Below are positions 1 through 53,228 of a stretch of 53,228 nt of DNA, in pieces; within the stretch, counting starts at the first letter, position 1, and each line of letters starts with the position of its first letter. The stretch covers positions 1-53,228 of IMG/VR virus record IMGVR_UViG_3300046694_000329; one strand, 5' to 3'. The notes under the pieces are model-generated. The model was not told the DNA's origin. It ran no database searches and saw only the letters and a program-made list of their open reading frames with translations. The translations under genes were made by a program, and so were the position numbers. The stretch comes from a virus.

Positions 1-630
1 AACCTCACCGGCGCCCGCCTCACCGACGCCCGCCTCGCCCGCGCCGACCTCACCGACGCCAACCTCACCGGCGCCGACCTCACCGGCGCCGACCTCACCG
101 GCGCCGACCTCACCCGCGCCAACCTCACCCGCGCCAACCTCACCGGCGCCCGCCTCGCCCGCGCCGACCTCACCGACGCCAACCTCACCGGCGCCGACCT
201 CACCGGCGCCGACCTCGCCCGCGCCGACCTCACCGGCGCCGACCTCACCGACGCCCGCCTCGCCCGCGCCGACCTCACCGACGCCAACCTCACCGGCGCC
301 GACCTCACCCGCGCCAAAGCGGACTTTCGCGCCGTCCTCGACGCCGCTCCGAACGAGGTCGCCGGGCTCTTGCTCGCACTCCGCGAGGGCCGCATCGATG
401 GCTCGCACTACGAGGGCGAGTGCGCCTGCCTCAAGGGCACGATCGCCAACGTGCGGCACTGCGACTACCGCGAGCTGGGCGAGGTCGATGTGCTGCAGCC
501 TGACAGCTCGAGCGCATCGGAGCGCCTGTTCATGGCGATCTCGCCCGGCCACCTGCCGAGCATCAACCCGGTGGCCAAGATCGTCGAGGGCTGGATCCTC
601 GAGTGGCAGGCGGAGCGAGGTGCCCAGTGA
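1..630 (+). CDS. Pentapeptide-repeat protein, C-terminal part (gene cut by window start)
   Basis: Frame 1 is open from the first base and stops at 628-630. The first ~100 codons are uninterrupted five-residue repeats of the A-(D/N/R)-L-(T/A)-(G/D/R) type, the signature of right-handed quadrilateral beta-helix pentapeptide proteins. After the repeats comes a unique region of ~105 residues rich in acidic residues, with a Cys pair (ECAC). The N-terminal half probably lies at 52859-53228. Pentapeptide proteins such as Qnr and MfpA mimic DNA and protect gyrase; whether this one does is unknown. Joining the two window ends directly would put them out of frame, so 3n+2 bases of repeat are probably missing. 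Confidence 0.85.
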
Positions 631-791
631 TCACTCACGCCCTCCTCCGCCTGATGCTTTCCGGCATCTGGCCCGCACCCAACCCCCAGCCATCGCGAGC
701 CCGCATCGAGGCCCTGCAGGACTACCAGGACTGCCTCGACGACCACGACCTCGCGCCTGAGGACAACGACGGCGAATGCGAGGAGCCGTAG
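627..791 (+). CDS. Small hypothetical protein (54 aa)
   Basis: A GTG start overlaps the stop of the pentapeptide gene (GTGA, 627-630), the commonest gene junction in this window, and a purine-rich GAGCGAGG lies just upstream. The C-terminal half is strongly acidic with several Asp and Glu. No family is recognised. The support is its position, the overlap and the absence of a better frame; the product is otherwise unknown. Confidence 0.5.
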
Positions 792-793
792 CC

Positions 794-1162
794 ATGGGGA
801 TAGATCTTCGACTCCTTCCGGTGGACGCGTGGCGATACACTGGCACCGCTGGCAATTGCCACACCATTCTCAACCCACCTCGAGACTACGAGATGTTCGA
901 GGACATCCGTGACGCGAATCCGACCCATCTCCCGGTCGGCCACGACATCACGTCGCATCTGGGCGGGAGAATCCCCAATGGTAGCCACGCCGGCTCGCCG
1001 ACCTACGGCAGGTTGGACCGCGATCCATACGGCGATCTGTACACCTGGCTGCGCGCCGACGTCCTCGGACCCATCCTGAGGAAACACTACGCGGCGCACC
1101 CCGTGTCGTCGTATGTGACCGCGCTGCCGCCCGACACCATGGTGGTCCTGGACTGGCACTGA
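794..1162 (+). CDS. Hypothetical protein (122 aa)
   Basis: The ATG at 794 is chosen over an upstream in-frame ATG at 776 because AGGAG (781-785) sits 8 bases before it. The protein is soluble, rich in His, Asp and Pro, and starts with a short hydrophobic stretch followed by a Trp-Arg-Tyr segment. No domain is recognised. It follows the 54-residue gene by 2 bases and is followed by a ~100-base gap with inverted repeats, so it probably ends a short transcription unit. Confidence 0.6.
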   Translation: MGIDLRLLPVDAWRYTGTAGNCHTILNPPRDYEMFEDIRDANPTHLPVGHDITSHLGGRIPNGSHAGSPTYGRLDRDPYGDLYTWLRADVLGPILRKHYAAHPVSSYVTALPPDTMVVLDWH

Positions 1163-1179
1163 CCCGTGGCCCGCAGGGC

Positions 1180-1249
1180 ATCCGAGTACCAATTCGGATT
1201 CTCGACCGACCTCGGATCGTCAACCAAACCATGTGCTTGTTTGCACAAG
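1180..1249. promoter_or_regulatory. Inverted repeats upstream of gene 1266 (operator candidates)
   Basis: The gap 1163-1265 holds two dyads: ATCCGA (1180-1185) pairs with TCGGAT (1194-1199) across 8 bases, and CTTGT (1236-1240) pairs with ACAAG (1245-1249) across TTGC. A weak purine run (GTGAGAG) precedes the ATG at 1266. Operator function is inferred only from symmetry and location. Confidence 0.35.
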
Positions 1250-1265
1250 TCAAAGTGAGAGTGAC

Positions 1266-1676
1266 ATGAGCGACGAAATCAACAGAATCATGAAAGCCGC
1301 CCGCGAGTTTCAGGTACCCAGTGACGTCATCAAGGCAAACGAGGCCCGCGCTCGAATCGCGGCCGACAACGCCCTACCCATCGAGCGCGTACGCGCCGTG
1401 GTGGGCGTCTCCGGCATGATCGATGGCTTCGTCGTGGGGTCGCCGCGCGGCGACGGGGACCACGACTTTCTCGTCGCGCTTCACCGCCAGCTCTCGGACG
1501 CCGTGACGTTCCTGCCGCCGGCGATGCGCGCGAGCTTTCACGGCCAGGTCGGGGCGCTCATCCGCCTGGCCTCCACCGTCTGCGACATCAACCACGCTCG
1601 CGCCATCGCTGGCATCGAGCGCGTTCTGGACGACTGGCGCACCACACGCGCCGAGATCGCGGAGAGGACTCGCTGA
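1266..1676 (+). CDS. Hypothetical protein (136 aa)
   Basis: The start at ATG 1266 follows a GTGAGAG ribosome-site-like run; an in-frame start at 1233 exists but lies inside the dyad region. The product is mixed helical, with a central Gly/Val-rich stretch and a C-terminal helix rich in Arg and Glu. No family is recognised. Its TGA overlaps the next ATG by one base, which suggests translational coupling with the 53-residue gene that follows. Confidence 0.6.
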   Translation: MSDEINRIMKAAREFQVPSDVIKANEARARIAADNALPIERVRAVVGVSGMIDGFVVGSPRGDGDHDFLVALHRQLSDAVTFLPPAMRASFHGQVGALIRLASTVCDINHARAIAGIERVLDDWRTTRAEIAERTR

Positions 1677-1837
1677 TGCTCCGACCACTCGACGCGATCG
1701 AACTCGAGGCTCTGTTGGCGCTGTGCGATGTCGAGCTGGCGCGCAATGAGATGGAGCCGCTGCAGATCTCCGGGCTGCGCCATCTGCGTCGGCGGGTCGA
1801 GGAGCACCTCGTCGCGGCGCGCGCGGCCCGCTGCTAG
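1676..1837 (+). CDS. Small helical protein (53 aa)
   Basis: ATG 1676 shares one base with the upstream TGA (TGATG). The 53-residue product is almost entirely Leu/Glu/Arg/Ala and predicted helical, ending in an Arg-Ala-rich tail and a terminal Cys. It is likely a small partner of the preceding protein. No family is recognised. Its last four bases overlap the end of the convergent minus-strand gene at 1834-2040. Confidence 0.5.
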   Translation: MLRPLDAIELEALLALCDVELARNEMEPLQISGLRHLRRRVEEHLVAARAARC

Positions 1838-2040
1838 ACGCAGGGACCGAAGCTGAGATCGCACGGGCCCATCGTCGGGCACGCGTCGGATGGACACGCG
1901 TACGGAGCTTGAGTGCTTCCAGTAGCACAGTCGGTGTTTTGGCTCGCGTCGGGGGACCCTCCGCGCACCTCCTGCATTCTGACTGTCTCCAGAGACCGGA
2001 GGGTTTCGCGATCGAGAATCAGCTTGGTGGTTTTCCGCAT
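1834..2040 (-). CDS. Orphan RiPP (class I lanthipeptide-like) precursor peptide, 68 aa
   Basis: This small minus-strand gene lies alone between rightward genes. Residues 1-28 have the form of a lanthipeptide leader: a basic start, then LDRETLRSL, then EVRGG ending in a Gly-Gly cleavage site. This matches the L-x-KETLR-x-L-x-V-x-GG leader pattern of class I lanthipeptides. The following 40-residue core is rich in Ser/Thr and holds five Cys, four of them in the last ~22 residues in short C-P and G-P-C repeats, as expected for thioether or other ring formation. A GGTGG run lies 5 bases before the ATG. No LanB/LanC/LanM-type enzyme, protease or transporter gene is seen in the window, so maturation would need enzymes supplied in trans. 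The leader resemblance is seen; a secreted, modified product is inferred. Confidence 0.7.
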   Translation of the reverse strand: MRKTTKLILDRETLRSLETVRMQEVRGGSPDASQNTDCATGSTQAPYACPSDACPTMGPCDLSFGPCV

Positions 2041-2121
2041 GTGGCCACCGTTACCCAGGGGCAGCGACCCGGCATCACGATGAGTCGGCCATCACGTTCC
2101 TTGCGCCCGATCGCGTGACCG

Positions 2122-2157
2122 TTGACTGCTAGTCAAATAGCGTGCTAGTTTTATAGT
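2122..2157 (+). promoter_or_regulatory. Promoter/operator upstream of gene 2181
   Basis: TTGACT (2122-2127) is the left arm of a perfect dyad with AGTCAA (2131-2136) across GCT, and can serve as a -35 box. TAGTTT (2146-2151, spacing 18) or TATAGT (2152-2157) could be the -10. GCTAGT occurs twice here. The gene downstream has a ribosome site GAGAGG (2166-2171). Confidence 0.45.
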
Positions 2158-2180
2158 GTCAACCCGAGAGGCACACACCC

Positions 2181-2522
2181 ATGACCGCCCTTCCGAAGCT
2201 GTACGACTACGAGGCCGACGTTGAGATCGTCGACCTGCCGGCCAACCCGGGCGTGCCGCGCGTCATCACGCGCGTGTACGACGACACCACACGCATGCCC
2301 GCACCGCCCCAGCTGGTGGTTGACCGCTTCCCGGTCACCATCGGGTTCACCCATGGCGCCCGCACTGAGATCATCGCGGACTCGATCGCCCTGGGCGAGC
2401 GCTGGATCATCGGACCGGCGCCCTACTCGGGCCCGACCGCCATCTGGTTGACCGCGCTCGAGCTGCCCTACCGCGACCAGGTTGCCGCGTGGCGCGCGCG
2501 AGGGCCGAGGGGGCTGACGTGA
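2181..2522 (+). CDS. Hypothetical protein (113 aa)
   Basis: ATG 2181 follows GAGAGG with 9 bases spacing. The protein has many beta-branched residues and prolines and looks like a compact beta-rich domain; no motif is recognised. It heads a three-gene run (2181, 2519, 2698) with GTGA overlaps, under the palindromic promoter region at 2122-2157. The unit may belong to regulated early functions, but no role can be assigned. Confidence 0.6.
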   Translation: MTALPKLYDYEADVEIVDLPANPGVPRVITRVYDDTTRMPAPPQLVVDRFPVTIGFTHGARTEIIADSIALGERWIIGPAPYSGPTAIWLTALELPYRDQVAAWRARGPRGLT

Positions 2523-2701
2523 GCGAAGATCCGTACTGGACAGTCGTCGAGCAGGACCACGACGATCACCTCGTCAAGACCTACGAGCATCGGATGCCCC
2601 ACGGCACCCTCATTCTCGTCGAGACGCATTGGAATTCCTGCCTCGCCACGTCCATGGTGTTCGTCCCGGCGGCTCCGCATCCCGGTCATGGGCGCCTGTG
2701 A
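2519..2701 (+). CDS. Small hypothetical protein (60 aa)
   Basis: GTG 2519 overlaps the preceding stop by four bases, and a GAGGGGG run lies 5 bases upstream. The N-terminal half is acidic with several His; the C-terminus is Pro/His rich. The overlap, the ribosome site and the lack of a competing frame support the call. No homology is recognised. Confidence 0.55.
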   Translation: MSEDPYWTVVEQDHDDHLVKTYEHRMPHGTLILVETHWNSCLATSMVFVPAAPHPGHGRL

Positions 2702-2898
2702 AGATCGGCGGCTCTCGTCGCCGCGGCCGGCGCGCCTCCTGGCTGGCCTCCTCGGCGGCGCTGGTCCATCGCGACGGCACCGCGCGGCTCGAGTGGCTCC
2801 TGCGCGAGGCGGCGACCGCGCTCATCCCGGACCCGGAGCGCAAGGCTCGAGCTTGTGCGCGTTTGCAGTCGTATCTCGCGGCGCGCAACAATCTGTAG
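2698..2898 (+). CDS. Small basic protein (66 aa)
   Basis: GTG 2698 overlaps the upstream TGA (GTGA). The N-terminus is very basic (an RRRGRR cluster at residues 7-12) followed by a helical Leu/Ala/Glu segment, which would suit a small nucleic-acid-binding protein, though this is inference. It ends the 2181-2898 unit. A much longer open frame over the same DNA, running through the next genes, is a shadow of the minus-strand nuclease gene. Confidence 0.5.
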   Translation: MKIGGSRRRGRRASWLASSAALVHRDGTARLEWLLREAATALIPDPERKARACARLQSYLAARNNL

Positions 2899-2931
2899 CG
2901 GCCTCGCCCAGGTCAGACTGTGCTGGTTATT

Positions 2932-2950
2932 GGTACGAGTTAGTCGTACC
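2932..2950. promoter_or_regulatory. Perfect 7-bp inverted repeat before the exported-protein gene
   Basis: GGTACGA (2932-2938) and TCGTACC (2944-2950) are separated by GTTAG. The right arm ends 8 bases before the ATG at 2959, and no ribosome site is visible between them. Bound protein or a mRNA hairpin here would block expression of gene 2959. Confidence 0.4.
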
Positions 2951-2958
2951 TAACACTA

Positions 2959-3663
2959 ATGAAGCACGTCCTTGCGATTTTCTTCGTTTTGTCTGTAGCA
3001 TCTGCCGCCCTCGCGTCGCCTGTGGTAGGCGAGCAGGTCGTTCTCCGTACCGGGACCAGCCAGTATTTCCCCGGCACCGTCGCCAGCATCGTCTCGGGCT
3101 CGACGATCAACCTGGTGGCCCACACGGACGGATCGACGTGGGCGGACAACGGAACCCCCGGGTACATTCCGACCCGGACGTTCACCAGCATCGCGCTCGG
3201 CACCGGCGTCGGCCAGTACCAGCCGACCACGATCATCGCCGACACGGTGGCCGCCGTGGGCTACGCGCTCGAGTCCTACGTCGACGGTCTCACGCCGTCG
3301 TACCTGGCGCTGCCGGCTGCACCGTCCAGCTCGGGCATGACCATCGGCGGCTCGGGCGTGCAGATCCACGCCACGCGGCCGTCCCTGGTCGTCGTGCGCG
3401 GCACCGCGAGCATGACCTCGACCCTGATCGGCGGCCAAGCCTACACGGTCGAGCTGCGCTGCGATTCCAACGCGACGCCAACCACGGTGGTCGACGACGC
3501 GGCCGGCTCGCTCAATCAGGCGCTCGGGCTGTCGGTCACCCTGGTCGACGTCCAGCCCTGGAAGCTTGTCACGATGGCGCGCGGCGGCGACTACTGCCGG
3601 GTCGTGCAGAGCGCCGGCGCCGCGACTCTGGCGCTCACGGGTGCGCCGAGGCAGGCGCTCTAA
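2959..3663 (+). CDS. Exported protein with signal peptide (234 aa)
   Basis: Residues 1-20 form a classic signal peptide: a Lys-His start, a hydrophobic core and an Ala-x-Ala-type cleavage site (ALAS). The mature part is Thr/Ser/Gly-rich and beta-predicted, with several Thr-Gly and Tyr-Gln repeats in the first half and two Cys near residues 167 and 211. It could be a secreted or surface protein expressed by a prophage, or a lysis/envelope factor; no family is recognised. Initiation is odd, because no ribosome site precedes the ATG, which sits just after a perfect inverted repeat. It converges with the nuclease gene and overlaps its end by four bases. Confidence 0.65.
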   Translation: MKHVLAIFFVLSVASAALASPVVGEQVVLRTGTSQYFPGTVASIVSGSTINLVAHTDGSTWADNGTPGYIPTRTFTSIALGTGVGQYQPTTIIADTVAAVGYALESYVDGLTPSYLALPAAPSSSGMTIGGSGVQIHATRPSLVVVRGTASMTSTLIGGQAYTVELRCDSNATPTTVVDDAAGSLNQALGLSVTLVDVQPWKLVTMARGGDYCRVVQSAGAATLALTGAPRQAL

Positions 3664-5045
3664 CCACTCGGCAGTCGTTTCTTCTTCGGCACGTGCGGCT
3701 TGACTGCATCGGTGGTCGACAGCTCGATCCCGCCAAGCCGGTCCAGCTCGTCGATCAGCTTGTCGTAGGCGCCGGTCTTGTCCTTGCGCTCCATCTTCTC
3801 GCCTTCCTTGATGTGCGCCCTGCAGGCCGCGTACATCGCCGAGAGGGTGACGCTGATCTCGACCCGCTTGTCGCGCTCCTCGCGCCCGTAGCGCTTCTCG
3901 AGCAGCTCGGCGGCCAGCTGCCCGTTGACGCCGCGGCGCTCGGTGTGGAGGAGGCCGATCACGCGGCCGTCGGGCAACGGGATCTCCTCGAACGCCCCGA
4001 TCGAACAGATCTCCTGCTTGGCCCGGTCGACAACCGCCTCGATGGCCTCGAGCGCCATCCAGGCTTCGGCCGCGTTGCGCACGCTGAGCACGCCTGGCGT
4101 GAGCACGAGCGCGTGCTGCTCGACGCCGTTCTTGTCCGGCAGCGTTCCCGGTCGGACCCCCAGCTCGTACAGCTTCTCCGGCAGCTGGCGCACGAGGGCC
4201 ATCTTCGCAGGGCAGGCGCGGAACGCCGGGCAGTAGTCGCAGTGTGGCCCTTCGCGCGGCGCCGGAGCAGACGGAAGCGGGCTCTCTCCGCCGTCCTCCA
4301 GCCATTCCTCTACGCCGTTGACCACGACCGGATCCGTGATGGCGCGCATCGCCTCTGCGAGCTCGCGCGCGAACACGTCGAGGTCCCACTCGTTGACAGT
4401 CCGCCGCGCCTTGTGGTGGCCGCCGTTGTCGTGGATGTGGATCAGCTCGACGACCACATCGTCGCAGCCGTAGAGCGCTCGCACGCATAGCGCGCCGAGC
4501 AGAGTCTGGCCGTACATGTCCGGCGCGGGGTACTTCACGTGCCCGGATTTGTAGTCGCCCAGGTAGCCGCGCCGGAACGGCTCAAGGAGATCGCCCGGGG
4601 TCCATGTGTCGCTCTTGATGGTCCTTCCTTCGCTCTCCTGCACGCCCACCACGTCGTACGTGCCCGGCACCTCGCACGACCAGTCGACGCCGAGCGCGTC
4701 GTAGTCGACGCCGCCGTCCGGCCGGCGCGGAAGGTCCGGGCTGCGTCCGAGCTCGCGCGCCGTGTCCGCGCGCCAATTCCACGCGGTCGCGACCTCGCAA
4801 GCCAGGCCGACCGGGAGATCATCCAGATCGAGCGCCTCGAGCAGCGGCACGATCTCCTTGGGCGCCTCGGCGATCGCGGCCGGCTTGCCGATCGCCTTCA
4901 CGCGCTCGAGGAACGCGTGCACGCCCTTGCCCTTGTTGCGCGCAGGTTCGTGCTTGCCGTCCTGGCTCTCGGTCTGCGGCAGCACAGCGGAGGTCGGGCA
5001 CTTCCAGACGCGGTGAACGCGGGAGCCGGTTACTTGCAGCGTCAT
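3660..5045 (-). CDS. Cas4/RecB-like PD-(D/E)XK nuclease with Fe-S Cys motif (461 aa)
   Basis: Likely 5'-end-resecting exonuclease of the phage recombination module, working with the RecT-like protein upstream. Visible motifs are a lone Cys16; GxHxF with His43; the catalytic Asp131 (GTYD) and Asp164-Tyr-Lys166 of the PD-(D/E)XK core; a Gln-containing motif IV near residue 180; and C269-x2-C272-x5-C278, which with Cys16 would bind a 4Fe-4S cluster as in Cas4 and AddB. The C-terminal ~170 residues are helical and Lys/Glu rich. ATG 5045 overlaps the upstream stop (ATGA). A longer N-terminal extension to 5297 is rejected because it is a shadow of the neighbouring gene. The fold is confident; substrate polarity is inferred. 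Confidence 0.85.
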   Translation of the reverse strand: MTLQVTGSRVHRVWKCPTSAVLPQTESQDGKHEPARNKGKGVHAFLERVKAIGKPAAIAEAPKEIVPLLEALDLDDLPVGLACEVATAWNWRADTARELGRSPDLPRRPDGGVDYDALGVDWSCEVPGTYDVVGVQESEGRTIKSDTWTPGDLLEPFRRGYLGDYKSGHVKYPAPDMYGQTLLGALCVRALYGCDDVVVELIHIHDNGGHHKARRTVNEWDLDVFARELAEAMRAITDPVVVNGVEEWLEDGGESPLPSAPAPREGPHCDYCPAFRACPAKMALVRQLPEKLYELGVRPGTLPDKNGVEQHALVLTPGVLSVRNAAEAWMALEAIEAVVDRAKQEICSIGAFEEIPLPDGRVIGLLHTERRGVNGQLAAELLEKRYGREERDKRVEISVTLSAMYAACRAHIKEGEKMERKDKTGAYDKLIDELDRLGGIELSTTDAVKPHVPKKKRLPSG

Positions 5046-5602
5046 ACGCGCAGCGCCTTTGCCCACTCGGCCCACGTCTGGTCCGTCCGCAGTTCCACGT
5101 CGCTCGGCATGTACGCGCGGTCCCCGGTCATGTCGTAGACGAGGAATTCCGGGATCTGCCCGATCGAAGGCGCCAAACTGAACCACTCGGATCCGCCCAT
5201 CACCCGATGGGTTCCATGTCGCATCTCGCGGTCCATCCCGCTCGAGATCCGCGGCCCGCACAGCACGATCCCGTCGCAGCGCTCGATCGTGGCGCACGCG
5301 TCGACGAAACCCGCCTCGCGCTGCGACGGGTCTGCGTCGTCGTCACCCGCCAGCACGCTCGCGATCCACGGCGCGATGAACGTGGTCTCCGGGAAGCTCT
5401 TGCGCAGCCACGCGAGCCATCGCATCGCGCGCTGGAGATTGAGCTTGAGCGCAGCCTTCACGCGATCGACCTCCGATACTGGATGTGCGATGTCTGGCTC
5501 GTATTCGCTGCGCCCTCGCTCAATGGTTTCATAGGGAATGTCCGAGATCTCCTCCTCGGTCGGCGCCAAGCAGTGGGCGACGTACAGAACGGCGCGACTC
5601 AT
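5042..5602 (-). CDS. Nucleoside 2-deoxyribosyltransferase-like / DUF4406-type protein (186 aa)
   Basis: The sequence has the layout of small phage proteins related to nucleoside deoxyribosyltransferases and SLOG-like Rossmann domains: a beta-strand start (VLYVAHCL), a helical middle with conserved WLAWLRKSFP, then FIAPW, a DDDADPSQREAG segment and IERCDGIVLCG, followed by a Ser-Gly-Met loop. It may bind or sense nucleotides, with role unknown. It is translationally coupled to both neighbours (ATGA overlaps). The gene at 14307-14714 looks like a divergent paralogue, with an ALWF/KD segment, IERCDVLIVVGD and a His-acid-rich end. Confidence 0.7.
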   Translation of the reverse strand: MSRAVLYVAHCLAPTEEEISDIPYETIERGRSEYEPDIAHPVSEVDRVKAALKLNLQRAMRWLAWLRKSFPETTFIAPWIASVLAGDDDADPSQREAGFVDACATIERCDGIVLCGPRISSGMDREMRHGTHRVMGGSEWFSLAPSIGQIPEFLVYDMTGDRAYMPSDVELRTDQTWAEWAKALRV

Positions 5603-5871
5603 ATCTCGCCTCCGGTCTCGAGTTCCGCAATGCGCACCTTCGCGCGCTGCAGCTCGTCAATCGCGTGGTCACGCTCCGCGCGGGCACTCGCGAGCGAGGG
5701 GCTGTCGCTCTCGGCCAGGACGCCGTTGACCTCGATCGCGGCGGAGCCGAACGCGATCGCCGCCGCACGCAGCGCCTTGGAGTTCGGCCACGATTTGACC
5801 TCGGCGTAGGCGATCGCATGGCGACGAAGCGACCCCTCAAGCTCGAACAGTTTTTCGACGTCATCGATCAT
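5599..5871 (-). CDS. Small helical protein between nuclease and RecT genes (90 aa)
   Basis: ATG 5871 overlaps the stop of the RecT-like gene (ATGA) and its own stop overlaps the next ATG. The sequence is nearly all helix, with a C-terminal Glu/Arg/Ala coiled-coil-like segment. It may be a small accessory factor of the recombination operon. No family is recognised. A longer upstream extension is a frame shadow. Confidence 0.65.
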   Translation of the reverse strand: MIDDVEKLFELEGSLRRHAIAYAEVKSWPNSKALRAAAIAFGSAAIEVNGVLAESDSPSLASARAERDHAIDELQRAKVRIAELETGGEI

Positions 5872-7106
5872 GCCGGCACTTCTCCCTTGCGCTTGCCGTA
5901 AGCGGTCTGCATCGCGACGGTGTTCTCGCCGCTCTTGCTGAACGACGAGTCGCCGGCCTTGGCCTGGTCCTGCGACCACATCCGCCACTTGCCGAGGCCC
6001 GCCTGGAGATCGCGCTGGGTCTTGCACTCGGAGAGCCACGCGTAGAAGTCTCCGAGCTTCGCCGCCGCCGGCGTCGAGTCGACCGGATCGTCGCCGAAGC
6101 CATCATCGGCCGCGGGCGACGCGGGGGCGTCTGCGACAACACCAGAGGTTGTCGGTGCAATCGAGGCACCGGCCGACTCGGCGGACGGAGACGGCGCCGT
6201 ACTCGAGGCGGGCGGCGTAGGGCGCGCGGCCATCTTCTCCTCAACGTTCTTGATCGCTGCGTCGAGCTTGGACGGCGTTGACGTGGGCTCCGTGCTTGCG
6301 GCGGAGGCGGTCGGCGAGGTCGGAGACGATGCCGCCGGTGCCGTAGACCCAGCGCTTGACGGCTGGGGCGGCGTAGGGTCCGCCAGCTTGTCCTTCGGCG
6401 GGCGGCCCGGTCCTCGCTTCGCCGGCTCGGTCGGCGCGGGCGCCTCGACCACTACAGGCGGAGCCGCAACGAACGCCGGCGCCTTCTGCTCGGTGAAGCT
6501 TGCCTCGATGAAATCCCCGTCGCGGGCCTCCTCGGTGGAGACCATGCCGGCCATCACGTCGGGCGCGATCATGCGGCCGAGCTGCATCGACGCGCGCGCG
6601 TTGAGCATGTCCTCCTCGTACTTGATCCAGTTCTCCTTTCCGAGGAGGCCGGCCTTCTTCGCGCGCTCGTGCGTCCAGGTCGCGGACTTCTCCGGCCGGC
6701 CGCGGCGCTTCGCGACCCACGTCGCCGAGGTGTCCGAGCTGGACTGCGGCTCGAAGTATTCGATATCGGGGTGGCGCAGGATGATCGCCCGAACGCCCTC
6801 GGCCATCAGGCGGGCGACGCCATCCCAGGTCGTATAGAGGCGCATCGAGGCCATCGGCGGAAGTCCGACCTCGAGCCCGGTCATCACGACGAGCAGCATG
6901 TCGACCGGTTTCCCGCGGAACGCGCGCGGCACGAGGTCGGCGGCGGCGAGTGCCTGGCACATCGCCTGCGCCTCGGCGAAGTTGCGCGGCACGATCGCGG
7001 CCGGCATTGCGCCGGGTCCCATGTCGTCGCGCATGGCGAGCAGTTTTTCTTGTCTCGGCGAAAGAACCATGTCGGTTCCGGTGCTTGGTCCGTTTTGCGT
7101 GGTCAC
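5868..7106 (-). CDS. recT: RecT-like single-strand annealing protein (412 aa)
   Basis: Residues ~40-200 match the RecT family: an NFAEAQAMCQAL helix, LVP..FRGKP, a Met-rich segment with GLEVGLPPMASM, a Trp-Lys/Arg segment, and WIKYEEDMLNARA followed by R-x-I-APDVMAGM. Such proteins anneal complementary single strands for recombination-dependent replication. After residue 225 comes an AT-hook-like GPGRPPK, then ~130 residues of low-complexity Pro/Ala/Ser/Thr linker, and a C-terminal helical domain (~350-412) with several Trp. The AT hook and long linker are additions to the usual ~270-residue form. The start is GTG 7106, with GGAG upstream. It heads the leftward operon that includes the Cas4-like nuclease. 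Confidence 0.85.
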   Translation of the reverse strand: MTTQNGPSTGTDMVLSPRQEKLLAMRDDMGPGAMPAAIVPRNFAEAQAMCQALAAADLVPRAFRGKPVDMLLVVMTGLEVGLPPMASMRLYTTWDGVARLMAEGVRAIILRHPDIEYFEPQSSSDTSATWVAKRRGRPEKSATWTHERAKKAGLLGKENWIKYEEDMLNARASMQLGRMIAPDVMAGMVSTEEARDGDFIEASFTEQKAPAFVAAPPVVVEAPAPTEPAKRGPGRPPKDKLADPTPPQPSSAGSTAPAASSPTSPTASAASTEPTSTPSKLDAAIKNVEEKMAARPTPPASSTAPSPSAESAGASIAPTTSGVVADAPASPAADDGFGDDPVDSTPAAAKLGDFYAWLSECKTQRDLQAGLGKWRMWSQDQAKAGDSSFSKSGENTVAMQTAYGKRKGEVPA

Positions 7107-7132
7107 GATCTCGATGCTCCATGTTGCGGTGG

Positions 7133-7165
7133 TTGACGGCCGCTGAAAGTCTGTGTACTACTTTC
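7133..7165 (+). promoter_or_regulatory. Divergent promoter/operator between recombination and replication operons
   Basis: TTGACG (7133-7138) and TACTAC (7156-7161) form a sigma70-like promoter with 17-base spacing, reading right. Overlapping it is a dyad: GAAAGT (7145-7150) pairs with ACTTTC (7160-7165) across 9 bases. A protein bound to the dyad would cover the -10 and could control both the rightward replication genes and the leftward RecT operon. Confidence 0.5.
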
Positions 7166-7170
7166 TTAGC

Positions 7171-7239
7171 ATGGAGAGCAAGAGCCAAGAAGACATCGCT
7201 TCCATCGTGGAGCGCAAGAGGCGACATGAAGCCGCGTAG
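7171..7239 (+). CDS. Possible micro-ORF (22 aa) starting MESKS
   Basis: An ATG 9 bases after the TACTAC box opens a 22-codon frame, highly charged, with no ribosome site. It overlaps the start of gene 7226. It would have to be leaderless. A second micro-ORF with the same first five residues occurs at 47299. Evidence that it is translated is weak. Confidence 0.25.
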   Translation: MESKSQEDIASIVERKRRHEAA

Positions 7240-7426
7240 CAAGAAAGACGGCGCCGGTCTGAAAATCGTCGAGATGATGGCGATCAGTTCGGACGCAACG
7301 GATGTTCTGATTTACGCGGATACAGGAGGAAGGGATCCGATCCCGGTCAGGGTTCCTCGCGAACGCCTGGATTCCCTGGTCCTTGCCGCTATGGATGCTC
7401 TCCGAGGAGAGGTGTCGACTCGATGA
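7226..7426 (+). CDS. Small hypothetical protein (66 aa), first gene of replication operon
   Basis: ATG 7226 follows AAGAGG with 4-base spacing. The N-terminus is basic (Lys/Arg cluster), and the rest has an alternating beta pattern with DVLIYADTGG. No family is recognised. Its stop overlaps the next ATG (ATGA), so it is coupled to the winged-helix gene. A regulatory or single-strand-binding role is possible but unsupported. Confidence 0.55.
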   Translation: MKPRSKKDGAGLKIVEMMAISSDATDVLIYADTGGRDPIPVRVPRERLDSLVLAAMDALRGEVSTR

Positions 7427-7683
7427 CCAAGCCCGCAACGCTACCCAGGATCCCGAATCCGCCGCGGCCCGCGCGGGAGCCGATGTCGAAGATGGAGCAG
7501 GTGTACTTTGCCGTGCTCCTGCACTGGTACAGGCACCGCGACAAGCCGCCGAGCTGTGACGCGCTCGCGGCGCTGTGCCGGCCCGTGAAGTCCAACACTG
7601 CCGTGCGGTCGGCCCTGCTCTCGCTCGAGAGCAAGGGCTACGTGCGGCGCAACGAAAACGGAAGATTCGAGGTGGTCAAGTGA
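7423..7683 (+). CDS. Winged-helix DNA-binding protein, LexA N-terminal-like (86 aa)
   Basis: Residues 21-86 fit a LexA-type winged helix: a first helix (MEQVYFAVLLHWYRH), PPSCDALAALC as helix 2, a recognition-helix candidate SNTAVRSALLSLESKG, and a wing (YVRRNENGRFEV). Unlike LexA there is no peptidase domain, so it would be a simple DNA-binding regulator. The N-terminal 20 residues are Pro-rich. It is coupled by ATGA to the gene before and by GTGA to the membrane protein after. Confidence 0.7.
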   Translation: MTKPATLPRIPNPPRPAREPMSKMEQVYFAVLLHWYRHRDKPPSCDALAALCRPVKSNTAVRSALLSLESKGYVRRNENGRFEVVK

Positions 7684-7850
7684 ACCTGCACAATCTGTCT
7701 GCCGGCGGATGGGTCCTATTCGCGTGGTGCATCATGGTCGGGCTCGCGTTCATTGCGCGCATGCTCACCAGGAACACGCATTGGCTCACGTACCACGTGA
7801 TGCTCACTGCCGCGCTGTGGACGTGGTTTATCTGGCTGGTGACGAAGTGA
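7680..7850 (+). CDS. Small membrane protein with two predicted helices (56 aa)
   Basis: GTG 7680 overlaps the previous stop. Residues 8-28 (Trp/Val/Leu/Ile rich) and 38-54 (LTAALWTWFIWLV) are likely transmembrane segments separated by a short basic loop. It is an unexpected membrane protein inside a replication operon; it may anchor replication to the membrane or act in exclusion, but neither is shown. The overlap on both sides supports translation. Confidence 0.6.
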   Translation: MNLHNLSAGGWVLFAWCIMVGLAFIARMLTRNTHWLTYHVMLTAALWTWFIWLVTK

Positions 7851-8794
7851 AGAAGCCCGCCAAGAAGAAGAGTCAGGCCGACGTGGGCGCCCGCGGCACC
7901 CTCTGGTACTTCGAGCCGCACGAGCTGACGATCGTCGGGCACGACACCGACGAGCAAGAGCACGAGCTGTGCGACCACGAAAGCAACGCCTTCGCGGCCG
8001 AGCGGTACGACGAATACATCCAGTACATGCGCCTGAACGGCATCGACAAGCCGATCATCTTCCGGCGCGAGCCCGGAGGCCGCATCCTGGTCGTCGAGGG
8101 TCGCACGACGACGCGCGTTGCTCGCATCGTGGCTCCGCTGTGGGAGCAGGACCGCAAGGCCGAGGGCGTGAAGGACGCCGAAGATCGCAAGCTCAAGATC
8201 CCCGGCGTGGTCCGTCGCGGCACGGCCGACGAACTGTTCTGCGTGAGTCGCGCGGCGAACCGGCGCCGACCGGGATCCGACAGCGCGCTCGTCGACGCCA
8301 AGTCGCTCGCCCGACTGGTCAACAACGGCGCCACAGAGGAGCAGGCCGCAACGCGGCTCGGCATTGCCCCGTCTCGCGGCAAGCAGCTCCTCGCCGTCCT
8401 GCAGCTCGAGCCCAAGCTACAGCGTCGCGTCGGCGCGGACATCTCGCTCGATGCCGCCGCGAAGCTGGCGAAGATGCCCCGGTCGGAGCAGGTCGCCAAG
8501 CTCGCGCAGATCACCGCCGCCGGAGACAAGCCGACCGCTCGCGCCGTCACGAACAAGGTACGCGAGGCGAGCGGCAAGCCTGCGGTCGAGACGGCGGCAC
8601 AGAAGCTCAAGCGGATCAGTGAGGTTTTTAGTCGACTGGACGGCGAGCCAACACCTCGAGTCGCAGTTGCTCGGTTGCATGCGCTCGATGAAATCCGAGC
8701 CATTCTCTGTCCGCCTACCAACGGAGCGCGTTCGGCACCGCCATTCGCCGAAGATCCCATGGAGGCGTTCGGTTCCGGCGGGTCCAGCGAGTGA
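7847..8794 (+). CDS. ParB/Srx-fold protein with helical DNA-binding part (315 aa)
   Basis: The start at GTG 7847 overlaps the preceding stop. After a Lys-rich start, residues 20-95 contain a ParB-N-like block: a short strand with LTIVG, KPIIFRR and LVVEGRTTTRVA (83-92), the counterpart of the ParB motif V-x-G-x-R-R. Residues ~165-230 have helix-turn-helix character (EEQAATRLGIAPSRGKQLL). Phage ParB-like proteins act in segregation, transcription control or as nucleases/NTPases. Its place just before the primase suggests a replication-initiation or partition role, which is inference. Confidence 0.7.
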   Translation: MKKPAKKKSQADVGARGTLWYFEPHELTIVGHDTDEQEHELCDHESNAFAAERYDEYIQYMRLNGIDKPIIFRREPGGRILVVEGRTTTRVARIVAPLWEQDRKAEGVKDAEDRKLKIPGVVRRGTADELFCVSRAANRRRPGSDSALVDAKSLARLVNNGATEEQAATRLGIAPSRGKQLLAVLQLEPKLQRRVGADISLDAAAKLAKMPRSEQVAKLAQITAAGDKPTARAVTNKVREASGKPAVETAAQKLKRISEVFSRLDGEPTPRVAVARLHALDEIRAILCPPTNGARSAPPFAEDPMEAFGSGGSSE

Positions 8795-10032
8795 CGCTCG
8801 ACCGCGCCGCAGTCCTCGCCGCCCTGCGAGCCGAGGACGTCGTTCAGCATTTTGGCATCGTCGGTCAGTGGCGCGGGCGCTGGTTGCGCTCGCAGCGCTG
8901 CGCTGTCGCCGACGACCATGCCGCCGGATCAATGCCATTTGGTATTGCGCATGACGGAAAATGGCACTGCTGGGCATGCGACCAGGGCGGCGACATTCTC
9001 AAGCTGATCGCGGTCGGTGAGAAGCTCGACATGCGCAACGACTTCCCGCGCATCCTGGAGATCGCTGCCGCGATCGCCGGTGTCGAGGACGACGAGAGCT
9101 TTGGCGCCGTCGATCGGCCGCCGCCCAAGGCGCGTGCCCCGCTGCCGCCGGTGCCCTCGCTGCAAGAGCGCGTGGCGATCGCGCGCAAGCGCGCCGCGTG
9201 GGTGTGGGATCGGCTCTACAAGTGGGACGAGGTTGCGCGCACGACGGAGTGGGGGCAGCCCGGTCGGCACAGTGTCGCTGACCTCTACCTGGGTCGCGAG
9301 CGCAAGCTCGACCCGGTTGTCATCCGCAAGCTCGAGGAGCTGCGCGAAACGCCGATGCGCATCACGCCAGAGCAGGCATGCAAGTCGCCCGAGCTCAAGT
9401 CGCTCTCGTACCTGTTCGCGTTCCCCGGGATCGCGCTGCCCGTGCGCAGCGTCGTCGATGGCGCGCTGGTCGACATCCGTGTGCGCCGATACGAACCGCG
9501 TGCGGATCAGCCGAAGATCATCGGCATGCTGGGCGGCGTCACGACTGGACCCGCCGAGGGCGGCAGGCCGCGCCAGCTGATCGGATGCTACGGCAACCCA
9601 CATTGCATCGATCCTGGACCGTCGCGTACCGTGGTCGTCTGTGAGGGCGCCTTGGACTACCTGACCGGGCTCTGCGTCTGGCCCGACGCCCAGATCCTGG
9701 GCGCGGTCGACGCCGGCTCGCTGTCGCTCGTCGCGGGTCTCGCGGCGCGCGGGCTCGCCGACTACCCCGGCGGCCGGCTCCTAATCGTCGAGCAGAACGA
9801 CGGCATCGGCGCCGCCGCGGACCGCTCAGTCAACGAGGACGTGAACTCGGCGAGCAAGCGCGCGATCCAGATCCTCGGACCCAAGCGCGTGGGCTGGCTG
9901 CCGTGCGACGCGGCGCTGACTGACCCCGCGATCAATCCGATGAATGCGAAGGACCTCAACGACCTCGTGCGCTTCGGGATGGACCCGACGAAGATGGTCC
10001 GCTGGTGGACGGACATGGAGAGTGCCGCATGA
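8791..10032 (+). CDS. DnaG-type primase (413 aa)
   Basis: The N-terminus carries a CHC2-type zinc finger with Cys37, His43, Cys60 and Cys63 (WHCWACDQGGD). The Toprim domain follows the sequence TVVVCEGALDYLTGL, with Glu285 and Asp289. A second Toprim motif reads LLIVEQNDGIG (331-340), where the usual D-x-D has only the second Asp clearly in place. It makes RNA primers for the lagging strand together with the DnaB-like helicase encoded at 11562. GTG 8791 overlaps the ParB-like gene's stop. Length is shorter than bacterial DnaG, as usual in phages. Confidence 0.85.
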   Translation: MTLDRAAVLAALRAEDVVQHFGIVGQWRGRWLRSQRCAVADDHAAGSMPFGIAHDGKWHCWACDQGGDILKLIAVGEKLDMRNDFPRILEIAAAIAGVEDDESFGAVDRPPPKARAPLPPVPSLQERVAIARKRAAWVWDRLYKWDEVARTTEWGQPGRHSVADLYLGRERKLDPVVIRKLEELRETPMRITPEQACKSPELKSLSYLFAFPGIALPVRSVVDGALVDIRVRRYEPRADQPKIIGMLGGVTTGPAEGGRPRQLIGCYGNPHCIDPGPSRTVVVCEGALDYLTGLCVWPDAQILGAVDAGSLSLVAGLAARGLADYPGGRLLIVEQNDGIGAAADRSVNEDVNSASKRAIQILGPKRVGWLPCDAALTDPAINPMNAKDLNDLVRFGMDPTKMVRWWTDMESAA

Positions 10033-10190
10033 GTCCGGGCCTCGCCGAGGGATGGGTTCGGGCATTCGCAACCTGGCTCAAGCAATGGGCATCGGATCGA
10101 GATCTGGATCCGGCATGGCGCCAGGCTTACAAGTTTGGCTTTCGCGCCGGATGGCGCGCCGCCATGCGGTCCAGCCGGAGATTTCGATGA
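10029..10190 (+). CDS. Small basic/aromatic protein (53 aa)
   Basis: ATG 10029 overlaps the primase stop (ATGA). The product has many Trp, Arg and Phe residues in two predicted helices. No family is recognised. Position between primase and later replication genes, with overlaps on both sides, supports it as a real but unassigned gene. Confidence 0.5.
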   Translation: MSPGLAEGWVRAFATWLKQWASDRDLDPAWRQAYKFGFRAGWRAAMRSSRRFR

Positions 10191-10432
10191 ACGTGGTGTA
10201 TCTCGTCGTGCTACAGGACAAAGAGATGTTCGGTGAGCCGGACGTCGGTATGGCAATCGTTGCCGACGAGGACGTCTATGCGGCCGAGAAGCGAGCGGAG
10301 AGCGTCGGGCGCAATATGGAGGGCGAGATGCGGGCGGCGGGTCGCTGTCGATGCGTTGCGTTCGTGCGGCCCGTGGCCACCGACACCAGCTATCGCATCG
10401 GTTCTCTGATTCGTGCGGCGAGGTCGGCGTGA
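10187..10432 (+). CDS. Hypothetical protein (81 aa)
   Basis: ATG 10187 has GGAG 7 bases upstream and overlaps the preceding stop. The N-terminal 35 residues alternate hydrophobic and polar in a beta-strand manner (NVVYLVVLQD), followed by a helix with EKRAESVGR. This looks like a small ferredoxin-like alpha/beta domain. Function is unknown. Confidence 0.6.
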   Translation: MNVVYLVVLQDKEMFGEPDVGMAIVADEDVYAAEKRAESVGRNMEGEMRAAGRCRCVAFVRPVATDTSYRIGSLIRAARSA

Positions 10433-10719
10433 CCCGCTCCGAACTCGCGCTCAACCTTCGCATCCAGCTGCTCGAGGTGCTCTCGCCCGACGCCCGCTGC
10501 GCGCACTGCGGTCGCTTCGTCGCGCTCGAGGACGCCGAGATCGATCACCCGCGCGGGCGCACGTGGTGCGGCCGGCGCCTGAACTTCCTCGACCGCATCC
10601 GCAAGCAGTGGCGCGAGTGGCGCGCCGGCGTCGAGCTGCAGGCCGCGTGTCGAAGCTGCAACGCGAGTGACGGTGCGCGCCTGCGCGGCCGGCGCCGCTA
10701 CGAGGTCGCGTACCGATGA
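10429..10719 (+). CDS. HNH-like zinc-binding endonuclease candidate (96 aa)
   Basis: A Cys-x2-Cys pair (CAHCG, ~25-28) is followed by a Glu-Ile-Asp-His-Pro-Arg-Gly segment and a second pair CRSCN. This order, C-x2-C ... DH ... C-x2-CN, is that of small HNH nucleases with a structural zinc. The last Asn is the usual HNH Asn position. It could nick or process phage DNA near packaging or recombination. The final HNH His is not obvious, so activity is uncertain. Confidence 0.6.
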   Translation: MTRSELALNLRIQLLEVLSPDARCAHCGRFVALEDAEIDHPRGRTWCGRRLNFLDRIRKQWREWRAGVELQAACRSCNASDGARLRGRRRYEVAYR

Positions 10720-10892
10720 GCGGCAACGGCAAGATTCGCCGCGAGACCTCCGCGCAGACCGCGGAGAACTTTTTTCGACTGCGCCGCAATCGGCGCCGCG
10801 CGTATCACCCACATATCGCCTGTTGCCCGCGCTTTGTGTGGGGCGACGGCACGCACGACCTGAGCTGCGAGAAGTTCGAGCACAAGAAATGA
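10716..10892 (+). CDS. Small basic Cys-containing protein (58 aa)
   Basis: ATG 10716 overlaps the preceding stop. The N-terminal half is basic (RLRRNRRR), then come a CC pair, a Trp-Gly-Asp-Gly segment and a single Cys. It could be a tiny metal-binding nucleic-acid protein. It is followed by an ATGA overlap with the SLOG-like gene. No family is recognised. Confidence 0.5.
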   Translation: MSGNGKIRRETSAQTAENFFRLRRNRRRAYHPHIACCPRFVWGDGTHDLSCEKFEHKK

Positions 10893-11386
10893 CCAGCGTG
10901 CGGACGATCATCTCCGGCGCACAAACCGGAGCCGACCGGGGCGCGCTCGAGGCCGCGCACGACCTCGGCCTGAGGCGCGGAGGATGGGCGCCCTGGGGCT
11001 GGCGTTCCGAGGACGGCGAGATTCCGCTCTGGTACCGGACCGGCATGACGGAGAACGGAAGCCCGGCGTACCGGGTCAGGACTCGCGCCAACGTCGAGGT
11101 CAGTGGCGGCACGCTGATCCTGTCGCTGGGCGAGCTAACGCACGACAGCGGATCCATGTTGACCGCGAATCTGGCGCGCCGGATCGGCAAGCCTCATCTC
11201 CACATGTTCTTGCCGCTGTGGCAGATCGCGATCGATGCCGTTCGATTCTGGCTGACCGAGCACAGCATCCGCACGCTCAACGTCGCCGGGCCGAGGGAAT
11301 CAAGAGAGCCCGGTGTGCAGGCAGCCACGCGCGCGGCGCTCGTCAAGATCCTGCGCGCGGATGACGGGTTCGGGTGGGATCCGTGA
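10889..11386 (+). CDS. YpsA/MoCo-carrier-like protein of the SLOG superfamily (165 aa)
   Basis: The N-terminus IISGAQTGADRGALEAA is the hallmark of the putative molybdenum-cofactor-carrier/YpsA group of the SLOG (Rossmann-like) superfamily. It is followed by a GGWAPWG loop, SEDGEIP, a Tyr-x-x-Arg-Thr-x-x-Asn-Val segment and the strand GGTLILSLG. The family binds nucleotides or nucleotide-derived ligands, and some members sit in defence or signalling contexts. In a phage it may sense or sequester a nucleotide signal (inference). ATG 10889 overlaps the upstream stop. Confidence 0.75.
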   Translation: MTSVRTIISGAQTGADRGALEAAHDLGLRRGGWAPWGWRSEDGEIPLWYRTGMTENGSPAYRVRTRANVEVSGGTLILSLGELTHDSGSMLTANLARRIGKPHLHMFLPLWQIAIDAVRFWLTEHSIRTLNVAGPRESREPGVQAATRAALVKILRADDGFGWDP

Positions 11387-11565
11387 GCTACTGCCCTCCA
11401 CACACAGACGTTCCCGCTCGGTTGGTTCGCTTTACGTGCCCACGCTGCAAGGCGCAGCACTTCAAAATGATGGAGATGAAGGTCGGCGCCGTTCGCGAGG
11501 CCTGCATCGACTGCATCGAGAGCAACTACCGCGTTCCCCGGGAAGAGATCGAGGAGCACTGGTGA
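11383..11565 (+). CDS. Zinc-ribbon protein (60 aa)
   Basis: GTG 11383 overlaps the previous stop. CPRC (residues ~19-22) and CIDC (~42-45), separated by ~20 residues, form a four-Cys zinc ribbon. Such small phage ribbons bind nucleic acid or partner proteins. It lies immediately before the helicase gene, with a GTGA overlap. Confidence 0.6.
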   Translation: MSYCPPHTDVPARLVRFTCPRCKAQHFKMMEMKVGAVREACIDCIESNYRVPREEIEEHW

Positions 11566-12860
11566 CGATCGCCGAGGAGGAATTCGGCGGCGACCCCGCG
11601 CCGGACAACGTGATCCCGTTCCCGGCGATGCGTCCGAACGAGAAGCTGTCCGAGGCGTGGGCCAAGGAAGTCGAGGCATTCAACCGCAAGAACGGGAAGA
11701 AGCATCAGTTTGTCTCGCCGATCGATGTCGTCGGAGACCTGATCAAGATGCGCGGCATGCCGGTGCAGCCGTGGAGCCCGGCCTGGCCCGAACTCGGCCG
11801 GCGCTGCCGGACGTACGTCGGCGAGTGCAACGCGTTCGTTGGCGCGATCGGCGGAGGCAAAACGCAGTGGGGAGTGCAGCACGCGCTGGCCGTGTCGGGC
11901 GCCGGCCTGCCGGTCATCTGGGCCAACCTCGAGCTGGGCAAGGAGCAGCTGATCTCGCGCATCCTGGGCAACATGAACGGCGAGCATGCCTACCAGGTGC
12001 TCGACGGCTGGCCCGAGTCACGCATCCGGCACCAGATCTCCGCCGTCACCGACATGTGGCACTTCTGCGATCGGTACGACGATCCCGAGCAGCAGATCGG
12101 CGCCATCCGCGACCTGATCGAGATCGTCTGGCGCGTGTACCGGTTGCCGCCGCTATTCGTGGTCGACCACATCGGTCAGCTGATCTGCGAGAGCGACAAC
12201 ATCCGCGGCGAGATGCTCCGCTACGGAAAGCGTTTCGAGAAGATTGCGCTCGAGACCCGGTCATGGGGATTGCTCCTCGCGCAGGGCACGAAGTCCGGCC
12301 AGCAGCTCCTGACCGGGAAGATCGAGATCGACAGCGCCGCCGACGCGATCGGCGCCGCTGCCGAGTCCAGCATCATGCAACAGGTCTGCAGCAACGTGAT
12401 CGTGTCGCAGCTCTACAAAGAGGACGACGCGATGGTGCTCGAGGGCCGCTCTCTGCTCGCGAAGTGCCGCTGGACCGGGCTCGAGACGCAGCTCGGCTCG
12501 TCGTACTCGAAGCCCGGCGGCGTGTGGAGCGAGCTGGGCCACCTGCCGCCCACGCCGAATGAGACGAAGGCCGCCGAGGAGGCCGAGAAGAAGGACAAGC
12601 ACCGGACTACGCCAGCGCGCAGCAAGCAGGAGATCCGCGCGGAGATGTCCAGCTCGCGCGCCGAGGCCGGCGACGCCAAGCGCAAGGCGCTGGTCCTCGC
12701 GGCCATCCGGGCCGGCGGCGTGCTCGGCGCACCCAACCAGGTCGTGCGTGATGTGCGCGGCGTGGGCCGTGGCAGCCAGCTGGCGTCCTATCTGCGCGAG
12801 CTTGAAGAGTCCGGCGTCGTCGAGCGCGTCGGCGACCGCTGGCGCGTAGTCTCTACATGA
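11562..12860 (+). CDS. DnaB-like replicative helicase (432 aa)
   Basis: A RecA-fold domain starts with Walker A GAIGGGKT (94-101); a strand VIWANLELGKEQ follows, then Walker B PLFVVDHIGQL with Asp202, and a DnaB-like arginine/glutamine-rich loop (LLLAQGTKSGQQ). The first ~80 residues are too short for a full DnaB N-terminal domain. Residues ~350-432 hold a charged linker and a winged-helix-like domain (ALVLAAIRAGG...YLRELEESGVVERVGDRW), an unusual C-terminal addition. With the primase upstream it supplies the replication fork motor. GTG 11562 overlaps the zinc-ribbon stop. Confidence 0.85.
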   Translation: MTIAEEEFGGDPAPDNVIPFPAMRPNEKLSEAWAKEVEAFNRKNGKKHQFVSPIDVVGDLIKMRGMPVQPWSPAWPELGRRCRTYVGECNAFVGAIGGGKTQWGVQHALAVSGAGLPVIWANLELGKEQLISRILGNMNGEHAYQVLDGWPESRIRHQISAVTDMWHFCDRYDDPEQQIGAIRDLIEIVWRVYRLPPLFVVDHIGQLICESDNIRGEMLRYGKRFEKIALETRSWGLLLAQGTKSGQQLLTGKIEIDSAADAIGAAAESSIMQQVCSNVIVSQLYKEDDAMVLEGRSLLAKCRWTGLETQLGSSYSKPGGVWSELGHLPPTPNETKAAEEAEKKDKHRTTPARSKQEIRAEMSSSRAEAGDAKRKALVLAAIRAGGVLGAPNQVVRDVRGVGRGSQLASYLRELEESGVVERVGDRWRVVST

Positions 12861-12879
12861 TTTGGTAGTACCGGCGCTG

Positions 12880-12895
12880 CGCGAGATGACTCGCG
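12880..12895 (+). other. Hairpin between helicase gene and exported-protein gene
   Basis: CGCGAG and CTCGCG pair perfectly around ATGA in the 67-base gap. No T-tract follows, so it may be a U-less terminator for the replication operon, an operator, or part of the leader of gene 12928. Confidence 0.35.
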
Positions 12896-12927
12896 GTCGC
12901 CGTAGCTGACAGCCAATGGAGACGGAC

Positions 12928-13521
12928 ATGAAGACCACACTGCTCGCGTTGTTATTGACCGTATGCGCCTATACACAAGTGACCACAGCCTCGACCGGAG
13001 AACAGGACATCTGTACACCCAACCCGGACACCTGTCCGGGCGGGCATCCCATAAACCCCAAGCAATACACCGTCAACCAACTGAAGCGCGCAGCGACAAC
13101 AAACGGAGTCACGATTACCGCGACCCCGGTCGCCGCTTGCAACGCGATCAGCTGTTGGGCGACGGGAAATTGGAACGAATGGGACTTTGTTCGCGCTGAC
13201 TGCTACGACTTCACTGCGGTCGCGTGGTGTGATTTCCAGGAGTGCAACGGCATCATGGATCCCGACGGAACGCTGGCGAACTATGAGTGCCACGACCTTC
13301 CACCACTTGAGCTCTCCGCCGGACCATCTGTCATCGCGCCCGAGCTATGCCAGGACGGCCACGATTGCTCACACCTGCCGCCGACGTGCGCTGAGCTGGG
13401 CTGCCCATATGCCCCATCCGGGACAAGCTGGACCTGGACGTCGTGCCCGCAAAGTCAGCAACTCTGTTGGTGTTGGGCAAACACGGGATACGCGCAGCAA
13501 TGCGCTCACTTCACCGACTGA
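12928..13521 (+). CDS. Exported Cys- and Trp-rich protein (197 aa)
   Basis: ATG 12928 is chosen over ATG 12916 because GGAG lies 6 bases upstream of it. Residues 1-22 form a signal peptide. The mature protein has about 20 Cys and many Trp, Asn and Thr, so it is likely to be disulfide-bonded outside the cytoplasm. No family is recognised. Base composition is less GC-rich than in its neighbours, with AT-rich wobble positions at the start, which suggests a recently acquired moron. It ends directly against the convergent structural gene with no terminator space. Confidence 0.65.
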   Translation: MKTTLLALLLTVCAYTQVTTASTGEQDICTPNPDTCPGGHPINPKQYTVNQLKRAATTNGVTITATPVAACNAISCWATGNWNEWDFVRADCYDFTAVAWCDFQECNGIMDPDGTLANYECHDLPPLELSAGPSVIAPELCQDGHDCSHLPPTCAELGCPYAPSGTSWTWTSCPQSQQLCWCWANTGYAQQCAHFTD

Positions 13522-14133
13522 CTACTGGTTGTCGCGGCGCCGGTAGTCGATGTTCACGGTCAGCTGCCAGGTCAGGAGCGCGTCGAACGCGGCCGGGTTG
13601 GACACGACGAGGATCTCGCCCGGGTCCAGGTACAGCGCGGCGCCGTTGAGTAGCTCCCAGGTCTCGTAGACCAGCCGGTTTCCGGCCGCGCCGCCGCCGA
13701 CCAGATCGAAGGTCGCCAGAGGAACCGTGCCGCGAGTGAACGCGCCGACCGTGAGCCCGGCGGTCGCCCCAATGCGCGCCACGTCGCCGATGAGTCCGGT
13801 GTCGAGCCCCTGGTCCTTCGTGCGCTTGGGCAGCGGGGTCAGTGCCGTGCCCCCGGTCGGCATGGCCTGGGCATTATTCGAGCCCCTGAACAGCTGCAGC
13901 GCCCGGCCGGAGGCGATGGGCGTTGCGCTGGCCACGATCGCCGTGAAGATCATCTGCAGGCCCTCGATCTCCACGGGACCGCGCCGCAGCACGTTCGGGT
14001 TCACCGTCAGCGCCGCGTCGGCGACCGCGCCCATCGCGAACACCAGGGAGTTGGCGGCAAGGGCCGCCGCCATGGTCCCGGTCGAGCCGGTGAGCGACCA
14101 CGCCTGACCACAGAATCCGTTGCCGTTGTCCAT
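13522..14133 (-). CDS. Putative virion-associated structural protein (~203 aa)
   Basis: The sequence is Ala/Gly/Thr/Leu rich with beta-strand periodicity and no Cys after the first residues, as in minor phage surface or fibre proteins. It has SLTGSTGTMAAALAANSLVFAMG near the N-terminus and a C-terminal YETWELLNG...PGEILVVSNP block that resembles a jelly-roll or collar-type decoration domain. ATG 14133 or GTG 14139 could be the start; neither has a clear ribosome site. It lies downstream of the tail operon but is separated from it by rightward genes. Confidence 0.5.
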   Translation of the reverse strand: MDNGNGFCGQAWSLTGSTGTMAAALAANSLVFAMGAVADAALTVNPNVLRRGPVEIEGLQMIFTAIVASATPIASGRALQLFRGSNNAQAMPTGGTALTPLPKRTKDQGLDTGLIGDVARIGATAGLTVGAFTRGTVPLATFDLVGGGAAGNRLVYETWELLNGAALYLDPGEILVVSNPAAFDALLTWQLTVNIDYRRRDNQ

Positions 14134-14152
14134 ATCCACGGTTTACACGGGT

Positions 14153-14254
14153 TCAGCCAAGGATAGCAATCACCTGCATCACGACGAGGGTGACGGCGCA
14201 GGCCGTGCCCAGGACGATCACCGCCCACCAAGCTGCATCCTGCGGTGCCTTCAT
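14153..14254 (-). CDS. Possible single-span membrane peptide (33 aa)
   Basis: A short minus-strand frame (ATG 14254; another ATG at 14266) encodes a Trp-flanked hydrophobic helix of ~24 residues after MKAPQD. It lies 14 bases upstream of the structural gene on the same strand, and could be a small holin or a chance frame. Confidence 0.3.
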   Translation of the reverse strand: MKAPQDAAWWAVIVLGTACAVTLVVMQVIAILG

Positions 14255-14306
14255 GTCGGTCCACATTGCACGAACCAAGGACGAGCGCAACGGGTACGCT
14301 GGCCGC

Positions 14307-14714
14307 ATGACGGTTGGATTCCTCACCCATCCGCTCGGCGAGCGCGATGCCGACTGGGGATCCGCGCGAGGCAACAACCTCGCGAATGCTATGCTGTGGT
14401 TCAGGTTCCTTAAGGATGCCACCCGCTGGGCGATCTGTTTCCCGGCGATGGCCTACATCGCGGCCGTAGACGACATCTGGCATCGTCCATCCATGATCAC
14501 CGACGCGGTGGAGATCATGGAGCGCTGCGATGTCCTGATCGTGGTCGGCGACCACATCTCTCCGCACATGCGCATCGAGATCGCGCATGCGCGGGGCATG
14601 ACCAAACCGATTCCGGTGATCGATCTGATCGACCTCGGGTCCTCTCCGCCGTTCATGAAGACCGATGAGACCGCGAGCGAGATTCGCCGGCGAGCGGCGG
14701 CGCTGGGTCTATGA
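14307..14714 (+). CDS. Deoxyribosyltransferase-like / DUF4406-type protein, paralogue of 5042 (135 aa)
   Basis: It starts with a beta strand (VGFLTHPLG), then a helix containing NNLANAMLWFRFLKD, CFPAMAYIAAVDD, a helix, IMERCDVLIVVGD, and a final His/Ala-Glu-Ile-Ala-His-Ala-Arg segment, the layout of small nucleoside-deoxyribosyltransferase-like proteins. It shares the RWA/CF-P and ERCD-LIV-GD pattern with gene 5042-5602. A TACGCT box lies 6 bases before the ATG and no ribosome site is seen, so the mRNA may be leaderless. It is coupled to the 57-residue gene that follows. Confidence 0.6.
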   Translation: MTVGFLTHPLGERDADWGSARGNNLANAMLWFRFLKDATRWAICFPAMAYIAAVDDIWHRPSMITDAVEIMERCDVLIVVGDHISPHMRIEIAHARGMTKPIPVIDLIDLGSSPPFMKTDETASEIRRRAAALGL

Positions 14715-14884
14715 TCGAGGACGGCATCCCGACTCCCGAGACCCCGCGACCGGGTTCCTCGTTGCTATCCGGGCCGCACACCATCGAGATCGATCTCGCG
14801 GACGCCGGCACGATGGGGGACTTCCTCGAAGCGCTCGCGTTCATCCTGCGAGCTCGCCGGCGCGTGCGTATCACGATCGAGTAG
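14711..14884 (+). CDS. Small hypothetical protein (57 aa)
   Basis: ATG 14711 overlaps the previous TGA. The N-terminal third is Pro/Thr rich; the rest has a Thr-Ile-Glu-Ile-Asp-Leu strand, a helix and a basic strand (RRRVRITIE). The stop abuts the stop of the convergent gene at 14885. No family is recognised. Confidence 0.5.
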   Translation: MIEDGIPTPETPRPGSSLLSGPHTIEIDLADAGTMGDFLEALAFILRARRRVRITIE

Positions 14885-15064
14885 CTACCGGCGTCGGCCG
14901 CCGCGCGTGCCCCAGCCCCGGATCGGTCCACCGCCGCCCGGCGTGTTGTTCTGATCCTGCAGCTGCAGCGCGAGGTCGGTCTCGAACGCCCGGCGCTGCG
15001 CGTCCACGTTGTTCTGGTCGCACAGGATGCGGATGTTGTTGTTGGGCGGCAGCACGTAGGACAT
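14885..15064 (-). CDS. Small protein with Gly/Arg-rich tail (59 aa)
   Basis: ATG 15064 follows a GTAGG run by 7 bases. The first 40 residues are Asn/Gln/Asp rich; the last 20 are a flexible Gly/Arg tail (GGGGPIRGWG and RGGRRR). It could be a nucleic-acid-binding or virion-associated peptide. A longer upstream frame is a shadow. It diverges from the RHH-like gene at 15212. Confidence 0.45.
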   Translation of the reverse strand: MSYVLPPNNNIRILCDQNNVDAQRRAFETDLALQLQDQNNTPGGGGPIRGWGTRGGRRR

Positions 15065-15088
15065 GCGCCAGCCTACCACCCCCGAAGA

Positions 15089-15121
15089 CCAACGCCCCGG
15101 ATGTTCAGTCCAGGGCGTTGG
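15089..15121. other. Strong stem-loop in divergent intergenic region
   Basis: CCAACGCCC (15089-15097) pairs with GGGCGTTGG (15113-15121); one mismatch later GGA pairs with TCC, giving a 12-bp helix around TGTTCAG. Neither side has a T-run, and genes diverge from here, so a terminator is unlikely. It may be an operator or a leader structure of gene 14885-15064. Confidence 0.45.
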
Positions 15122-15161
15122 CGACCCACAACCACCGCGATCAGGATGACAACTCGCCACG

Positions 15162-15205
15162 CTTGAGTCAAGCATGTTGACTTTGATGCAATCTGCATCT
15201 ACGGT
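15162..15205 (+). promoter_or_regulatory. Promoter with internal operator upstream of RHH-like gene
   Basis: TTGACT (15177-15182) and TACGGT (15200-15205) are spaced by 17 bases. Between them lies the perfect dyad GATGCA-ATC-TGCATC (15185-15199), and just upstream CTTGAGTCAAG (15162-15172) is an 11-bp palindrome. The -10 is 6 bases from the ATG at 15212 with no ribosome site, which suggests a leaderless, self-repressed gene. Confidence 0.55.
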
Positions 15206-15211
15206 ACGCAC

Positions 15212-15484
15212 ATGCCACCAAAGAAACACAAGAAGACAAGCGAGCGGCATCCCATCACGCTCCGCTTCGACGACAACGAGATGGCGGCGCTGCAGACCGA
15301 CCGCCGAGAAATCAACAACACGGGGATCCCGGTCAGCGCTGGGGCCTACGCCAAGCACGCCGTGCTGAGCTACCCGCGACTCCGCAAGCTCGAGGCCCAG
15401 ATCCGACGGGACGCAGAAGAGACCGATCGGCCGCCTGACTCCGAGGGGCGATACGCGCGCACCCTCCTGGAGAACGCCCGATGA
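15212..15484 (+). CDS. Ribbon-helix-helix-like regulator candidate (90 aa)
   Basis: After a Lys-rich tail, HPITLRFDDNEMAALQ fits the strand and first helix of a ribbon-helix-helix DNA-binding protein, and a second helix with YAKHAVLSYPRL follows. Residues 55-90 are charged helix. The gene has its own promoter with a dyad inside the spacer, a common layout for autoregulation. The start appears leaderless. It is first in a rightward unit (15212-17468). Confidence 0.6.
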   Translation: MPPKKHKKTSERHPITLRFDDNEMAALQTDRREINNTGIPVSAGAYAKHAVLSYPRLRKLEAQIRRDAEETDRPPDSEGRYARTLLENAR

Positions 15485-16068
15485 AGCCCGGCGATCGGGT
15501 TCGCGTCCTCAGCGGCGAGCACGAGGGCCGCCTGGGCTTCATCACGGACGTCTCCGCGCGCCGCGCGGCGGTCGACGCCATCCTCAAGCCCAGCGAGATA
15601 CGTACACGCCTTCTGGCCAAGCTCGACGTGCCCCAGGGCCACCATGCGGTGCAGCTCGACCACGCGCGCGTCCGCGACATCCGAGTCGTTGGTCGTGCGG
15701 ACTCACTCGAGGTGCTTCCCGAGTCCATCCTGATGCCGGTCACGGGACCCCTGGCGAGCGGCAAGATGGAGCTTGCCGAGTTCCTCTACCAGCTCGAGGC
15801 GAGAGCGCTGACCGCGGCGGACGAATTCGCTGTGCCCTGGGCGAGGTCGGACCTCGATGCGGCCGGTCACCTCTTGCCGATGGCGCTCGTCCTCGCGCTG
15901 CAGCCCCCGGTCGTGCTCGCGCTGATCGCGAAGCTGCGCGCCGCGGTACGGCTCGCCAAGGATCTCTCCGTGGAGGTCTACGAATTCAGGAGTCCGCCGA
16001 TCGATCCGGCGGGCCTCGCTCACCTGGAGGCCCAGATCGCCACCCTCGACGTCATCGAGGTCCCATGA
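15481..16068 (+). CDS. Hypothetical protein with KOW-like N-terminus (195 aa)
   Basis: ATG 15481 overlaps the previous stop and GGAG lies 8 bases upstream. Residues 1-25 (KPGDRVRVLSGEHEGRLGFI) match the KOW motif pattern of RNA-polymerase- or ribosome-associated proteins. The remainder is largely helical with Leu/Ala-rich segments. A transcription-antitermination role would be possible for a KOW protein in a phage, but only the motif is visible. Confidence 0.55.
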   Translation: MKPGDRVRVLSGEHEGRLGFITDVSARRAAVDAILKPSEIRTRLLAKLDVPQGHHAVQLDHARVRDIRVVGRADSLEVLPESILMPVTGPLASGKMELAEFLYQLEARALTAADEFAVPWARSDLDAAGHLLPMALVLALQPPVVLALIAKLRAAVRLAKDLSVEVYEFRSPPIDPAGLAHLEAQIATLDVIEVP

Positions 16069-16277
16069 TCGCAGCCATCGCATGCATCTGGGCGGCGGTG
16101 ATCGCGCTCCTCGTCGCGCTTTACGGCTGGGTTCGCCACGTCGCCCGGACCCGCGAGCTGGACCGCTGGGGCGCGGACTTCGGCGTCGGCCGCTGGGAAG
16201 GCGAGACCAACCGCCAGTACCAGCGCCGCATCTCAGACCGGATCGACATCACCGGGGGAAAGAGGAACCCATGGTGA
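16065..16277 (+). CDS. Small membrane-anchored protein (70 aa)
   Basis: ATG 16065 overlaps the upstream stop. Residues 2-22 form a hydrophobic helix (AAIACIWAAVIALLVALYGWV), then comes a cytoplasmic-type basic tail with many Arg. This N-terminal anchor plus polar tail resembles an inner-membrane spanin or a small regulatory membrane protein; no motif decides. It is followed by a gene starting inside its last codons. Confidence 0.55.
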   Translation: MIAAIACIWAAVIALLVALYGWVRHVARTRELDRWGADFGVGRWEGETNRQYQRRISDRIDITGGKRNPW

Positions 16278-16708
16278 TGACCACCACGCCAGTCACCCGC
16301 AAGCGCTGCCCGCTCTGCCTGGCGATCCTAGAGCTGAGCTACGTCGCCGGCGGCGCGATCGCCACGGTGCGTTTCGAGCAGCACACACCGGAGAAGTGCG
16401 AGGCATCGACCCTGCAGCGCATCAAGGTTCTCGAGGAGATCCACCTGCGCGACGTGCGCGAGCTGGAGTCCCAGTCGCACGCCATCAACGACCTGGGGCA
16501 GATGATCGGCGCGTGCTCGGGGATCGTGAACGCCGGCCGCAAGTGGCTCGTTCATCGCGCCAAGCGAGCCGTCGACCTCGAACGCCTGCGCAACGCGTTT
16601 GGAACCCAGGACCGCGCCAACTGCAATCCCCTGTGGGACGCCGAGGCCGAGGTGGCCCTCGCCATCGAGATCGCGATCCAGCTGGTCGCGAAGCGAGTCA
16701 CGTCATGA
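16271..16708 (+). CDS. Hypothetical protein with Cys-pair N-terminus (145 aa)
   Basis: ATG 16271 overlaps the preceding gene by 7 bases and AGAGGA lies 5 bases upstream. CPLC at residues 13-16 and later single Cys residues suggest a metal site; the rest is a long helical region with a coiled-coil-like part (RIKVLEEIHLRDVRELE). No family is recognised. Confidence 0.55.
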   Translation: MVMTTTPVTRKRCPLCLAILELSYVAGGAIATVRFEQHTPEKCEASTLQRIKVLEEIHLRDVRELESQSHAINDLGQMIGACSGIVNAGRKWLVHRAKRAVDLERLRNAFGTQDRANCNPLWDAEAEVALAIEIAIQLVAKRVTS

Positions 16709-17001
16709 CGCAGGACGCCTCTCCGGTCCCTCTACCCACCCCAGCCCAGGAGCTGCAGGAGCTGATCGAGACCCTGACCGACCTCGCCCATAAGGCGCTC
16801 GACGACCGCGATGCTCATCGCGATCTCTGCGAGACGTGGTCCGCGATCGCTTGCCAGAACGCGATAGATCTGGACAGGAGCGAGATGCAGGTCAGCAAGC
16901 TCAGGGATGCGCTACTCGAGGCGCTCAAGCTCGCCCTCGACCGGGTGATCGACTTCAACGCATACGAGCGACTTCGCCGACTCGCCGATGAGGTGGAGTG
17001 A
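16705..17001 (+). CDS. Helical coiled-coil protein (98 aa)
   Basis: ATG 16705 overlaps the upstream TGA (ATGA). The sequence is acidic and helical, with heptad-like Leu spacing (QELIETLTDLAHKAL and VSKLRDALLEALKLAL). It may pair with the preceding helical protein. No family is recognised. Confidence 0.55.
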   Translation: MTQDASPVPLPTPAQELQELIETLTDLAHKALDDRDAHRDLCETWSAIACQNAIDLDRSEMQVSKLRDALLEALKLALDRVIDFNAYERLRRLADEVE

Positions 17002-17468
17002 TGGCGCTCCGAGGCAGTCGGAATCCGCATGCGCGCATGTACGACGAAGCTCATGCGCTGCGCGAGACGATCGTTGCGCACCTCCATCCGTCGATCGGCA
17101 AGACCAAGGAGCAGCTGTACAACGAGGTGGTCGGCGACTTCGGAGAGTGCGGAACCCGTAGGTTCTACGGGAACCTGGCCAAGGTGATTCGCGCCGGATG
17201 CGCGAGGCGCGACGACGAGGGCGAGTGGTGCCCGGAGATCGGCCGGAGTCGACCGGTCTACTTCAGGCTCCCGGTGGATCTTCCCGAATGCATCCCATGG
17301 TGTCGGGTGTGCCTCCTGCTCGGCGGAACCAGGGTGCCGCGCGCATTTTGTCTCAAGGGCTATGGAGTCATTCGTCCGGCCGGCGAGCCCGATACGTCCG
17401 TAGGCGACCAGTCGTCGAGTCGTAAAGATCGTCCGGTCTACGGCCGTCCTGCTCGCCGGGCCGCGTAG
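17001..17468 (+). CDS. Hypothetical protein with possible winged-helix core (155 aa)
   Basis: ATG 17001 shares one base with the previous TGA, and GGTGGAG precedes it. Residues 15-80 look like a helix-turn-helix followed by strands (ETIVAHLHPSIGKTKEQLYNEVV...RRFYGNLAKVI), then a Cys-containing segment. The C-terminal 35 residues are Ser/Arg rich and overlap about 100 bases of the convergent gene at 17368-17721, so the true 3' end may be dispensable. Confidence 0.5.
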   Translation: MALRGSRNPHARMYDEAHALRETIVAHLHPSIGKTKEQLYNEVVGDFGECGTRRFYGNLAKVIRAGCARRDDEGEWCPEIGRSRPVYFRLPVDLPECIPWCRVCLLLGGTRVPRAFCLKGYGVIRPAGEPDTSVGDQSSSRKDRPVYGRPARRAA

Positions 17469-17721
17469 CCAGCGCATCCGCCAGCGACCGCCGCAGCGCG
17501 GTGTTCTCGGTGTATACGATCCGGGACTGCGCCTCTGCCGCGGCGGCCATGGAGAGCGCAGCGGCCCGCCCTGCGTCGGCGGCCTGGGACCCGGTCTCCG
17601 CAATCCTGGCCCGCGAAGTCGCATCCTGGGCCTCCTGGCGCGCCTTCTGGGCGTCACGGCAGGCCAGGTACCATAGCGCCCAGCCGACCGCTCCAAGCAC
17701 AGCGACAACCCCGGTCAGCAC
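17368..17721 (-). CDS. Membrane-anchored coiled-coil protein, possible inner-membrane spanin (117 aa)
   Basis: GTG 17721 overlaps the upstream stop at 17715. Residues 1-22 form a transmembrane helix (VLTGVVAVLGAVGWALWYLAC), and a ~70-residue Ala/Arg/Gln/Glu helix with coiled-coil character follows. This topology is typical of Rz-type i-spanins, and the gene is paired with another membrane protein just upstream. No o-spanin lipoprotein gene is nested in it; the lipoprotein at 18305 is a candidate partner. The assignment rests on topology only. Confidence 0.45.
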   Translation of the reverse strand: MLTGVVAVLGAVGWALWYLACRDAQKARQEAQDATSRARIAETGSQAADAGRAAALSMAAAAEAQSRIVYTENTALRRSLADALATRPGEQDGRRPDDLYDSTTGRLRTYRARRPDE

Positions 17722-18179
17722 CGTCCGGCCAGGATCATCGCGGAGACCAGGGCCCACACCGCCCCCACGCCGGTCGCCAGCTTGAGCACCATGGTTCTCC
17801 GCAGCTCGCCGCTCGCCTTGCGCTCCGCGATCGTGGCGAGCTGGCCGGTCTTCTCGACCTCGATGGTGGCCTGCACCGAGGCCACGTGGATCTGGCCTCG
17901 CTCGCGGCTGACGTCGACCAGCACGTCGAGCTTGCCGTCCATGTTCGCGGTGCGCTCGGCGAGCTCGCTGACCCGCTCGCCCAGGACGTCGATGCGACCG
18001 CCCAGCTCCACGCGGAGGGCGCCGACCTGGTCAAGGGTGTGCCCGACCTGGGTCAGCGTCGATGACGCGGTGCGCATCGTGTCGTGTTGGCGCCGGGCGA
18101 TCGCCTGGATCGCTTCCTCGGGAGGCGCCGGCACCCCGCCGGCTGGTGTTCGTCGTCTCACGTCTCGCTCGCTGGCCAT
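17715..18179 (-). CDS. Coiled-coil protein with C-terminal membrane helix (154 aa), holin/lysis candidate
   Basis: ATG 18179 is preceded by GGAAG; an upstream GTG at 18215 is possible. The N-terminus is charged and the middle has heptad-like segments (TLDQVGALRVELGGRIDVLGERVSELAERT). Residues ~132-152 form a single transmembrane helix (LKLATGVGAVWALVSAMIL). Phage proteins with this shape include some XhlA/hemolysin-type and holin-like proteins. It is the first gene of a two-gene membrane unit. Lysis function is inferred from topology. Confidence 0.45.
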   Translation of the reverse strand: MASERDVRRRTPAGGVPAPPEEAIQAIARRQHDTMRTASSTLTQVGHTLDQVGALRVELGGRIDVLGERVSELAERTANMDGKLDVLVDVSRERGQIHVASVQATIEVEKTGQLATIAERKASGELRRTMVLKLATGVGAVWALVSAMILAGRC

Positions 18180-18252
18180 CACTTCCGAGTTACACGTACC
18201 GCTCGGTGGACGCAACTCGCCTCACGAGGTGCAACATTACGCTACAAGTTTG

Positions 18253-18299
18253 GCATCCGGTGATGCACTTGACATCAAGTGATGCAGTTGCCACATTAT
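18253..18299 (+). promoter_or_regulatory. Promoter/operator cluster upstream of lipoprotein gene 18305
   Basis: A consensus TTGACA (18269-18274) lies inside the 14-base palindrome ACTTGA-CA-TCAAGT (18267-18280). GCATC (18253-18257) and GATGC (18262-18266) form another dyad, and GATGCA recurs at 18281. CATTAT (18294-18299) is the likely -10, with 19-base spacing, only 5 bases before the ATG. The same GATGCA/TGCATC hexamer occurs in the promoter at 15177-15205. Confidence 0.5.
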
Positions 18300-18304
18300 C
18301 CGAC

Positions 18305-18673
18305 ATGCGGACGATGCTTCTTGTTCTGGTGCTGCTCGCCGGATGTACCGCGCGCCAGCACCGCATATACCGAGCGGCAGTCGTCGCCATGGGGGCCACT
18401 GCTCAGGTGATGGACACCCGTCAGACCCGGTGGGCCGTCGCCCACGGGATACCAGAGTCGAATCCCATGTTTGGGGATAACCCAAGCCAGAACGAGCTCG
18501 CCGCCGGTGGCGCGCTCGGCGTCGCTGCGATGGGCGGCTACTGGCGCATCGTGGAGTGGCTGCCCGACCGGGGACCGGAAACCGAGTGGGTCAAGGACGT
18601 CCTGGCCACGCTGCCGATGGCGCTCGAGGGATATTGCGTGTCGCGTAACTACGTGCAGACCGGATTTCGATAG
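18305..18673 (+). CDS. Lipoprotein (122 aa)
   Basis: MRTMLLVLVLLAGC is a textbook lipoprotein signal with the lipobox LAGC (Cys14). The mature part has a helix with Arg-x-Ala, then a Gly-Ile-Pro-Glu-Ser-Asn-Pro-Met-Phe-Gly segment and two more hydrophobic helices around residues 63-78 and 95-112. The AREaNP-like motif after a helix recalls small DUF5658-type membrane proteins. As a monocistronic, probably leaderless gene with its own operators it looks like a prophage moron; an o-spanin role is an alternative. Confidence 0.6.
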   Translation: MRTMLLVLVLLAGCTARQHRIYRAAVVAMGATAQVMDTRQTRWAVAHGIPESNPMFGDNPSQNELAAGGALGVAAMGGYWRIVEWLPDRGPETEWVKDVLATLPMALEGYCVSRNYVQTGFR

Positions 18674-18676
18674 TAC

Positions 18677-19219
18677 TCAGAGCCGATCCCAGATCGGCTC
18701 AACCATGCCCACATGGAGATTTGCCCCTGTCGAACTCACGATCAAGAGTACCAATCCACCGGATGCCGCTATCTGCGGAGCAGACTGGACCATGGTGTAT
18801 GATTGCCAACTTGCGGGGATATTGAGTGTACTTCCCAGTATTGCCACATCGATCTCGGCGGCCGTTAGCGCCGCAGGGGTGGGGAAGTAGGAAAGAGACA
18901 CCGTATTTACGTCTACCGCTCCATCTCCATATAGGGAGATTTTTCCGCTGGTCAGTCTGGATCCAATCCTAATTGGCACCACGGCAAAGGCGAGGGCCGT
19001 CGCGGTGAACTTCCAAACCGGGTAGGCGGTGCCGGACGCCGCCGGATTGGCCACCAGCGTTGGTGCCCCGGTTCCGCCCCATGCCGTGGGGAAGAATCCA
19101 AACCCAAGAGGCCCATGCTTCGCGCCGATGATGCAGTCTTCGATCTCGTTCAGGATCGCTGAAGGAATCAGATCGCCGGGGACGAACGTCAGGGTGCGTG
19201 CGGTTGGTAGGAGTCCCAT
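18677..19219 (-). CDS. Putative tail fibre-associated structural protein (180 aa)
   Basis: The sequence is beta-rich, with Gly/Thr/Ser/Ala repeats and a C-terminal domain alternating strands and turns. DLIPSAILNEIEDCIIGAKHG near the N-terminus is the kind of short attachment helix seen in phage fibre or baseplate accessory proteins. It lies immediately downstream of the gp48-like baseplate gene in the same orientation. Base composition is lower in GC than in the baseplate genes, suggesting exchange of host-range genes. Confidence 0.55.
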   Translation of the reverse strand: MGLLPTARTLTFVPGDLIPSAILNEIEDCIIGAKHGPLGFGFFPTAWGGTGAPTLVANPAASGTAYPVWKFTATALAFAVVPIRIGSRLTSGKISLYGDGAVDVNTVSLSYFPTPAALTAAEIDVAILGSTLNIPASWQSYTMVQSAPQIAASGGLVLLIVSSTGANLHVGMVEPIWDRL

Positions 19220-19228
19220 GGTTGCCTT

Positions 19229-21229
19229 TCAGTAGCCGCCCAGCGGCCCGAGGTCGCATCCGCTCTGCAGATCGTCACAGAGAAAGGACCGCCGTGTGAT
19301 GAACGCCGCCTGCGTGAACGCGTGTCGGATGGCCGAGATCACCGACTGCGCGCCCGAAGAGTCAGGCGAGAACCCGAGCGCTTGGTCGAGCAGGACGTAA
19401 GCATTCAGTGGGCTCGTACCGAATGTGGCCCGCAGCGTGAAGTCGTCGACGTTGACTTGCGCGGCACCGGCCGTGGCCCCGATCGACCGGACGTACATGC
19501 CAGCCCATTGCGGATCGAGGTCCGCGAACGCCGTGGAGTCGACCACGATGAATCCGGTGGTCGCGCTCGTGATCGAGTACTCGCACTGCCAGGCCGTGCT
19601 ACCCGGCAAGTCGAAGATGTGCAGCCACAGGTTCGCCGGGTTGGCGCCCAGAAGCGCGGATGCGCCCCCTAGCGAGACGTTGGCGCGGAAGCGCTCCACG
19701 ATCAACGTGAACACGCCGGCCACGTCGCGCATCCCAAAGAGCAGGTAGTTGCCGAGTCCGACCTGCCCAAAGAACAGCCCAGTCTCGAGGTTCGCCTGGG
19801 GCGTGGTCATCGCGACCTTGGCCAGGATGTGGGCCTCGCGGCCCTCACCCGCCACACTTGTGCGCGCGTAGATCCAGCTCTGCGTCGTGCCGTTGAACGT
19901 GTAGGTCCCGGCGGCCGGCGATGAGCGCGCCGCTCCCGACACTGCGGCCCAGCCGCCGACTGTGTTGCCATCCCACCGTAATGGGTCGAGCGTGGTGAAC
20001 GCGTCGGTGAACGTGTCCGAGAACGCCAGGAACTGCAGCTGGCTGACGTCCGCGCCTCCGAGCAGGCCGACCAGGGAATCCTGGAGGCCCGGGATCGTGC
20101 AGCCGCGGCGCTGGCGGATCTTTGCGACCACGCGAGCTCGCCGCTCGTCGATGCCGTCCGAGGGCTGGGGCGTGACCCTGGTGGCCTCTTCCCAGTCCTC
20201 GAGCACCGAGCCGAAGGCGCGCTGTGGCAAAATGTTCACACGCACGCTCTCGGCTTGCGCCGCCGCGTAGCCGAGGCCGTTGCCGACCATGCGGAGGTCC
20301 ATCTGGACGTCGGATCCCGGGTCGGTCGGCAGCGGGAACCCGGGGTCATGCATCTCGCGAATGAGCTGGTAGCCGAGCGGCTGGTAGCGCGTTATGCGCA
20401 GCCAGGTCGCCTCGATCTCCTCGCGGGTCAGCTCGCGGTCAATCACGAGCAGCTCGTCGATGATGCCCAGGGCGAACGTGCGGCCGTAGCCGGAGCCGCC
20501 GCCCTGACCGACCGAGCCGATGCCGGTGGTGCCCGTGGTCGCCCCGCCGATGTCGCCGTCCACGCTCGCGACCTCGCCGAGCAGGACGTCGCCGGCGTAG
20601 TAGCGGAGGACGACCGACGTGGGCGAGAGCCACCGGCGGGTCATCGTGATCATGGTGAACTGGCCCGGCGGCGGCGGTGTGAACACGACCCCCGCCTGCA
20701 CCTTGAGCACGCCCGCGACGGTCTCCCACTCCCAAGACAGCGCACAGTCGCCGGCGGCGACGCCGACGTGACTCGAGTTGATCGCCCATGAGCAGCGCTC
20801 GCTCGCGCCCCAGGCGTTGCCCTTGCCGCGCTTGGCGATCTGCGCCGGCGTGCCGTAGGAGATTTGGTGGGCCATGTCGAACGAGGCGACGAACTGAACC
20901 GACATGTCGCGCGTGAGCAGCGTAGACCCCGGGACCAGATCCTGCGCGACGAACCCCGAGGTCGTCCCGGCGTTGAACTGTCGACCGCGGCCGAGCGCCG
21001 CGTCCACCATGTCGGGCTGCGCGAGCCCGGTGACGATGCCGAGGTCGGCCAGTCCGCCGGCGGCGTCCTTGGGCGCGAGGTTCGCGGCGGTCTCATCGAA
21101 CCGGAGCAGCACGATCGCGTCCTGCGCCGGCAGGCCGATCCCGCCCGGCGGCGAGAACGAAAACGACGGCGCGGGAAGCACCGGCGCGACGACCGGCGGA
21201 TCGAACCCGTCGAATAGGATCCTGGACAT
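19229..21229 (-). CDS. Mu gp48-like baseplate protein fused to LamG/ConA-type domains (666 aa)
   Basis: After MSRILFDGFD comes a concanavalin/LamG-like fold (~40-275) ending with LVIDRELTREEIEATW, the usual LamG closing helix. Residues ~285-400 resemble the Mu gp48/YmfQ (DUF2313) tail protein: a Leu-rich start, then RRARVVAKIRQRRGCTIPGLQDSLVGLLGG. A second carbohydrate-binding-like beta domain follows (~405-640). Mu gp48 links the baseplate arm (gp47) to tail fibres, so this protein probably joins baseplate and receptor binding in one chain. ATG 21229 follows the preceding stop by 3 bases. Confidence 0.7.
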   Translation of the reverse strand: MSRILFDGFDPPVVAPVLPAPSFSFSPPGGIGLPAQDAIVLLRFDETAANLAPKDAAGGLADLGIVTGLAQPDMVDAALGRGRQFNAGTTSGFVAQDLVPGSTLLTRDMSVQFVASFDMAHQISYGTPAQIAKRGKGNAWGASERCSWAINSSHVGVAAGDCALSWEWETVAGVLKVQAGVVFTPPPPGQFTMITMTRRWLSPTSVVLRYYAGDVLLGEVASVDGDIGGATTGTTGIGSVGQGGGSGYGRTFALGIIDELLVIDRELTREEIEATWLRITRYQPLGYQLIREMHDPGFPLPTDPGSDVQMDLRMVGNGLGYAAAQAESVRVNILPQRAFGSVLEDWEEATRVTPQPSDGIDERRARVVAKIRQRRGCTIPGLQDSLVGLLGGADVSQLQFLAFSDTFTDAFTTLDPLRWDGNTVGGWAAVSGAARSSPAAGTYTFNGTTQSWIYARTSVAGEGREAHILAKVAMTTPQANLETGLFFGQVGLGNYLLFGMRDVAGVFTLIVERFRANVSLGGASALLGANPANLWLHIFDLPGSTAWQCEYSITSATTGFIVVDSTAFADLDPQWAGMYVRSIGATAGAAQVNVDDFTLRATFGTSPLNAYVLLDQALGFSPDSSGAQSVISAIRHAFTQAAFITRRSFLCDDLQSGCDLGPLGGY

Positions 21230-21232
21230 GGC

Positions 21233-21799
21233 CTACAGGTTGATGATCTGGAAGATGTCGCCGTTGGCCGGCGCCGCCGTGAAGACGATGCCGGTCGCCA
21301 GGGTGAACAGCTTCGTGCTTCCGGTGTAGCCCCCGACCTTCTTCACCTGGCCGGCGAGGTTCCCGGTCAGGGCCAGCACCAGCACGTCCTTCCAGTAGTC
21401 GTTCGTGACCTCGGTGCGGTCCGAGGTGAATGTTGACGTGGTGAGCGTGCCGGTGATCGCCGTGGCAAAGAACGCCTTGGTGATCGCGATGTTGATCTCG
21501 CGCTTCTCCATCGTCTTGGTGCCGCCGGTGTTGGTGATCACGAGGACGGCCATCCCGGCGGTGTCGACGTCCGCGGTGGTCAGCTCGACGTAGAACACGC
21601 CCTTGGCGTTGGTCGCATCAACCTGGACCGGAGCCGCTGCGGCGGCAGCGTTCGCTGTACCGCCGTTCTTGCTGATGCGGACCACGAACGTCGACATGTC
21701 CGAGGACTGCAGACGTGTTTGGAGCGCGGCGGTGTCTACGCACGTGAAGTAGATGCGCCGGAATGCGGCCCTGGGATCTGATTGGTTGATGCGGTCCAC
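21233..21799 (-). CDS. Virion structural protein, tail fibre region (188 aa)
   Basis: It is Ala/Thr/Val-rich and beta-predicted, with regular strand-turn patterns (TLTTSTFTSDRTEV and GNLAGQVKKVGGYTGSTKLFTL) like phage fibre or decoration domains. The last ~60 residues form a compact motif with a Tyr-Trp-Lys-Asp-Val-Leu segment seen in phage proteins that describe surface binding modules. It sits between two host-range proteins. No enzymatic motif. Confidence 0.55.
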   Translation of the reverse strand: MDRINQSDPRAAFRRIYFTCVDTAALQTRLQSSDMSTFVVRISKNGGTANAAAAAAPVQVDATNAKGVFYVELTTADVDTAGMAVLVITNTGGTKTMEKREINIAITKAFFATAITGTLTTSTFTSDRTEVTNDYWKDVLVLALTGNLAGQVKKVGGYTGSTKLFTLATGIVFTAAPANGDIFQIINL

Positions 21800-21831
21800 T
21801 GGTCATGCTCCATCGTTGAGTTGTAACGCTG

Positions 21832-23256
21832 TCACAGCGGAATCACGCTTCCGCAAATCGGAGCCGGCAGTGTGTTCCCGGCGTAGGTCGCCGGCCCCTG
21901 CACCCCCACCGCCGTGTTGAGGTTCTCGCACCACAGCCCGCGTGTCGCCGAGGTCGCCCACACGTTCGTGAGCTCGAATGCCCCGGTTCCGTAGCCGCCG
22001 CCGTTGAGGTGCAAGACGGCTTGCCATGGCAAGGCGCTCGTGAATGTCGAATCGCGCACGTGCACGTCGGTCGTCTGTACCCCGTACGTCCCGGCGCTCG
22101 GCTGGACGTCCATCGCCATGCGCGCGACGGCGCCGTCGTACGTCACCGTGTTGTACTCGAAGTAGAAGCCCACGACGCCGATCGCCGCGATGCTCGTGGT
22201 CCCCGCGTGCTGGATGAATTTCGAGTCTCGGATCGTCACATTGATCGGGTGCACCGAGCCGGCCTGCTCGATCTTGACGATCGCGGCCAGCGTTGGACCG
22301 GGGTGCTCGTATGTCTCATGGTGAATCGCAACGTCGACGAGATTCTTCCGCATATACAGCGATGGCGGTCCCGGCATCGTGTTGAGAATCACGTTGTGGT
22401 CCTGCTCGCAGGTCTGGCACCCGTATACGTCGAGCGAGCGGCCATCGAACCGATTGTGGTGGATGTGCGCGTTGCTCCAGTCCTGCGGCGCCATGGAGAT
22501 CGCGCTCTGCGCATGCGGGCCGCGAACGAACAGGTTATCCGCCACCTCGCAGTCGTCGAGCCCGTGACTACCGCCGCTCTCGCCGTCGATGTCCTGATCC
22601 CACGTGTCGAGGAACCGGTTGTCCTTGATCGAGCAGTGATGCAGCCCGCTGTGGATCGCGATGCCGGACCGCGAGCAGTTCTCGAACAGCGAATCATGCA
22701 CGCTGACGTTCCAGATGCGTCGGTCGGTTGGCGTGGTCACGTCGTATCCGACGAACTGCATGCAGTCTCCGCCCAGCGTCGGATTGGCGAACGTCATGTG
22801 GTCGATCTCGACCGAATCGGTGCAGCCGTCCCCGTCGAACCGGATAAGTGGGACCTGATCGTTGGGTGTGGTCGCGACGACAGCGGGGTTGTCCACGCGC
22901 AGGTCATGCATGCGCATCCCGCACGCGCCCTGGATTCCCCGCCAGTCGTAGCCATTCGTTGCGCCCGTGAACGTCAGCCGAGTGGCAGCGGCGCCATCTC
23001 CGTAGACATGGAGGCCGCGCGGAGCGGTCAGGATCTGTCGAGCTCTAGGCATCGGCGGGGTAAGCACGGAGATCGTCCCGGTCAGGTGGGCGCATCCGGT
23101 GTTGAATGCAGCCTGAAGCGCGGCCCGATCGTCGCCGCCGGACGGCGCCACCACGGTGCATGTCTCCGTCACCGCAGAGCTATGGGTCGACAGCGATGCG
23201 GGCGCTGGCGCGACGCATGCCGAGAGACCGAGGACGAGTAGCTTTCCAAGATTCAT
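21832..23256 (-). CDS. Exported right-handed beta-helix lipoprotein (474 aa)
   Basis: ATG 23256 overlaps the upstream stop (ATGA) and gives MNLGKLLVLGLSAC, a lipoprotein signal with lipobox LSAC (Cys14). The mature protein has parallel beta-helix repeats of the pectate-lyase/tailspike type: recurring N-x-V/I-H/R-D-S-x-F units such as VSVHDSLFENC, CSIKDNRFLDTW and VTIRDSKFIQHAG. Beta-helix proteins in phages are often polysaccharide depolymerases. Tailspikes are not normally secreted, so a signal peptide here points to a surface-anchored product made during lysogeny or infection. The substrate is unknown. Confidence 0.7.
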   Translation of the reverse strand: MNLGKLLVLGLSACVAPAPASLSTHSSAVTETCTVVAPSGGDDRAALQAAFNTGCAHLTGTISVLTPPMPRARQILTAPRGLHVYGDGAAATRLTFTGATNGYDWRGIQGACGMRMHDLRVDNPAVVATTPNDQVPLIRFDGDGCTDSVEIDHMTFANPTLGGDCMQFVGYDVTTPTDRRIWNVSVHDSLFENCSRSGIAIHSGLHHCSIKDNRFLDTWDQDIDGESGGSHGLDDCEVADNLFVRGPHAQSAISMAPQDWSNAHIHHNRFDGRSLDVYGCQTCEQDHNVILNTMPGPPSLYMRKNLVDVAIHHETYEHPGPTLAAIVKIEQAGSVHPINVTIRDSKFIQHAGTTSIAAIGVVGFYFEYNTVTYDGAVARMAMDVQPSAGTYGVQTTDVHVRDSTFTSALPWQAVLHLNGGGYGTGAFELTNVWATSATRGLWCENLNTAVGVQGPATYAGNTLPAPICGSVIPL

Positions 23257-24416
23257 GACCAGGGTACCGTGCTTTCCGTGAGCGCTTCCCAAAGTGCCTT
23301 CGCCCCTGCGTCGCTCATCTCCGCACTGGCGGCCGTGAACTCGTAACCGACGAAATAGCCGACTGCAGCGACGACCGCGAGAATCCCGCCGTACGACGTC
23401 CTGATCGTGTTCTGCGGCGCCGCGAACGTGCCCGAGAATTTTTCCTGCAGAGTGAACACAGTGATCGTCGATGCGGTCAGGTTCGTCCGAATCCCGACGA
23501 GCTGCTGCGTGGACGCGGCTACATTGACGAGATCGCTGGTCGCGCCCGCCACGAGTCTAAGCTTACCAGTCGTGTTGTAGCGCAGTTCGACGTTGTTGCC
23601 CTTGAGCATGACGTCGCGCACCGCCGCCGGCGCGGCTGGGATGTCGAGTCCGCCGATGAGGAACGTGCTGGTGAGCGACGCGTTGGGCGCAGTCGTGGTG
23701 TTGGAGAAGCTCGAGTTGGCGGTGCCGTCGATGCCACGCACTGCGACGTGCGTGAACCCTGGTACTGCGCTCTGGAACGTTGTCCAGTTCGCCGGCGCGA
23801 GCGTGATTCCACCGATGGGGTCGGTCGCGTTACCCGAGGCTTGCTGGAACAGCCATAGGCTCGCCGGCGATACGTTCGGATAGTTCGCGCGACCGATCGC
23901 CACCTGGTAGGCATTGAAGTCCGCCCACTGCGTCGCCGTCGATGGAAAACGCCAGCCCTTGGCAGCGTCTCGGTCCACGAGCTTGACGGTCGTATTCTCG
24001 CTGTCGTTGACGGTCGGCGCATTATCCGCAGCCATGCTCACCGTGGTTGTTGCGGTCAGCGCGGAGCCACCGCTGGTGCACGTGATCGTGATGGTCGGCG
24101 CGCCACCCGGCGCCATGGTCACGCGCGTTGCAGTGACGACCTGGCCAACCACGCCGATCGACCACCCGGTTCCGACGCTGGACACGTAGGTCAGCGAGGC
24201 GTCGAGCGTCACGGTCACGACAACGTTGAGCGCGTCGACTGCTCCGATGTTGCCGGGTGACACGATCATCCCGAAGGACACCACCGTGATGACCGGGTCG
24301 ACCGATTCTCCGATCGCGACAGAGAGCGTGGTCGTCGCAGATCCCGAACGCAGGACGATCGCGGAGTCGGGGTCCGCGAGAAGCGAAAATCCTACGTTAG
24401 ATTCGAGCACCTTCAT
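23253..24416 (-). CDS. Tail adhesin-like protein with Ig-like and LamG-like domains (387 aa)
   Basis: Residues ~25-140 are an Ig-like/DUF11-type beta domain (SFGMIVSPGNIGAVDALNVVVTV). Residues ~190-380 are a LamG/concanavalin-like domain: WLFQQASGNATDPIGG, then FLIGGLDIP, and a closing helix AGAKALWEALTE. It follows the gp47-like gene at 24424, where Mu has gp48 and tail fibre genes, so it is probably a receptor-binding or baseplate-attached protein. Confidence 0.6.
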   Translation of the reverse strand: MKVLESNVGFSLLADPDSAIVLRSGSATTTLSVAIGESVDPVITVVSFGMIVSPGNIGAVDALNVVVTVTLDASLTYVSSVGTGWSIGVVGQVVTATRVTMAPGGAPTITITCTSGGSALTATTTVSMAADNAPTVNDSENTTVKLVDRDAAKGWRFPSTATQWADFNAYQVAIGRANYPNVSPASLWLFQQASGNATDPIGGITLAPANWTTFQSAVPGFTHVAVRGIDGTANSSFSNTTTAPNASLTSTFLIGGLDIPAAPAAVRDVMLKGNNVELRYNTTGKLRLVAGATSDLVNVAASTQQLVGIRTNLTASTITVFTLQEKFSGTFAAPQNTIRTSYGGILAVVAAVGYFVGYEFTAASAEMSDAGAKALWEALTESTVPWS

Positions 24417-24423
24417 CGACCCC

Positions 24424-25974
24424 TTATCCCCTTCGCACCAGGACGGCGCCCGGCGTCACATAGTGGATTTGGCCATCGAGCGGGAACGCATCATCAACCG
24501 CCTCGTAGTCGGCGGCAGGCGTGATCACAGTGGCGTTCCGTACGCCCGCCTTGTAGGTGGCGATCTTGAACAGGACCGCGCGGACGATCGCGCCCGACCA
24601 CGAAGGGCCGTTGGACGAGTTGTAGACCCCGGCGGGGTTCGCGGGGCCGATACCTTCGGCGAGGATATCGAGCCCGACGATCGAGATCCCGGTCGAGGCC
24701 GCTACGCTGGCGGGGATCGGCGTCAGGCCGCGGCCGGCATAGACGATCTCGCCGTTGAGGTGGGCTACGATCGCGTCCCTGACCGGGGTCGTCATGGGGC
24801 CGCCGCTGTAGATTTTGTCCGTCGCCGCCGGAGCGATGGGTGGAACCTTCTCGAGGATGACGGCATCCGCTGCAGCGAGCGACTCGATCTTGTATTCTGC
24901 GCCATCCTGCGCTGACGCCACGGCGCCGAACACCAGCCGGTGGCCGGCGCGCAGCGAGGCCGGCAACGCGGCAGCGAATTGCAGCTTGCGCGCAACGCCG
25001 GCGGCCTGCCAGGTCAGCACCGTGGGCACGACAGAATCATCCCAGTCGAAGGCGAACGCGGCCTGGCCGTTGGCCGTGAGTGTGATTTCGATGCTGCGTG
25101 GGTCGGCGATCGTGGTCAGCACGCGCAGCCCGCCGCCGGTCCCCGAGATCTGGAACGGGGCCTGGGTCTGGATGTACGCCTTCACGGAGTCCCGGTCGAG
25201 CGTGGTCAGCGACCGGGCGGTGCCCGTGCCGTTGTAGAACCCCACGACGTCGATCGTGCCGCGACCGGCGCGGTTCGGATAGGCGAATGCGGCCGTGACC
25301 GTGTTGAGCGACGCGAGCGCCCACTTCACGAAGTCGGCCTGATTGCCGCCACTCGGCGACTGCGAGAACGTCGAGAGGACGCGAGCGCGGTAGGACCCGA
25401 ACTGCTCGGAGTCGAACCCGTCCTCGTCGAGCGCCTTCTGCAAAACCACCGAGGTCTGGATGCCGCTCGGGGTCGCCACGAAGTTGAGGATCTGACCGGC
25501 ATCGAGCCGGGTCTGTGAGCCCACCGAGCCGTTGAGCTCGGACGCCACGATGTCGGCGTCGACGAACGAGTCCGGGTCCGAGATGATCCCCGGGATCGTC
25601 ACGTTGCTTGCTAGCTCGAACAGGAGCCCGGTGGTGTCGTGGCGCAGCAGCACGCCGATCGCCGCCGTCGAGGTGGCGGCGCCGCGCACGCGACCTGCGG
25701 CCGACTTGCGCGATGGCGTTGCCGCCTTGCGCGCGACCCCGGTGGCGTCACCCCAGTTGTTGATCGGAGGCCCGTCACCGGCGGTGATCGGATGGGCGTC
25801 GCGCGAGACGCCGTCGACGTGGGCGTGGATCTGCGTGACCGCCGCGGCCAGGTAGGTCGAGCGCCGGCCGTGATAGCTGCGCCGCGAGGAGAAGTCCCGG
25901 GTTGGGAACAGCGCGCGGCCGAGCGCCACGATGAGATCGCGGGTCTCGGAGAGCGATGGGATCCTGAATGGCAT
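24424..25974 (-). CDS. Baseplate J/gp47-like wedge protein (516 aa)
   Basis: The protein matches the baseplate J (Mu gp47, P2 J) pattern: an N-terminal LIVALGRALFPTRDF region, the block IHAHVDGVSRDAHPITAGDG, then GATGVARKAATP with SGxxGxxxxAG-like repeats, and a long strand-rich C-terminus with AVVAYPNRAG-like elements and GLTPIPASV. It builds the wedge arms of a contractile baseplate. It lies directly after the gp46-like gene, the same order as in Mu. Confidence 0.8.
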   Translation of the reverse strand: MPFRIPSLSETRDLIVALGRALFPTRDFSSRRSYHGRRSTYLAAAVTQIHAHVDGVSRDAHPITAGDGPPINNWGDATGVARKAATPSRKSAAGRVRGAATSTAAIGVLLRHDTTGLLFELASNVTIPGIISDPDSFVDADIVASELNGSVGSQTRLDAGQILNFVATPSGIQTSVVLQKALDEDGFDSEQFGSYRARVLSTFSQSPSGGNQADFVKWALASLNTVTAAFAYPNRAGRGTIDVVGFYNGTGTARSLTTLDRDSVKAYIQTQAPFQISGTGGGLRVLTTIADPRSIEITLTANGQAAFAFDWDDSVVPTVLTWQAAGVARKLQFAAALPASLRAGHRLVFGAVASAQDGAEYKIESLAAADAVILEKVPPIAPAATDKIYSGGPMTTPVRDAIVAHLNGEIVYAGRGLTPIPASVAASTGISIVGLDILAEGIGPANPAGVYNSSNGPSWSGAIVRAVLFKIATYKAGVRNATVITPAADYEAVDDAFPLDGQIHYVTPGAVLVRRG

Positions 25975-25977
25975 CGA

Positions 25978-26433
25978 TCACCCTGTCCGGTGGATGAGGT
26001 CAACCGTCGAGCCGCTCGCGAGATCCGTGAACGACGTGCGCACGAGGAGGCGGCCGGCCTGGTCGCGCAGGATGCTGCCGTCGGAGTCGTGGACGTCGAC
26101 CCGGAAGTCCGAGATCCGGCCGGCGGCCCGCAGGACCTCGCCGACCCGGAGCGTCTCCTCGCGAACGTCCTCGGGGGTCACGGGATCCCCGTTGCGCATC
26201 TTCTCCGCGATCGTGGTCCCGTCCGCCGGATCGAACGGCGAAGCGCCGTGCTCGAGCGCGATCATCAGGAGCATCGTCGTGCGCGAGTCGACCACCTCTG
26301 ACCATTCGCCGGTCGAGGTGCGGACGTAATCACCGGAGATCGGATCGATCTCCTGGTCGACCGACGACATCGGCGAGTCCGGGTCGGGCACAAACGAGTA
26401 CCCGGAGCCGAAGGTCGACGAGGTGGCCACCAT
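25978..26433 (-). CDS. Mu gp46-like baseplate protein (gpW/gp25 group, 151 aa)
   Basis: The motif VVDSRTTMLLMIALEHGASPFDP resembles the gp46 family conserved core (LASAVLISLFTDRRA-like region), and the C-terminal half alternates strands (RISDFRVDVHDSDGSILR). Position between the spike (26466) and the gp47-like protein (24424) matches Mu gene order and supports the call more than sequence alone does. It would form part of the baseplate wedge near the sheath. Confidence 0.7.
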   Translation of the reverse strand: MVATSSTFGSGYSFVPDPDSPMSSVDQEIDPISGDYVRTSTGEWSEVVDSRTTMLLMIALEHGASPFDPADGTTIAEKMRNGDPVTPEDVREETLRVGEVLRAAGRISDFRVDVHDSDGSILRDQAGRLLVRTSFTDLASGSTVDLIHRTG

Positions 26434-26465
26434 GGGTCCGTGTTACCTGAATGCCATGGCCCGGT

Positions 26466-27038
26466 CTACTGGGCCTTGAGCACCGCGGTCCCGGTCGGCG
26501 TGGTAACCGTCGCGGCCGGAACGGCGGATACCACCGAGGCAGCGCCGGCCGTAATGCCAGCGACAACATGGGTGTGCGTGTTGAATGCGGTCCGAAGCGA
26601 GTTGTAATCGGCTAGCGTCGGAAGCTTCAGGGCGGTGCCGCCCGGTGCACGGATCTCCGCCGTACCGTCCGGCTTGCACAGAATGATCACCGCGCGATTG
26701 CACATCGCGGTCTCGCCCTGGTTGAGTGCGGCCACGGTCGCGCGCAGCTCCTCGTCGCGGGTTCCGATGATCACCGGATTGGACGAGCCGCCTGGGAACA
26801 CGACGATCACCTCGGCGTTCGCGCCGGGTTTGGGCCGCGAGTAGAACCCCAGCGTGCCGAACACCTCGGCGTCGCGGGCCTCCCTCGTCACATTGTCGAT
26901 CAGGAGGTGTCCGAGGGCCTGCCAGAACGCGCCCTCGGTCAACTTGACCCCCATCCGCCGAATCATGCCCAGCATGCTTCGGGACTCGGGTGAGGTCTCG
27001 TCGCGATAGTCGCGCGTCGTGTTGTCGGTCTTGCTCAC
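26466..27038 (-). CDS. Mu gp45-like tail spike / baseplate assembly protein (190 aa)
   Basis: GTG 27038 overlaps the preceding stop. The N-terminal ~75 residues are helical; then comes an OB-fold-like block (DAEVFGTLGFYSRPKPGANAEVIVVFPGGSSNPVIIGTRDEE), followed by a short repetitive beta-helix with ILCKPDGTAEIRAPG and a His-Thr-His segment typical of metal-binding spike tips. Mu gp45 forms the membrane-piercing trimer. The C-terminal Ala/Val/Thr tail is the tip of the spike. Confidence 0.8.
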   Translation of the reverse strand: MSKTDNTTRDYRDETSPESRSMLGMIRRMGVKLTEGAFWQALGHLLIDNVTREARDAEVFGTLGFYSRPKPGANAEVIVVFPGGSSNPVIIGTRDEELRATVAALNQGETAMCNRAVIILCKPDGTAEIRAPGGTALKLPTLADYNSLRTAFNTHTHVVAGITAGAASVVSAVPAATVTTPTGTAVLKAQ

Positions 27039-28174
27039 AGGATGATCTCCGTCCCGGTCGGAACCATATGCATCGTGGTGGTCTCGCCCTGATCGCGGTT
27101 CGAGCTGTACGCGCAGCTGACGATCAGATAGGTGTCGTCGAGCTCGAGCTCCTCGTCGACCACGCGCGCTACGGTGTTCGGCGCGAACAGGGTTGGTGGT
27201 CCGCCGTTGTCGAGGAACTGGCCGTGCAGCGGGGCTTCGATGCTGACCAGGTGGCGCTTGTAGTCGCGCCGCGCCTGCTCGTTGGCCGCGACCCGAGAGG
27301 CATCTCCGTAGCTCTCGAAGTCGCGCTCGGGCATGAACATCCGCTTGGGGTGAATGAAGTCACGGCCCGTGCCGTCGATCTTGTTGGAGAAATTGTCGTA
27401 GACCACGCCGCGCCGGTCGGTCACGTTCGAGCCGTAGTCGTGCGGCGTGGCGCCGCCGACGCCGCCGCACATGATCAGGGAGTAGCGATCGCCATCGTCC
27501 TCGGTGATCGTCAGGTCCTTGACGGTGGCCTCCATGCTCGAGCCCGTCTTGACGTGGGCGAGCAGGTACTGCGGTTGCTGGTTGTGGTGCGGCTTGCCGA
27601 CGATGATCTCCTTGCCGTCCGCCGACGACCACCACAGCACGCCGGCGCGCGCGGCGATCTCGTGCATGACCTGCGAGCGCTTCTCGCCGGGGTGCACGAT
27701 GCCGCGGCGGGGCACGCGCACGTTGATCGCGAAGGTCGGCTCGGCGCCGGCGGCCACGCGCTTGCCCTTGCCGACCCGGAGCTTGCGGTTGCGGGCATCG
27801 GACAGCGAGATCGATCCGAACCACGGATCGGCGAGTGACCTGAACGCCTGCAGGATCGTCATGCCGCTGTAGTCGATCGAGGGCGCGCTCTCGTCAACCA
27901 GCCGGCCGGCCCGGTCCCGGCCGCTGATCACCATCGTGCCCGCCTTGGAGGACTTCTGGCGACGGTCTACGAACCCCCGGACGATGGGCGTGCCGTCGAT
28001 CTCGATCTGCACATCGGAGTCGCGGCGCAGGAGGTTCCACGCCTGGGCGTCGAACGGCCGGCGGAGCTCGAACTGGTCCGCCGGGGTGATCATCGACGAG
28101 TCGACGTGGTAGCCGGTCCAGCCGCCAATCACGGCTCCGTTGGTCACGATGCGGATGACATGCGAGGCGCCCAT
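27035..28174 (-). CDS. Mu gp44-like baseplate hub protein (379 aa)
   Basis: The N-terminus IRIVTNGAVIGGWTGYHVDSSM followed by FELRRPFDAQAW is the usual start of phage late-control-D/gp44 hub proteins, and VEIDGTPIVRGFVDRR-like and ISGRDRAGRLVDESAP blocks follow. The C-terminal domain carries GGGDGDRYSL-like and AWARRRAG-like segments of the hub family. It forms the central hub beneath the tail tube. The start at ATG 28174 shares one base with the upstream TGA; a longer extension to 28435 is a shadow. Confidence 0.8.
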   Translation of the reverse strand: MGASHVIRIVTNGAVIGGWTGYHVDSSMITPADQFELRRPFDAQAWNLLRRDSDVQIEIDGTPIVRGFVDRRQKSSKAGTMVISGRDRAGRLVDESAPSIDYSGMTILQAFRSLADPWFGSISLSDARNRKLRVGKGKRVAAGAEPTFAINVRVPRRGIVHPGEKRSQVMHEIAARAGVLWWSSADGKEIIVGKPHHNQQPQYLLAHVKTGSSMEATVKDLTITEDDGDRYSLIMCGGVGGATPHDYGSNVTDRRGVVYDNFSNKIDGTGRDFIHPKRMFMPERDFESYGDASRVAANEQARRDYKRHLVSIEAPLHGQFLDNGGPPTLFAPNTVARVVDEELELDDTYLIVSCAYSSNRDQGETTTMHMVPTGTEIIL

Positions 28175-29427
28175 CAGAACGAGGCCGCCGGCCGCGTGGG
28201 CATCCTGTAGTCCCCGGGCGGCAGCCATCCGGGGGTCGAGATGTCGTTGATCTCCGCGACCTGGCGGGCGCGGTCGGTTGCCTCGGCGCCGCCGTAGACG
28301 CGCGCACAGAGCGGCAGGAGCGCCGTGGGCTGCAGGATCCGCATCACGAACAGCGCAGGGGCCTCGGAGGTCGCCGCCGCCATGGCGGAGCGCACGGCGT
28401 CGCCGAGTAGGATTGCCGACCGGTACACCGGCCACAGCGTGAGGTCGTCCTCGAACCCACCCACCGCGATCATGGTTGCGATGTTGTCGGAGATGCGCGC
28501 GCCGTCGATCGCGATCTTGCGGTTCGGGACGTCGCCCTCGTTCCAGCTGGCGACCGCGACCCGCGCGTCGATGGTGGTCGTCGCGAAGTTCCCCGCCGAC
28601 ACTTCAGCGCTCGACACCGCGGCGAGGTTCGCCGACGGGTCGCCCAGCGCCTCACCGATTGGTATGACCACATCCTGGGCCGCGCCGCCCGCCGACAGAA
28701 TCAGGGGGCGCAGGGAGGCCGCCGCGGAGGACAGGCCGAACTCGGTGATGATCGGGATGGCGGAGATGGCGGATACCTCGCGGGCCACCGAGTCTGCGTT
28801 CTCCTTAACGGCACCGACGATCTTGTCGACCAAGGCGGCAGACGTCGAGGTCGCCAGATCGATCTTGCCGCGCACCTGAGCGGGCGAGATCCCGCTCACC
28901 CCTCCGGGCAGTCTGGACATCACGGCGACCGCCGCCGGGCCGGAGATCTGCAGCTTGCCGATGTCGGAGAGATCCCGGTCGAGGGCAGCCGCGGCAGCCG
29001 ACACCGCGCTGACCCCGGACGCCGCGCTCGTGCCGGCCGTCGCCGGGGTAACGGCAACGTCATCCGACTCCTTGATGAACTCGCACTCCGCTGAGATCAC
29101 GGAGTTTTCGTCGATCTCGGACATGAACTCCGCGACCGAGGCCACGAACCGGCCGAGCACCGGGTGCTGAAAGACCGCCGTCTCGCCGGTGTTCTTGGCC
29201 GCCTCGAGCGCGCGCGCGGATTCGAGCGCGTCGGGCGCGCCGGGAAAGTCGTCGAACTGGACCCGGCAACGCACGCGCACGACCCGGAGGCCGCGGTCCT
29301 GGACCGGATGATTGTCGCCGGATGACAACTCGTGCACGACCTGGGTCCGCCCGCCGTCCGTGTGGACCTGCGAGGCGAACAGCCGAATGCGGCCCCAGCT
29401 GCATTCGAGGAGCTCGGAGGGAATCAT
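28174..29427 (-). CDS. DNA circularisation N-domain / Mu gp43-like tail protein (417 aa)
   Basis: The first ~100 residues (ELLECSWGRIRLFASQVHTDGGR, HELSSGDNHPVQDRGLRVVRVRCRVQF) match the DNA_circ_N domain found in Mu gpN (gp43). The rest is a long Ala/Ser/Val-rich helical region. In Mu this protein is a tail tube-baseplate component; the circularisation name is historical. It follows the tape measure directly with an ATGA-type overlap. Confidence 0.8.
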   Translation of the reverse strand: MIPSELLECSWGRIRLFASQVHTDGGRTQVVHELSSGDNHPVQDRGLRVVRVRCRVQFDDFPGAPDALESARALEAAKNTGETAVFQHPVLGRFVASVAEFMSEIDENSVISAECEFIKESDDVAVTPATAGTSAASGVSAVSAAAAALDRDLSDIGKLQISGPAAVAVMSRLPGGVSGISPAQVRGKIDLATSTSAALVDKIVGAVKENADSVAREVSAISAIPIITEFGLSSAAASLRPLILSAGGAAQDVVIPIGEALGDPSANLAAVSSAEVSAGNFATTTIDARVAVASWNEGDVPNRKIAIDGARISDNIATMIAVGGFEDDLTLWPVYRSAILLGDAVRSAMAAATSEAPALFVMRILQPTALLPLCARVYGGAEATDRARQVAEINDISTPGWLPPGDYRMPTRPAASF

Positions 29428-31178
29428 CGGCGCCTCGCATTGGTCGCGCCGTGCACTGCCGAGGAGACCTTGTTGCCATCCATGTTGACGACCGGAGGCG
29501 TCGCGCTGACCGCGCGTGCGATCGCTTCGGCGAGCCTACGGACGGTCTCCTCGGCCAGCTTGGTCTCGTACTTCTCGGTCGGGTTGTAGCCGAATCCCTT
29601 CGGGCTGCGTTCGTCTTCGATCTCACTGCGCAGTCTCCTGAGCCGCTCGGTGGTGATCTCGCCGGATCGCCCAGCGAGATAATCGACTCCAGCACCGGAT
29701 CCCGGCATTGCGCGATGATCGGGACCGTATGGCATCGCCACGCGCAGGGCACGCCTGATCGACTCATCGGTCGCGCCGAAGTCGTTCTCTGCGCCCATGA
29801 TCTGGTCGATCGCCTTGTTGTACTGGGCGTCGCGCGCAAGAATCTGAGCTCTCTTTCTGTCACCCTGCTCGGCGGTAAGTCCGTAGTCTCCATAATGACC
29901 CTGGAGAATTGACCTCTCCATGTCGGAATCTTCGTAGTGGCTACCACCGGTGATGGCATTCTTGGCCTTCGCCACCATGTGGATGAACGCGGAGAACGCG
30001 TCGGACACCCTGCCCACGGCGCCCATCAGGGCCGGCATCGCATCCGCCATACGCTGGATGCCTCCCACGATCTGCTCGACGCGCTCCGGCGTCAGCGCCT
30101 GAGCGAAGGCGTTTTTCATTTTCTCGACAGCTCGATCGATTCGCCCCGAAGTCGATTCGGTGAAGGTTCCGAGGTCGCCGGTCACCACGCCGTTCATCTT
30201 GCCGGCCTCGATCAGCTTCTGGTACTCGTCATTGGCCATGACGAGGAGCTGGTAGAAGCGCTCACCCTCGGTGCGGCCGAACGCCTTGATCAGTGCCTCG
30301 CGGTCGAGCTTGAGCTTTGAATTTCTGATCTTGTTGAAGATGTGATCGAAGGTGTCGAGGTCGGTCTTACTGCCAGGCTTGAACACCTCGACGCCGAACT
30401 TGCGGAACTTCGAGGCGTGCTGCGGCAGTGACCGCAGGATACGAAGCACGCCGGTTCCGGCCTCGGAGGCGGAGCCGAATCCTCGACGAGCTACCTGCAT
30501 CATCGCGCCGAGCTGGATCGCGCCCTGCCGACCGGTCACCCCAAATTGCGAGTAGACCGGGCCGAGCGCGACCAGCTCTTTCGACAGCTCCTTGAAGTGG
30601 ATCGAGCCGTCCTTGGCCTGGTTGATCAGCCCGCCGATGGTGTCCTCGAGATCGGTCGGCGCGACCTTCATGTTCTCGGTGAGCGTGAACATCAGCTGAG
30701 CCATGTCATTCACGTCCGCGCCGGATGCCTGCGCCGCGCGTGCAATCAGCTGCATCTTCTCCATGGTGAAGGCCCCGGCGCCGGCAAGGTCGGCGTAGGC
30801 GCGGCCCGCCTTGAGCACCTCCATGGCGCCCAGTCCGGTCTCGTCGGAGATCCTGCGGATGCCCTTGCCGATCCCCTCCATCTCGTTCGGCATCTTGCGG
30901 AGGTCGATACCGAACCGGATCAGCTCCTTGTTGAAGTCAAACACCTGCTTGGTCTGATCGACCAGCATATCGATCCCGCGCATCGCGAGCTGACTGGCAA
31001 CACCGCCGATGGCGGACCCGACCGCGAGCGACCTTGCGTCGGGGTCCTTCGACCTCTTCGGGTTCATCAGACCGGTCGTCTGGTGAACGAAGCCCTGGAC
31101 CATCTTGAGCGCGGCCCGGAGCCCGGTCGGAAGGGCGCTCGGGTCTGCCTTGATCTTGATCTCGGCCGTCGCGGTCAT
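29424..31178 (-). CDS. Tail tape-measure protein (584 aa)
   Basis: The sequence is long, Ala/Gly/Lys-rich and mostly helical. It begins AEIKIKADPSALPTGLRAALKMV and contains the tape-measure core (LVALGPVYSQFGVTGRQGAIQLG, GKMNGVVTGDLGTFTESTSGR). The C-terminal ~180 residues are charged helices. At ~1.5 angstrom per residue it predicts a short contractile tail of roughly 90 nm. ATG 31178 overlaps the stop of the frameshift product upstream (ATGA at 31175-31178). Confidence 0.85.
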   Translation of the reverse strand: MTATAEIKIKADPSALPTGLRAALKMVQGFVHQTTGLMNPKRSKDPDARSLAVGSAIGGVASQLAMRGIDMLVDQTKQVFDFNKELIRFGIDLRKMPNEMEGIGKGIRRISDETGLGAMEVLKAGRAYADLAGAGAFTMEKMQLIARAAQASGADVNDMAQLMFTLTENMKVAPTDLEDTIGGLINQAKDGSIHFKELSKELVALGPVYSQFGVTGRQGAIQLGAMMQVARRGFGSASEAGTGVLRILRSLPQHASKFRKFGVEVFKPGSKTDLDTFDHIFNKIRNSKLKLDREALIKAFGRTEGERFYQLLVMANDEYQKLIEAGKMNGVVTGDLGTFTESTSGRIDRAVEKMKNAFAQALTPERVEQIVGGIQRMADAMPALMGAVGRVSDAFSAFIHMVAKAKNAITGGSHYEDSDMERSILQGHYGDYGLTAEQGDRKRAQILARDAQYNKAIDQIMGAENDFGATDESIRRALRVAMPYGPDHRAMPGSGAGVDYLAGRSGEITTERLRRLRSEIEDERSPKGFGYNPTEKYETKLAEETVRRLAEAIARAVSATPPVVNMDGNKVSSAVHGATNARRR

Positions 31179-31860
31179 GTGGCGCTCCCATCAAAGGCCG
31201 AATTGACAAAGCGACGCACGCCGGGCGGCGGCGCGTCGTCGTCGGATCGCCTGGAGTGGCTCTCCTCTACGGTTGGGAAGTGGCGGGCTCCGATGGCCCA
31301 CTGGATGGCGGCGTCGTCGGTAAGCTCGCAGGCGGGGCGTCCGTAGTAGCAAGATAGTTCGACAGCGAAACGACACCGAAGGTACGGAGCATCGCCGGAC
31401 TTTTTTTTTCATGCGCCCGACGGATCGCGTCGAACTCCTCGACCGACAGGGGGAACGAGAGCGGGTTGAGCCGCTCGCGCACGTCCGTGTAGACCGCGCT
31501 GCAGGCTGCGATCATCTCGAGGTCGAGCGCAAGCCATTGGTCCTGCGTTCCGGCGCGGACGTCGAGGCTGTCGGGATCCCGGACTGCCCAGGCGAGCGTG
31601 AGCGCCGCGCGCCGGTTGTCGTAGGTCGCGCCGTTGAGCGCCGTGGGCGCGATCTTGAGCGCATCCATGGCGGCGTAGACCGCGCCCTCGATCTCGTCGA
31701 CGACCATCTCGCCCGCCAGCTCGACCCACACGCGGCCCAGGATCGGCATCGTGACGTGCTCGCCGCGCGGCGTGGCGGCGCGGGCGCGCGAAAGCATCGT
31801 GTCCGCCGCGGTCGATGCGGCGGACTTCGCCTCGGCCTGCTTGCGGACCAGGAGGGTCAC
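31175..31860 (-). CDS. Tail assembly chaperone fusion produced by -1 frameshift (gpGT-like)
   Basis: From the A9 run the -1 frame stays open for ~76 codons and stops at 31175-31177, exactly overlapping the tape-measure start. The extension reads like a real domain: LRCRFAVELSCYYGR, then ELTDDAAIQWAIGARHF and a charged C-terminus. The zero frame instead runs into Pro/Ser-rich sequence and stops 92 bases earlier. The arrangement equals the lambda G/GT and Mu gp41/gp41' frameshift. Confidence 0.75.
31267..31860 (-). CDS. Tail assembly chaperone, zero-frame product (Mu gp41-like, 197 aa)
   Basis: GTG 31860 overlaps the tube gene stop. The first ~100 residues are helical with AAxxMLSRARAATPRG, EVVVDEIEGAVYAAMDAL and TDVRERLNPLSFPLSVEEFD. 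It lies between tube and tape-measure genes, the conserved slot of the tail chaperones gpG/gpGT (Mu gp41/gp41'). Near its end the mRNA has an A9 run (31401-31409) at which a -1 slip gives a longer product. Zero-frame translation ends at 31267 after ~45 further codons rich in Pro/Ser. Confidence 0.75.
   Translation of the reverse strand: MTLLVRKQAEAKSAASTAADTMLSRARAATPRGEHVTMPILGRVWVELAGEMVVDEIEGAVYAAMDALKIAPTALNGATYDNRRAALTLAWAVRDPDSLDVRAGTQDQWLALDLEMIAACSAVYTDVRERLNPLSFPLSVEEFDAIRRAHEKKSPAMLRTFGVVSLSNYLATTDAPPASLPTTPPSSGPSEPATSQP
31401..31409 (-). promoter_or_regulatory. Slippery A9 site for programmed -1 frameshift
   Basis: On the coding strand the zero frame reads GAA AAA AAA AGT; re-pairing one base back on AAA AAA gives AAG TCC and enters the extension frame. 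It is the only run of nine identical bases I see in the structural genes. A downstream stem was not established. Confidence 0.7.
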
Positions 31861-32276
31861 TGGTCGTTGATCCTCGAGAGCGCCGCCAGCTCGATCTCGT
31901 CCTCGCACGCGCCCTGATCGTCCTGCGAGGAATCGGTCTTGCTGACACGAAAGAGGAAGTTTCGGATGCGGCCGTCATCCTCGTCCTCGATCGTGAGCGT
32001 GCCGATCTTCCGGGTCTCCTTGGCGTAGTCCCAATCGACCTCGGGAAGCTGCCCGGCGGTGCGCACGGCGGTCATCGTGATCTTGTGGCCGCCTTGCTTC
32101 TGGCGCCAGCCGGCGCCGCCGGCCACGCCGACCGTGGTGATCACCTCGACCGAGCCGTCCTCTTTGACGTCAACTTTCTTGATCGTCAGGAGCTGCTTGG
32201 ACGCGCCTCGAGGACCAGGAAGATCGACGGTGATCTTGCTGTTCGAGACGAAATTTGCGGGGACTGGTCCAGCCAT
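31857..32276 (-). CDS. Tail tube protein (139 aa)
   Basis: The protein fits Mu gp40/phage tube proteins: an Asn-Phe-Val-Ser start, LDLPGPRGASKQLLTIKKVDVKEDGSVEVI, and a C-terminal TIEDEDDGRIRNFLFRVSK. It has the short, beta-rich composition of a tube subunit that stacks inside the sheath. It is directly downstream of the sheath gene and upstream of the chaperones, the normal myovirus order. Confidence 0.8.
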   Translation of the reverse strand: MAGPVPANFVSNSKITVDLPGPRGASKQLLTIKKVDVKEDGSVEVITTVGVAGGAGWRQKQGGHKITMTAVRTAGQLPEVDWDYAKETRKIGTLTIEDEDDGRIRNFLFRVSKTDSSQDDQGACEDEIELAALSRINDQ

Positions 32277-32287
32277 GGGAGCGCTCC

Positions 32288-33754
32288 TTACGGGACGGTC
32301 ACGTTGTGCTGCCAGACGATCTGATGCTGGCTACCGAGGACGTGATAGAAGATCGCGACGTTGCTCCGGCCCGACGTCACCAAGTCGTGCTCGACAATCG
32401 TGGCGGCGATGTCGGCCTCGACCAGATCCGGGTCGAGGACCTGAACCGCGGCCTCGGCGCGAGCGATGGCGGACCACATCCTCTTGATGAGCTTGTCGGT
32501 GTCACTCGACCACCGGACGCCATCGAAGTTGGAGTCCGCGCCGAAGCGATCCTCGGCCGCGATGTCGATCTGGATCGCGATCCCGATGATGGTGCGCACG
32601 ACGCCGATGTCGCGCACCTTGTCGTCGGGCTGGCCGCCCTGCGTGGTGTGCGTGGTGACGGCGCGCTCGCACTTCATGAGGTTTTGCGTGACGCTCCCGG
32701 TCGAGTCCAGGACCCCCGTAAACGGAGTCAACCCGGCGGCCAGCGCGGTCTCGACCTCGGCGGGCGTGTAGAGCACCGCGGTTGCGGGCGGGTACAGGGG
32801 GACCCGCACCTTGTCGTAGCTCGCGTTCAACCGCTCACGCGACAGCACCATCATCGCGAACGTGGTGGCGATCTCGCCGGCCGTATTGAGACAGCCCTCG
32901 ACGCTCGCGATCTCGAACGCCTTGTCGTTGCCGGCCGCAGCCAGCGCGGTTGCCGTCCCGATCGTGCCCGGCTCGCCCATGAAGTAGAGACCCCAGGTCT
33001 TGCTCGAGGCGCCCCAGCGGACCGCGATGTCGGCCAGGATCTCGGTGACGTCGGCGGCGACGTGGTTGGCAAACACGATGCCGTCGTAGCGCAGCGGAGA
33101 CAGCGCATCGAGCGCAGGCTGGTGATCGGTCGCGAGGGTTCCCGCGACCGTGGTGGCGACCGTGGCGGTGATGCCGGCGACCTGCTGGTCGACTGAGACC
33201 TTGACGTCCACGCCGTTGATGCCCTTGGTCGGGTGGGTGAGCGTCACCACGTTGGTCGCCACGGAGACCGTCACCGGGAGTTCGTTCTGGCGCGCCTTGA
33301 GCGCGTTGGAGATCGCGGCAGCGTTGTTGTTCTGCGTGGTGCCGTTGGGAACGCCGACGATGAACGTGCGACCCGCGACGCGCACGATCTGGTTTGAGTC
33401 GACCGTGGCCGTGCCGACGCACGTGATCGTCTGGACGTTCGCGACACCGGCGGACTCGGCGACCGGGACGCAGAACACGCGCGGCCCCGCGCCGAAGAAT
33501 GCCGCGCAGGCGATGCTCTGGCGGTGCATCAGGGCCAGCTCGCAGCTGACGCCGAACAGCGCATCGCCATCGCTCTGCGTGAGCCCCGTCATGTCGTAGA
33601 CCGTGCCGGCGACCGCGGTACCGCCCTTGGCCGCGCCGATCAGCGCGACGCGAAGCGGCACGTTGGTCAGCTTGCCGGCCGCGCGCAGGAGCGTGAATAC
33701 CTGGAAGCTCTGCGGACGCAGTAGGCTGTTCGGGACGTTCGTGTTGATGGTCAC
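32288..33754 (-). CDS. Contractile tail sheath protein (Mu gpL-like, 488 aa)
   Basis: The layout is that of Mu-type sheaths (FI/DUF3383-like): a short N-terminal arm (VPNSLLRPQSFQVFTLL), a variable insertion domain, a Rossmann-like core with YDGIVFANHVAADVTEILADIA and GLYFMGEPGT, and a C-terminal domain with VRVPLYPPATAVLYTPAE...LAAGLTPF and KDVIVRTIIGIAIQI-like strands, ending with the tube-binding region. It makes the contracting outer tube. Confidence 0.85.
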   Translation of the reverse strand: MTINTNVPNSLLRPQSFQVFTLLRAAGKLTNVPLRVALIGAAKGGTAVAGTVYDMTGLTQSDGDALFGVSCELALMHRQSIACAAFFGAGPRVFCVPVAESAGVANVQTITCVGTATVDSNQIVRVAGRTFIVGVPNGTTQNNNAAAISNALKARQNELPVTVSVATNVVTLTHPTKGINGVDVKVSVDQQVAGITATVATTVAGTLATDHQPALDALSPLRYDGIVFANHVAADVTEILADIAVRWGASSKTWGLYFMGEPGTIGTATALAAAGNDKAFEIASVEGCLNTAGEIATTFAMMVLSRERLNASYDKVRVPLYPPATAVLYTPAEVETALAAGLTPFTGVLDSTGSVTQNLMKCERAVTTHTTQGGQPDDKVRDIGVVRTIIGIAIQIDIAAEDRFGADSNFDGVRWSSDTDKLIKRMWSAIARAEAAVQVLDPDLVEADIAATIVEHDLVTSGRSNVAIFYHVLGSQHQIVWQHNVTVP

Positions 33755-34035
33755 GGGAATGCCTTTCGAGCGAGAACAATCCGACCGCCGGGCAGCTCAT
33801 CCGGCGCGGCGGCGAGCTCGAAGGTCGGGACCTCGGTTCCGTTCATGTCGCACGGAATGAGATCCCCGCGAGCGATCGAGCGGCGCACCGTCTGCGATCC
33901 GGCGAAGCGCACGCGAACGACCTCGCCGTCGACCACCTGCAGCTGCACACCGGACAGGCCGGCGCCATCGAGACGATGGATCGGAACCACCCTTCCGGGC
34001 GGCGCGGTCACGAGGATGAAGGCTGGGGCGGTCAT
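33751..34035 (-). CDS. Mu gp38-like small structural protein (94 aa)
   Basis: ATG 34035 has AGGAG upstream and the stop overlaps the sheath ATG (ATGA). The sequence is strand-rich: ILVTAPPGRVVPIHR and LQVVDGEVVRVRF, then a Tyr/Leu-poor C-terminal GGRIVLARK. Small proteins of this size precede the sheath gene in Mu-like phages. The role is unknown; its place suggests tail assembly. Confidence 0.6.
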   Translation of the reverse strand: MTAPAFILVTAPPGRVVPIHRLDGAGLSGVQLQVVDGEVVRVRFAGSQTVRRSIARGDLIPCDMNGTEVPTFELAAAPDELPGGRIVLARKAFP

Positions 34036-34042
34036 GGTTCTC

Positions 34043-34780
34043 CTACGAAGAGAGGTCGTCCTCGCGAATGTCGACGGTCGCGTGATCCGTCTTGGCCGCC
34101 GGCAGGTGGGCCTCACTCGCCAGGAGCGCGGCGCGGAACCGGATCGACTCGAGCAGCTGCGATACCGAGCGGAACTCGGAGATCTGGGTGTTGACCCGGA
34201 TCTTGTAGGTCTGCAGCCAGATCGTGATCGGCTGCGCGGTCCAGACCTCTTCCTCGCGCACGCGCCGGCACTGCTTGATGTCCGCGCCCGGGGCGCCGGC
34301 GCGCTGGCCGACGAGCAGCTCCTTGGCGTGCTCCATCGCGACATGCAGACCCGGGTCGGCAGTGAGATCGGCGAGGCCCGCGGTGTCGATCTCCATGCGG
34401 CCGATCTGCATGTTGCGCGCGTTCGTCGACGAGAAGTAGACGAGCAGCTCGATGTCGCCCACCTCGCCGTAGCCGCCGATGCCGGTCGTCTCGGCATCGA
34501 GGTCGCCGACCGCCACGGCGATCGATGGCGCGCGCGACAGCGCGGTCACGAACTGCGCAGCGTCGTCGTTGCTCGTGGTCGGCTTGAGCGTGAACGGGAA
34601 TGCCATGACCTCGACGAGATATCCGCCGTTCGACTTCTTCAGGCCGGAGAGCAGCTGCACCGCGCCCTGTTGGATGCGGGTGCGCTGCGGCACCGTCTTG
34701 CCGGTGTCGAATCGATGCGTCGGCGGCGTCGGGGGGATGACCGACGCGGACTCGAACGAGTCGAACAGGATGCGTGACAT
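34043..34780 (-). CDS. Mu gp37-like tail terminator (245 aa)
   Basis: ATG 34780 shares a base with the upstream TGA. The N-terminus MSRILFDSFE parallels the start of the gp48-like protein (MSRILFDGFD). A mixed alpha/beta core has LSRAPSIAVAVGDLD and GEVGDIELLVYFSST, then a long helical/charged end. Gene position between gpG-like and the sheath equals Mu gp37, the tail terminator. An upstream extension to 34858 is rejected. Confidence 0.6.
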   Translation of the reverse strand: MSRILFDSFESASVIPPTPPTHRFDTGKTVPQRTRIQQGAVQLLSGLKKSNGGYLVEVMAFPFTLKPTTSNDDAAQFVTALSRAPSIAVAVGDLDAETTGIGGYGEVGDIELLVYFSSTNARNMQIGRMEIDTAGLADLTADPGLHVAMEHAKELLVGQRAGAPGADIKQCRRVREEEVWTAQPITIWLQTYKIRVNTQISEFRSVSQLLESIRFRAALLASEAHLPAAKTDHATVDIREDDLSS

Positions 34781-35256
34781 CAGGTCTTGGCCGCCTGACG
34801 CGCGAGCGCCTTCTCGAAGTAGGTGCGGATCTGGCCGATCAGGAACGGCGAGATCCACAGGTACTGGCGGCTCGGGATGACCGAGCCGTGCCCGGCGACG
34901 CCGCCCTCCTGGTGGATCAGCGAGAAGCGCTTGACGCGTGAGCGCGCGATCAGCTCACGCGTGCTGGCGATCATCTGCAGCGCGGTCGGGAACCGGCCGA
35001 GTAGCCGCGTGGGCCAGCTGAGACGCTTGCCGCGTTTGCGGTCGATGCCGCGCGGGCGCTTGCGACGCTCGAGCGTGCTCGGCGCCAGGCCCTGCCAGTG
35101 CCGGCTCGGCGCCTCTTCCTTGCGCCAGTGATGGCGCTGGTCGAAGCGCACCGGACCGCGAAGATCCGAGAACACCTTTCTGATATCGAGGTGCCGGATC
35201 TTGTCGAAGGCGCCGTAGATGGTCTTGATGTTGACCTCCACGTTGATGCCCTTCAC
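34780..35256 (-). CDS. Phage virion morphogenesis protein (Mu gpG-like, 158 aa)
   Basis: GTG 35256 overlaps the gp36-like stop. The product is basic and Trp/His/Arg rich, with the core VRFDQRHHWRKEEAPSRHWQG followed by a Lys/Arg-rich block (RRKRPRGIDRKRGKR) and a C-terminal HGSVIPSRQYLWISP. This matches the virion-morphogenesis (gpG, tail completion) family of Mu-like phages. It would act at the head-tail junction. Earlier in-frame residues up to 36339 are shadows of gp35/gp36. Confidence 0.75.
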   Translation of the reverse strand: MKGINVEVNIKTIYGAFDKIRHLDIRKVFSDLRGPVRFDQRHHWRKEEAPSRHWQGLAPSTLERRKRPRGIDRKRGKRLSWPTRLLGRFPTALQMIASTRELIARSRVKRFSLIHQEGGVAGHGSVIPSRQYLWISPFLIGQIRTYFEKALARQAAKT

Positions 35257-35702
35257 GAATACCCCCGGAGGCGAGCGGCGGAGACCTTGAGCGATGGGTC
35301 GCGCGGCGCGGCCTTGTCGATCACGATGCCGGCCTTCGTGAGCTCGGGCTCGACGCCGAGCGAGTACATCCCGGTGGCGACGCCGACGAGCCACTCGCGA
35401 TCGGTCTTTTCCCGGTCGAGGTCGTCCTCGAGCGGCTGGCCGTTGTACGAGCCGCGGCGCAGGACGCGAATCGACCACGCGACGGCCTTGTACTTCACGA
35501 CCGGGGGAATCGCCGCAGCAACCGCATCGACCGAGACCCGATGGCCGATATAGCTCGCCATCTCGGCCGACGCCTCGGCGATCGCATTGGCGACCGCGGT
35601 CGTGTTGACGGCGCCCGACAGCAGGTTGTCGCGATCGGTCAGCTGGGCAAGTTTGATGATGCCCACCTCCGACTCGAGATCCGCCTGCGTGCAGTACGCC
35701 AT
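35253..35702 (-). CDS. Mu gp36-like head-tail connector protein (149 aa)
   Basis: The sequence MAYCTQADLESEVGIIKLAQLTDR is typical of DUF1320/gp36 proteins. Helices with AIAEASAEMASYIGHRVSVDAVAA and a VLRRGSYNGQPL turn follow. Family members sit at the head-tail interface. It overlaps gpG-like downstream and follows the gp35-like gene after 12 bases. Confidence 0.75.
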   Translation of the reverse strand: MAYCTQADLESEVGIIKLAQLTDRDNLLSGAVNTTAVANAIAEASAEMASYIGHRVSVDAVAAAIPPVVKYKAVAWSIRVLRRGSYNGQPLEDDLDREKTDREWLVGVATGMYSLGVEPELTKAGIVIDKAAPRDPSLKVSAARLRGYS

Positions 35703-35714
35703 CGGGGCCTCGGA

Positions 35715-36296
35715 TCAGTCCTTGCCGCCGAACCCGCCATCGGGATCGGGCAGCCCGGCCTTGGCCTTGCGCGCCGCGGCCAGGCGGCCAGGTGAGCCGT
35801 CGCCGGGGTCCTTGGCGCTCTGGCGGGCCTCGCGCAGAATGCGCGCGTTCTCGCTGCGCAGGCGATCGATCTCGGCGTCCTTGGCCGCGATCGTCTTGCG
35901 CATCTCGGACGCGTCGAACGCCTCGTGACCAAGCGCGGTCACGTTGAGGCCGGTGTCGGCGATGATCATCTCGGCGCTGTGCATCGAGACGATATAGGCG
36001 CCGGTCGGCTGGCCCTTCTCGTCGAGAACCGGACCCACGGTGTCGCCGTCGCCGGCCACGCAGATCTCGGTGCGGGCGGTCTCCTTGAACAGGCAGCCCG
36101 CACGCGAGCGCTGGGGGATACCACGCGCGGTCGTCACGTACAGGCGATCGCCTGGCTCCGGCTTGGCGTGGCCGGTCAGGCGGTTCTGCGCGGCGAGACG
36201 GGCGCGCTCCTTGGCCTCGTTCTCCGCCTGCTTGGCCTCGAGTAGGCGCTGTGCCTCCTCGGGGTCCATCATCTCGACTTGCATCAACTGGGGCAT
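35715..36296 (-). CDS. Mu gp35-like head-tail protein (193 aa)
   Basis: ATG 36296 has GGAG upstream. The protein is charged and helical at both ends (AKQAENEAKERARLAAQNRL and EMRKTIAAKDAEIDRLRSENARI), with a small central beta part (GDGDTVGPVLDEKGQPTGAYIVSM). Its slot between capsid and gp36 corresponds to Mu gp35. Function is inferred from position. Confidence 0.55.
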   Translation of the reverse strand: MPQLMQVEMMDPEEAQRLLEAKQAENEAKERARLAAQNRLTGHAKPEPGDRLYVTTARGIPQRSRAGCLFKETARTEICVAGDGDTVGPVLDEKGQPTGAYIVSMHSAEMIIADTGLNVTALGHEAFDASEMRKTIAAKDAEIDRLRSENARILREARQSAKDPGDGSPGRLAAARKAKAGLPDPDGGFGGKD

Positions 36297-36347
36297 CGGG
36301 TCTCCGCGGAGTGGTGGTTAGGTAGGGCATCCGCCCCAATCAGAAGC

Positions 36348-36394
36348 CGCTGGGCGAGGAATCGAACCCCGCGAGCCGCCCAACGCGGCCAGCG
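36348..36394 (-). ncRNA. tRNA-like three-way-junction element upstream of gp35 gene
   Basis: In the 111-base gap after the capsid gene, the minus strand holds a 6-bp stem CGCTGG/CCAGCG, a T-arm-like hairpin (CGGGG, loop TTCGATT, CCTCG) and a second hairpin CCGC-GTTGG-GCGG. The T-arm and acceptor-like stem look exactly like a tRNA 3' end but D and anticodon arms are absent. It may be a tRNA relic, an att fragment or an mRNA processing element. Confidence 0.4.
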
Positions 36395-36407
36395 TGTCGA
36401 GCCGGGA

Positions 36408-37544
36408 CTACGACCCCGGGCCGCCGACGATCTCCTGCGGCAGGCCGTACGCCGCTCCGAACTCGGCCTCGAGCCCGTAGTAGTAAGTGCCCTCCATGAA
36501 GACCTGGTAGCCCTCCTCGACCGACATCAGCTCCGCGGCGCGCTTGCGCTGCAGGATGACGGCGGTCGACTGCTGGGGCATCAGGAACCACTCGAGCCCG
36601 GTCAGGGTGACGCTGGTACCGAGCACCTTGGTCGTGCGGGCCTGAATCCAGGGCACCTCGACCGGGACGGCCGTGTCCTTGTCGAGGTTCTGCACGAGAC
36701 CGGCCGCGATGTCCTGCTTGAGCACGTTACGCACCGGGATGCGGTTCGCCGGGCCGTGCACCAGCATCATCGGCCCCTTGCCGACATTGACGGGCACGCC
36801 CTTCTCGTTCTTGAGCAGCTTGTAGGCGTTGACCGCGGTCTGGAACACGGACGCCGAGAACGCGCCGGTGACCTTGTTGCTGTACTGGAACGCGGCAACG
36901 CCGGTGTCGGCCGAGCGGAACGTGTGATCGGTGTCGATCAGATTCTGCCCGTCGTACGTGGCACCAAGGCTTGTGCCTTGGATGCCGGCGCACAGGAACG
37001 TGATCACCATGTCGTCGAGCGCGTTCGGGTAGCTCTCCGCGAGCTTGTCGACGAGCTGGCCGTAGAGCCCGAGCTGGTCGTTCCAGATCGTGCCCTTGCC
37101 GATCGCGATCGAGACCTCATGGGGCCGCGTGACGATCGGCGTGTTCTCCGCCGAGATCCGCTCGATGACCTTGGGGCCGAGCCACATGCGCATCGTCGGG
37201 ACGGCGTTCAGCCAGATCTCGCGATTGATAAGGTTCGGCGTGTCGACGACGAGCGCGAGCTTGTCGAAGAAGCTCTCGTAGGTCTTCAGGCGGTTGTTGA
37301 GCCGCGTCCCGAAGCCAACGTAGGCGATCTCGACCTTCTGCTCGTCCGGCGAGGTGCCGCCGATCCGGATCCCGGTGTTGACCGTGGTGTCGGCGAGCGC
37401 GCCGCCCCCGGCCATCGAGACCATGCCCGAGGGCAGGCGCTGGTTCGGTAGGTCCGACACCGAGCCGCCGTGACCCAGAAGGGTCCGGCGGAACATCGGG
37501 CGGCGCTGGCTGCCCTCGTGGAACTGCGTGATCAGGCCAGTCAT
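36408..37544 (-). CDS. Major capsid protein (Mu gpT-like, 378 aa)
   Basis: The sequence shows the gpT/Mu34 pattern: FDKLALVVDTPNLINREIWLNAVPTMRMWLG, then ERISAENTPIVTRPHEVSIAIGKG, TFLCAGIQGTSLGATYDGQNLIDTDHTF, and a C-terminal FLMPQQSTAVILQRKRAAELMSVEEGYQVFMEGTYYYGLEAEFGAAYGLPQ. It is an HK97-fold capsid subunit made at high level. It is coupled to the decoration protein upstream (TGATG-type overlap). Confidence 0.85.
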   Translation of the reverse strand: MTGLITQFHEGSQRRPMFRRTLLGHGGSVSDLPNQRLPSGMVSMAGGGALADTTVNTGIRIGGTSPDEQKVEIAYVGFGTRLNNRLKTYESFFDKLALVVDTPNLINREIWLNAVPTMRMWLGPKVIERISAENTPIVTRPHEVSIAIGKGTIWNDQLGLYGQLVDKLAESYPNALDDMVITFLCAGIQGTSLGATYDGQNLIDTDHTFRSADTGVAAFQYSNKVTGAFSASVFQTAVNAYKLLKNEKGVPVNVGKGPMMLVHGPANRIPVRNVLKQDIAAGLVQNLDKDTAVPVEVPWIQARTTKVLGTSVTLTGLEWFLMPQQSTAVILQRKRAAELMSVEEGYQVFMEGTYYYGLEAEFGAAYGLPQEIVGGPGS

Positions 37545-37963
37545 CAGATCGCTCCGATCTTTGCGCCGGTCATGTCGATCAGGACACCATCCACGGCGTC
37601 AACCGCCTTGATGATGCCGGCCAGGACGCTCTGCGATGAGGTCGCCCCGACCGTCACGTTGTCGATCACCACGGCCATCTGACCGATGTTGGCGGCGGTC
37701 AGCGTGCCGTCGTTCGCGAACCAGAAGCGCCCGGTCTTGACCGGGCACACCGTGTGACCGAGCGTCGTGTCGACGAGCTGGGTCGAGACGCCCTGGACCA
37801 GGCCGCTCGCGGTGTTCGCGCCGTTGAGCGCGGTGCCGGTGCCGTTGATGATCATGACGATCACCCCGCCCGGGATCTTGGTGGCGGCGGTCAGCGGAAT
37901 CGGCGGGATCTGTCCGCCGTTCCAAGACTCCTTGGTTGCGCGATCCGTGGTCGCTGCGGTCAT
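37544..37963 (-). CDS. Head decoration/cement protein candidate (139 aa)
   Basis: It lies between the scaffold and capsid genes and has the Thr/Ala/Val/Gly-rich, beta-barrel-like composition of DUF2190-type or gpD-like decoration proteins (KIPGGVIVMIINGTGTALNG, GRFWFANDGTLTAANIG, VVIDNVTVGAT). Position fits Mu gp33-like or decoration genes. ATG 37963 overlaps the protease gene stop. Confidence 0.65.
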   Translation of the reverse strand: MTAATTDRATKESWNGGQIPPIPLTAATKIPGGVIVMIINGTGTALNGANTASGLVQGVSTQLVDTTLGHTVCPVKTGRFWFANDGTLTAANIGQMAVVIDNVTVGATSSQSVLAGIIKAVDAVDGVLIDMTGAKIGAI

Positions 37964-38514
37964 CGCGCACCTCCTGCAGCCTGCCCGAGCGGGGCGAGGC
38001 CGTACTGCGCGCGAAGGTCGTTGACCGGGATGCCGAGCTGGACGGCGGTCGCCGCCAGCTGGTTGTCGGTCGGGACCGATGCGAGGGCCGCCTTGGGCGC
38101 CTCGGTCGTGGTCGCCGCGATCGCCGGCTGGCCGAGCGGCGCACGCGCGGCCATCTCGGAGAGCTTGGCGGCCAGCTTGTCGCGGCCGGCGGTCTTGCCG
38201 TAGTCGCGCAGGAGCGACTCGAGGGCGTCCGGCGTGTTCTTGCCCTCGGCGTCCTTGCCGTAGAGCAACTTGCCCGACTTGTACGCCTCAGCGACGAGCG
38301 CGTCGGTCGCGGCGGCGCCGGCGGTCGCGGCGAGCGCGGTCTGTACCGCGAGCTCGGAGGTCAGGCGGACGACTTCCGCACGCTGCGTGCCGGCGTCCAG
38401 CTCGGCCGCGGCGGCGCGCTCGCGCAGGCCGGTGACTGCGGTCACTGCCCGATCCTCGTCGGATTCGGTCAGTGCGGCCAGCGTCAGGGCCGCCGCAAGC
38501 TTGGGAAATGGCAT
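37960..38514 (-). CDS. Nested scaffold protein from internal start (gpZ-like, 184 aa)
   Basis: Met255 of the protease gene is preceded by AGGAG with 6 bases spacing, a much stronger signal than the one for the full gene. Translation from ATG 38514 would give only the helical scaffold part beginning MPFPKLAAAL. Mu makes its scaffold Z in this same way, in frame with I. Confidence 0.7.
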   Translation of the reverse strand: MPFPKLAAALTLAALTESDEDRAVTAVTGLRERAAAAELDAGTQRAEVVRLTSELAVQTALAATAGAAATDALVAEAYKSGKLLYGKDAEGKNTPDALESLLRDYGKTAGRDKLAAKLSEMAARAPLGQPAIAATTTEAPKAALASVPTDNQLAATAVQLGIPVNDLRAQYGLAPLGQAAGGAR

Positions 38515-39276
38515 CGCTCTCTCCTGGGGTTTTGTTCTGCGAACGGGTAGGTGAAGCTCGGCAGTTAGCGCCGCGCGGATTTCCTCGACGGAAGTGTCGC
38601 GAACCGCGGGAATGACAACAGTGCTGGTTTCCTTGCCCTCGTAGTCACTGAACTCGTATTGGACGATTTCCGGCTTGCCGTCAATCATCACGGTGTCGCC
38701 CGGCCAGCACGAGCAGCTGTCCGACGCCCGAACGTCGCAGCCGTGGGCCGTGCACATCACCGGACCGAGCGCGAACCAGCCGACCGAGAACTTGCGCCAC
38801 GTGCCGTCCAGGAACCCGATCACCGCGTCGGGCTTGACCACCTGCAGGACCTGCTCGAAAGCCGCCACGTTGGTCGATTCCTGGACCAGCTTGCTCGACG
38901 TGATGATGCCCTTGGAAGCGGTCATCGAGTAGGTGTTGTGATCGGTCAGGAACGGCGTGCCCTTCCAGCTCGGCGCGCGCGCCTCGAGCTTGTCGGCGGC
39001 GAGCCGCAGGTAGCGTCGGTTCGGGGCCTTGCGCTGGCGGAACGTGAGCGCCGTGATCGACAGCGCCATGTGCTTGCCGCCGCGGACCGCCGTGATCATC
39101 TCAGCCACATGCGCCTTGGTGTCCGGGTCGGGCTTGGCGTCCAGCTCGAGCGCGCTCGCGGTCAGCGAGGTCAGGCCCTTGTAGTTGTCGATCTCGATGT
39201 TGCCGATCAGCTGGCCCAGCTCGAAGTCGGACCGACAGCCGGCCACGCGGAGGATGGTTTGCTCGTCGAGGCTCAC
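37960..39276 (-). CDS. Prohead protease with C-terminal scaffold domain (Mu gpI/gpZ-like, 438 aa)
   Basis: GTG 39276 overlaps the portal stop. The N-terminal half resembles assemblin-fold (U35-type) proheads: GTPFLTDHN with a candidate catalytic His and KFSVGWFALG with a candidate Ser. A small Cys cluster (CTAHGCDVRASDSCSC) is unusual. Residues 255-438 are a charged, helical scaffold part ending in LRAQYGLAPLGQA. A strong ribosome site inside the gene allows a second start at residue 255. It matures the capsid and shapes its assembly. Confidence 0.75.
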   Translation of the reverse strand: MSLDEQTILRVAGCRSDFELGQLIGNIEIDNYKGLTSLTASALELDAKPDPDTKAHVAEMITAVRGGKHMALSITALTFRQRKAPNRRYLRLAADKLEARAPSWKGTPFLTDHNTYSMTASKGIITSSKLVQESTNVAAFEQVLQVVKPDAVIGFLDGTWRKFSVGWFALGPVMCTAHGCDVRASDSCSCWPGDTVMIDGKPEIVQYEFSDYEGKETSTVVIPAVRDTSVEEIRAALTAELHLPVRRTKPQERAMPFPKLAAALTLAALTESDEDRAVTAVTGLRERAAAAELDAGTQRAEVVRLTSELAVQTALAATAGAAATDALVAEAYKSGKLLYGKDAEGKNTPDALESLLRDYGKTAGRDKLAAKLSEMAARAPLGQPAIAATTTEAPKAALASVPTDNQLAATAVQLGIPVNDLRAQYGLAPLGQAAGGAR

Positions 39277-40601
39277 TTCTTCTTTTCCTCTCTCGCGTGA
39301 CCGGGGTCAGGCGGGTCCGTCGGCATGAACTTGACCGTGTCCTCGGTCGAGGACGGCTCGCGGAGGTTGAAGTCCTCCTGGATCTGAGACTTCGACAGCG
39401 GCACGGCCTGCCCGAGGATCTCGAGGGTCTGCGCCCACTGCAGGGCGTCGCGCCGGATCTTGATCTTGAGCCGGGGCGGAGCGGCCCGGTCGTAGCCGTT
39501 CCACGCGTTGAATGTGCGGGCGATGGAGGCCGTGAAGGTCTCCTGTAGCATCTGAGCGTCGTAGCACTTCTGGGCGTACGACCGGCTCTCGTGCACGCTC
39601 GCCGCATTGTAGGAGCCGACGCCGGCCACGTCGGTGTTGAGCGTACCGCCGGTGAACAGCTTGGCGATCTGCTCTTCACAGAGCTTGATAAGCTGTGGAT
39701 AAACCGTCGAGGAATCGCCGCCGCGGGCGCTCTCCTTGATGACGATCTCGGTCAGCGCGGACAGCACCGCGAACCCGTCCTGGCCGATCGCGCGGACCGC
39801 GTCCTCGAGCGCGGCGCGCGAGGCGCCGCTGGCGCCCTCCTCGTAGTAGCCGACCGCGAGCGGGATGCCGAACATGTCCGCGAAGATCTGCCAGCCCTTG
39901 ACGCCCCAGCGCTTGAACATCGCCCACACGGAGCCCGAGCGCATGAGGCCAGCGGCGAACGGGTTTCGCGAGAGGATGTTGCGGTAGACCGAGACCGACC
40001 ATAGGCCGGGCTCGAGCGAGATCAGCTCGTTCTTGCCGTAGTCCGACAGCCAGATCTCGTTCGCGCGCTCGACGCTCGGCGAAGCGAAGCGGCGCTGCGC
40101 GGGGTTCACGAAGTCGACCGGGACGACCACGCCCTCCTCGAGATCCCACACCATGTTCGTGGCCGCGTAGCCGTAGGCAACCGCGGTCAGCTGATGCGTG
40201 AGGTACGTGCGGAACTTGATCTGGTTCTGCAGCCGGTAATTCAGTTCGGTTGCCGCCAGCTCGCTCGGCTTGTCGTCGCGTCCCGGCATCACGACCCAAT
40301 CGCAGCCGGAGACGCTCTCGATCCGGTCGTTGATCTTCGAGCGAAGATCGGGATCCATCTCGATGATGTCGTGAAAGCAATCCATCTGACGCAGCGGCTG
40401 CCCGCGCTCGGCCGACCGGTAGTAGGAGAGGAGCATCTCGAGCGTCAGGTCGAACGCCGGATGCGTGTTCCAGGTCTCCGCCATCGTCGACATCTCGGCG
40501 GCGGCTCGCATGCGGCGCGTCGTGGGCAGCGGGTTCCCGCGCTCATCGAGGATCAGGGCTTGGCGTCGGAGGTTCGGCCGCGCGGCGAGCGCGACGCTCA
40601 C
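39273..40601 (-). CDS. Portal protein (Mu gp29/DUF935-like, 442 aa)
   Basis: GTG 40601 overlaps the terminase stop. It shows the DUF935 portal layout: TLEMLLSYYRSAERGQP, DPDLRSKINDRIESVSG, DWVVMPGRDDKPSELAA, FVNPAQRRFASPSVERANEIWLSDYG, RNILSRNPFAAGLMRSGSVWAMFKRWGVKGWQIFADMFGIPLAVGYYEEG, and a C-terminal RDALQWAQTLEILGQAVPLSKSQIQEDF. It forms the dodecameric DNA channel at the packaging vertex. Confidence 0.85.
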   Translation of the reverse strand: MSVALAARPNLRRQALILDERGNPLPTTRRMRAAAEMSTMAETWNTHPAFDLTLEMLLSYYRSAERGQPLRQMDCFHDIIEMDPDLRSKINDRIESVSGCDWVVMPGRDDKPSELAATELNYRLQNQIKFRTYLTHQLTAVAYGYAATNMVWDLEEGVVVPVDFVNPAQRRFASPSVERANEIWLSDYGKNELISLEPGLWSVSVYRNILSRNPFAAGLMRSGSVWAMFKRWGVKGWQIFADMFGIPLAVGYYEEGASGASRAALEDAVRAIGQDGFAVLSALTEIVIKESARGGDSSTVYPQLIKLCEEQIAKLFTGGTLNTDVAGVGSYNAASVHESRSYAQKCYDAQMLQETFTASIARTFNAWNGYDRAAPPRLKIKIRRDALQWAQTLEILGQAVPLSKSQIQEDFNLREPSSTEDTVKFMPTDPPDPGHAREEKKK

Positions 40602-42391
40602 AGCCCGTAGTTCCTCGGACCCTTGCGCCCGCGCTGATGGGGCGGCGAGGCGCCGAAGAAGCGATCGCCGGCGTCCGCCATCGGCCGATCCACGCGCTGC
40701 GTCACCTGGTCCATAGCCCCCGTGTTGCCAGATCGGTTGATTCTTGGGAAGAGGCGGATGAGCGGGTAGCTGATTCCGTCACCCGCGTGGGCCACGTCCT
40801 GCGAGCGCGACGGCTTGCCGTTGACCTGTTTCCACTCGCGGAGCGCATTGCACGACTTCGGGGCGAGCTCGGGATCCGCGAACAGCCGGCGCACCCGCTG
40901 CTTGTTGCAGATCATTGACGTCATCGCGCGAACGCGGTCCTGGATGCCGGGATTCTTCTTCGGGTTGCGCCGTGTCGGCGACACGATCCGCCGGAAGCCC
41001 GATCGCATGATGATGTCGAACGAGCCAAGGCCCTCCCATGACGGCGGCGGGCTGTCGACGTTGCGGCGCTTGCTGTGCTGCCACTTGCCCGAGGCGTCGC
41101 AGACGATCAGCGTGCGCTCGCGATCGTGACCCTCCTCGTCGAGCTCGTGACACCATTCTTCCTCGTCGCCTCCGTCGAGGAACACCTCGCCGACGATCCA
41201 CGCGAGCACGGTTTCCCGGGTCGGAGCCTTGCCGGGGTCGCAAAAGAACTTGTAGACCGGGCCTCCGATGTAGGGCACGCGCTGCACGTCGAGACCGATC
41301 AGCTCCGTGATGCCCTCGCCCTCCTCCTCGAACTCGAGGAATTCGGGCGTGACGTCAATGAGACCCGTGGCCGAGCATGGAACCTGCCGGCCATTCTTCT
41401 CCGTCGGGTACGGCCGCTTGCGCTCGTTCTCCTTGCGGACCCAGTTGTAGGCCACAGCGTCGATCGCAGGCAGGAAGATGCCGCGAACCTCGACGTCGAA
41501 CGTCCGCTCGTCGACCTCGCCGGCGAGCGCGAGCAATGACCGGCGATCGATGTAGGGGTTGTCCATCGGATCGAACGGAAGGTGCACCGAAGCGCGCCGG
41601 CCGGCATCGGTGTCGATCGCGAAGTCCGAGACCCACTGCTCGTCCTTGGCCTCGACCGGCGGGTTCGCGCAGAGCAGCACGATGCCGCTCTTGTCGGAGA
41701 CCGCGCCGCGGGCCACGACGTAGACCCGCTTTTTCATCTTCTGGGCCTCGTTGAGCCACACGAGGTCCGCCTGGCCTTCCTTGATCGCGTCGGGGTCGGC
41801 GCCGGCGTGAGCGCTCTTGAGCAGTATCGCGCTGCCGTTGATCAGCTCCCATCCGGTCGCCACGGTCTGGCGCTGGATCCACTCGGGCGCGAGCAGCGCC
41901 ACCATGTAGCGCCGGATCTCGTCGGCCTTGGTGTCGTCACGGCCTCGGCTCGGGCTGATCGCCCAGGTGATCGCGTGCGGGAACTGCACGTTGTAGCCGC
42001 CGACCGCGGCAGCGGCCCAGAACGTTTTGCCGCCGCGGCGCCCGCCCGAGCACATCGCGGAATAGACCTCGAACTGGTCGAACTCGGTGACGTCCTCCTC
42101 GATCTCGGCGTCGGACGGCGGATTCTCGCGCCGGTACGCGTGGTGCGCCAGCCAGCCGCGCCACCAGTCGGTGGCCTTGCGCTGACCGGGATGCAGACGG
42201 ACCACCACGCGCTGCTCGCACGCGTCGACATCGCTCTCCCAGTCGCCCAGGCGGCGATTCCACCGGCCGCCGCAGGACAGGAGCAGTGAGCCGTGGAGCT
42301 CGAAGTCGAGCCGCATGTCGACCAGGTTCGCGCTGTCGTCGCCGTGGCGCCGGCTGCGCTCGATCGCGAGAACGTCAGCGGACTTCGGCAT
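40598..42391 (-). CDS. terL: Terminase large subunit (597 aa)
   Basis: ATPase domain: Walker A GGRRGGKT (116-123) and Walker B DLVWLNEAQ (~209-217), with Asn-Glu in place of the usual Asp-Glu pair. Nuclease domain: ELIGLDVQRVP and LIVCDASGKW supply the first two Asp of an RNase-H-type metal site, and the SPTRRNPKKNPGIQDRV segment follows. A DVAHAGDG stretch near the C-terminus is the usual last acidic motif. It cuts and translocates phage DNA into the prohead. ATG 42391 overlaps the small-subunit gene end. Confidence 0.85.
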   Translation of the reverse strand: MPKSADVLAIERSRRHGDDSANLVDMRLDFELHGSLLLSCGGRWNRRLGDWESDVDACEQRVVVRLHPGQRKATDWWRGWLAHHAYRRENPPSDAEIEEDVTEFDQFEVYSAMCSGGRRGGKTFWAAAAVGGYNVQFPHAITWAISPSRGRDDTKADEIRRYMVALLAPEWIQRQTVATGWELINGSAILLKSAHAGADPDAIKEGQADLVWLNEAQKMKKRVYVVARGAVSDKSGIVLLCANPPVEAKDEQWVSDFAIDTDAGRRASVHLPFDPMDNPYIDRRSLLALAGEVDERTFDVEVRGIFLPAIDAVAYNWVRKENERKRPYPTEKNGRQVPCSATGLIDVTPEFLEFEEEGEGITELIGLDVQRVPYIGGPVYKFFCDPGKAPTRETVLAWIVGEVFLDGGDEEEWCHELDEEGHDRERTLIVCDASGKWQHSKRRNVDSPPPSWEGLGSFDIIMRSGFRRIVSPTRRNPKKNPGIQDRVRAMTSMICNKQRVRRLFADPELAPKSCNALREWKQVNGKPSRSQDVAHAGDGISYPLIRLFPRINRSGNTGAMDQVTQRVDRPMADAGDRFFGASPPHQRGRKGPRNYGL

Positions 42392-42809
42392 CGCGATCCG
42401 CGGCGCGCCGGATCGGGATGATCTTGGCCACGCCCGCCGCCGGCGCCTTCTCGAGCTTCGCTGCCGCCTTGGCGCGCTTGCGGCCGAGCACCTCGGCGGC
42501 GTCACGCGCGATCTGCTGCGCGAGGTCGTACTTCGCCGCCTCTGGATAGTGGCGCGCCGCCGCGAGCGTGAGCGCGCCGAACCGCTTCATGCGCTGCTCG
42601 TCTGAGATCTTGTCCGAGCGCAGCACAAGCGCCGCCATCGTCGACAGCGCCTGGTAATGCCACTTCTGGATGCCGGCGGCGTCGGTCGGCGGCAGGCCGA
42701 GCGCGAGCAGCTCGGGTGCGGGATCGGCCGGGACGTCGCCGAACGCGCCGATCTCAATAGTGGGGACCGCCTCGACCTCATCGGCCGGCGGATCCCAGCC
42801 AAAGCCCAT
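42375..42809 (-). CDS. Terminase small subunit candidate (144 aa)
   Basis: ATG 42809 is favoured because AGGGG lies 7 bases upstream; an alternative ATG at 42872 would overlap the upstream gene. The sequence contains a helical domain (HYQALSTMAALVLRSDKISDEQRMKRFGALTLAAARHYPEAAKYDLA) and a basic Ala/Lys-rich C-terminus. Its place directly upstream of terL makes it the likely DNA-recognition subunit. Homology cannot be seen by eye. Confidence 0.6.
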   Translation of the reverse strand: MGFGWDPPADEVEAVPTIEIGAFGDVPADPAPELLALGLPPTDAAGIQKWHYQALSTMAALVLRSDKISDEQRMKRFGALTLAAARHYPEAAKYDLAQQIARDAAEVLGRKRAKAAAKLEKAPAAGVAKIIPIRRAADRDAEVR

Positions 42810-42849
42810 GTCGGCGCCCCTGCGCCGGTTGGGCGGTGTGGGAGGCTGA

Positions 42850-43152
42850 TTACCTGACAGTAATCTGGGCATCCGGTGATTCTGACGCAGGTTCCGACCA
42901 TTCAGCAAGCCCCTCGGCGAAGGCGGCCACCCGCTTCAGGTCGTCGTGCGTGAGCCGTTTCAGGATGCCGTTGAGCCGCTCGAGGTCTCGGTAGGGCAGC
43001 TCGCAGCTGAGGTGCCACAGCCAGCAGCGCTCACGGTAGAGGTCGAGCGCTGGCTTCATACTGGCGTTGGCCTTCTCGCTCGCCGCCTTGACCACGGCGA
43101 CGTGTGCGGCCTGCTCCTCCGGCGTGTACACCGGGTTAGTCGCGGGCTTCAT
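42850..43152 (-). CDS. Hypothetical protein (100 aa)
   Basis: ATG 43152 overlaps the preceding stop. The product is helical with a Trp/Leu-rich centre (LYRERCWLWHLSCELPYRDLERLNGILKRLTHDDLKRV). It is likely a small gene of the packaging region. No family is recognised. Confidence 0.55.
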   Translation of the reverse strand: MKPATNPVYTPEEQAAHVAVVKAASEKANASMKPALDLYRERCWLWHLSCELPYRDLERLNGILKRLTHDDLKRVAAFAEGLAEWSEPASESPDAQITVR

Positions 43153-43328
43153 GCGAGCAGCGTCTTTTTCATGGCGGCCTCGATCGCGCCGGCGAGCTCG
43201 CGCAGCACGGCGGCCGTCAGTCCGAAGCGATCTTTCAGATCGGAGGAGGCCGCGTTGCTCGAGTCGCGAGCCCATCCGTTCGCGCGATCGCCAAGCTCGC
43301 CGGCGAGCACGCGCAGAAACATGATCAT
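43149..43328 (-). CDS. Small helical protein (59 aa)
   Basis: Starts at ATG 43328 or a TTG at 43337 that overlaps the upstream stop; neither has a strong ribosome site. It is one long helix rich in Leu/Ala/Arg with a C-terminal AAMKKTLLA. No family is recognised. Confidence 0.5.
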   Translation of the reverse strand: MIMFLRVLAGELGDRANGWARDSSNAASSDLKDRFGLTAAVLRELAGAIEAAMKKTLLA

Positions 43329-43333
43329 GGCAG

Positions 43334-43633
43334 TCAAAGTCCGTGGTTCTTTCTGGGCGCGACCCCGTTTTTCTTGTTGAACGCGCGCAGGTCCGCCGCG
43401 ATACGGTCCCGGCGCGCCGCCTCGACGTATTCGCTGCACCGCTCAGCGTGCAGCCGGCGCGCGAAGGTCGCCTTGGTCGCCATCACGACGCGCGATCCCG
43501 ATTCGTCGCCGACGTACGTCCTGCTTTGCGCGGTCACGACCGAGATCAGCTCGGGGTCGGTGGCGACTAGCTCACCGCCGACGCGAACCAGCAGCACGTT
43601 GCGATTGCAGTCCCGGCAAGTGTTCTTGGCCAT
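43334..43633 (-). CDS. Small protein with N-terminal Cys cluster (99 aa)
   Basis: MAKNTCRDCNRNVLLVRVGGELVATDPE has a C-x2-C pair followed by strands, and H-x4-C in the middle (LHAERC) could complete a zinc site. The C-terminal 25 residues are basic. It begins the minus-strand unit after a short gap. Possible regulator. Confidence 0.55.
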   Translation of the reverse strand: MAKNTCRDCNRNVLLVRVGGELVATDPELISVVTAQSRTYVGDESGSRVVMATKATFARRLHAERCSEYVEAARRDRIAADLRAFNKKNGVAPRKNHGL

Positions 43634-43662
43634 GTACCCTCCGTTACCAGATTATAGCGAAG

Positions 43663-44076
43663 CTACGAGGGTTTTCCGAATCCGCTTTCGTCGCCTGCGT
43701 CATCGCTGCCACCGAACAACTCCTCTTGGAGCTCGTCCGCGGACGCCTGACGGCGCGAGACCTGGTCGCTGGTGTCGACGCGCACCGAGATGACTTCGTT
43801 GGTCGGCGTGAGGTAGTCCTGGACCACGACGGCCGCGATCTCGATCCCGGTCGAAGCTTGCTGGCGCGAAACGGCCTCGAGATTCTCGAGCGCCTTCTTC
43901 CGCTGGCCGAATTCGGCCACCTTGAGCTTTTTCTCCTCGACGAGCGAGAAGATCTGATCGCGCAGATCGCACGCGTGCTTGCGGCAATCGGTGCGCTGCT
44001 CCTCGGTGAGCCGGATCTGGATGGTCTCGGGGTGGGGTTCCCCGATCTTTCTGAGCAGCTTGGTGTTCATGGACAT
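43663..44076 (-). CDS. Helical protein (137 aa)
   Basis: ATG 44076 (or internal ATG 44070). The N-terminal half is a long helix (EEQRTDCRKHACDLRDQIFSLVEEKKLKVAEFGQRKKALENLEAVSRQQAS) with coiled-coil heptads and two Cys; the C-terminus is acidic (ELQEELFGGSDDAGDES). It could be an oligomeric regulator or structural accessory. No family is recognised. Confidence 0.55.
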   Translation of the reverse strand: MSMNTKLLRKIGEPHPETIQIRLTEEQRTDCRKHACDLRDQIFSLVEEKKLKVAEFGQRKKALENLEAVSRQQASTGIEIAAVVVQDYLTPTNEVISVRVDTSDQVSRRQASADELQEELFGGSDDAGDESGFGKPS

Positions 44077-44079
44077 GGT

Positions 44080-44514
44080 CTAGATCAGCCTTCCTGCGAT
44101 TTGTCGGTGGATCGGGTCACCGTAGTCGAGATCGCGATCGCGATCGTGGGCCTTGTCGTCGGCGATGACGCGCGGAACGTCCACCGACGCAACTCCGACG
44201 CAAGACGGATAGAAGATCGGCGAATAGCTCTCGACCCCGGTGAATTCCTCGATCAGGCCCAGAAAGGTACACTCTGGGTTGACCTTTTTCGTCTTGCGCG
44301 GCATGTGCCACAGTATCCGACCATGATCGCCGTTGCCCAGCGTGACGATCTCGCCCGGGAAGCGGTCCGAGAGCGTGATCGTGCAGCCGAACAGCGGAGC
44401 TCCGGGCGCCCACACCCTGCGGGTCTGCTTGCAGACCGGGCACGACGTCCAGTAGTCGGGCGGCATGTGGCCGTAGCCGGCGCAGTTTGGGCAATCTACG
44501 TAGGCCGAGGTCAC
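44080..44514 (-). CDS. Zinc-ribbon protein (144 aa)
   Basis: GTG 44514 overlaps the previous stop (GTGA). CPNC (~10-13) and CPVC (~27-30) form a four-Cys zinc ribbon with a DnaJ-like GYGHMPPDYWTS spacing between. The remainder is strand-rich (ITLSDRFPGEIVTLGNGDHGRI) and ends acidic. Possible nucleic-acid- or protein-binding accessory. Confidence 0.6.
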   Translation of the reverse strand: MTSAYVDCPNCAGYGHMPPDYWTSCPVCKQTRRVWAPGAPLFGCTITLSDRFPGEIVTLGNGDHGRILWHMPRKTKKVNPECTFLGLIEEFTGVESYSPIFYPSCVGVASVDVPRVIADDKAHDRDRDLDYGDPIHRQIAGRLI

Positions 44515-44726
44515 ATCGTCATCCCGCGCCACGCTCTGGCCACCCATGGCGCCGGCGCTGCGCCACGGCTGGGGGCCGCCGGGACCGAGCGAAGCTCGAC
44601 CGCGGCGCCCGATCCGGTGATGTCGATCTCGCGGCCGGCGTCGAGCTCTGCGAATGCGCACGAGGCGCAGATCACCGCGGGCGCTTCAAACCGAACCGGA
44701 CCGCAGATGTGGCACTTCTGGCTCAT
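44511..44726 (-). CDS. Small zinc-finger protein (71 aa)
   Basis: ATG 44726 has AAAGGCG 5 bases upstream. KCHICG and ICASCA give two C-x2-C pairs 20 residues apart. The C-terminus is Pro/Ala/Arg rich. Overlaps the next gene by four bases. Confidence 0.55.
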   Translation of the reverse strand: MSQKCHICGPVRFEAPAVICASCAFAELDAGREIDITGSGAAVELRSVPAAPSRGAAPAPWVARAWRGMTM

Positions 44727-44932
44727 CGTTTCGCCTTTCTGAGTCTGCTGGCGCGGCGCGCGGCGCGCGCGCGGTCGTCGGCGAGGTGATCGTCGCACAT
44801 CGCCATCGGCTTGCCGGTCTTGGGGTCGAGCTTCGCCGGCCGCTTGCACTGGCGGCACAGCCTCTCGGCGCGGCGCGCTTCACGAAACGCGGCCATTCGC
44901 TTCCTGTGGTCGATTTGCCATTTCGCAGTCAC
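44723..44932 (-). CDS. Small basic zinc-ribbon-like protein (69 aa)
   Basis: GTG 44932 overlaps the previous stop. CRQC (~30-33) and MCDDH (~48-52) suggest a C2-CH metal site inside a very Arg/Lys-rich helix-rich sequence. It likely binds nucleic acid. A much longer in-frame extension is a shadow of the RHH gene. Confidence 0.5.
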   Translation of the reverse strand: MTAKWQIDHRKRMAAFREARRAERLCRQCKRPAKLDPKTGKPMAMCDDHLADDRARAARRASRLRKAKR

Positions 44933-45288
44933 TCCGGGCGCTCGGCCGCGAGCTTGGCGAGGTCGAGCCGCTTGAACGCGATCCGCAGGAGCTTGGAGCG
45001 CGACATGTCGCTGCGGCCGGCGGCCTTGAGCTTCTCGACCGCCTCGTCGAGGTCGGCGAGATCGTCCGGGTAGACCGAGATCCCGACGCAGCAGAACCCA
45101 CGCCCGAGGTCGCGCTCGTGGTTCTTGCGAATCTTGCGGCGCCGCGAATGGTCGAGGTTGCGATTGGCGGTGTCCATCATCGCGCACAGCTCGTCGCTGG
45201 GCTCGTCGACGCGGGCCACGCGCTGCGTGATCGCACCGGGCGTGAGCGTCGCCGTGCAGAGAGGTATGCACTTCACGAAGCGACTCAC
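44929..45288 (-). CDS. Ribbon-helix-helix-type regulator candidate (119 aa)
   Basis: The C-terminal half VGISVYPDDLADLDEAVEKLKAAGRSDMSRSKLLRIAFKRLD is a good match to a ribbon-helix-helix domain: a strand, helix A and helix B starting at SRSKLLRIA. The N-terminal half contains NRNLDHSRRRKIRKNHERDLGRG, a basic extension. It is a likely repressor or plasmid-type regulator in the early leftward region. Confidence 0.6.
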   Translation of the reverse strand: MSRFVKCIPLCTATLTPGAITQRVARVDEPSDELCAMMDTANRNLDHSRRRKIRKNHERDLGRGFCCVGISVYPDDLADLDEAVEKLKAAGRSDMSRSKLLRIAFKRLDLAKLAAERPE

Positions 45289-45773
45289 GGACCACCAAAG
45301 GTTTCGTCGGGGATCTCTACAGAGATCGTGATATGCGCCCCCTCGTCTCCGGGGGAAGCGTAGACCTTGCGCAGATCCAGGCGCACGATCCTGGAGTCGT
45401 CGTCGAAGACAATCCCGGTCAGCGAGTCTAGGGTGGAGCGAGCGAGCTTGTCGATGTCCGGCTTGCCGCGCGGTAGCATTGGAGCCTTTGGGGATAGCCG
45501 GCCGGCGTTCTTGCCTTTTCCCCAGTGGCCGCCAGGACGCGCCAGACGGAACACGAGCTGGACAAACAGAGACACTTCAACGAACGGCGGACACCCGACC
45601 GAGCCGATCCGGCTGATTGCCGCGGAGCGAACCGCCCCGTCCCACGTAGTCAGCTTTTCTGAGTTCTGCGGACTGCCACCCTTGAACGTGAATGGCTTTC
45701 CGGTCTTGCGATTCAGCATCGGACGAGAGCTGCCCTTGGGTGCGGGCGTGCCGAGGACACCAAACGAGATCAT
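45285..45773 (-). CDS. rusA: RusA-like Holliday-junction resolvase (162 aa)
   Basis: The N-terminus ISFGVLGTPAPKGSSRPMLNRKTGKPFTF and the core PRGKPDIDKLARSTLDSLTGIVFDDDSRIVRLDLRKVYA match RusA: the conserved K-P-D-I-D-K, then D-x-L-x-G-I-V-F-D-D-D, with the three Asp that bind catalytic magnesium. It resolves branched DNA left by RecT-driven recombination before packaging. ATG 45773 overlaps the previous stop. Confidence 0.85.
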   Translation of the reverse strand: MISFGVLGTPAPKGSSRPMLNRKTGKPFTFKGGSPQNSEKLTTWDGAVRSAAISRIGSVGCPPFVEVSLFVQLVFRLARPGGHWGKGKNAGRLSPKAPMLPRGKPDIDKLARSTLDSLTGIVFDDDSRIVRLDLRKVYASPGDEGAHITISVEIPDETFGGP

Positions 45774-46066
45774 TCGATCACCGGAATATCATCGCCCTCC
45801 GGTGATGCGCAAGCGGTTTCGCGCGCGGCCGTCGGAGAATACAGCTTGCGGGCGAGCTCGCGGAGCTGCTTGAGCAGCCTGCGCGGCACCATGACCTGAT
45901 CTGGCGGCGGTGCGGCCTCGGGGCGTTCGACGGTCCACAGCCGGCCGGGGCATTCCCGGTCGTGGCATCGCCTGAACCGGCGGATGTGACCGCGGCCCTG
46001 TTGGGTGTTGCTCACGCCGGTGGTGGAATCGCAGACCGGGCAGCGAATGCCGTCGCCGGCGGTCAG
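45770..46066 (-). CDS. Zinc-binding protein with possible CTG start (98 aa)
   Basis: No ATG or GTG sits at a sensible place, but CTG 46066 has GGAGG five bases upstream and overlaps the stop of the previous gene (CTGA). RCPVCDSTTGV and CHDRECPGR contribute a four-Cys site in the first third; the rest is helical (RRLLKQLRELARKLY) with a Pro-rich linker. A downstream GTG start is the alternative. No family is recognised. Confidence 0.5.
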   Translation of the reverse strand: MTAGDGIRCPVCDSTTGVSNTQQGRGHIRRFRRCHDRECPGRLWTVERPEAAPPPDQVMVPRRLLKQLRELARKLYSPTAARETACASPEGDDIPVIE

Positions 46067-46218
46067 CTGGACCTCCGCGCGCGCGCACGGATGCCGGCAA
46101 AGGCGGCCAGGAAGTCGGCGGTGCACCGGCGACAGAACCACCACTGAGCTCCGTCGGGCTCGGTGCAGACCAGCGTGAGCTGCCGAGCGCGGCAGCAGAA
46201 CAGGCAGAGGGCGATCAC
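46063..46218 (-). CDS. Small zinc-finger protein (51 aa)
   Basis: GTG 46218 overlaps the upstream stop (GTGA). CLFCC and FCRRC give Cys pairs ~21 residues apart around a Trp-Trp-Phe segment, and the C-terminus is a basic Arg-rich tail. It is too short for standard ORF cut-offs, but the coupling and motif support it. Confidence 0.6.
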   Translation of the reverse strand: MIALCLFCCRARQLTLVCTEPDGAQWWFCRRCTADFLAAFAGIRARARRSS

Positions 46219-46523
46219 CAGTGCCCTCCGCCGCTCGCCCTGATCGCATCCCTGCCCTCGGCAAATCCGATTAGATCCCCCGAGGAGTTCCTGAGCTGTC
46301 GGTATGGCTTGCCGTGGAAGAAAATAGCGACCTGACGGAGTCCAGTCTTGTACTTGCCGTCATTGGCCTCGATGGCAGCATCACGGTACGTGTCGAATTC
46401 CCCAACCTTAGACCACTTGGTCCATCTGACTGCATTGCGCCATCCGCCGCGGTCGTAGACCTTCGTGGCGCGCGTCATCGAGCGAAACCGAACGTGAAAT
46501 TTACTGATCTTGCTCCAACTCAT
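46215..46523 (-). CDS. Small basic protein (102 aa)
   Basis: ATG 46523 overlaps the repressor stop (ATGA). It is rich in Trp, Lys, Arg and Tyr in a mixed strand-helix sequence (GKYKTGLRQVAIFFHGKPYRQLRNSS) and ends in GGGHW. It is the first gene coupled to the repressor and may be an anti-repressor or DNA-binding partner, but this is only positional. Confidence 0.55.
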   Translation of the reverse strand: MSWSKISKFHVRFRSMTRATKVYDRGGWRNAVRWTKWSKVGEFDTYRDAAIEANDGKYKTGLRQVAIFFHGKPYRQLRNSSGDLIGFAEGRDAIRASGGGHW

Positions 46524-47080
46524 GGTGTCGCCCCGTTCTCGGGCGTGGACTCGCGCGCCTCCTCGAGCCTGGTCTGCAGCGCGGCGATGGAGGCGCTCGT
46601 CTTTTCGATCGTGGTGAAGGTCTCGAGCCCGAGGTTCTCGAGGGCCATGCAGACCTCGCACGGCTCGTCCTCGTCGAAGGAGCATTTGCAGACCCTGCCC
46701 GGATACAACTCGTGCAGGGCCTCGATGCAAACGCCGAGGACCTCGGCGAGTGAGCGAAAGACCCGGTCGAAGTGTTTCGACTTCGAGCGCAGGCGGTCCT
46801 GCCTCTGCCAGTTCTTGCGCCGCTTCTCGCCGTAGGCCGACAGCTCTGTTCCCTCCCACGCCTTTCGTAGCTCGGCGGCCCGGTCGGGCGGTAAGGCGTA
46901 GAACTCGGCGATCCGGGCGACCCTATCCAGGCCGATGACCCTAAAGGGGCTGGACTCCATATTGCCGACGGTGGACAGCTTCACCCCGATCCCGTTGGCT
47001 ACTTCGCGCTGTTTGTAACGATTTTGTACTCTCAACTCTCGGCAAATCTTACCGAACTCTGTTTTTTGCGGTGATCCCAT
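46520..47080 (-). CDS. XRE-family transcription regulator/repressor with C-terminal Cys cluster (186 aa)
   Basis: Residues ~9-65 are an XRE helix-turn-helix: ICRELRVQNRYKQREVANGIGVKLSTVGNMESS with the recognition helix around VKLSTVGN. The rest is a charged helical region, with C131-x-C133 and C141-x2-C144 in an acidic loop that could bind zinc or act as a redox switch. It begins the leftward early operon and reads from a TATAGT box only 8 bases from the ATG, so its mRNA appears leaderless, as for lambda cI from PRM. It is the best candidate for the lysogeny repressor, regulating the palindrome-rich region beside it. Confidence 0.7.
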   Translation of the reverse strand: MGSPQKTEFGKICRELRVQNRYKQREVANGIGVKLSTVGNMESSPFRVIGLDRVARIAEFYALPPDRAAELRKAWEGTELSAYGEKRRKNWQRQDRLRSKSKHFDRVFRSLAEVLGVCIEALHELYPGRVCKCSFDEDEPCEVCMALENLGLETFTTIEKTSASIAALQTRLEEARESTPENGATP

Positions 47081-47088
47081 GAAGGCAC

Positions 47089-47094
47089 ACTATA
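47089..47094 (-). promoter_or_regulatory. Repressor promoter -10 box (leaderless transcript)
   Basis: TATAGT on the minus strand lies 8 bases before the repressor ATG, so transcription starts at or next to the start codon. No ribosome site is present. A -35 match is weak. Confidence 0.5.
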
Positions 47095-47255
47095 TGGAGA
47101 ATGCAAGGACAGCAACTAAGAACTCACTAGTTTTATGAATACCGATTTTTTCTCATAGGATACGACGGGGCAAAAAGCTTCAGCGCGGCGTGTGATAAAA
47201 TCTTAGGTGCCGTCGCTGTAATACCTACCATGTAGCTAGTACAACTAACCTCTTC

Positions 47256-47283
47256 TCTCTCCACCCTCGGAGAGGTGGAGAGA
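47256..47283. other. Long perfect stem-loop in control region
   Basis: TCTCTCCACC (47256-47265) pairs with GGTGGAGAGA (47274-47283) around CTCGGAGA. The stem ends 8 bases before AGGAG and 16 bases before the ATG of micro-ORF 47299, so it could control its translation. No T-tract follows on either strand. Confidence 0.4.
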
Positions 47284-47298
47284 AGAAGAAAGGAGAAA

Positions 47299-47382
47299 AT
47301 GGAAAGTAAGAGTATAAAACTGGACCGGCAGGCTGCCGACCGGGAAATCCGTGATCGGAACCTGAAGGGGCTCGAGCACTGA
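47299..47382 (+). CDS. Micro-ORF (27 aa) with strong ribosome site
   Basis: GAAAGGAG lies 3 bases before ATG 47299, one of the best ribosome sites in the window. The 27-residue product is highly charged (K, D, R, E) and starts MESKS like the micro-ORF at 7171. It contains the palindrome CGGCAG-G-CTGCCG. It may be a regulatory peptide or a leader ORF for the rightward transcript; GAACCTG/CAGGTTC flank its end as an inverted repeat (47358-47390). Confidence 0.45.
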   Translation: MESKSIKLDRQAADREIRDRNLKGLEH

Positions 47383-47394
47383 ACAGGTTCCTAG

Positions 47395-47468
47395 TGACCA
47401 TACGTTGACATACGTTGCCATATGACAAGAATGTCATGGTGCGCAAATCTTGCGTGGCAAAATGACCA
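47395..47468. promoter_or_regulatory. Rightward promoter with flanking TGACCA boxes and dyads
   Basis: TTGACA (47405-47410) and AAGAAT (47427-47432) are 16 bases apart. The -10 falls inside the dyad ATGACA-AGAA-TGTCAT (47422-47437). CATACGTTG occurs twice in tandem here (47399 and 47409), CGCAA-ATC-TTGCG follows at 47442-47454, and TGACCA boxes lie at 47395 and 47463. Confidence 0.5.
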
Positions 47469-47564
47469 CACTTCCGGTGATCTGGAAGCCCAGATCTGGT
47501 GAAAAGATGCGCGGCTGTCCTACCCCTACCCCCCACTATTTAATGAGTACGCCTACTTACACGG

Positions 47565-47644
47565 TGGTCTGACCACTTATAATCCGTTGCCAACTCGTGT
47601 GTACCAGTACACAATACTAATGGCATGATGATTGGTCTGACCAC
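47565..47644. promoter_or_regulatory. Pair of identical operators TGGTCTGACCA with TATAAT and internal palindrome
   Basis: The 11-bp palindrome TGGTCTGACCA occurs at 47565-47575 and 47633-47643, 68 bp apart. A perfect TATAAT (47578-47583) touches the first. Between them TTGCCA (47587-47592) and CACAAT (47610-47615), 17 bases apart, enclose the 16-bp palindrome TGTGTAC-CA-GTACACA (47598-47613). This is a typical layout for repressor-controlled divergent or tandem promoters. Confidence 0.6.
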
Positions 47645-47760
47645 ATCGAGCTCGACGTGGCCTCGCATGCGTCCCCAGGGCGCTCACTCATCGAGCCCAC
47701 GAACGCATAGGCGCCCCGTAGGCGCACGTTGAGGCCAGACCTGGCGATGGACGGATATCC

Positions 47761-47785
47761 CCCTGCGACATTGTCACTCACAGGG
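47761..47785. other. Nested dyad beside the alternating tract
   Basis: CCCTG (47761-47765) and CAGGG (47781-47785) flank GACA-T-TGTC. It is a small hairpin of unknown role in the noncoding region. Confidence 0.3.
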
Positions 47786-47790
47786 CAGCC

Positions 47791-47890
47791 TATGCGCATG
47801 CCCACACACACGCATGCACACGCACATGATCGACCCACTCGGCGGATCATTCACCGCGCGTGTACGTGCGTGTGCACGCACGCCGCGCGA
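47791..47890. other. Alternating purine-pyrimidine / cruciform-capable tract
   Basis: An imperfect cruciform is formed by TGCACACGCAC (47815-47825) with GTGCGTGTGCA (47866-47876) and by ATGATC (47826-47831) with GATCAT (47845-47850). From about 47856 to 47882 purines and pyrimidines alternate strictly, a Z-DNA-prone composition. Nothing coding is supported here. Confidence 0.5.
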
Positions 47891-47972
47891 TCGGCAGAAC
47901 CCGGGTCGGCCTGGCTACTCATGCGGATGGCCCGATCGCGCCCGCGGTCGCCGCACCATCGATCCGTCCCAC

Positions 47973-48089
47973 CGAAAATCCTCAATGATTTCGCGGTCCG
48001 CAAAGATTACACAGCAAAGTGACAATTTGCGGTGCCTACAAGCAGGACGATCGCGCGAGGAACGGCGAAAAACCCAATGATTTCGCGGT
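47973..48089. repeat. Two-copy stem-loop repeat CAATGATTTCGCGGT
   Basis: The 15-mer occurs at 47983-47997 and 48075-48089, 92 bases apart, each preceded by GAAAA. In each copy the upstream CGAAA and the internal TTTCG can pair. Iterons or protein-binding sites of an origin or operator are possible. The stretch 47083-48156 otherwise holds only the small elements listed. Confidence 0.5.
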
Positions 48090-48156
48090 TGGCACGCTTG
48101 ATGCTTTGGTTTTCGATCACCGGAGAAAAACCGGGAAGCCCACAGGAGATACCACC

Positions 48157-48303
48157 ATGCCCACGACCCTCGCCCCCACCAGCCGCTTCGCCTCGATGTC
48201 CGCCGCTCAAGTTATCGCCGAGCAGACCCGCATGCTCACCCTGTGGGTCGCCGAGGACATCGCCCGCCGAGCTCGCAACGCCGCCATCCTGGCAGCACTG
48301 TAA
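48157..48303 (+). CDS. Small helical protein (48 aa)
   Basis: ATG 48157 follows AGGAG with 8-base spacing. It is a compact Ala/Thr-rich N-terminus then one amphipathic helix with many Arg (AEQTRMLTLWVAEDIARRARNAAILAAL). It is the first gene of the right-end rightward set, after the control region. Function is unknown. Confidence 0.55.
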   Translation: MPTTLAPTSRFASMSAAQVIAEQTRMLTLWVAEDIARRARNAAILAAL

Positions 48304-48359
48304 ACAGTACTACTCAACCGCAACGCTCAACAGTAATACACAACGAAAGGCCCACGAAC

Positions 48360-48701
48360 ATGACCACCTCGACCACGCATACCATCTCGCCCATGACCCA
48401 GGACGCCGACCCCCAACTCGACGCCGACATCGCCGGCTTCCAGGCCCACAGCGAGGCCATCTTCGCCCCGTGGCGCGCCGCATTCCAGCTGCTGCTCACG
48501 ACCGACTACCAGCCCGGCGCTCTGGTGTGGATGTTCGACCACTACAACACGGGCGTCATCGTCAAGGCGGCCGCATTCCCCGGTCAGTGGGTCATCTCGA
48601 CGCTCGACGCCGACGGCGCCGCCTCGACGCTCACCTACCGCGAGGGCTGGCTTCGCCCCGCGCTCTCGGCCCACGTCTTCACCTGGACCGTCGGCAACTA
48701 G
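48360..48701 (+). CDS. Hypothetical protein (113 aa)
   Basis: ATG 48360 has AAGG 9 bases upstream and an A/C-rich leader. The protein is acidic in its first third, then strand-rich with Trp/Phe (LVWMFDHYNTGVIVKAAAFPGQWVIST). No family is recognised. The two-hairpin element D follows its stop. Confidence 0.55.
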   Translation: MTTSTTHTISPMTQDADPQLDADIAGFQAHSEAIFAPWRAAFQLLLTTDYQPGALVWMFDHYNTGVIVKAAAFPGQWVISTLDADGAASTLTYREGWLRPALSAHVFTWTVGN

Positions 48702-48708
48702 CCACGCA

Positions 48709-48746
48709 GGGCCGCTGTGCCCGTCGACGCCTCGAGTCCGCTCGAG
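48709..48746 (+). other. Two-hairpin intergenic element, copy D
   Basis: GGGC-CGCTGT-GCCC is followed by GTCG and the hairpin CTCGAG-TCCG-CTCGAG. It starts 8 bases after the stop of gene 48360 and precedes the ribosome site of gene 48793. Confidence 0.55.
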
Positions 48747-48792
48747 CTGCCGCCGGACACCACTGTCCACCACCCCACAGGAGACCCACACC

Positions 48793-49185
48793 ATGCGCAC
48801 CCTCGCCGCCATTGCTCTCGTCCTCGCCTCTCTCGCCAACATCGCCGACGCGAAGCCGCGCCACGCTCGCGTCGCCAAGCGCGACACCGCCTGGATGCGC
48901 AGCTGCATCCACGAGCGCACTGGCCCGGACGGCGGAATCCCAGTCAGCGAGGCTCGCGCCATCTGCAAGGCCGAGCAGCCCGACGACGACGTGGCCGCCG
49001 CTCGTGCCCAGCTCTCCCTGGCCCGTGCCAACGCCAAGATCGTGAAGGCCCGTGCCCGTGCCGCCAAGGCCATCGAGGCCTGCGAGCAGGCCGTGGTCGA
49101 CGCCTGCGTCGCCGCTGCCAAGCCCGACGGCTCCACCAACTGCGAGGACGAGAACCTCAAGCCCGCCTTCGCCCAGTGCCACTAA
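48793..49185 (+). CDS. Exported helical protein (130 aa)
   Basis: ATG 48793 has AGGAG 9 bases upstream. MRTLAAIALVLASLANIADA is a signal peptide with an ANIADA cleavage site. The mature part has two Cys pairs (around residues 39 and 57, and 98-130) and a long Ala/Lys/Arg helix. It is periplasmic or secreted, unknown function, possibly envelope or superinfection related. Confidence 0.6.
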   Translation: MRTLAAIALVLASLANIADAKPRHARVAKRDTAWMRSCIHERTGPDGGIPVSEARAICKAEQPDDDVAAARAQLSLARANAKIVKARARAAKAIEACEQAVVDACVAAAKPDGSTNCEDENLKPAFAQCH

Positions 49186-49218
49186 CCCACTAACCACCGC
49201 GCACCAGGAGCACACACC

Positions 49219-49413
49219 ATGTCCGCAAAGACCAATCTCGAGTACGACGAATTCCGCGCCTACTGCGCCACGCTGACCGACGCGCAGGTGATTGCCACCG
49301 TGCATAAGGAGCGTGAGGGCGCCCAGAGGGACCCGGACCGTACTCCGCATTTCCAGGCCGCGATGGACGCCGCCACCAAGCGCGGCCTCGACTGGCGCAG
49401 CCCCTGGGAATAG
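49219..49413 (+). CDS. Small protein (64 aa)
   Basis: ATG 49219 follows AGGAG (9 bases). It has a C-terminal helix with Lys/Arg (AAMDAATKRGLDWRSPWE) and N-terminal DEFRAYCATLTDAQV. No family is recognised. Copy A of the two-hairpin element follows. Confidence 0.5.
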   Translation: MSAKTNLEYDEFRAYCATLTDAQVIATVHKEREGAQRDPDRTPHFQAAMDAATKRGLDWRSPWE

Positions 49414-49420
49414 TCACTCC

Positions 49421-49461
49421 GGGCCTTGCGCCCAATCGAGCGCTGGATTCACGCCAGCGCT
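49421..49461 (+). other. Two-hairpin intergenic element, copy A
   Basis: GGGC-CTTGC-GCCC, then AATCG and the hairpin AGCGCTGG/CCAGCGCT around ATTCACG. It starts 8 bases after the stop of gene 49219 and precedes the ribosome site AGGAG of gene 49495. Confidence 0.6.
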
Positions 49462-49494
49462 GGACCAACGCAAGTACCACACCCAGGAGCCACC

Positions 49495-49806
49495 ATGTCC
49501 GCCCTTTGTGCCCCGTCGACCGTCTCCGCACTGCCCATCATCCGCCCGATCGCCGACTACGAGGCCGCGTTCAACGCGCGGCGCCGCCAGCTGGGCATCC
49601 TCGTCGAGCTCGCCACTGCCAGCAAGCGCGCCTCGCTCCTGGACCGCATCCTGGCCCTGTTCGCCAAGCCGGCGCCGCTCGTCGTGCCCTACCGCACCGA
49701 GCAACCCCGCGACGGCCGTGGCCGCTTCCTGTCCAACGCGTGGCGGCGCCAGGCGGAGGCCCTCACCGAGTCCGATCTGCGCTGGTTCCGTAGCCCGATA
49801 GCCTAG
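49495..49806 (+). CDS. Hypothetical protein (103 aa)
   Basis: ATG 49495 has AGGAG 5 bases upstream. The protein is helical in the middle (ADYEAAFNARRRQLGILVELATASKRASLLDRIL) and basic at the end (GRGRFLSNAWRRQ). No family is recognised. Confidence 0.5.
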   Translation: MSALCAPSTVSALPIIRPIADYEAAFNARRRQLGILVELATASKRASLLDRILALFAKPAPLVVPYRTEQPRDGRGRFLSNAWRRQAEALTESDLRWFRSPIA

Positions 49807-49865
49807 TCAAATCAAATACTCATCACGCCAAGTCAACTCCGCCACACGAAAGGACCCCACCCACC

Positions 49866-50432
49866 ATGTCGAATCCAAACGTCGCATTCACGCTCCGCAT
49901 TCGCCTCAGTAATCGCCGCCCCGTAATCGTGCCACCTCTTGGTCGCAAGCCAACGTACCAGGACCGCATCGCCCACGAGGACGCCGTGAAGTGGAACAAG
50001 GAATGCGCCCTGATCGTGATTACCTGCTACGACGGCAACATCACCACCCAATTCGGCTCGCGCGGTGGATGGGACTCTGCCGGTCGGGTCAAGCTCACCG
50101 TCGAGGTCAAGCACGGTCAGGACGTGATCTTTCCGGTCGGCCAGCTGTGCTGTGCACTCCATGGCTCATCCGACGGCATGGCGGCGAAAGAGCTCGTGAT
50201 GTCGCTCGTGGCCATGAAGCCCGGCGACACCGACCGCGACTACTTCGCGGACTACACGCCCGAGCAGCTGGCGTGGGCCACCGAGCACGGCGAGGCCCTC
50301 GACATGGAGCGCGAAGCCAGATACTGCGACGCCAACGGCGCCGTGCGAAAGGCGCCCGAGCGCCGTAAATACGACACCCTGCATGCCATCGCGACCGCGG
50401 CAGCCATGCGCCGTGCGCGAAAGGCTGGATAG
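49866..50432 (+). CDS. Hypothetical protein (188 aa)
   Basis: ATG 49866 follows an A/C-rich leader with AAAGGAC. The sequence begins with alternating strands (VAFTLRIRLSNRRPVIVPPLG), has a central IVITCYDGN and VKLTVEVKHGQDVIFPVGQ region, and ends in charged helices. It may be a nucleic-acid-interacting early protein. No family is recognised. Confidence 0.55.
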   Translation: MSNPNVAFTLRIRLSNRRPVIVPPLGRKPTYQDRIAHEDAVKWNKECALIVITCYDGNITTQFGSRGGWDSAGRVKLTVEVKHGQDVIFPVGQLCCALHGSSDGMAAKELVMSLVAMKPGDTDRDYFADYTPEQLAWATEHGEALDMEREARYCDANGAVRKAPERRKYDTLHAIATAAAMRRARKAG

Positions 50433-50434
50433 TC

Positions 50435-50599
50435 ATGCGCTTCCGATTCAACATCGAGGCCCGGCGCAAGGGAGGCATCGGCGTCAAGCGCAGGTTCATC
50501 GTCGAGCGCGATGGGGCCAACCGGGACGCTGCGCAACTGGCGCTGTATGACGAATACGAGCACGTCTGCGTCGTCAGCGTCGAGACCCTGTCCCTCTAG
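50435..50599 (+). CDS. Small basic protein (54 aa)
   Basis: ATG 50435 lies two bases after the previous stop. Basic N-terminus (RFRFNIEARRKGGIGVKRR) then an acidic C-terminus with ALYDEYEHVCVVSV. Likely a beta-rich small protein. Followed by element B. Confidence 0.5.
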   Translation: MRFRFNIEARRKGGIGVKRRFIVERDGANRDAAQLALYDEYEHVCVVSVETLSL

Positions 50600-50605
50600 C
50601 ACTCC

Positions 50606-50644
50606 GGGCCCTGGCGCCCATCGGCTGCACCTCGACGAGGTGCA
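50606..50644 (+). other. Two-hairpin intergenic element, copy B
   Basis: GGGC-CCTGGC-GCCC, then ATCG and the hairpin TGCACCTCG-A-CGAGGTGCA. It starts 6 bases after the stop of gene 50435. Confidence 0.6.
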
Positions 50645-50686
50645 CTGACCGACGCCACGACCACAACTCGAAAGGACCAAACCGCA

Positions 50687-51046
50687 ATGACCCACATCAC
50701 ACTGCCGCTCGACACCATCCGCATCCTGTTCCGTGCACCGGATAGCCTGCAGCTGTTCGGCATCCCCTACGAGATGGACCGCACCATCGGCCAGGAGCCG
50801 CGCCACCTCTGGATTGCCGCCAGGGAGCGCAACTCGCTGAGCCGCCCGAGCATGGTCGGACCGAGTCCCACGGCCGGCTGGATCTACATCGCCGAGGACG
50901 AGCCCGACATGCTCGCTTGGCTCTCGACCCTCGACGACGTGCCGCAGAACCCGTGCGAGTGGTGCGAGTGCAAGCCCGCGATCGACCCCGATGCCTACTG
51001 CAAGGAGCACGGATGCCCTCGCGCCACCTGCGACGAGTCCCACTAG
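50687..51046 (+). CDS. Hypothetical protein with C-terminal Cys cluster (119 aa)
   Basis: ATG 50687 after AAAGGAC. The first 85 residues are mixed; the last 34 contain CEWCECKPAIDPDAYCKEHGCPRATC, a multi-Cys probable zinc site. No family is recognised. Confidence 0.55.
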   Translation: MTHITLPLDTIRILFRAPDSLQLFGIPYEMDRTIGQEPRHLWIAARERNSLSRPSMVGPSPTAGWIYIAEDEPDMLAWLSTLDDVPQNPCEWCECKPAIDPDAYCKEHGCPRATCDESH

Positions 51047-51101
51047 CACGTACCAAATCCACTACTCACCCAACCAAGTCAAACTCGAAAGGACCACTGC
51101 C

Positions 51102-51614
51102 ATGACGACGCCAAACAAGAATCCCAGGGACGCAGTGTTACTCCCCCAGCACAACTCCCAAGCTGACACGATGACCGCATGGTGCACGCCCGCCGGCCAG
51201 CTGCCGCTCGATGTGGCCGCTCGCGAGCAAGCAGCTCGTACGCTGTCGATTGACCTCACCCTGGCCATCGACCCGGATCTGACTCCTGTCCAGCAGTCGC
51301 ACCGCGCCGCTCGCGAAATCATCGCCCGCACCGAGCACGAGCTCGCACCGCGCTCCAACCTGCACGCGATGATCGCGGTCCGCCGCGCGCTGCACACCTA
51401 CCACAAGGCCGCGAGCCGGCCGCGCACGGGCAACTGCTGGGCCTTCGTCGTCAGTGAGCTGTGGAACGCTCGAGCCAACGCGCTCAAGACGGGCGCCATC
51501 GTGCGCCACTCGCAGGACCACGTGTTCATCTCGGACCGCTACAACGACGCACAGAACAAGCTGTCCACGGCGCGGCAGATGGAGCGCAACGGCCGCGCGG
51601 ATGCGAGGGTGTGA
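51102..51614 (+). CDS. Hypothetical helical protein (170 aa)
   Basis: ATG 51102 after AAAGGAC. Helical, with Thr/Ser/Arg patches: TLSIDLTLAIDPDLTPVQQSHRAAREIIARTEHEL and MIAVRRALHTYHKAASRPRTGNCWAFVVSELWNARANAL. No family is recognised. Its TGA overlaps the next ATG. Confidence 0.55.
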   Translation: MTTPNKNPRDAVLLPQHNSQADTMTAWCTPAGQLPLDVAAREQAARTLSIDLTLAIDPDLTPVQQSHRAAREIIARTEHELAPRSNLHAMIAVRRALHTYHKAASRPRTGNCWAFVVSELWNARANALKTGAIVRHSQDHVFISDRYNDAQNKLSTARQMERNGRADARV

Positions 51615-51997
51615 TGGCCCGCCTCAACTGGCGCCCTGGCGCGTCCACCCGCGCCGACCTCACCGGCGCCAAGCTCACCGCCGCCACGATCACCGACCGC
51701 GACATCCGCATGCTCGCCGCTGAGGCCAACCACGCCAACGACGACCTGCAGGCCACGATCTGCGCCGTTGCTCTCTCAGGCGGACTCGGCGAGATCACCG
51801 ACGTCGAGCCTCATCGGTCCGCGCTCGAGGTGCTCGGGATCATCCCGGAGCACGTCGACGCCGACATCCGCGCCCGGCAGCTCTGCGCCGACGCGATCAA
51901 CAGCGCGCGAGCGCAGGACGAGGACGAGTTTTGTCCGCACTGCGGCGAGACGCCGTGCGGCCATCGGAGCGGCTATAACTGCGAGGTGCGCTCGTGA
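51614..51997 (+). CDS. Hypothetical protein with short pentapeptide-like segment (127 aa)
   Basis: ATG 51614 shares one base with the previous stop. The N-terminus RLNWRPGASTRADLTGAKLTAATI carries an ADLTGAKL unit identical at DNA level to the repeats of the terminal pentapeptide gene. The C-terminus has CPHCGETPCGHR, a zinc-type motif. Gene 52188 begins with the related RLDWRPGA. Confidence 0.6.
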   Translation: MARLNWRPGASTRADLTGAKLTAATITDRDIRMLAAEANHANDDLQATICAVALSGGLGEITDVEPHRSALEVLGIIPEHVDADIRARQLCADAINSARAQDEDEFCPHCGETPCGHRSGYNCEVRS

Positions 51998-52191
51998 TCC
52001 CCCGGGACATGCTGGCATTGCGCAGCGGCACGTCGAGTGATGGGCGGGCGTTGTTTTATGTCGGCGCTGGTCCCAACCGGGCATCGGCTATACGCGATCT
52101 CCGGTCGCGGGACATTCCGTCCGGATGGACGCTCGAGGAGCACACCAACGGCATCGACCTTATCCTCACCTCAAACGAGGTGCGATCGTGA
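51994..52191 (+). CDS. Small protein (65 aa)
   Basis: GTG 51994 overlaps the preceding stop (GTGA). Strand-rich with GRALFYVGAGPNRASAIRDLRSRDIPSGW. No family is recognised. Confidence 0.5.
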   Translation: MIPRDMLALRSGTSSDGRALFYVGAGPNRASAIRDLRSRDIPSGWTLEEHTNGIDLILTSNEVRS

Positions 52192-52445
52192 GCCGCCTCG
52201 ACTGGCGCCCCGGCGCGTTCGGCAACGAGACCTGCGTTTGGTGCTGTGGGTGTCATGCGCAGATTGCAGTGGCGGAGTCTCGCGCCGCACCGACTGGGGC
52301 GCGCCGTGCCCTGCACTCATGCTGCACGGAATGCGAGGAGCGGTACGAGGCCGCTAACCCGGAAGCCGTCACTCGAGCGATCGCGGCTGTCGAGGCGGCT
52401 CGCCTGGCGTACTGGGACTCGCCAGAGCGGACCTGGAATCGCTAA
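52188..52445 (+). CDS. Hypothetical Cys-rich protein with RLDWRPGA start (85 aa)
   Basis: GTG 52188 overlaps the previous stop. RLDWRPGA parallels the start of 51614. CVWCCGC and HSCCTECEERYE provide many Cys, a likely metal-binding domain. The C-terminal helix is Ala/Glu/Arg rich. Element C follows. Confidence 0.55.
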   Translation: MSRLDWRPGAFGNETCVWCCGCHAQIAVAESRAAPTGARRALHSCCTECEERYEAANPEAVTRAIAAVEAARLAYWDSPERTWNR

Positions 52446-52450
52446 CCTCA

Positions 52451-52487
52451 GGGCCTTATTGCGCCCGTCGAGCCCTCTTGCCGAGGG
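52451..52487 (+). other. Two-hairpin intergenic element, copy C
   Basis: GGGC-CTTATTGC-GCCC, then GTCG and the hairpin CCCTC-TTGCC-GAGGG. It starts 6 bases after the stop of gene 52188. Confidence 0.6.
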
Positions 52488-52525
52488 TTGGCCGGACCCA
52501 ATACCCACCCACAGCCGAGGAAACC

Positions 52526-52804
52526 ATGCTTACCAAGCAAGACTGCCATTACCTTACTGCCATGTGCCGCCAAGCCATCACGACCAGCTACCGCGGCCCC
52601 ACCGACAGCAACGGCTCGCGCGTCATCGCCCGCTGCGAAGCCAAGCGCATCTCCGTTCCATGGGACCACGCGCTCAGTCCCTCGCAGAATCACGCCACTG
52701 CGGCGCTGCAGCTCATGGACCAACTCGGATGGGCCGAGCGGAACGACCTCGTGATGGGCGGCACCGGAGACGGGTACGTGTTCGTCCAGGTGCCCAAGTC
52801 CTAA
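52526..52804 (+). CDS. Hypothetical protein (92 aa)
   Basis: ATG 52526 has CCGAGGAAACC upstream (GAGGAA). Helical start (DCHYLTAMCRQAITT) and then strands with AALQLMDQLGWAERNDLVMGGTGDGYVFVQV. No family is recognised. It precedes the pentapeptide gene after an A/C-rich 54-base leader. Confidence 0.55.
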   Translation: MLTKQDCHYLTAMCRQAITTSYRGPTDSNGSRVIARCEAKRISVPWDHALSPSQNHATAALQLMDQLGWAERNDLVMGGTGDGYVFVQVPKS

Positions 52805-52858
52805 ATCGTCTATCAAATCCCATACTCTCAACAACCACTCAGATTGGAAACCACGCAA

Positions 52859-53228
52859 ATGCAAGTCAAGATCCCACACCGCTGGAACGATGAACCCTGC
52901 GCCACCGAGACTGTGCCCGATGATTGCGCCAACCCGATGCGCACTGCCGTCGAGCAGGCCGTAGCGCGCGGCGCCAACCTCACCGGCGCCAACCTCACCG
53001 GCGCCGACCTCACCGACGCCCGCCTCGCCCGCGCCGACCTCACCCGCGCCAACCTCACCGGCGCCCGCCTCACCGGCGCCGACCTCGCCCGCGCCGACCT
53101 CACCGGCGCCGACCTCACCGACGCCCGCCTCACCGGCGCCGACCTCGCCCGCGCCGACCTCACCGGCGCCGACCTCACCGACGCCCGCCTCGCCCGCGCC
53201 GACCTCACCGGCGCCGACCTCGCCCGCG
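52859..53228 (+). CDS. Pentapeptide-repeat protein, N-terminal part (gene cut by window end)
   Basis: ATG 52859 starts a unique ~38-residue region ([17 protein letters not shown]...VARG) followed by A-(N/D/R)-L-(T/A)-(G/D/R) repeats to the end of the window. The frame is open at 53228. The repeats match those at 1-320 in codon use, so this is probably the 5' part of the same gene. No clear ribosome site precedes the ATG; a TTGGAAACC stretch is closest. Confidence 0.85.

Follow-up and report, generated by a model that had tools for sequence, protein, structure and literature searches.

The leaders of class I lanthipeptide precursors from Bacteroidetes carry the motif LxLxKx5L, often end in GG and are found together with a C39 protease (Walker et al., PMC7268733). 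These precursors, represented by the leader model NF038153, have the same leader motif and spacing, the same GG end and the same kind of variable core rich in Cys, Ser and Thr as a set of phage peptides that includes the product of a small gene in the 53,228-base IMG/VR virus record analysed here (the whole stretch, hereafter the window). The phage peptides differ from them in their occurrence in phages, mostly GC-rich, and in an ETIR/ETLR consensus with R for K; moreover, the window peptide scores under the cut-off of the model and LanC was not found in cis. The same general GG-leader design is seen in TIGR04149 (GG_sam_targ_CFB), which covers precursors encoded beside SPASM/radical SAM maturases, but this model finds nothing in the window, its peptide included, and no radical SAM protein scores above cut-off. 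Sublancin 168, a glycocin, is a host-conversion RiPP of the Bacillus prophage SPbeta (PMC8270828) and resembles the present case in that a phage carries the RiPP precursor; its leader is removed during export and it benefits the lysogen. However, SPbeta also encodes the transferase, oxidoreductases, exporter and immunity gene (PMC8270828), whereas only a precursor is present here. A link to phage infection is also shared with the intracellular anti-phage lanthipeptides of Streptomyces (reviewed in PMC12360287). Those are host-encoded in complete gene clusters, unlike the genes described below. In prochlorosin-type systems, one leader type is joined to many unrelated cores and the precursors are encoded away from the enzyme; these systems differ from the phage peptides in being class II, cyanobacterial and host-encoded. 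The literature, of which coverage was incomplete, yielded no account of RiPP genes that recur in phages as precursors alone.

The small gene of the window (Table 1) is probably an orphan GG-leader RiPP precursor of the 'LxLxxETIRxL...GG' kind, captured as a moron in a hypervariable early region and matured in trans by the host. The host would already own a maturation system that recognises the leader and tolerates almost any Cys/Ser/Thr-rich core, and the phage would contribute only a new substrate, the core of which would be modified by host enzymes. A GG-cleaving protease/transporter of the host would strip the leader, and the product could benefit the phage or the lysogen, for instance by acting on bacterial competitors or on superinfecting phages.

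The ORF starts with ATG, stops with TAG and encodes MRKTTKLILDRETLRSLETVRMQEVRGG followed by SPDASQNTDCATGSTQAPYACPSDACPTMGPCDLSFGPCV. A sequence-only reading of the window had described a leader with a KETLR-type element and a GG end, joined to a 40-residue Ser/Thr-rich core with five Cys, and the ORF lies at exactly the position given for it. Cys amounts to 1.3% across the predicted genes of the window, and the probability of at least five Cys in 40 aa, as in this core, is ~1.6e-4; the Ser/Thr and Cys of the core are compatible, by composition only, with (methyl)lanthionines. A possible weak ribosome site, GGTGG, lies 4 nt 5' of the ATG. The ORF stands alone on the minus strand, with a 4-nt overlap into the end of an ORF on the plus strand. 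Its GC3 is 0.71 and its codon bias is weaker than in the main genes of the phage, so that coding statistics alone are insufficient to call it. It is a real gene, and is taken as one because the same build recurs in other phages.

Table 1. Coordinates in the window of the precursor gene, its parts and the surrounding features.
Feature	Position	Strand	Evidence or remark
Orphan GG-leader precursor peptide gene	1834..2040	-	68 aa; ORF, NF038153 as sole family match, A5 profile
Leader, 28 aa, MRKTTKLILDRETLRSLETVRMQEVRGG	1957..2040	-	fits LxLx[K/R]x5L...GG; conserved A5 columns L, L, E/D, T, R, L
Core, 40 aa, 5 Cys and 9 Ser/Thr	1837..1956	-	composition
Divergent intergenic region	2041..2180	.	plus-strand promoter-like site 2130-2157 (consensus match only)
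113-aa protein of unknown function	2181..2522	+	57%-identical homologue abuts the peptide in G004
RecB-like phage exonuclease, bordering the hypervariable region on one side	3660..5297	-	phrog_69, 1.1e-11; kept in 9/9 near-complete relatives
HTH repressor-like protein, bordering the hypervariable region on the other side	46520..47080	-	PF01381, 8.4e-7; synteny

The single NCBIfam match for the window peptide is NF038153 lant_leader_L1a (16.6 bits, E 0.0067), and a six-frame search of the window record with this model gives 17.2 bits (E 4.7e-4), both below its curated cut-off of 22 bits; a Pfam search of the peptide returned no match. The leader, LILDRETLRSL...RGG, agrees with the LxLxKx5L-GG motif, with R replacing K. 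The sequence-only reading had assigned the peptide to the class I lanthipeptides and proposed a search with lanthipeptide leader HMMs. The leader motif and the Ser/Thr/Cys core fit this assignment and the search does return NF038153, but at 16.6-17.2 bits, under the 22 demanded, and with LanC not found in cis. With the cut-off missed and no cyclase found in cis, a strict classification would keep the gene out of the class I lanthipeptides; it is better described as a putative precursor of the GG-leader RiPP kind. The leader family and the Ser/Thr and Cys residues suggest lanthionine chemistry. Core chemistry is nevertheless not fixed as lanthionine, because one of the phage peptides described below (in G023) is equally close to the radical SAM RiPP leader model.

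The window is a myophage sequence, with genes for tail sheath, tape measure, major head protein, portal, TerL, RecT, exonuclease, primase and DnaB; these structural, packaging and replication functions uphold the earlier claim that the peptide belongs to a phage genome. Its MCP is present in 17 IMG/VR contigs, nine of which are near-complete relatives with shared gene order, and further scans with the MCP, the nuclease and gene 2181-2522 returned only this same phage group. The peptide lies in a hypervariable stretch running from the HTH repressor, through the contig ends, to the RecB-like exonuclease. Homologues of window genes 370-630, 603-791 and 2181-2522 occur in G009 and G004, which marks the neighbourhood of the peptide as phage territory. 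Within the group, the peptide is present in three of ten genomes, a variable presence between conserved phage genes that is typical of a moron or accessory gene; it was not found in the other seven, including with a profile (A5) built from 12 phage peptides, the window peptide among them. A G006 match to NF038153 at 10.9 bits, unconfirmed by this profile, was treated as chance. The gene had also been described as a moron-like element on the opposite strand. Its accessory, mobile location and its isolation on the minus strand of the window agree with this, but the opposite strand is not general: the equivalents in G004 and G012 run with the neighbouring early genes, and the window copy is inverted relative to both.

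In the interval that separates the peptide from gene 2181-2522, positions 2122-2136 form a perfect palindrome, TTGACTGCTAGTCAA, a possible operator (consensus match only); an imperfect second copy occurs at 15177-15191. Minus-strand promoter and terminator consensus sequences, which may not be those of the host, gave no match for 1834-2040. An AlphaFold model of the 2181-2522 product, considered as a possible leader-binding domain, was of low confidence (pLDDT 50) and too poor to use. At the contig end, window positions 1-320 hold 15-nt tandem repeats encoding a pentapeptide-repeat stretch.

The two other carriers in the group, G004 and G012, were found by searching the related phages with NF038153; in each, a similarly built peptide is encoded next to the exonuclease, within the accessory region that also holds the window gene. 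The G004 peptide consists of MKKTKVARLALTSDTIRDLSAAQLRVVVGG and a 3-Cys core, that of G012 of (V/M)KKTLSLRREVIRSMTARELKMAAGG and a 6-Cys core, and NF038153 is the top family match of each (17.6 and 15.4 bits, respectively). From the first Leu to GG, the leaders of the window, G004 and G012 peptides align without gaps over 22 residues, and the cores are unrelated. The homologue of window gene 2181-2522 precedes the G004 peptide. The G012 peptide begins with a GTG that overlaps (GTGA) the stop codon of a 488-aa gene; the product of this gene (L022, 32-1498) has a Cys-rich C-terminus and no Pfam match.

The same build is also found outside this group. A degenerate DNA pattern for the leader and GG only (L-x-L-x2-[ED]-T-[LIM]-R-x-[LIM]-x4-[hydrophobic]-x2-[VAIT]-x-GG), run over all of IMG/VR, gave eight matches in eight contigs, namely G004 and G018-G024, the last being a close variant of G019. 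In 8/8, a start (M next to K/R) lies shortly upstream, a stop follows 22-43 codons past GG, and the core contains Cys, none of which the pattern demands. A stricter ETLR codon pattern hit four viral contigs, none with a leader peptide. Phage markers, including baseplate J, were confirmed in every group of pattern-matched contigs. PHROGs assigned a virion protein and head protease in G018; baseplate, tail fibre and head protease in G019; major head protein, RecT and tail in G020; TerL and major head protein in G021; portal and DnaB in G022; and a replication initiator in G023.

Some of these phages carry more than one precursor. In G022, NF038153 detects a second peptide (65144-65212), at 22.9 bits, above the cut-off, in six-frame search and at 21.7 bits in another search; the model also detects a second peptide in G023. 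The latter is the only match of TIGR04149, at 13.8-14.6 bits (cut-off 25), slightly above its NF038153 score, and for most of the phage peptides NF038153 is the best family match. The A5 profile recovered two further intact precursors outside its training set, at 57859-58038 in G023 (E 2e-8) and 49427-49588 in G020 (E 3e-6). The total is 14 peptides in ten phage contigs, all metagenomic, of which G020, G022 and G023 hold two, two and three, respectively. This recurrence in at least ten phage contigs, with NF038153 as the only NCBIfam match of the window peptide, sustains the idea of a leader-plus-core precursor. Direct homologues of the 68-aa peptide were found neither in cultured phages nor in IMG/VR, GTDB contigs or plasmids. 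Searches of plasmids and cultured phages with the peptide and the consensus leader gave noise or nothing, and a prophage/host search of GTDB contigs with the MCP alignment gave nothing; neither it nor the GTDB search with the peptide yielded a bacterial relative by which to judge the myxobacterial or planctomycete hosts suggested in the sequence-only reading.

Conservation is confined to the leader: in the A5 alignment, its L, L and R are invariant and its E, T and L near-invariant, whereas the core has no conserved positions. Cys accounts for 1 of 349 leader residues, compared with 53 of 418 core residues (12.7%). Between G019 and G024, the leader has five synonymous and two non-synonymous codon changes and the core one synonymous and five non-synonymous, the single core Cys being preserved through a synonymous change. 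With 13 codons and a one-sided exact p of ~0.08 (hand calculation), the numbers are small, but the contrast is what a recognised leader joined to a free core would show.

Several other explanations were considered. That the ORF resembles a leader by chance is strongly disfavoured and highly improbable: its weak codon bias and sub-threshold profile score, taken alone, would allow it, but the LxLx[K/R]x5L...GG motif with at least three Cys in a short frame, present once in the window, occurs in 0 of 150 Markov-simulated windows, and peptides built alike occur in two relatives, in the same region, as well as in seven more phage contigs. It is also unlikely that the gene is a neutral passenger, a host precursor gene recently acquired by transduction or illegitimate recombination and functionless for the phage. 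Its patchy presence in the group (3/10), a GC3 below that of the phage genes and an orientation differing from G004 and G012 would fit recent arrival. Yet intact frames are present independently in unrelated phages, some with several copies, the leaders show a synonymous bias, and functionless genes would not be expected to last so often in phage genomes.

Two further alternatives accept a function and assign it differently. A decoy or inhibitor, in which the leader alone binds host RiPP enzymes and blocks the host's own product while the core is irrelevant, would account for a conserved leader and a core free to vary across phages, and anti-phage lanthipeptides against which it could be directed exist (PMC12360287). 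We consider it improbable: the cores keep their high Cys content and their Ser/Thr, three phages have more than one kind of core, for which a decoy made of the leader alone would have no use, and evidence for anti-phage lanthipeptides in the hosts is absent. There is likewise little probability that the product is an unmodified or disulfide-bonded bacteriocin or toxin, its GG leader serving only for delivery to a C39 transporter of the host, and neither dehydratase nor cyclase acting on it. GG leaders double as C39 export signals, those of the LxLxKx5L-GG type are linked with C39 proteases (PMC7268733), and core Cys could pair; however, the longer LxLxxETIRxL element belongs to the lanthipeptide leader family model, and the odd Cys numbers of several cores (5, 3, 1) speak against pure disulfides.

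Maturation in trans, as the preferred reading of an orphan precursor has it, is consistent with the searches for maturation genes in cis. LanC (PF05147) had no match in the window, the phage group or G018-G024, with a working positive control. The searches for LanB and C39 covered the window and the group: Peptidase_C39 (PF03412) had no match, with the control matching in eight genomes, and LanB (PF04738) had none either, which is the weaker result because no control genome matched. The earlier claim that processing genes are missing in cis agrees with the LanC and C39 blanks, their controls working, and with the LanB blank, its control silent. Radical SAM proteins (PF04055) were not found in the window or the phage group, nor above cut-off in any contig searched; only G018 has a sub-cut-off radical SAM-like phage protein, phrog_9298. 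This protein (L094, 8340-9781), with a CX3CX2C motif, is encoded divergently beside the WD40-peptide pair described below and could act as a maturase or represent a common phage gene.

More broadly, and more tentatively, it seems possible that several unrelated phage lineages carry RiPP precursors only, often several, with a conserved leader and interchangeable cores, sometimes in a WD40 or lipoprotein cassette, and that host enzymes convert these into peptides with which competition, lysogeny or superinfection is reshaped. If so, they would form a viral natural-product system without biosynthetic enzymes of its own, and precursor-only phages would parasitise or enrich the peptide-natural-product pathways of their hosts in trans. 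The leader DNA pattern offers a simple search of viromes for such genes that needs no enzyme marker.

As to the cassettes, a WD40 gene lies directly upstream of the peptide in G018, G019 and G024. Between G019 (L092, 141-1671) and G024 (L107, 25-787), this gene differs at 116 of 579 nt and the peptide gene at 17 of 174, whereas the next gene differs at only 3 of 459. Because the first two diverge strongly and the next gene is near-identical, the WD40-peptide cassette seems to have been exchanged as a unit. In G020 and G023 the position directly upstream of the peptide is taken by a small lipoprotein-like gene, with 30% identity between the two, and both these genes contain Cys (L099, 10684-11022, and L106, 2988-3335, respectively). 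Other neighbours differ from contig to contig. Just 3' of the G018 peptide lies a gene for an erythromycin-esterase-family protein (PF05139) with a signal-like start (L094, 6503-8284), and directly 3' of the highest-scoring leader peptide, in G022, one for an SPFH/Band 7 membrane protein (PF01145; L104, 8827-9855). G023 also encodes a phage protein of 1340 aa that contains an ADP-ribosyltransferase domain (PF03496, 5e-10; L106, 8961-12983), perhaps a virion-borne host-modifying enzyme.
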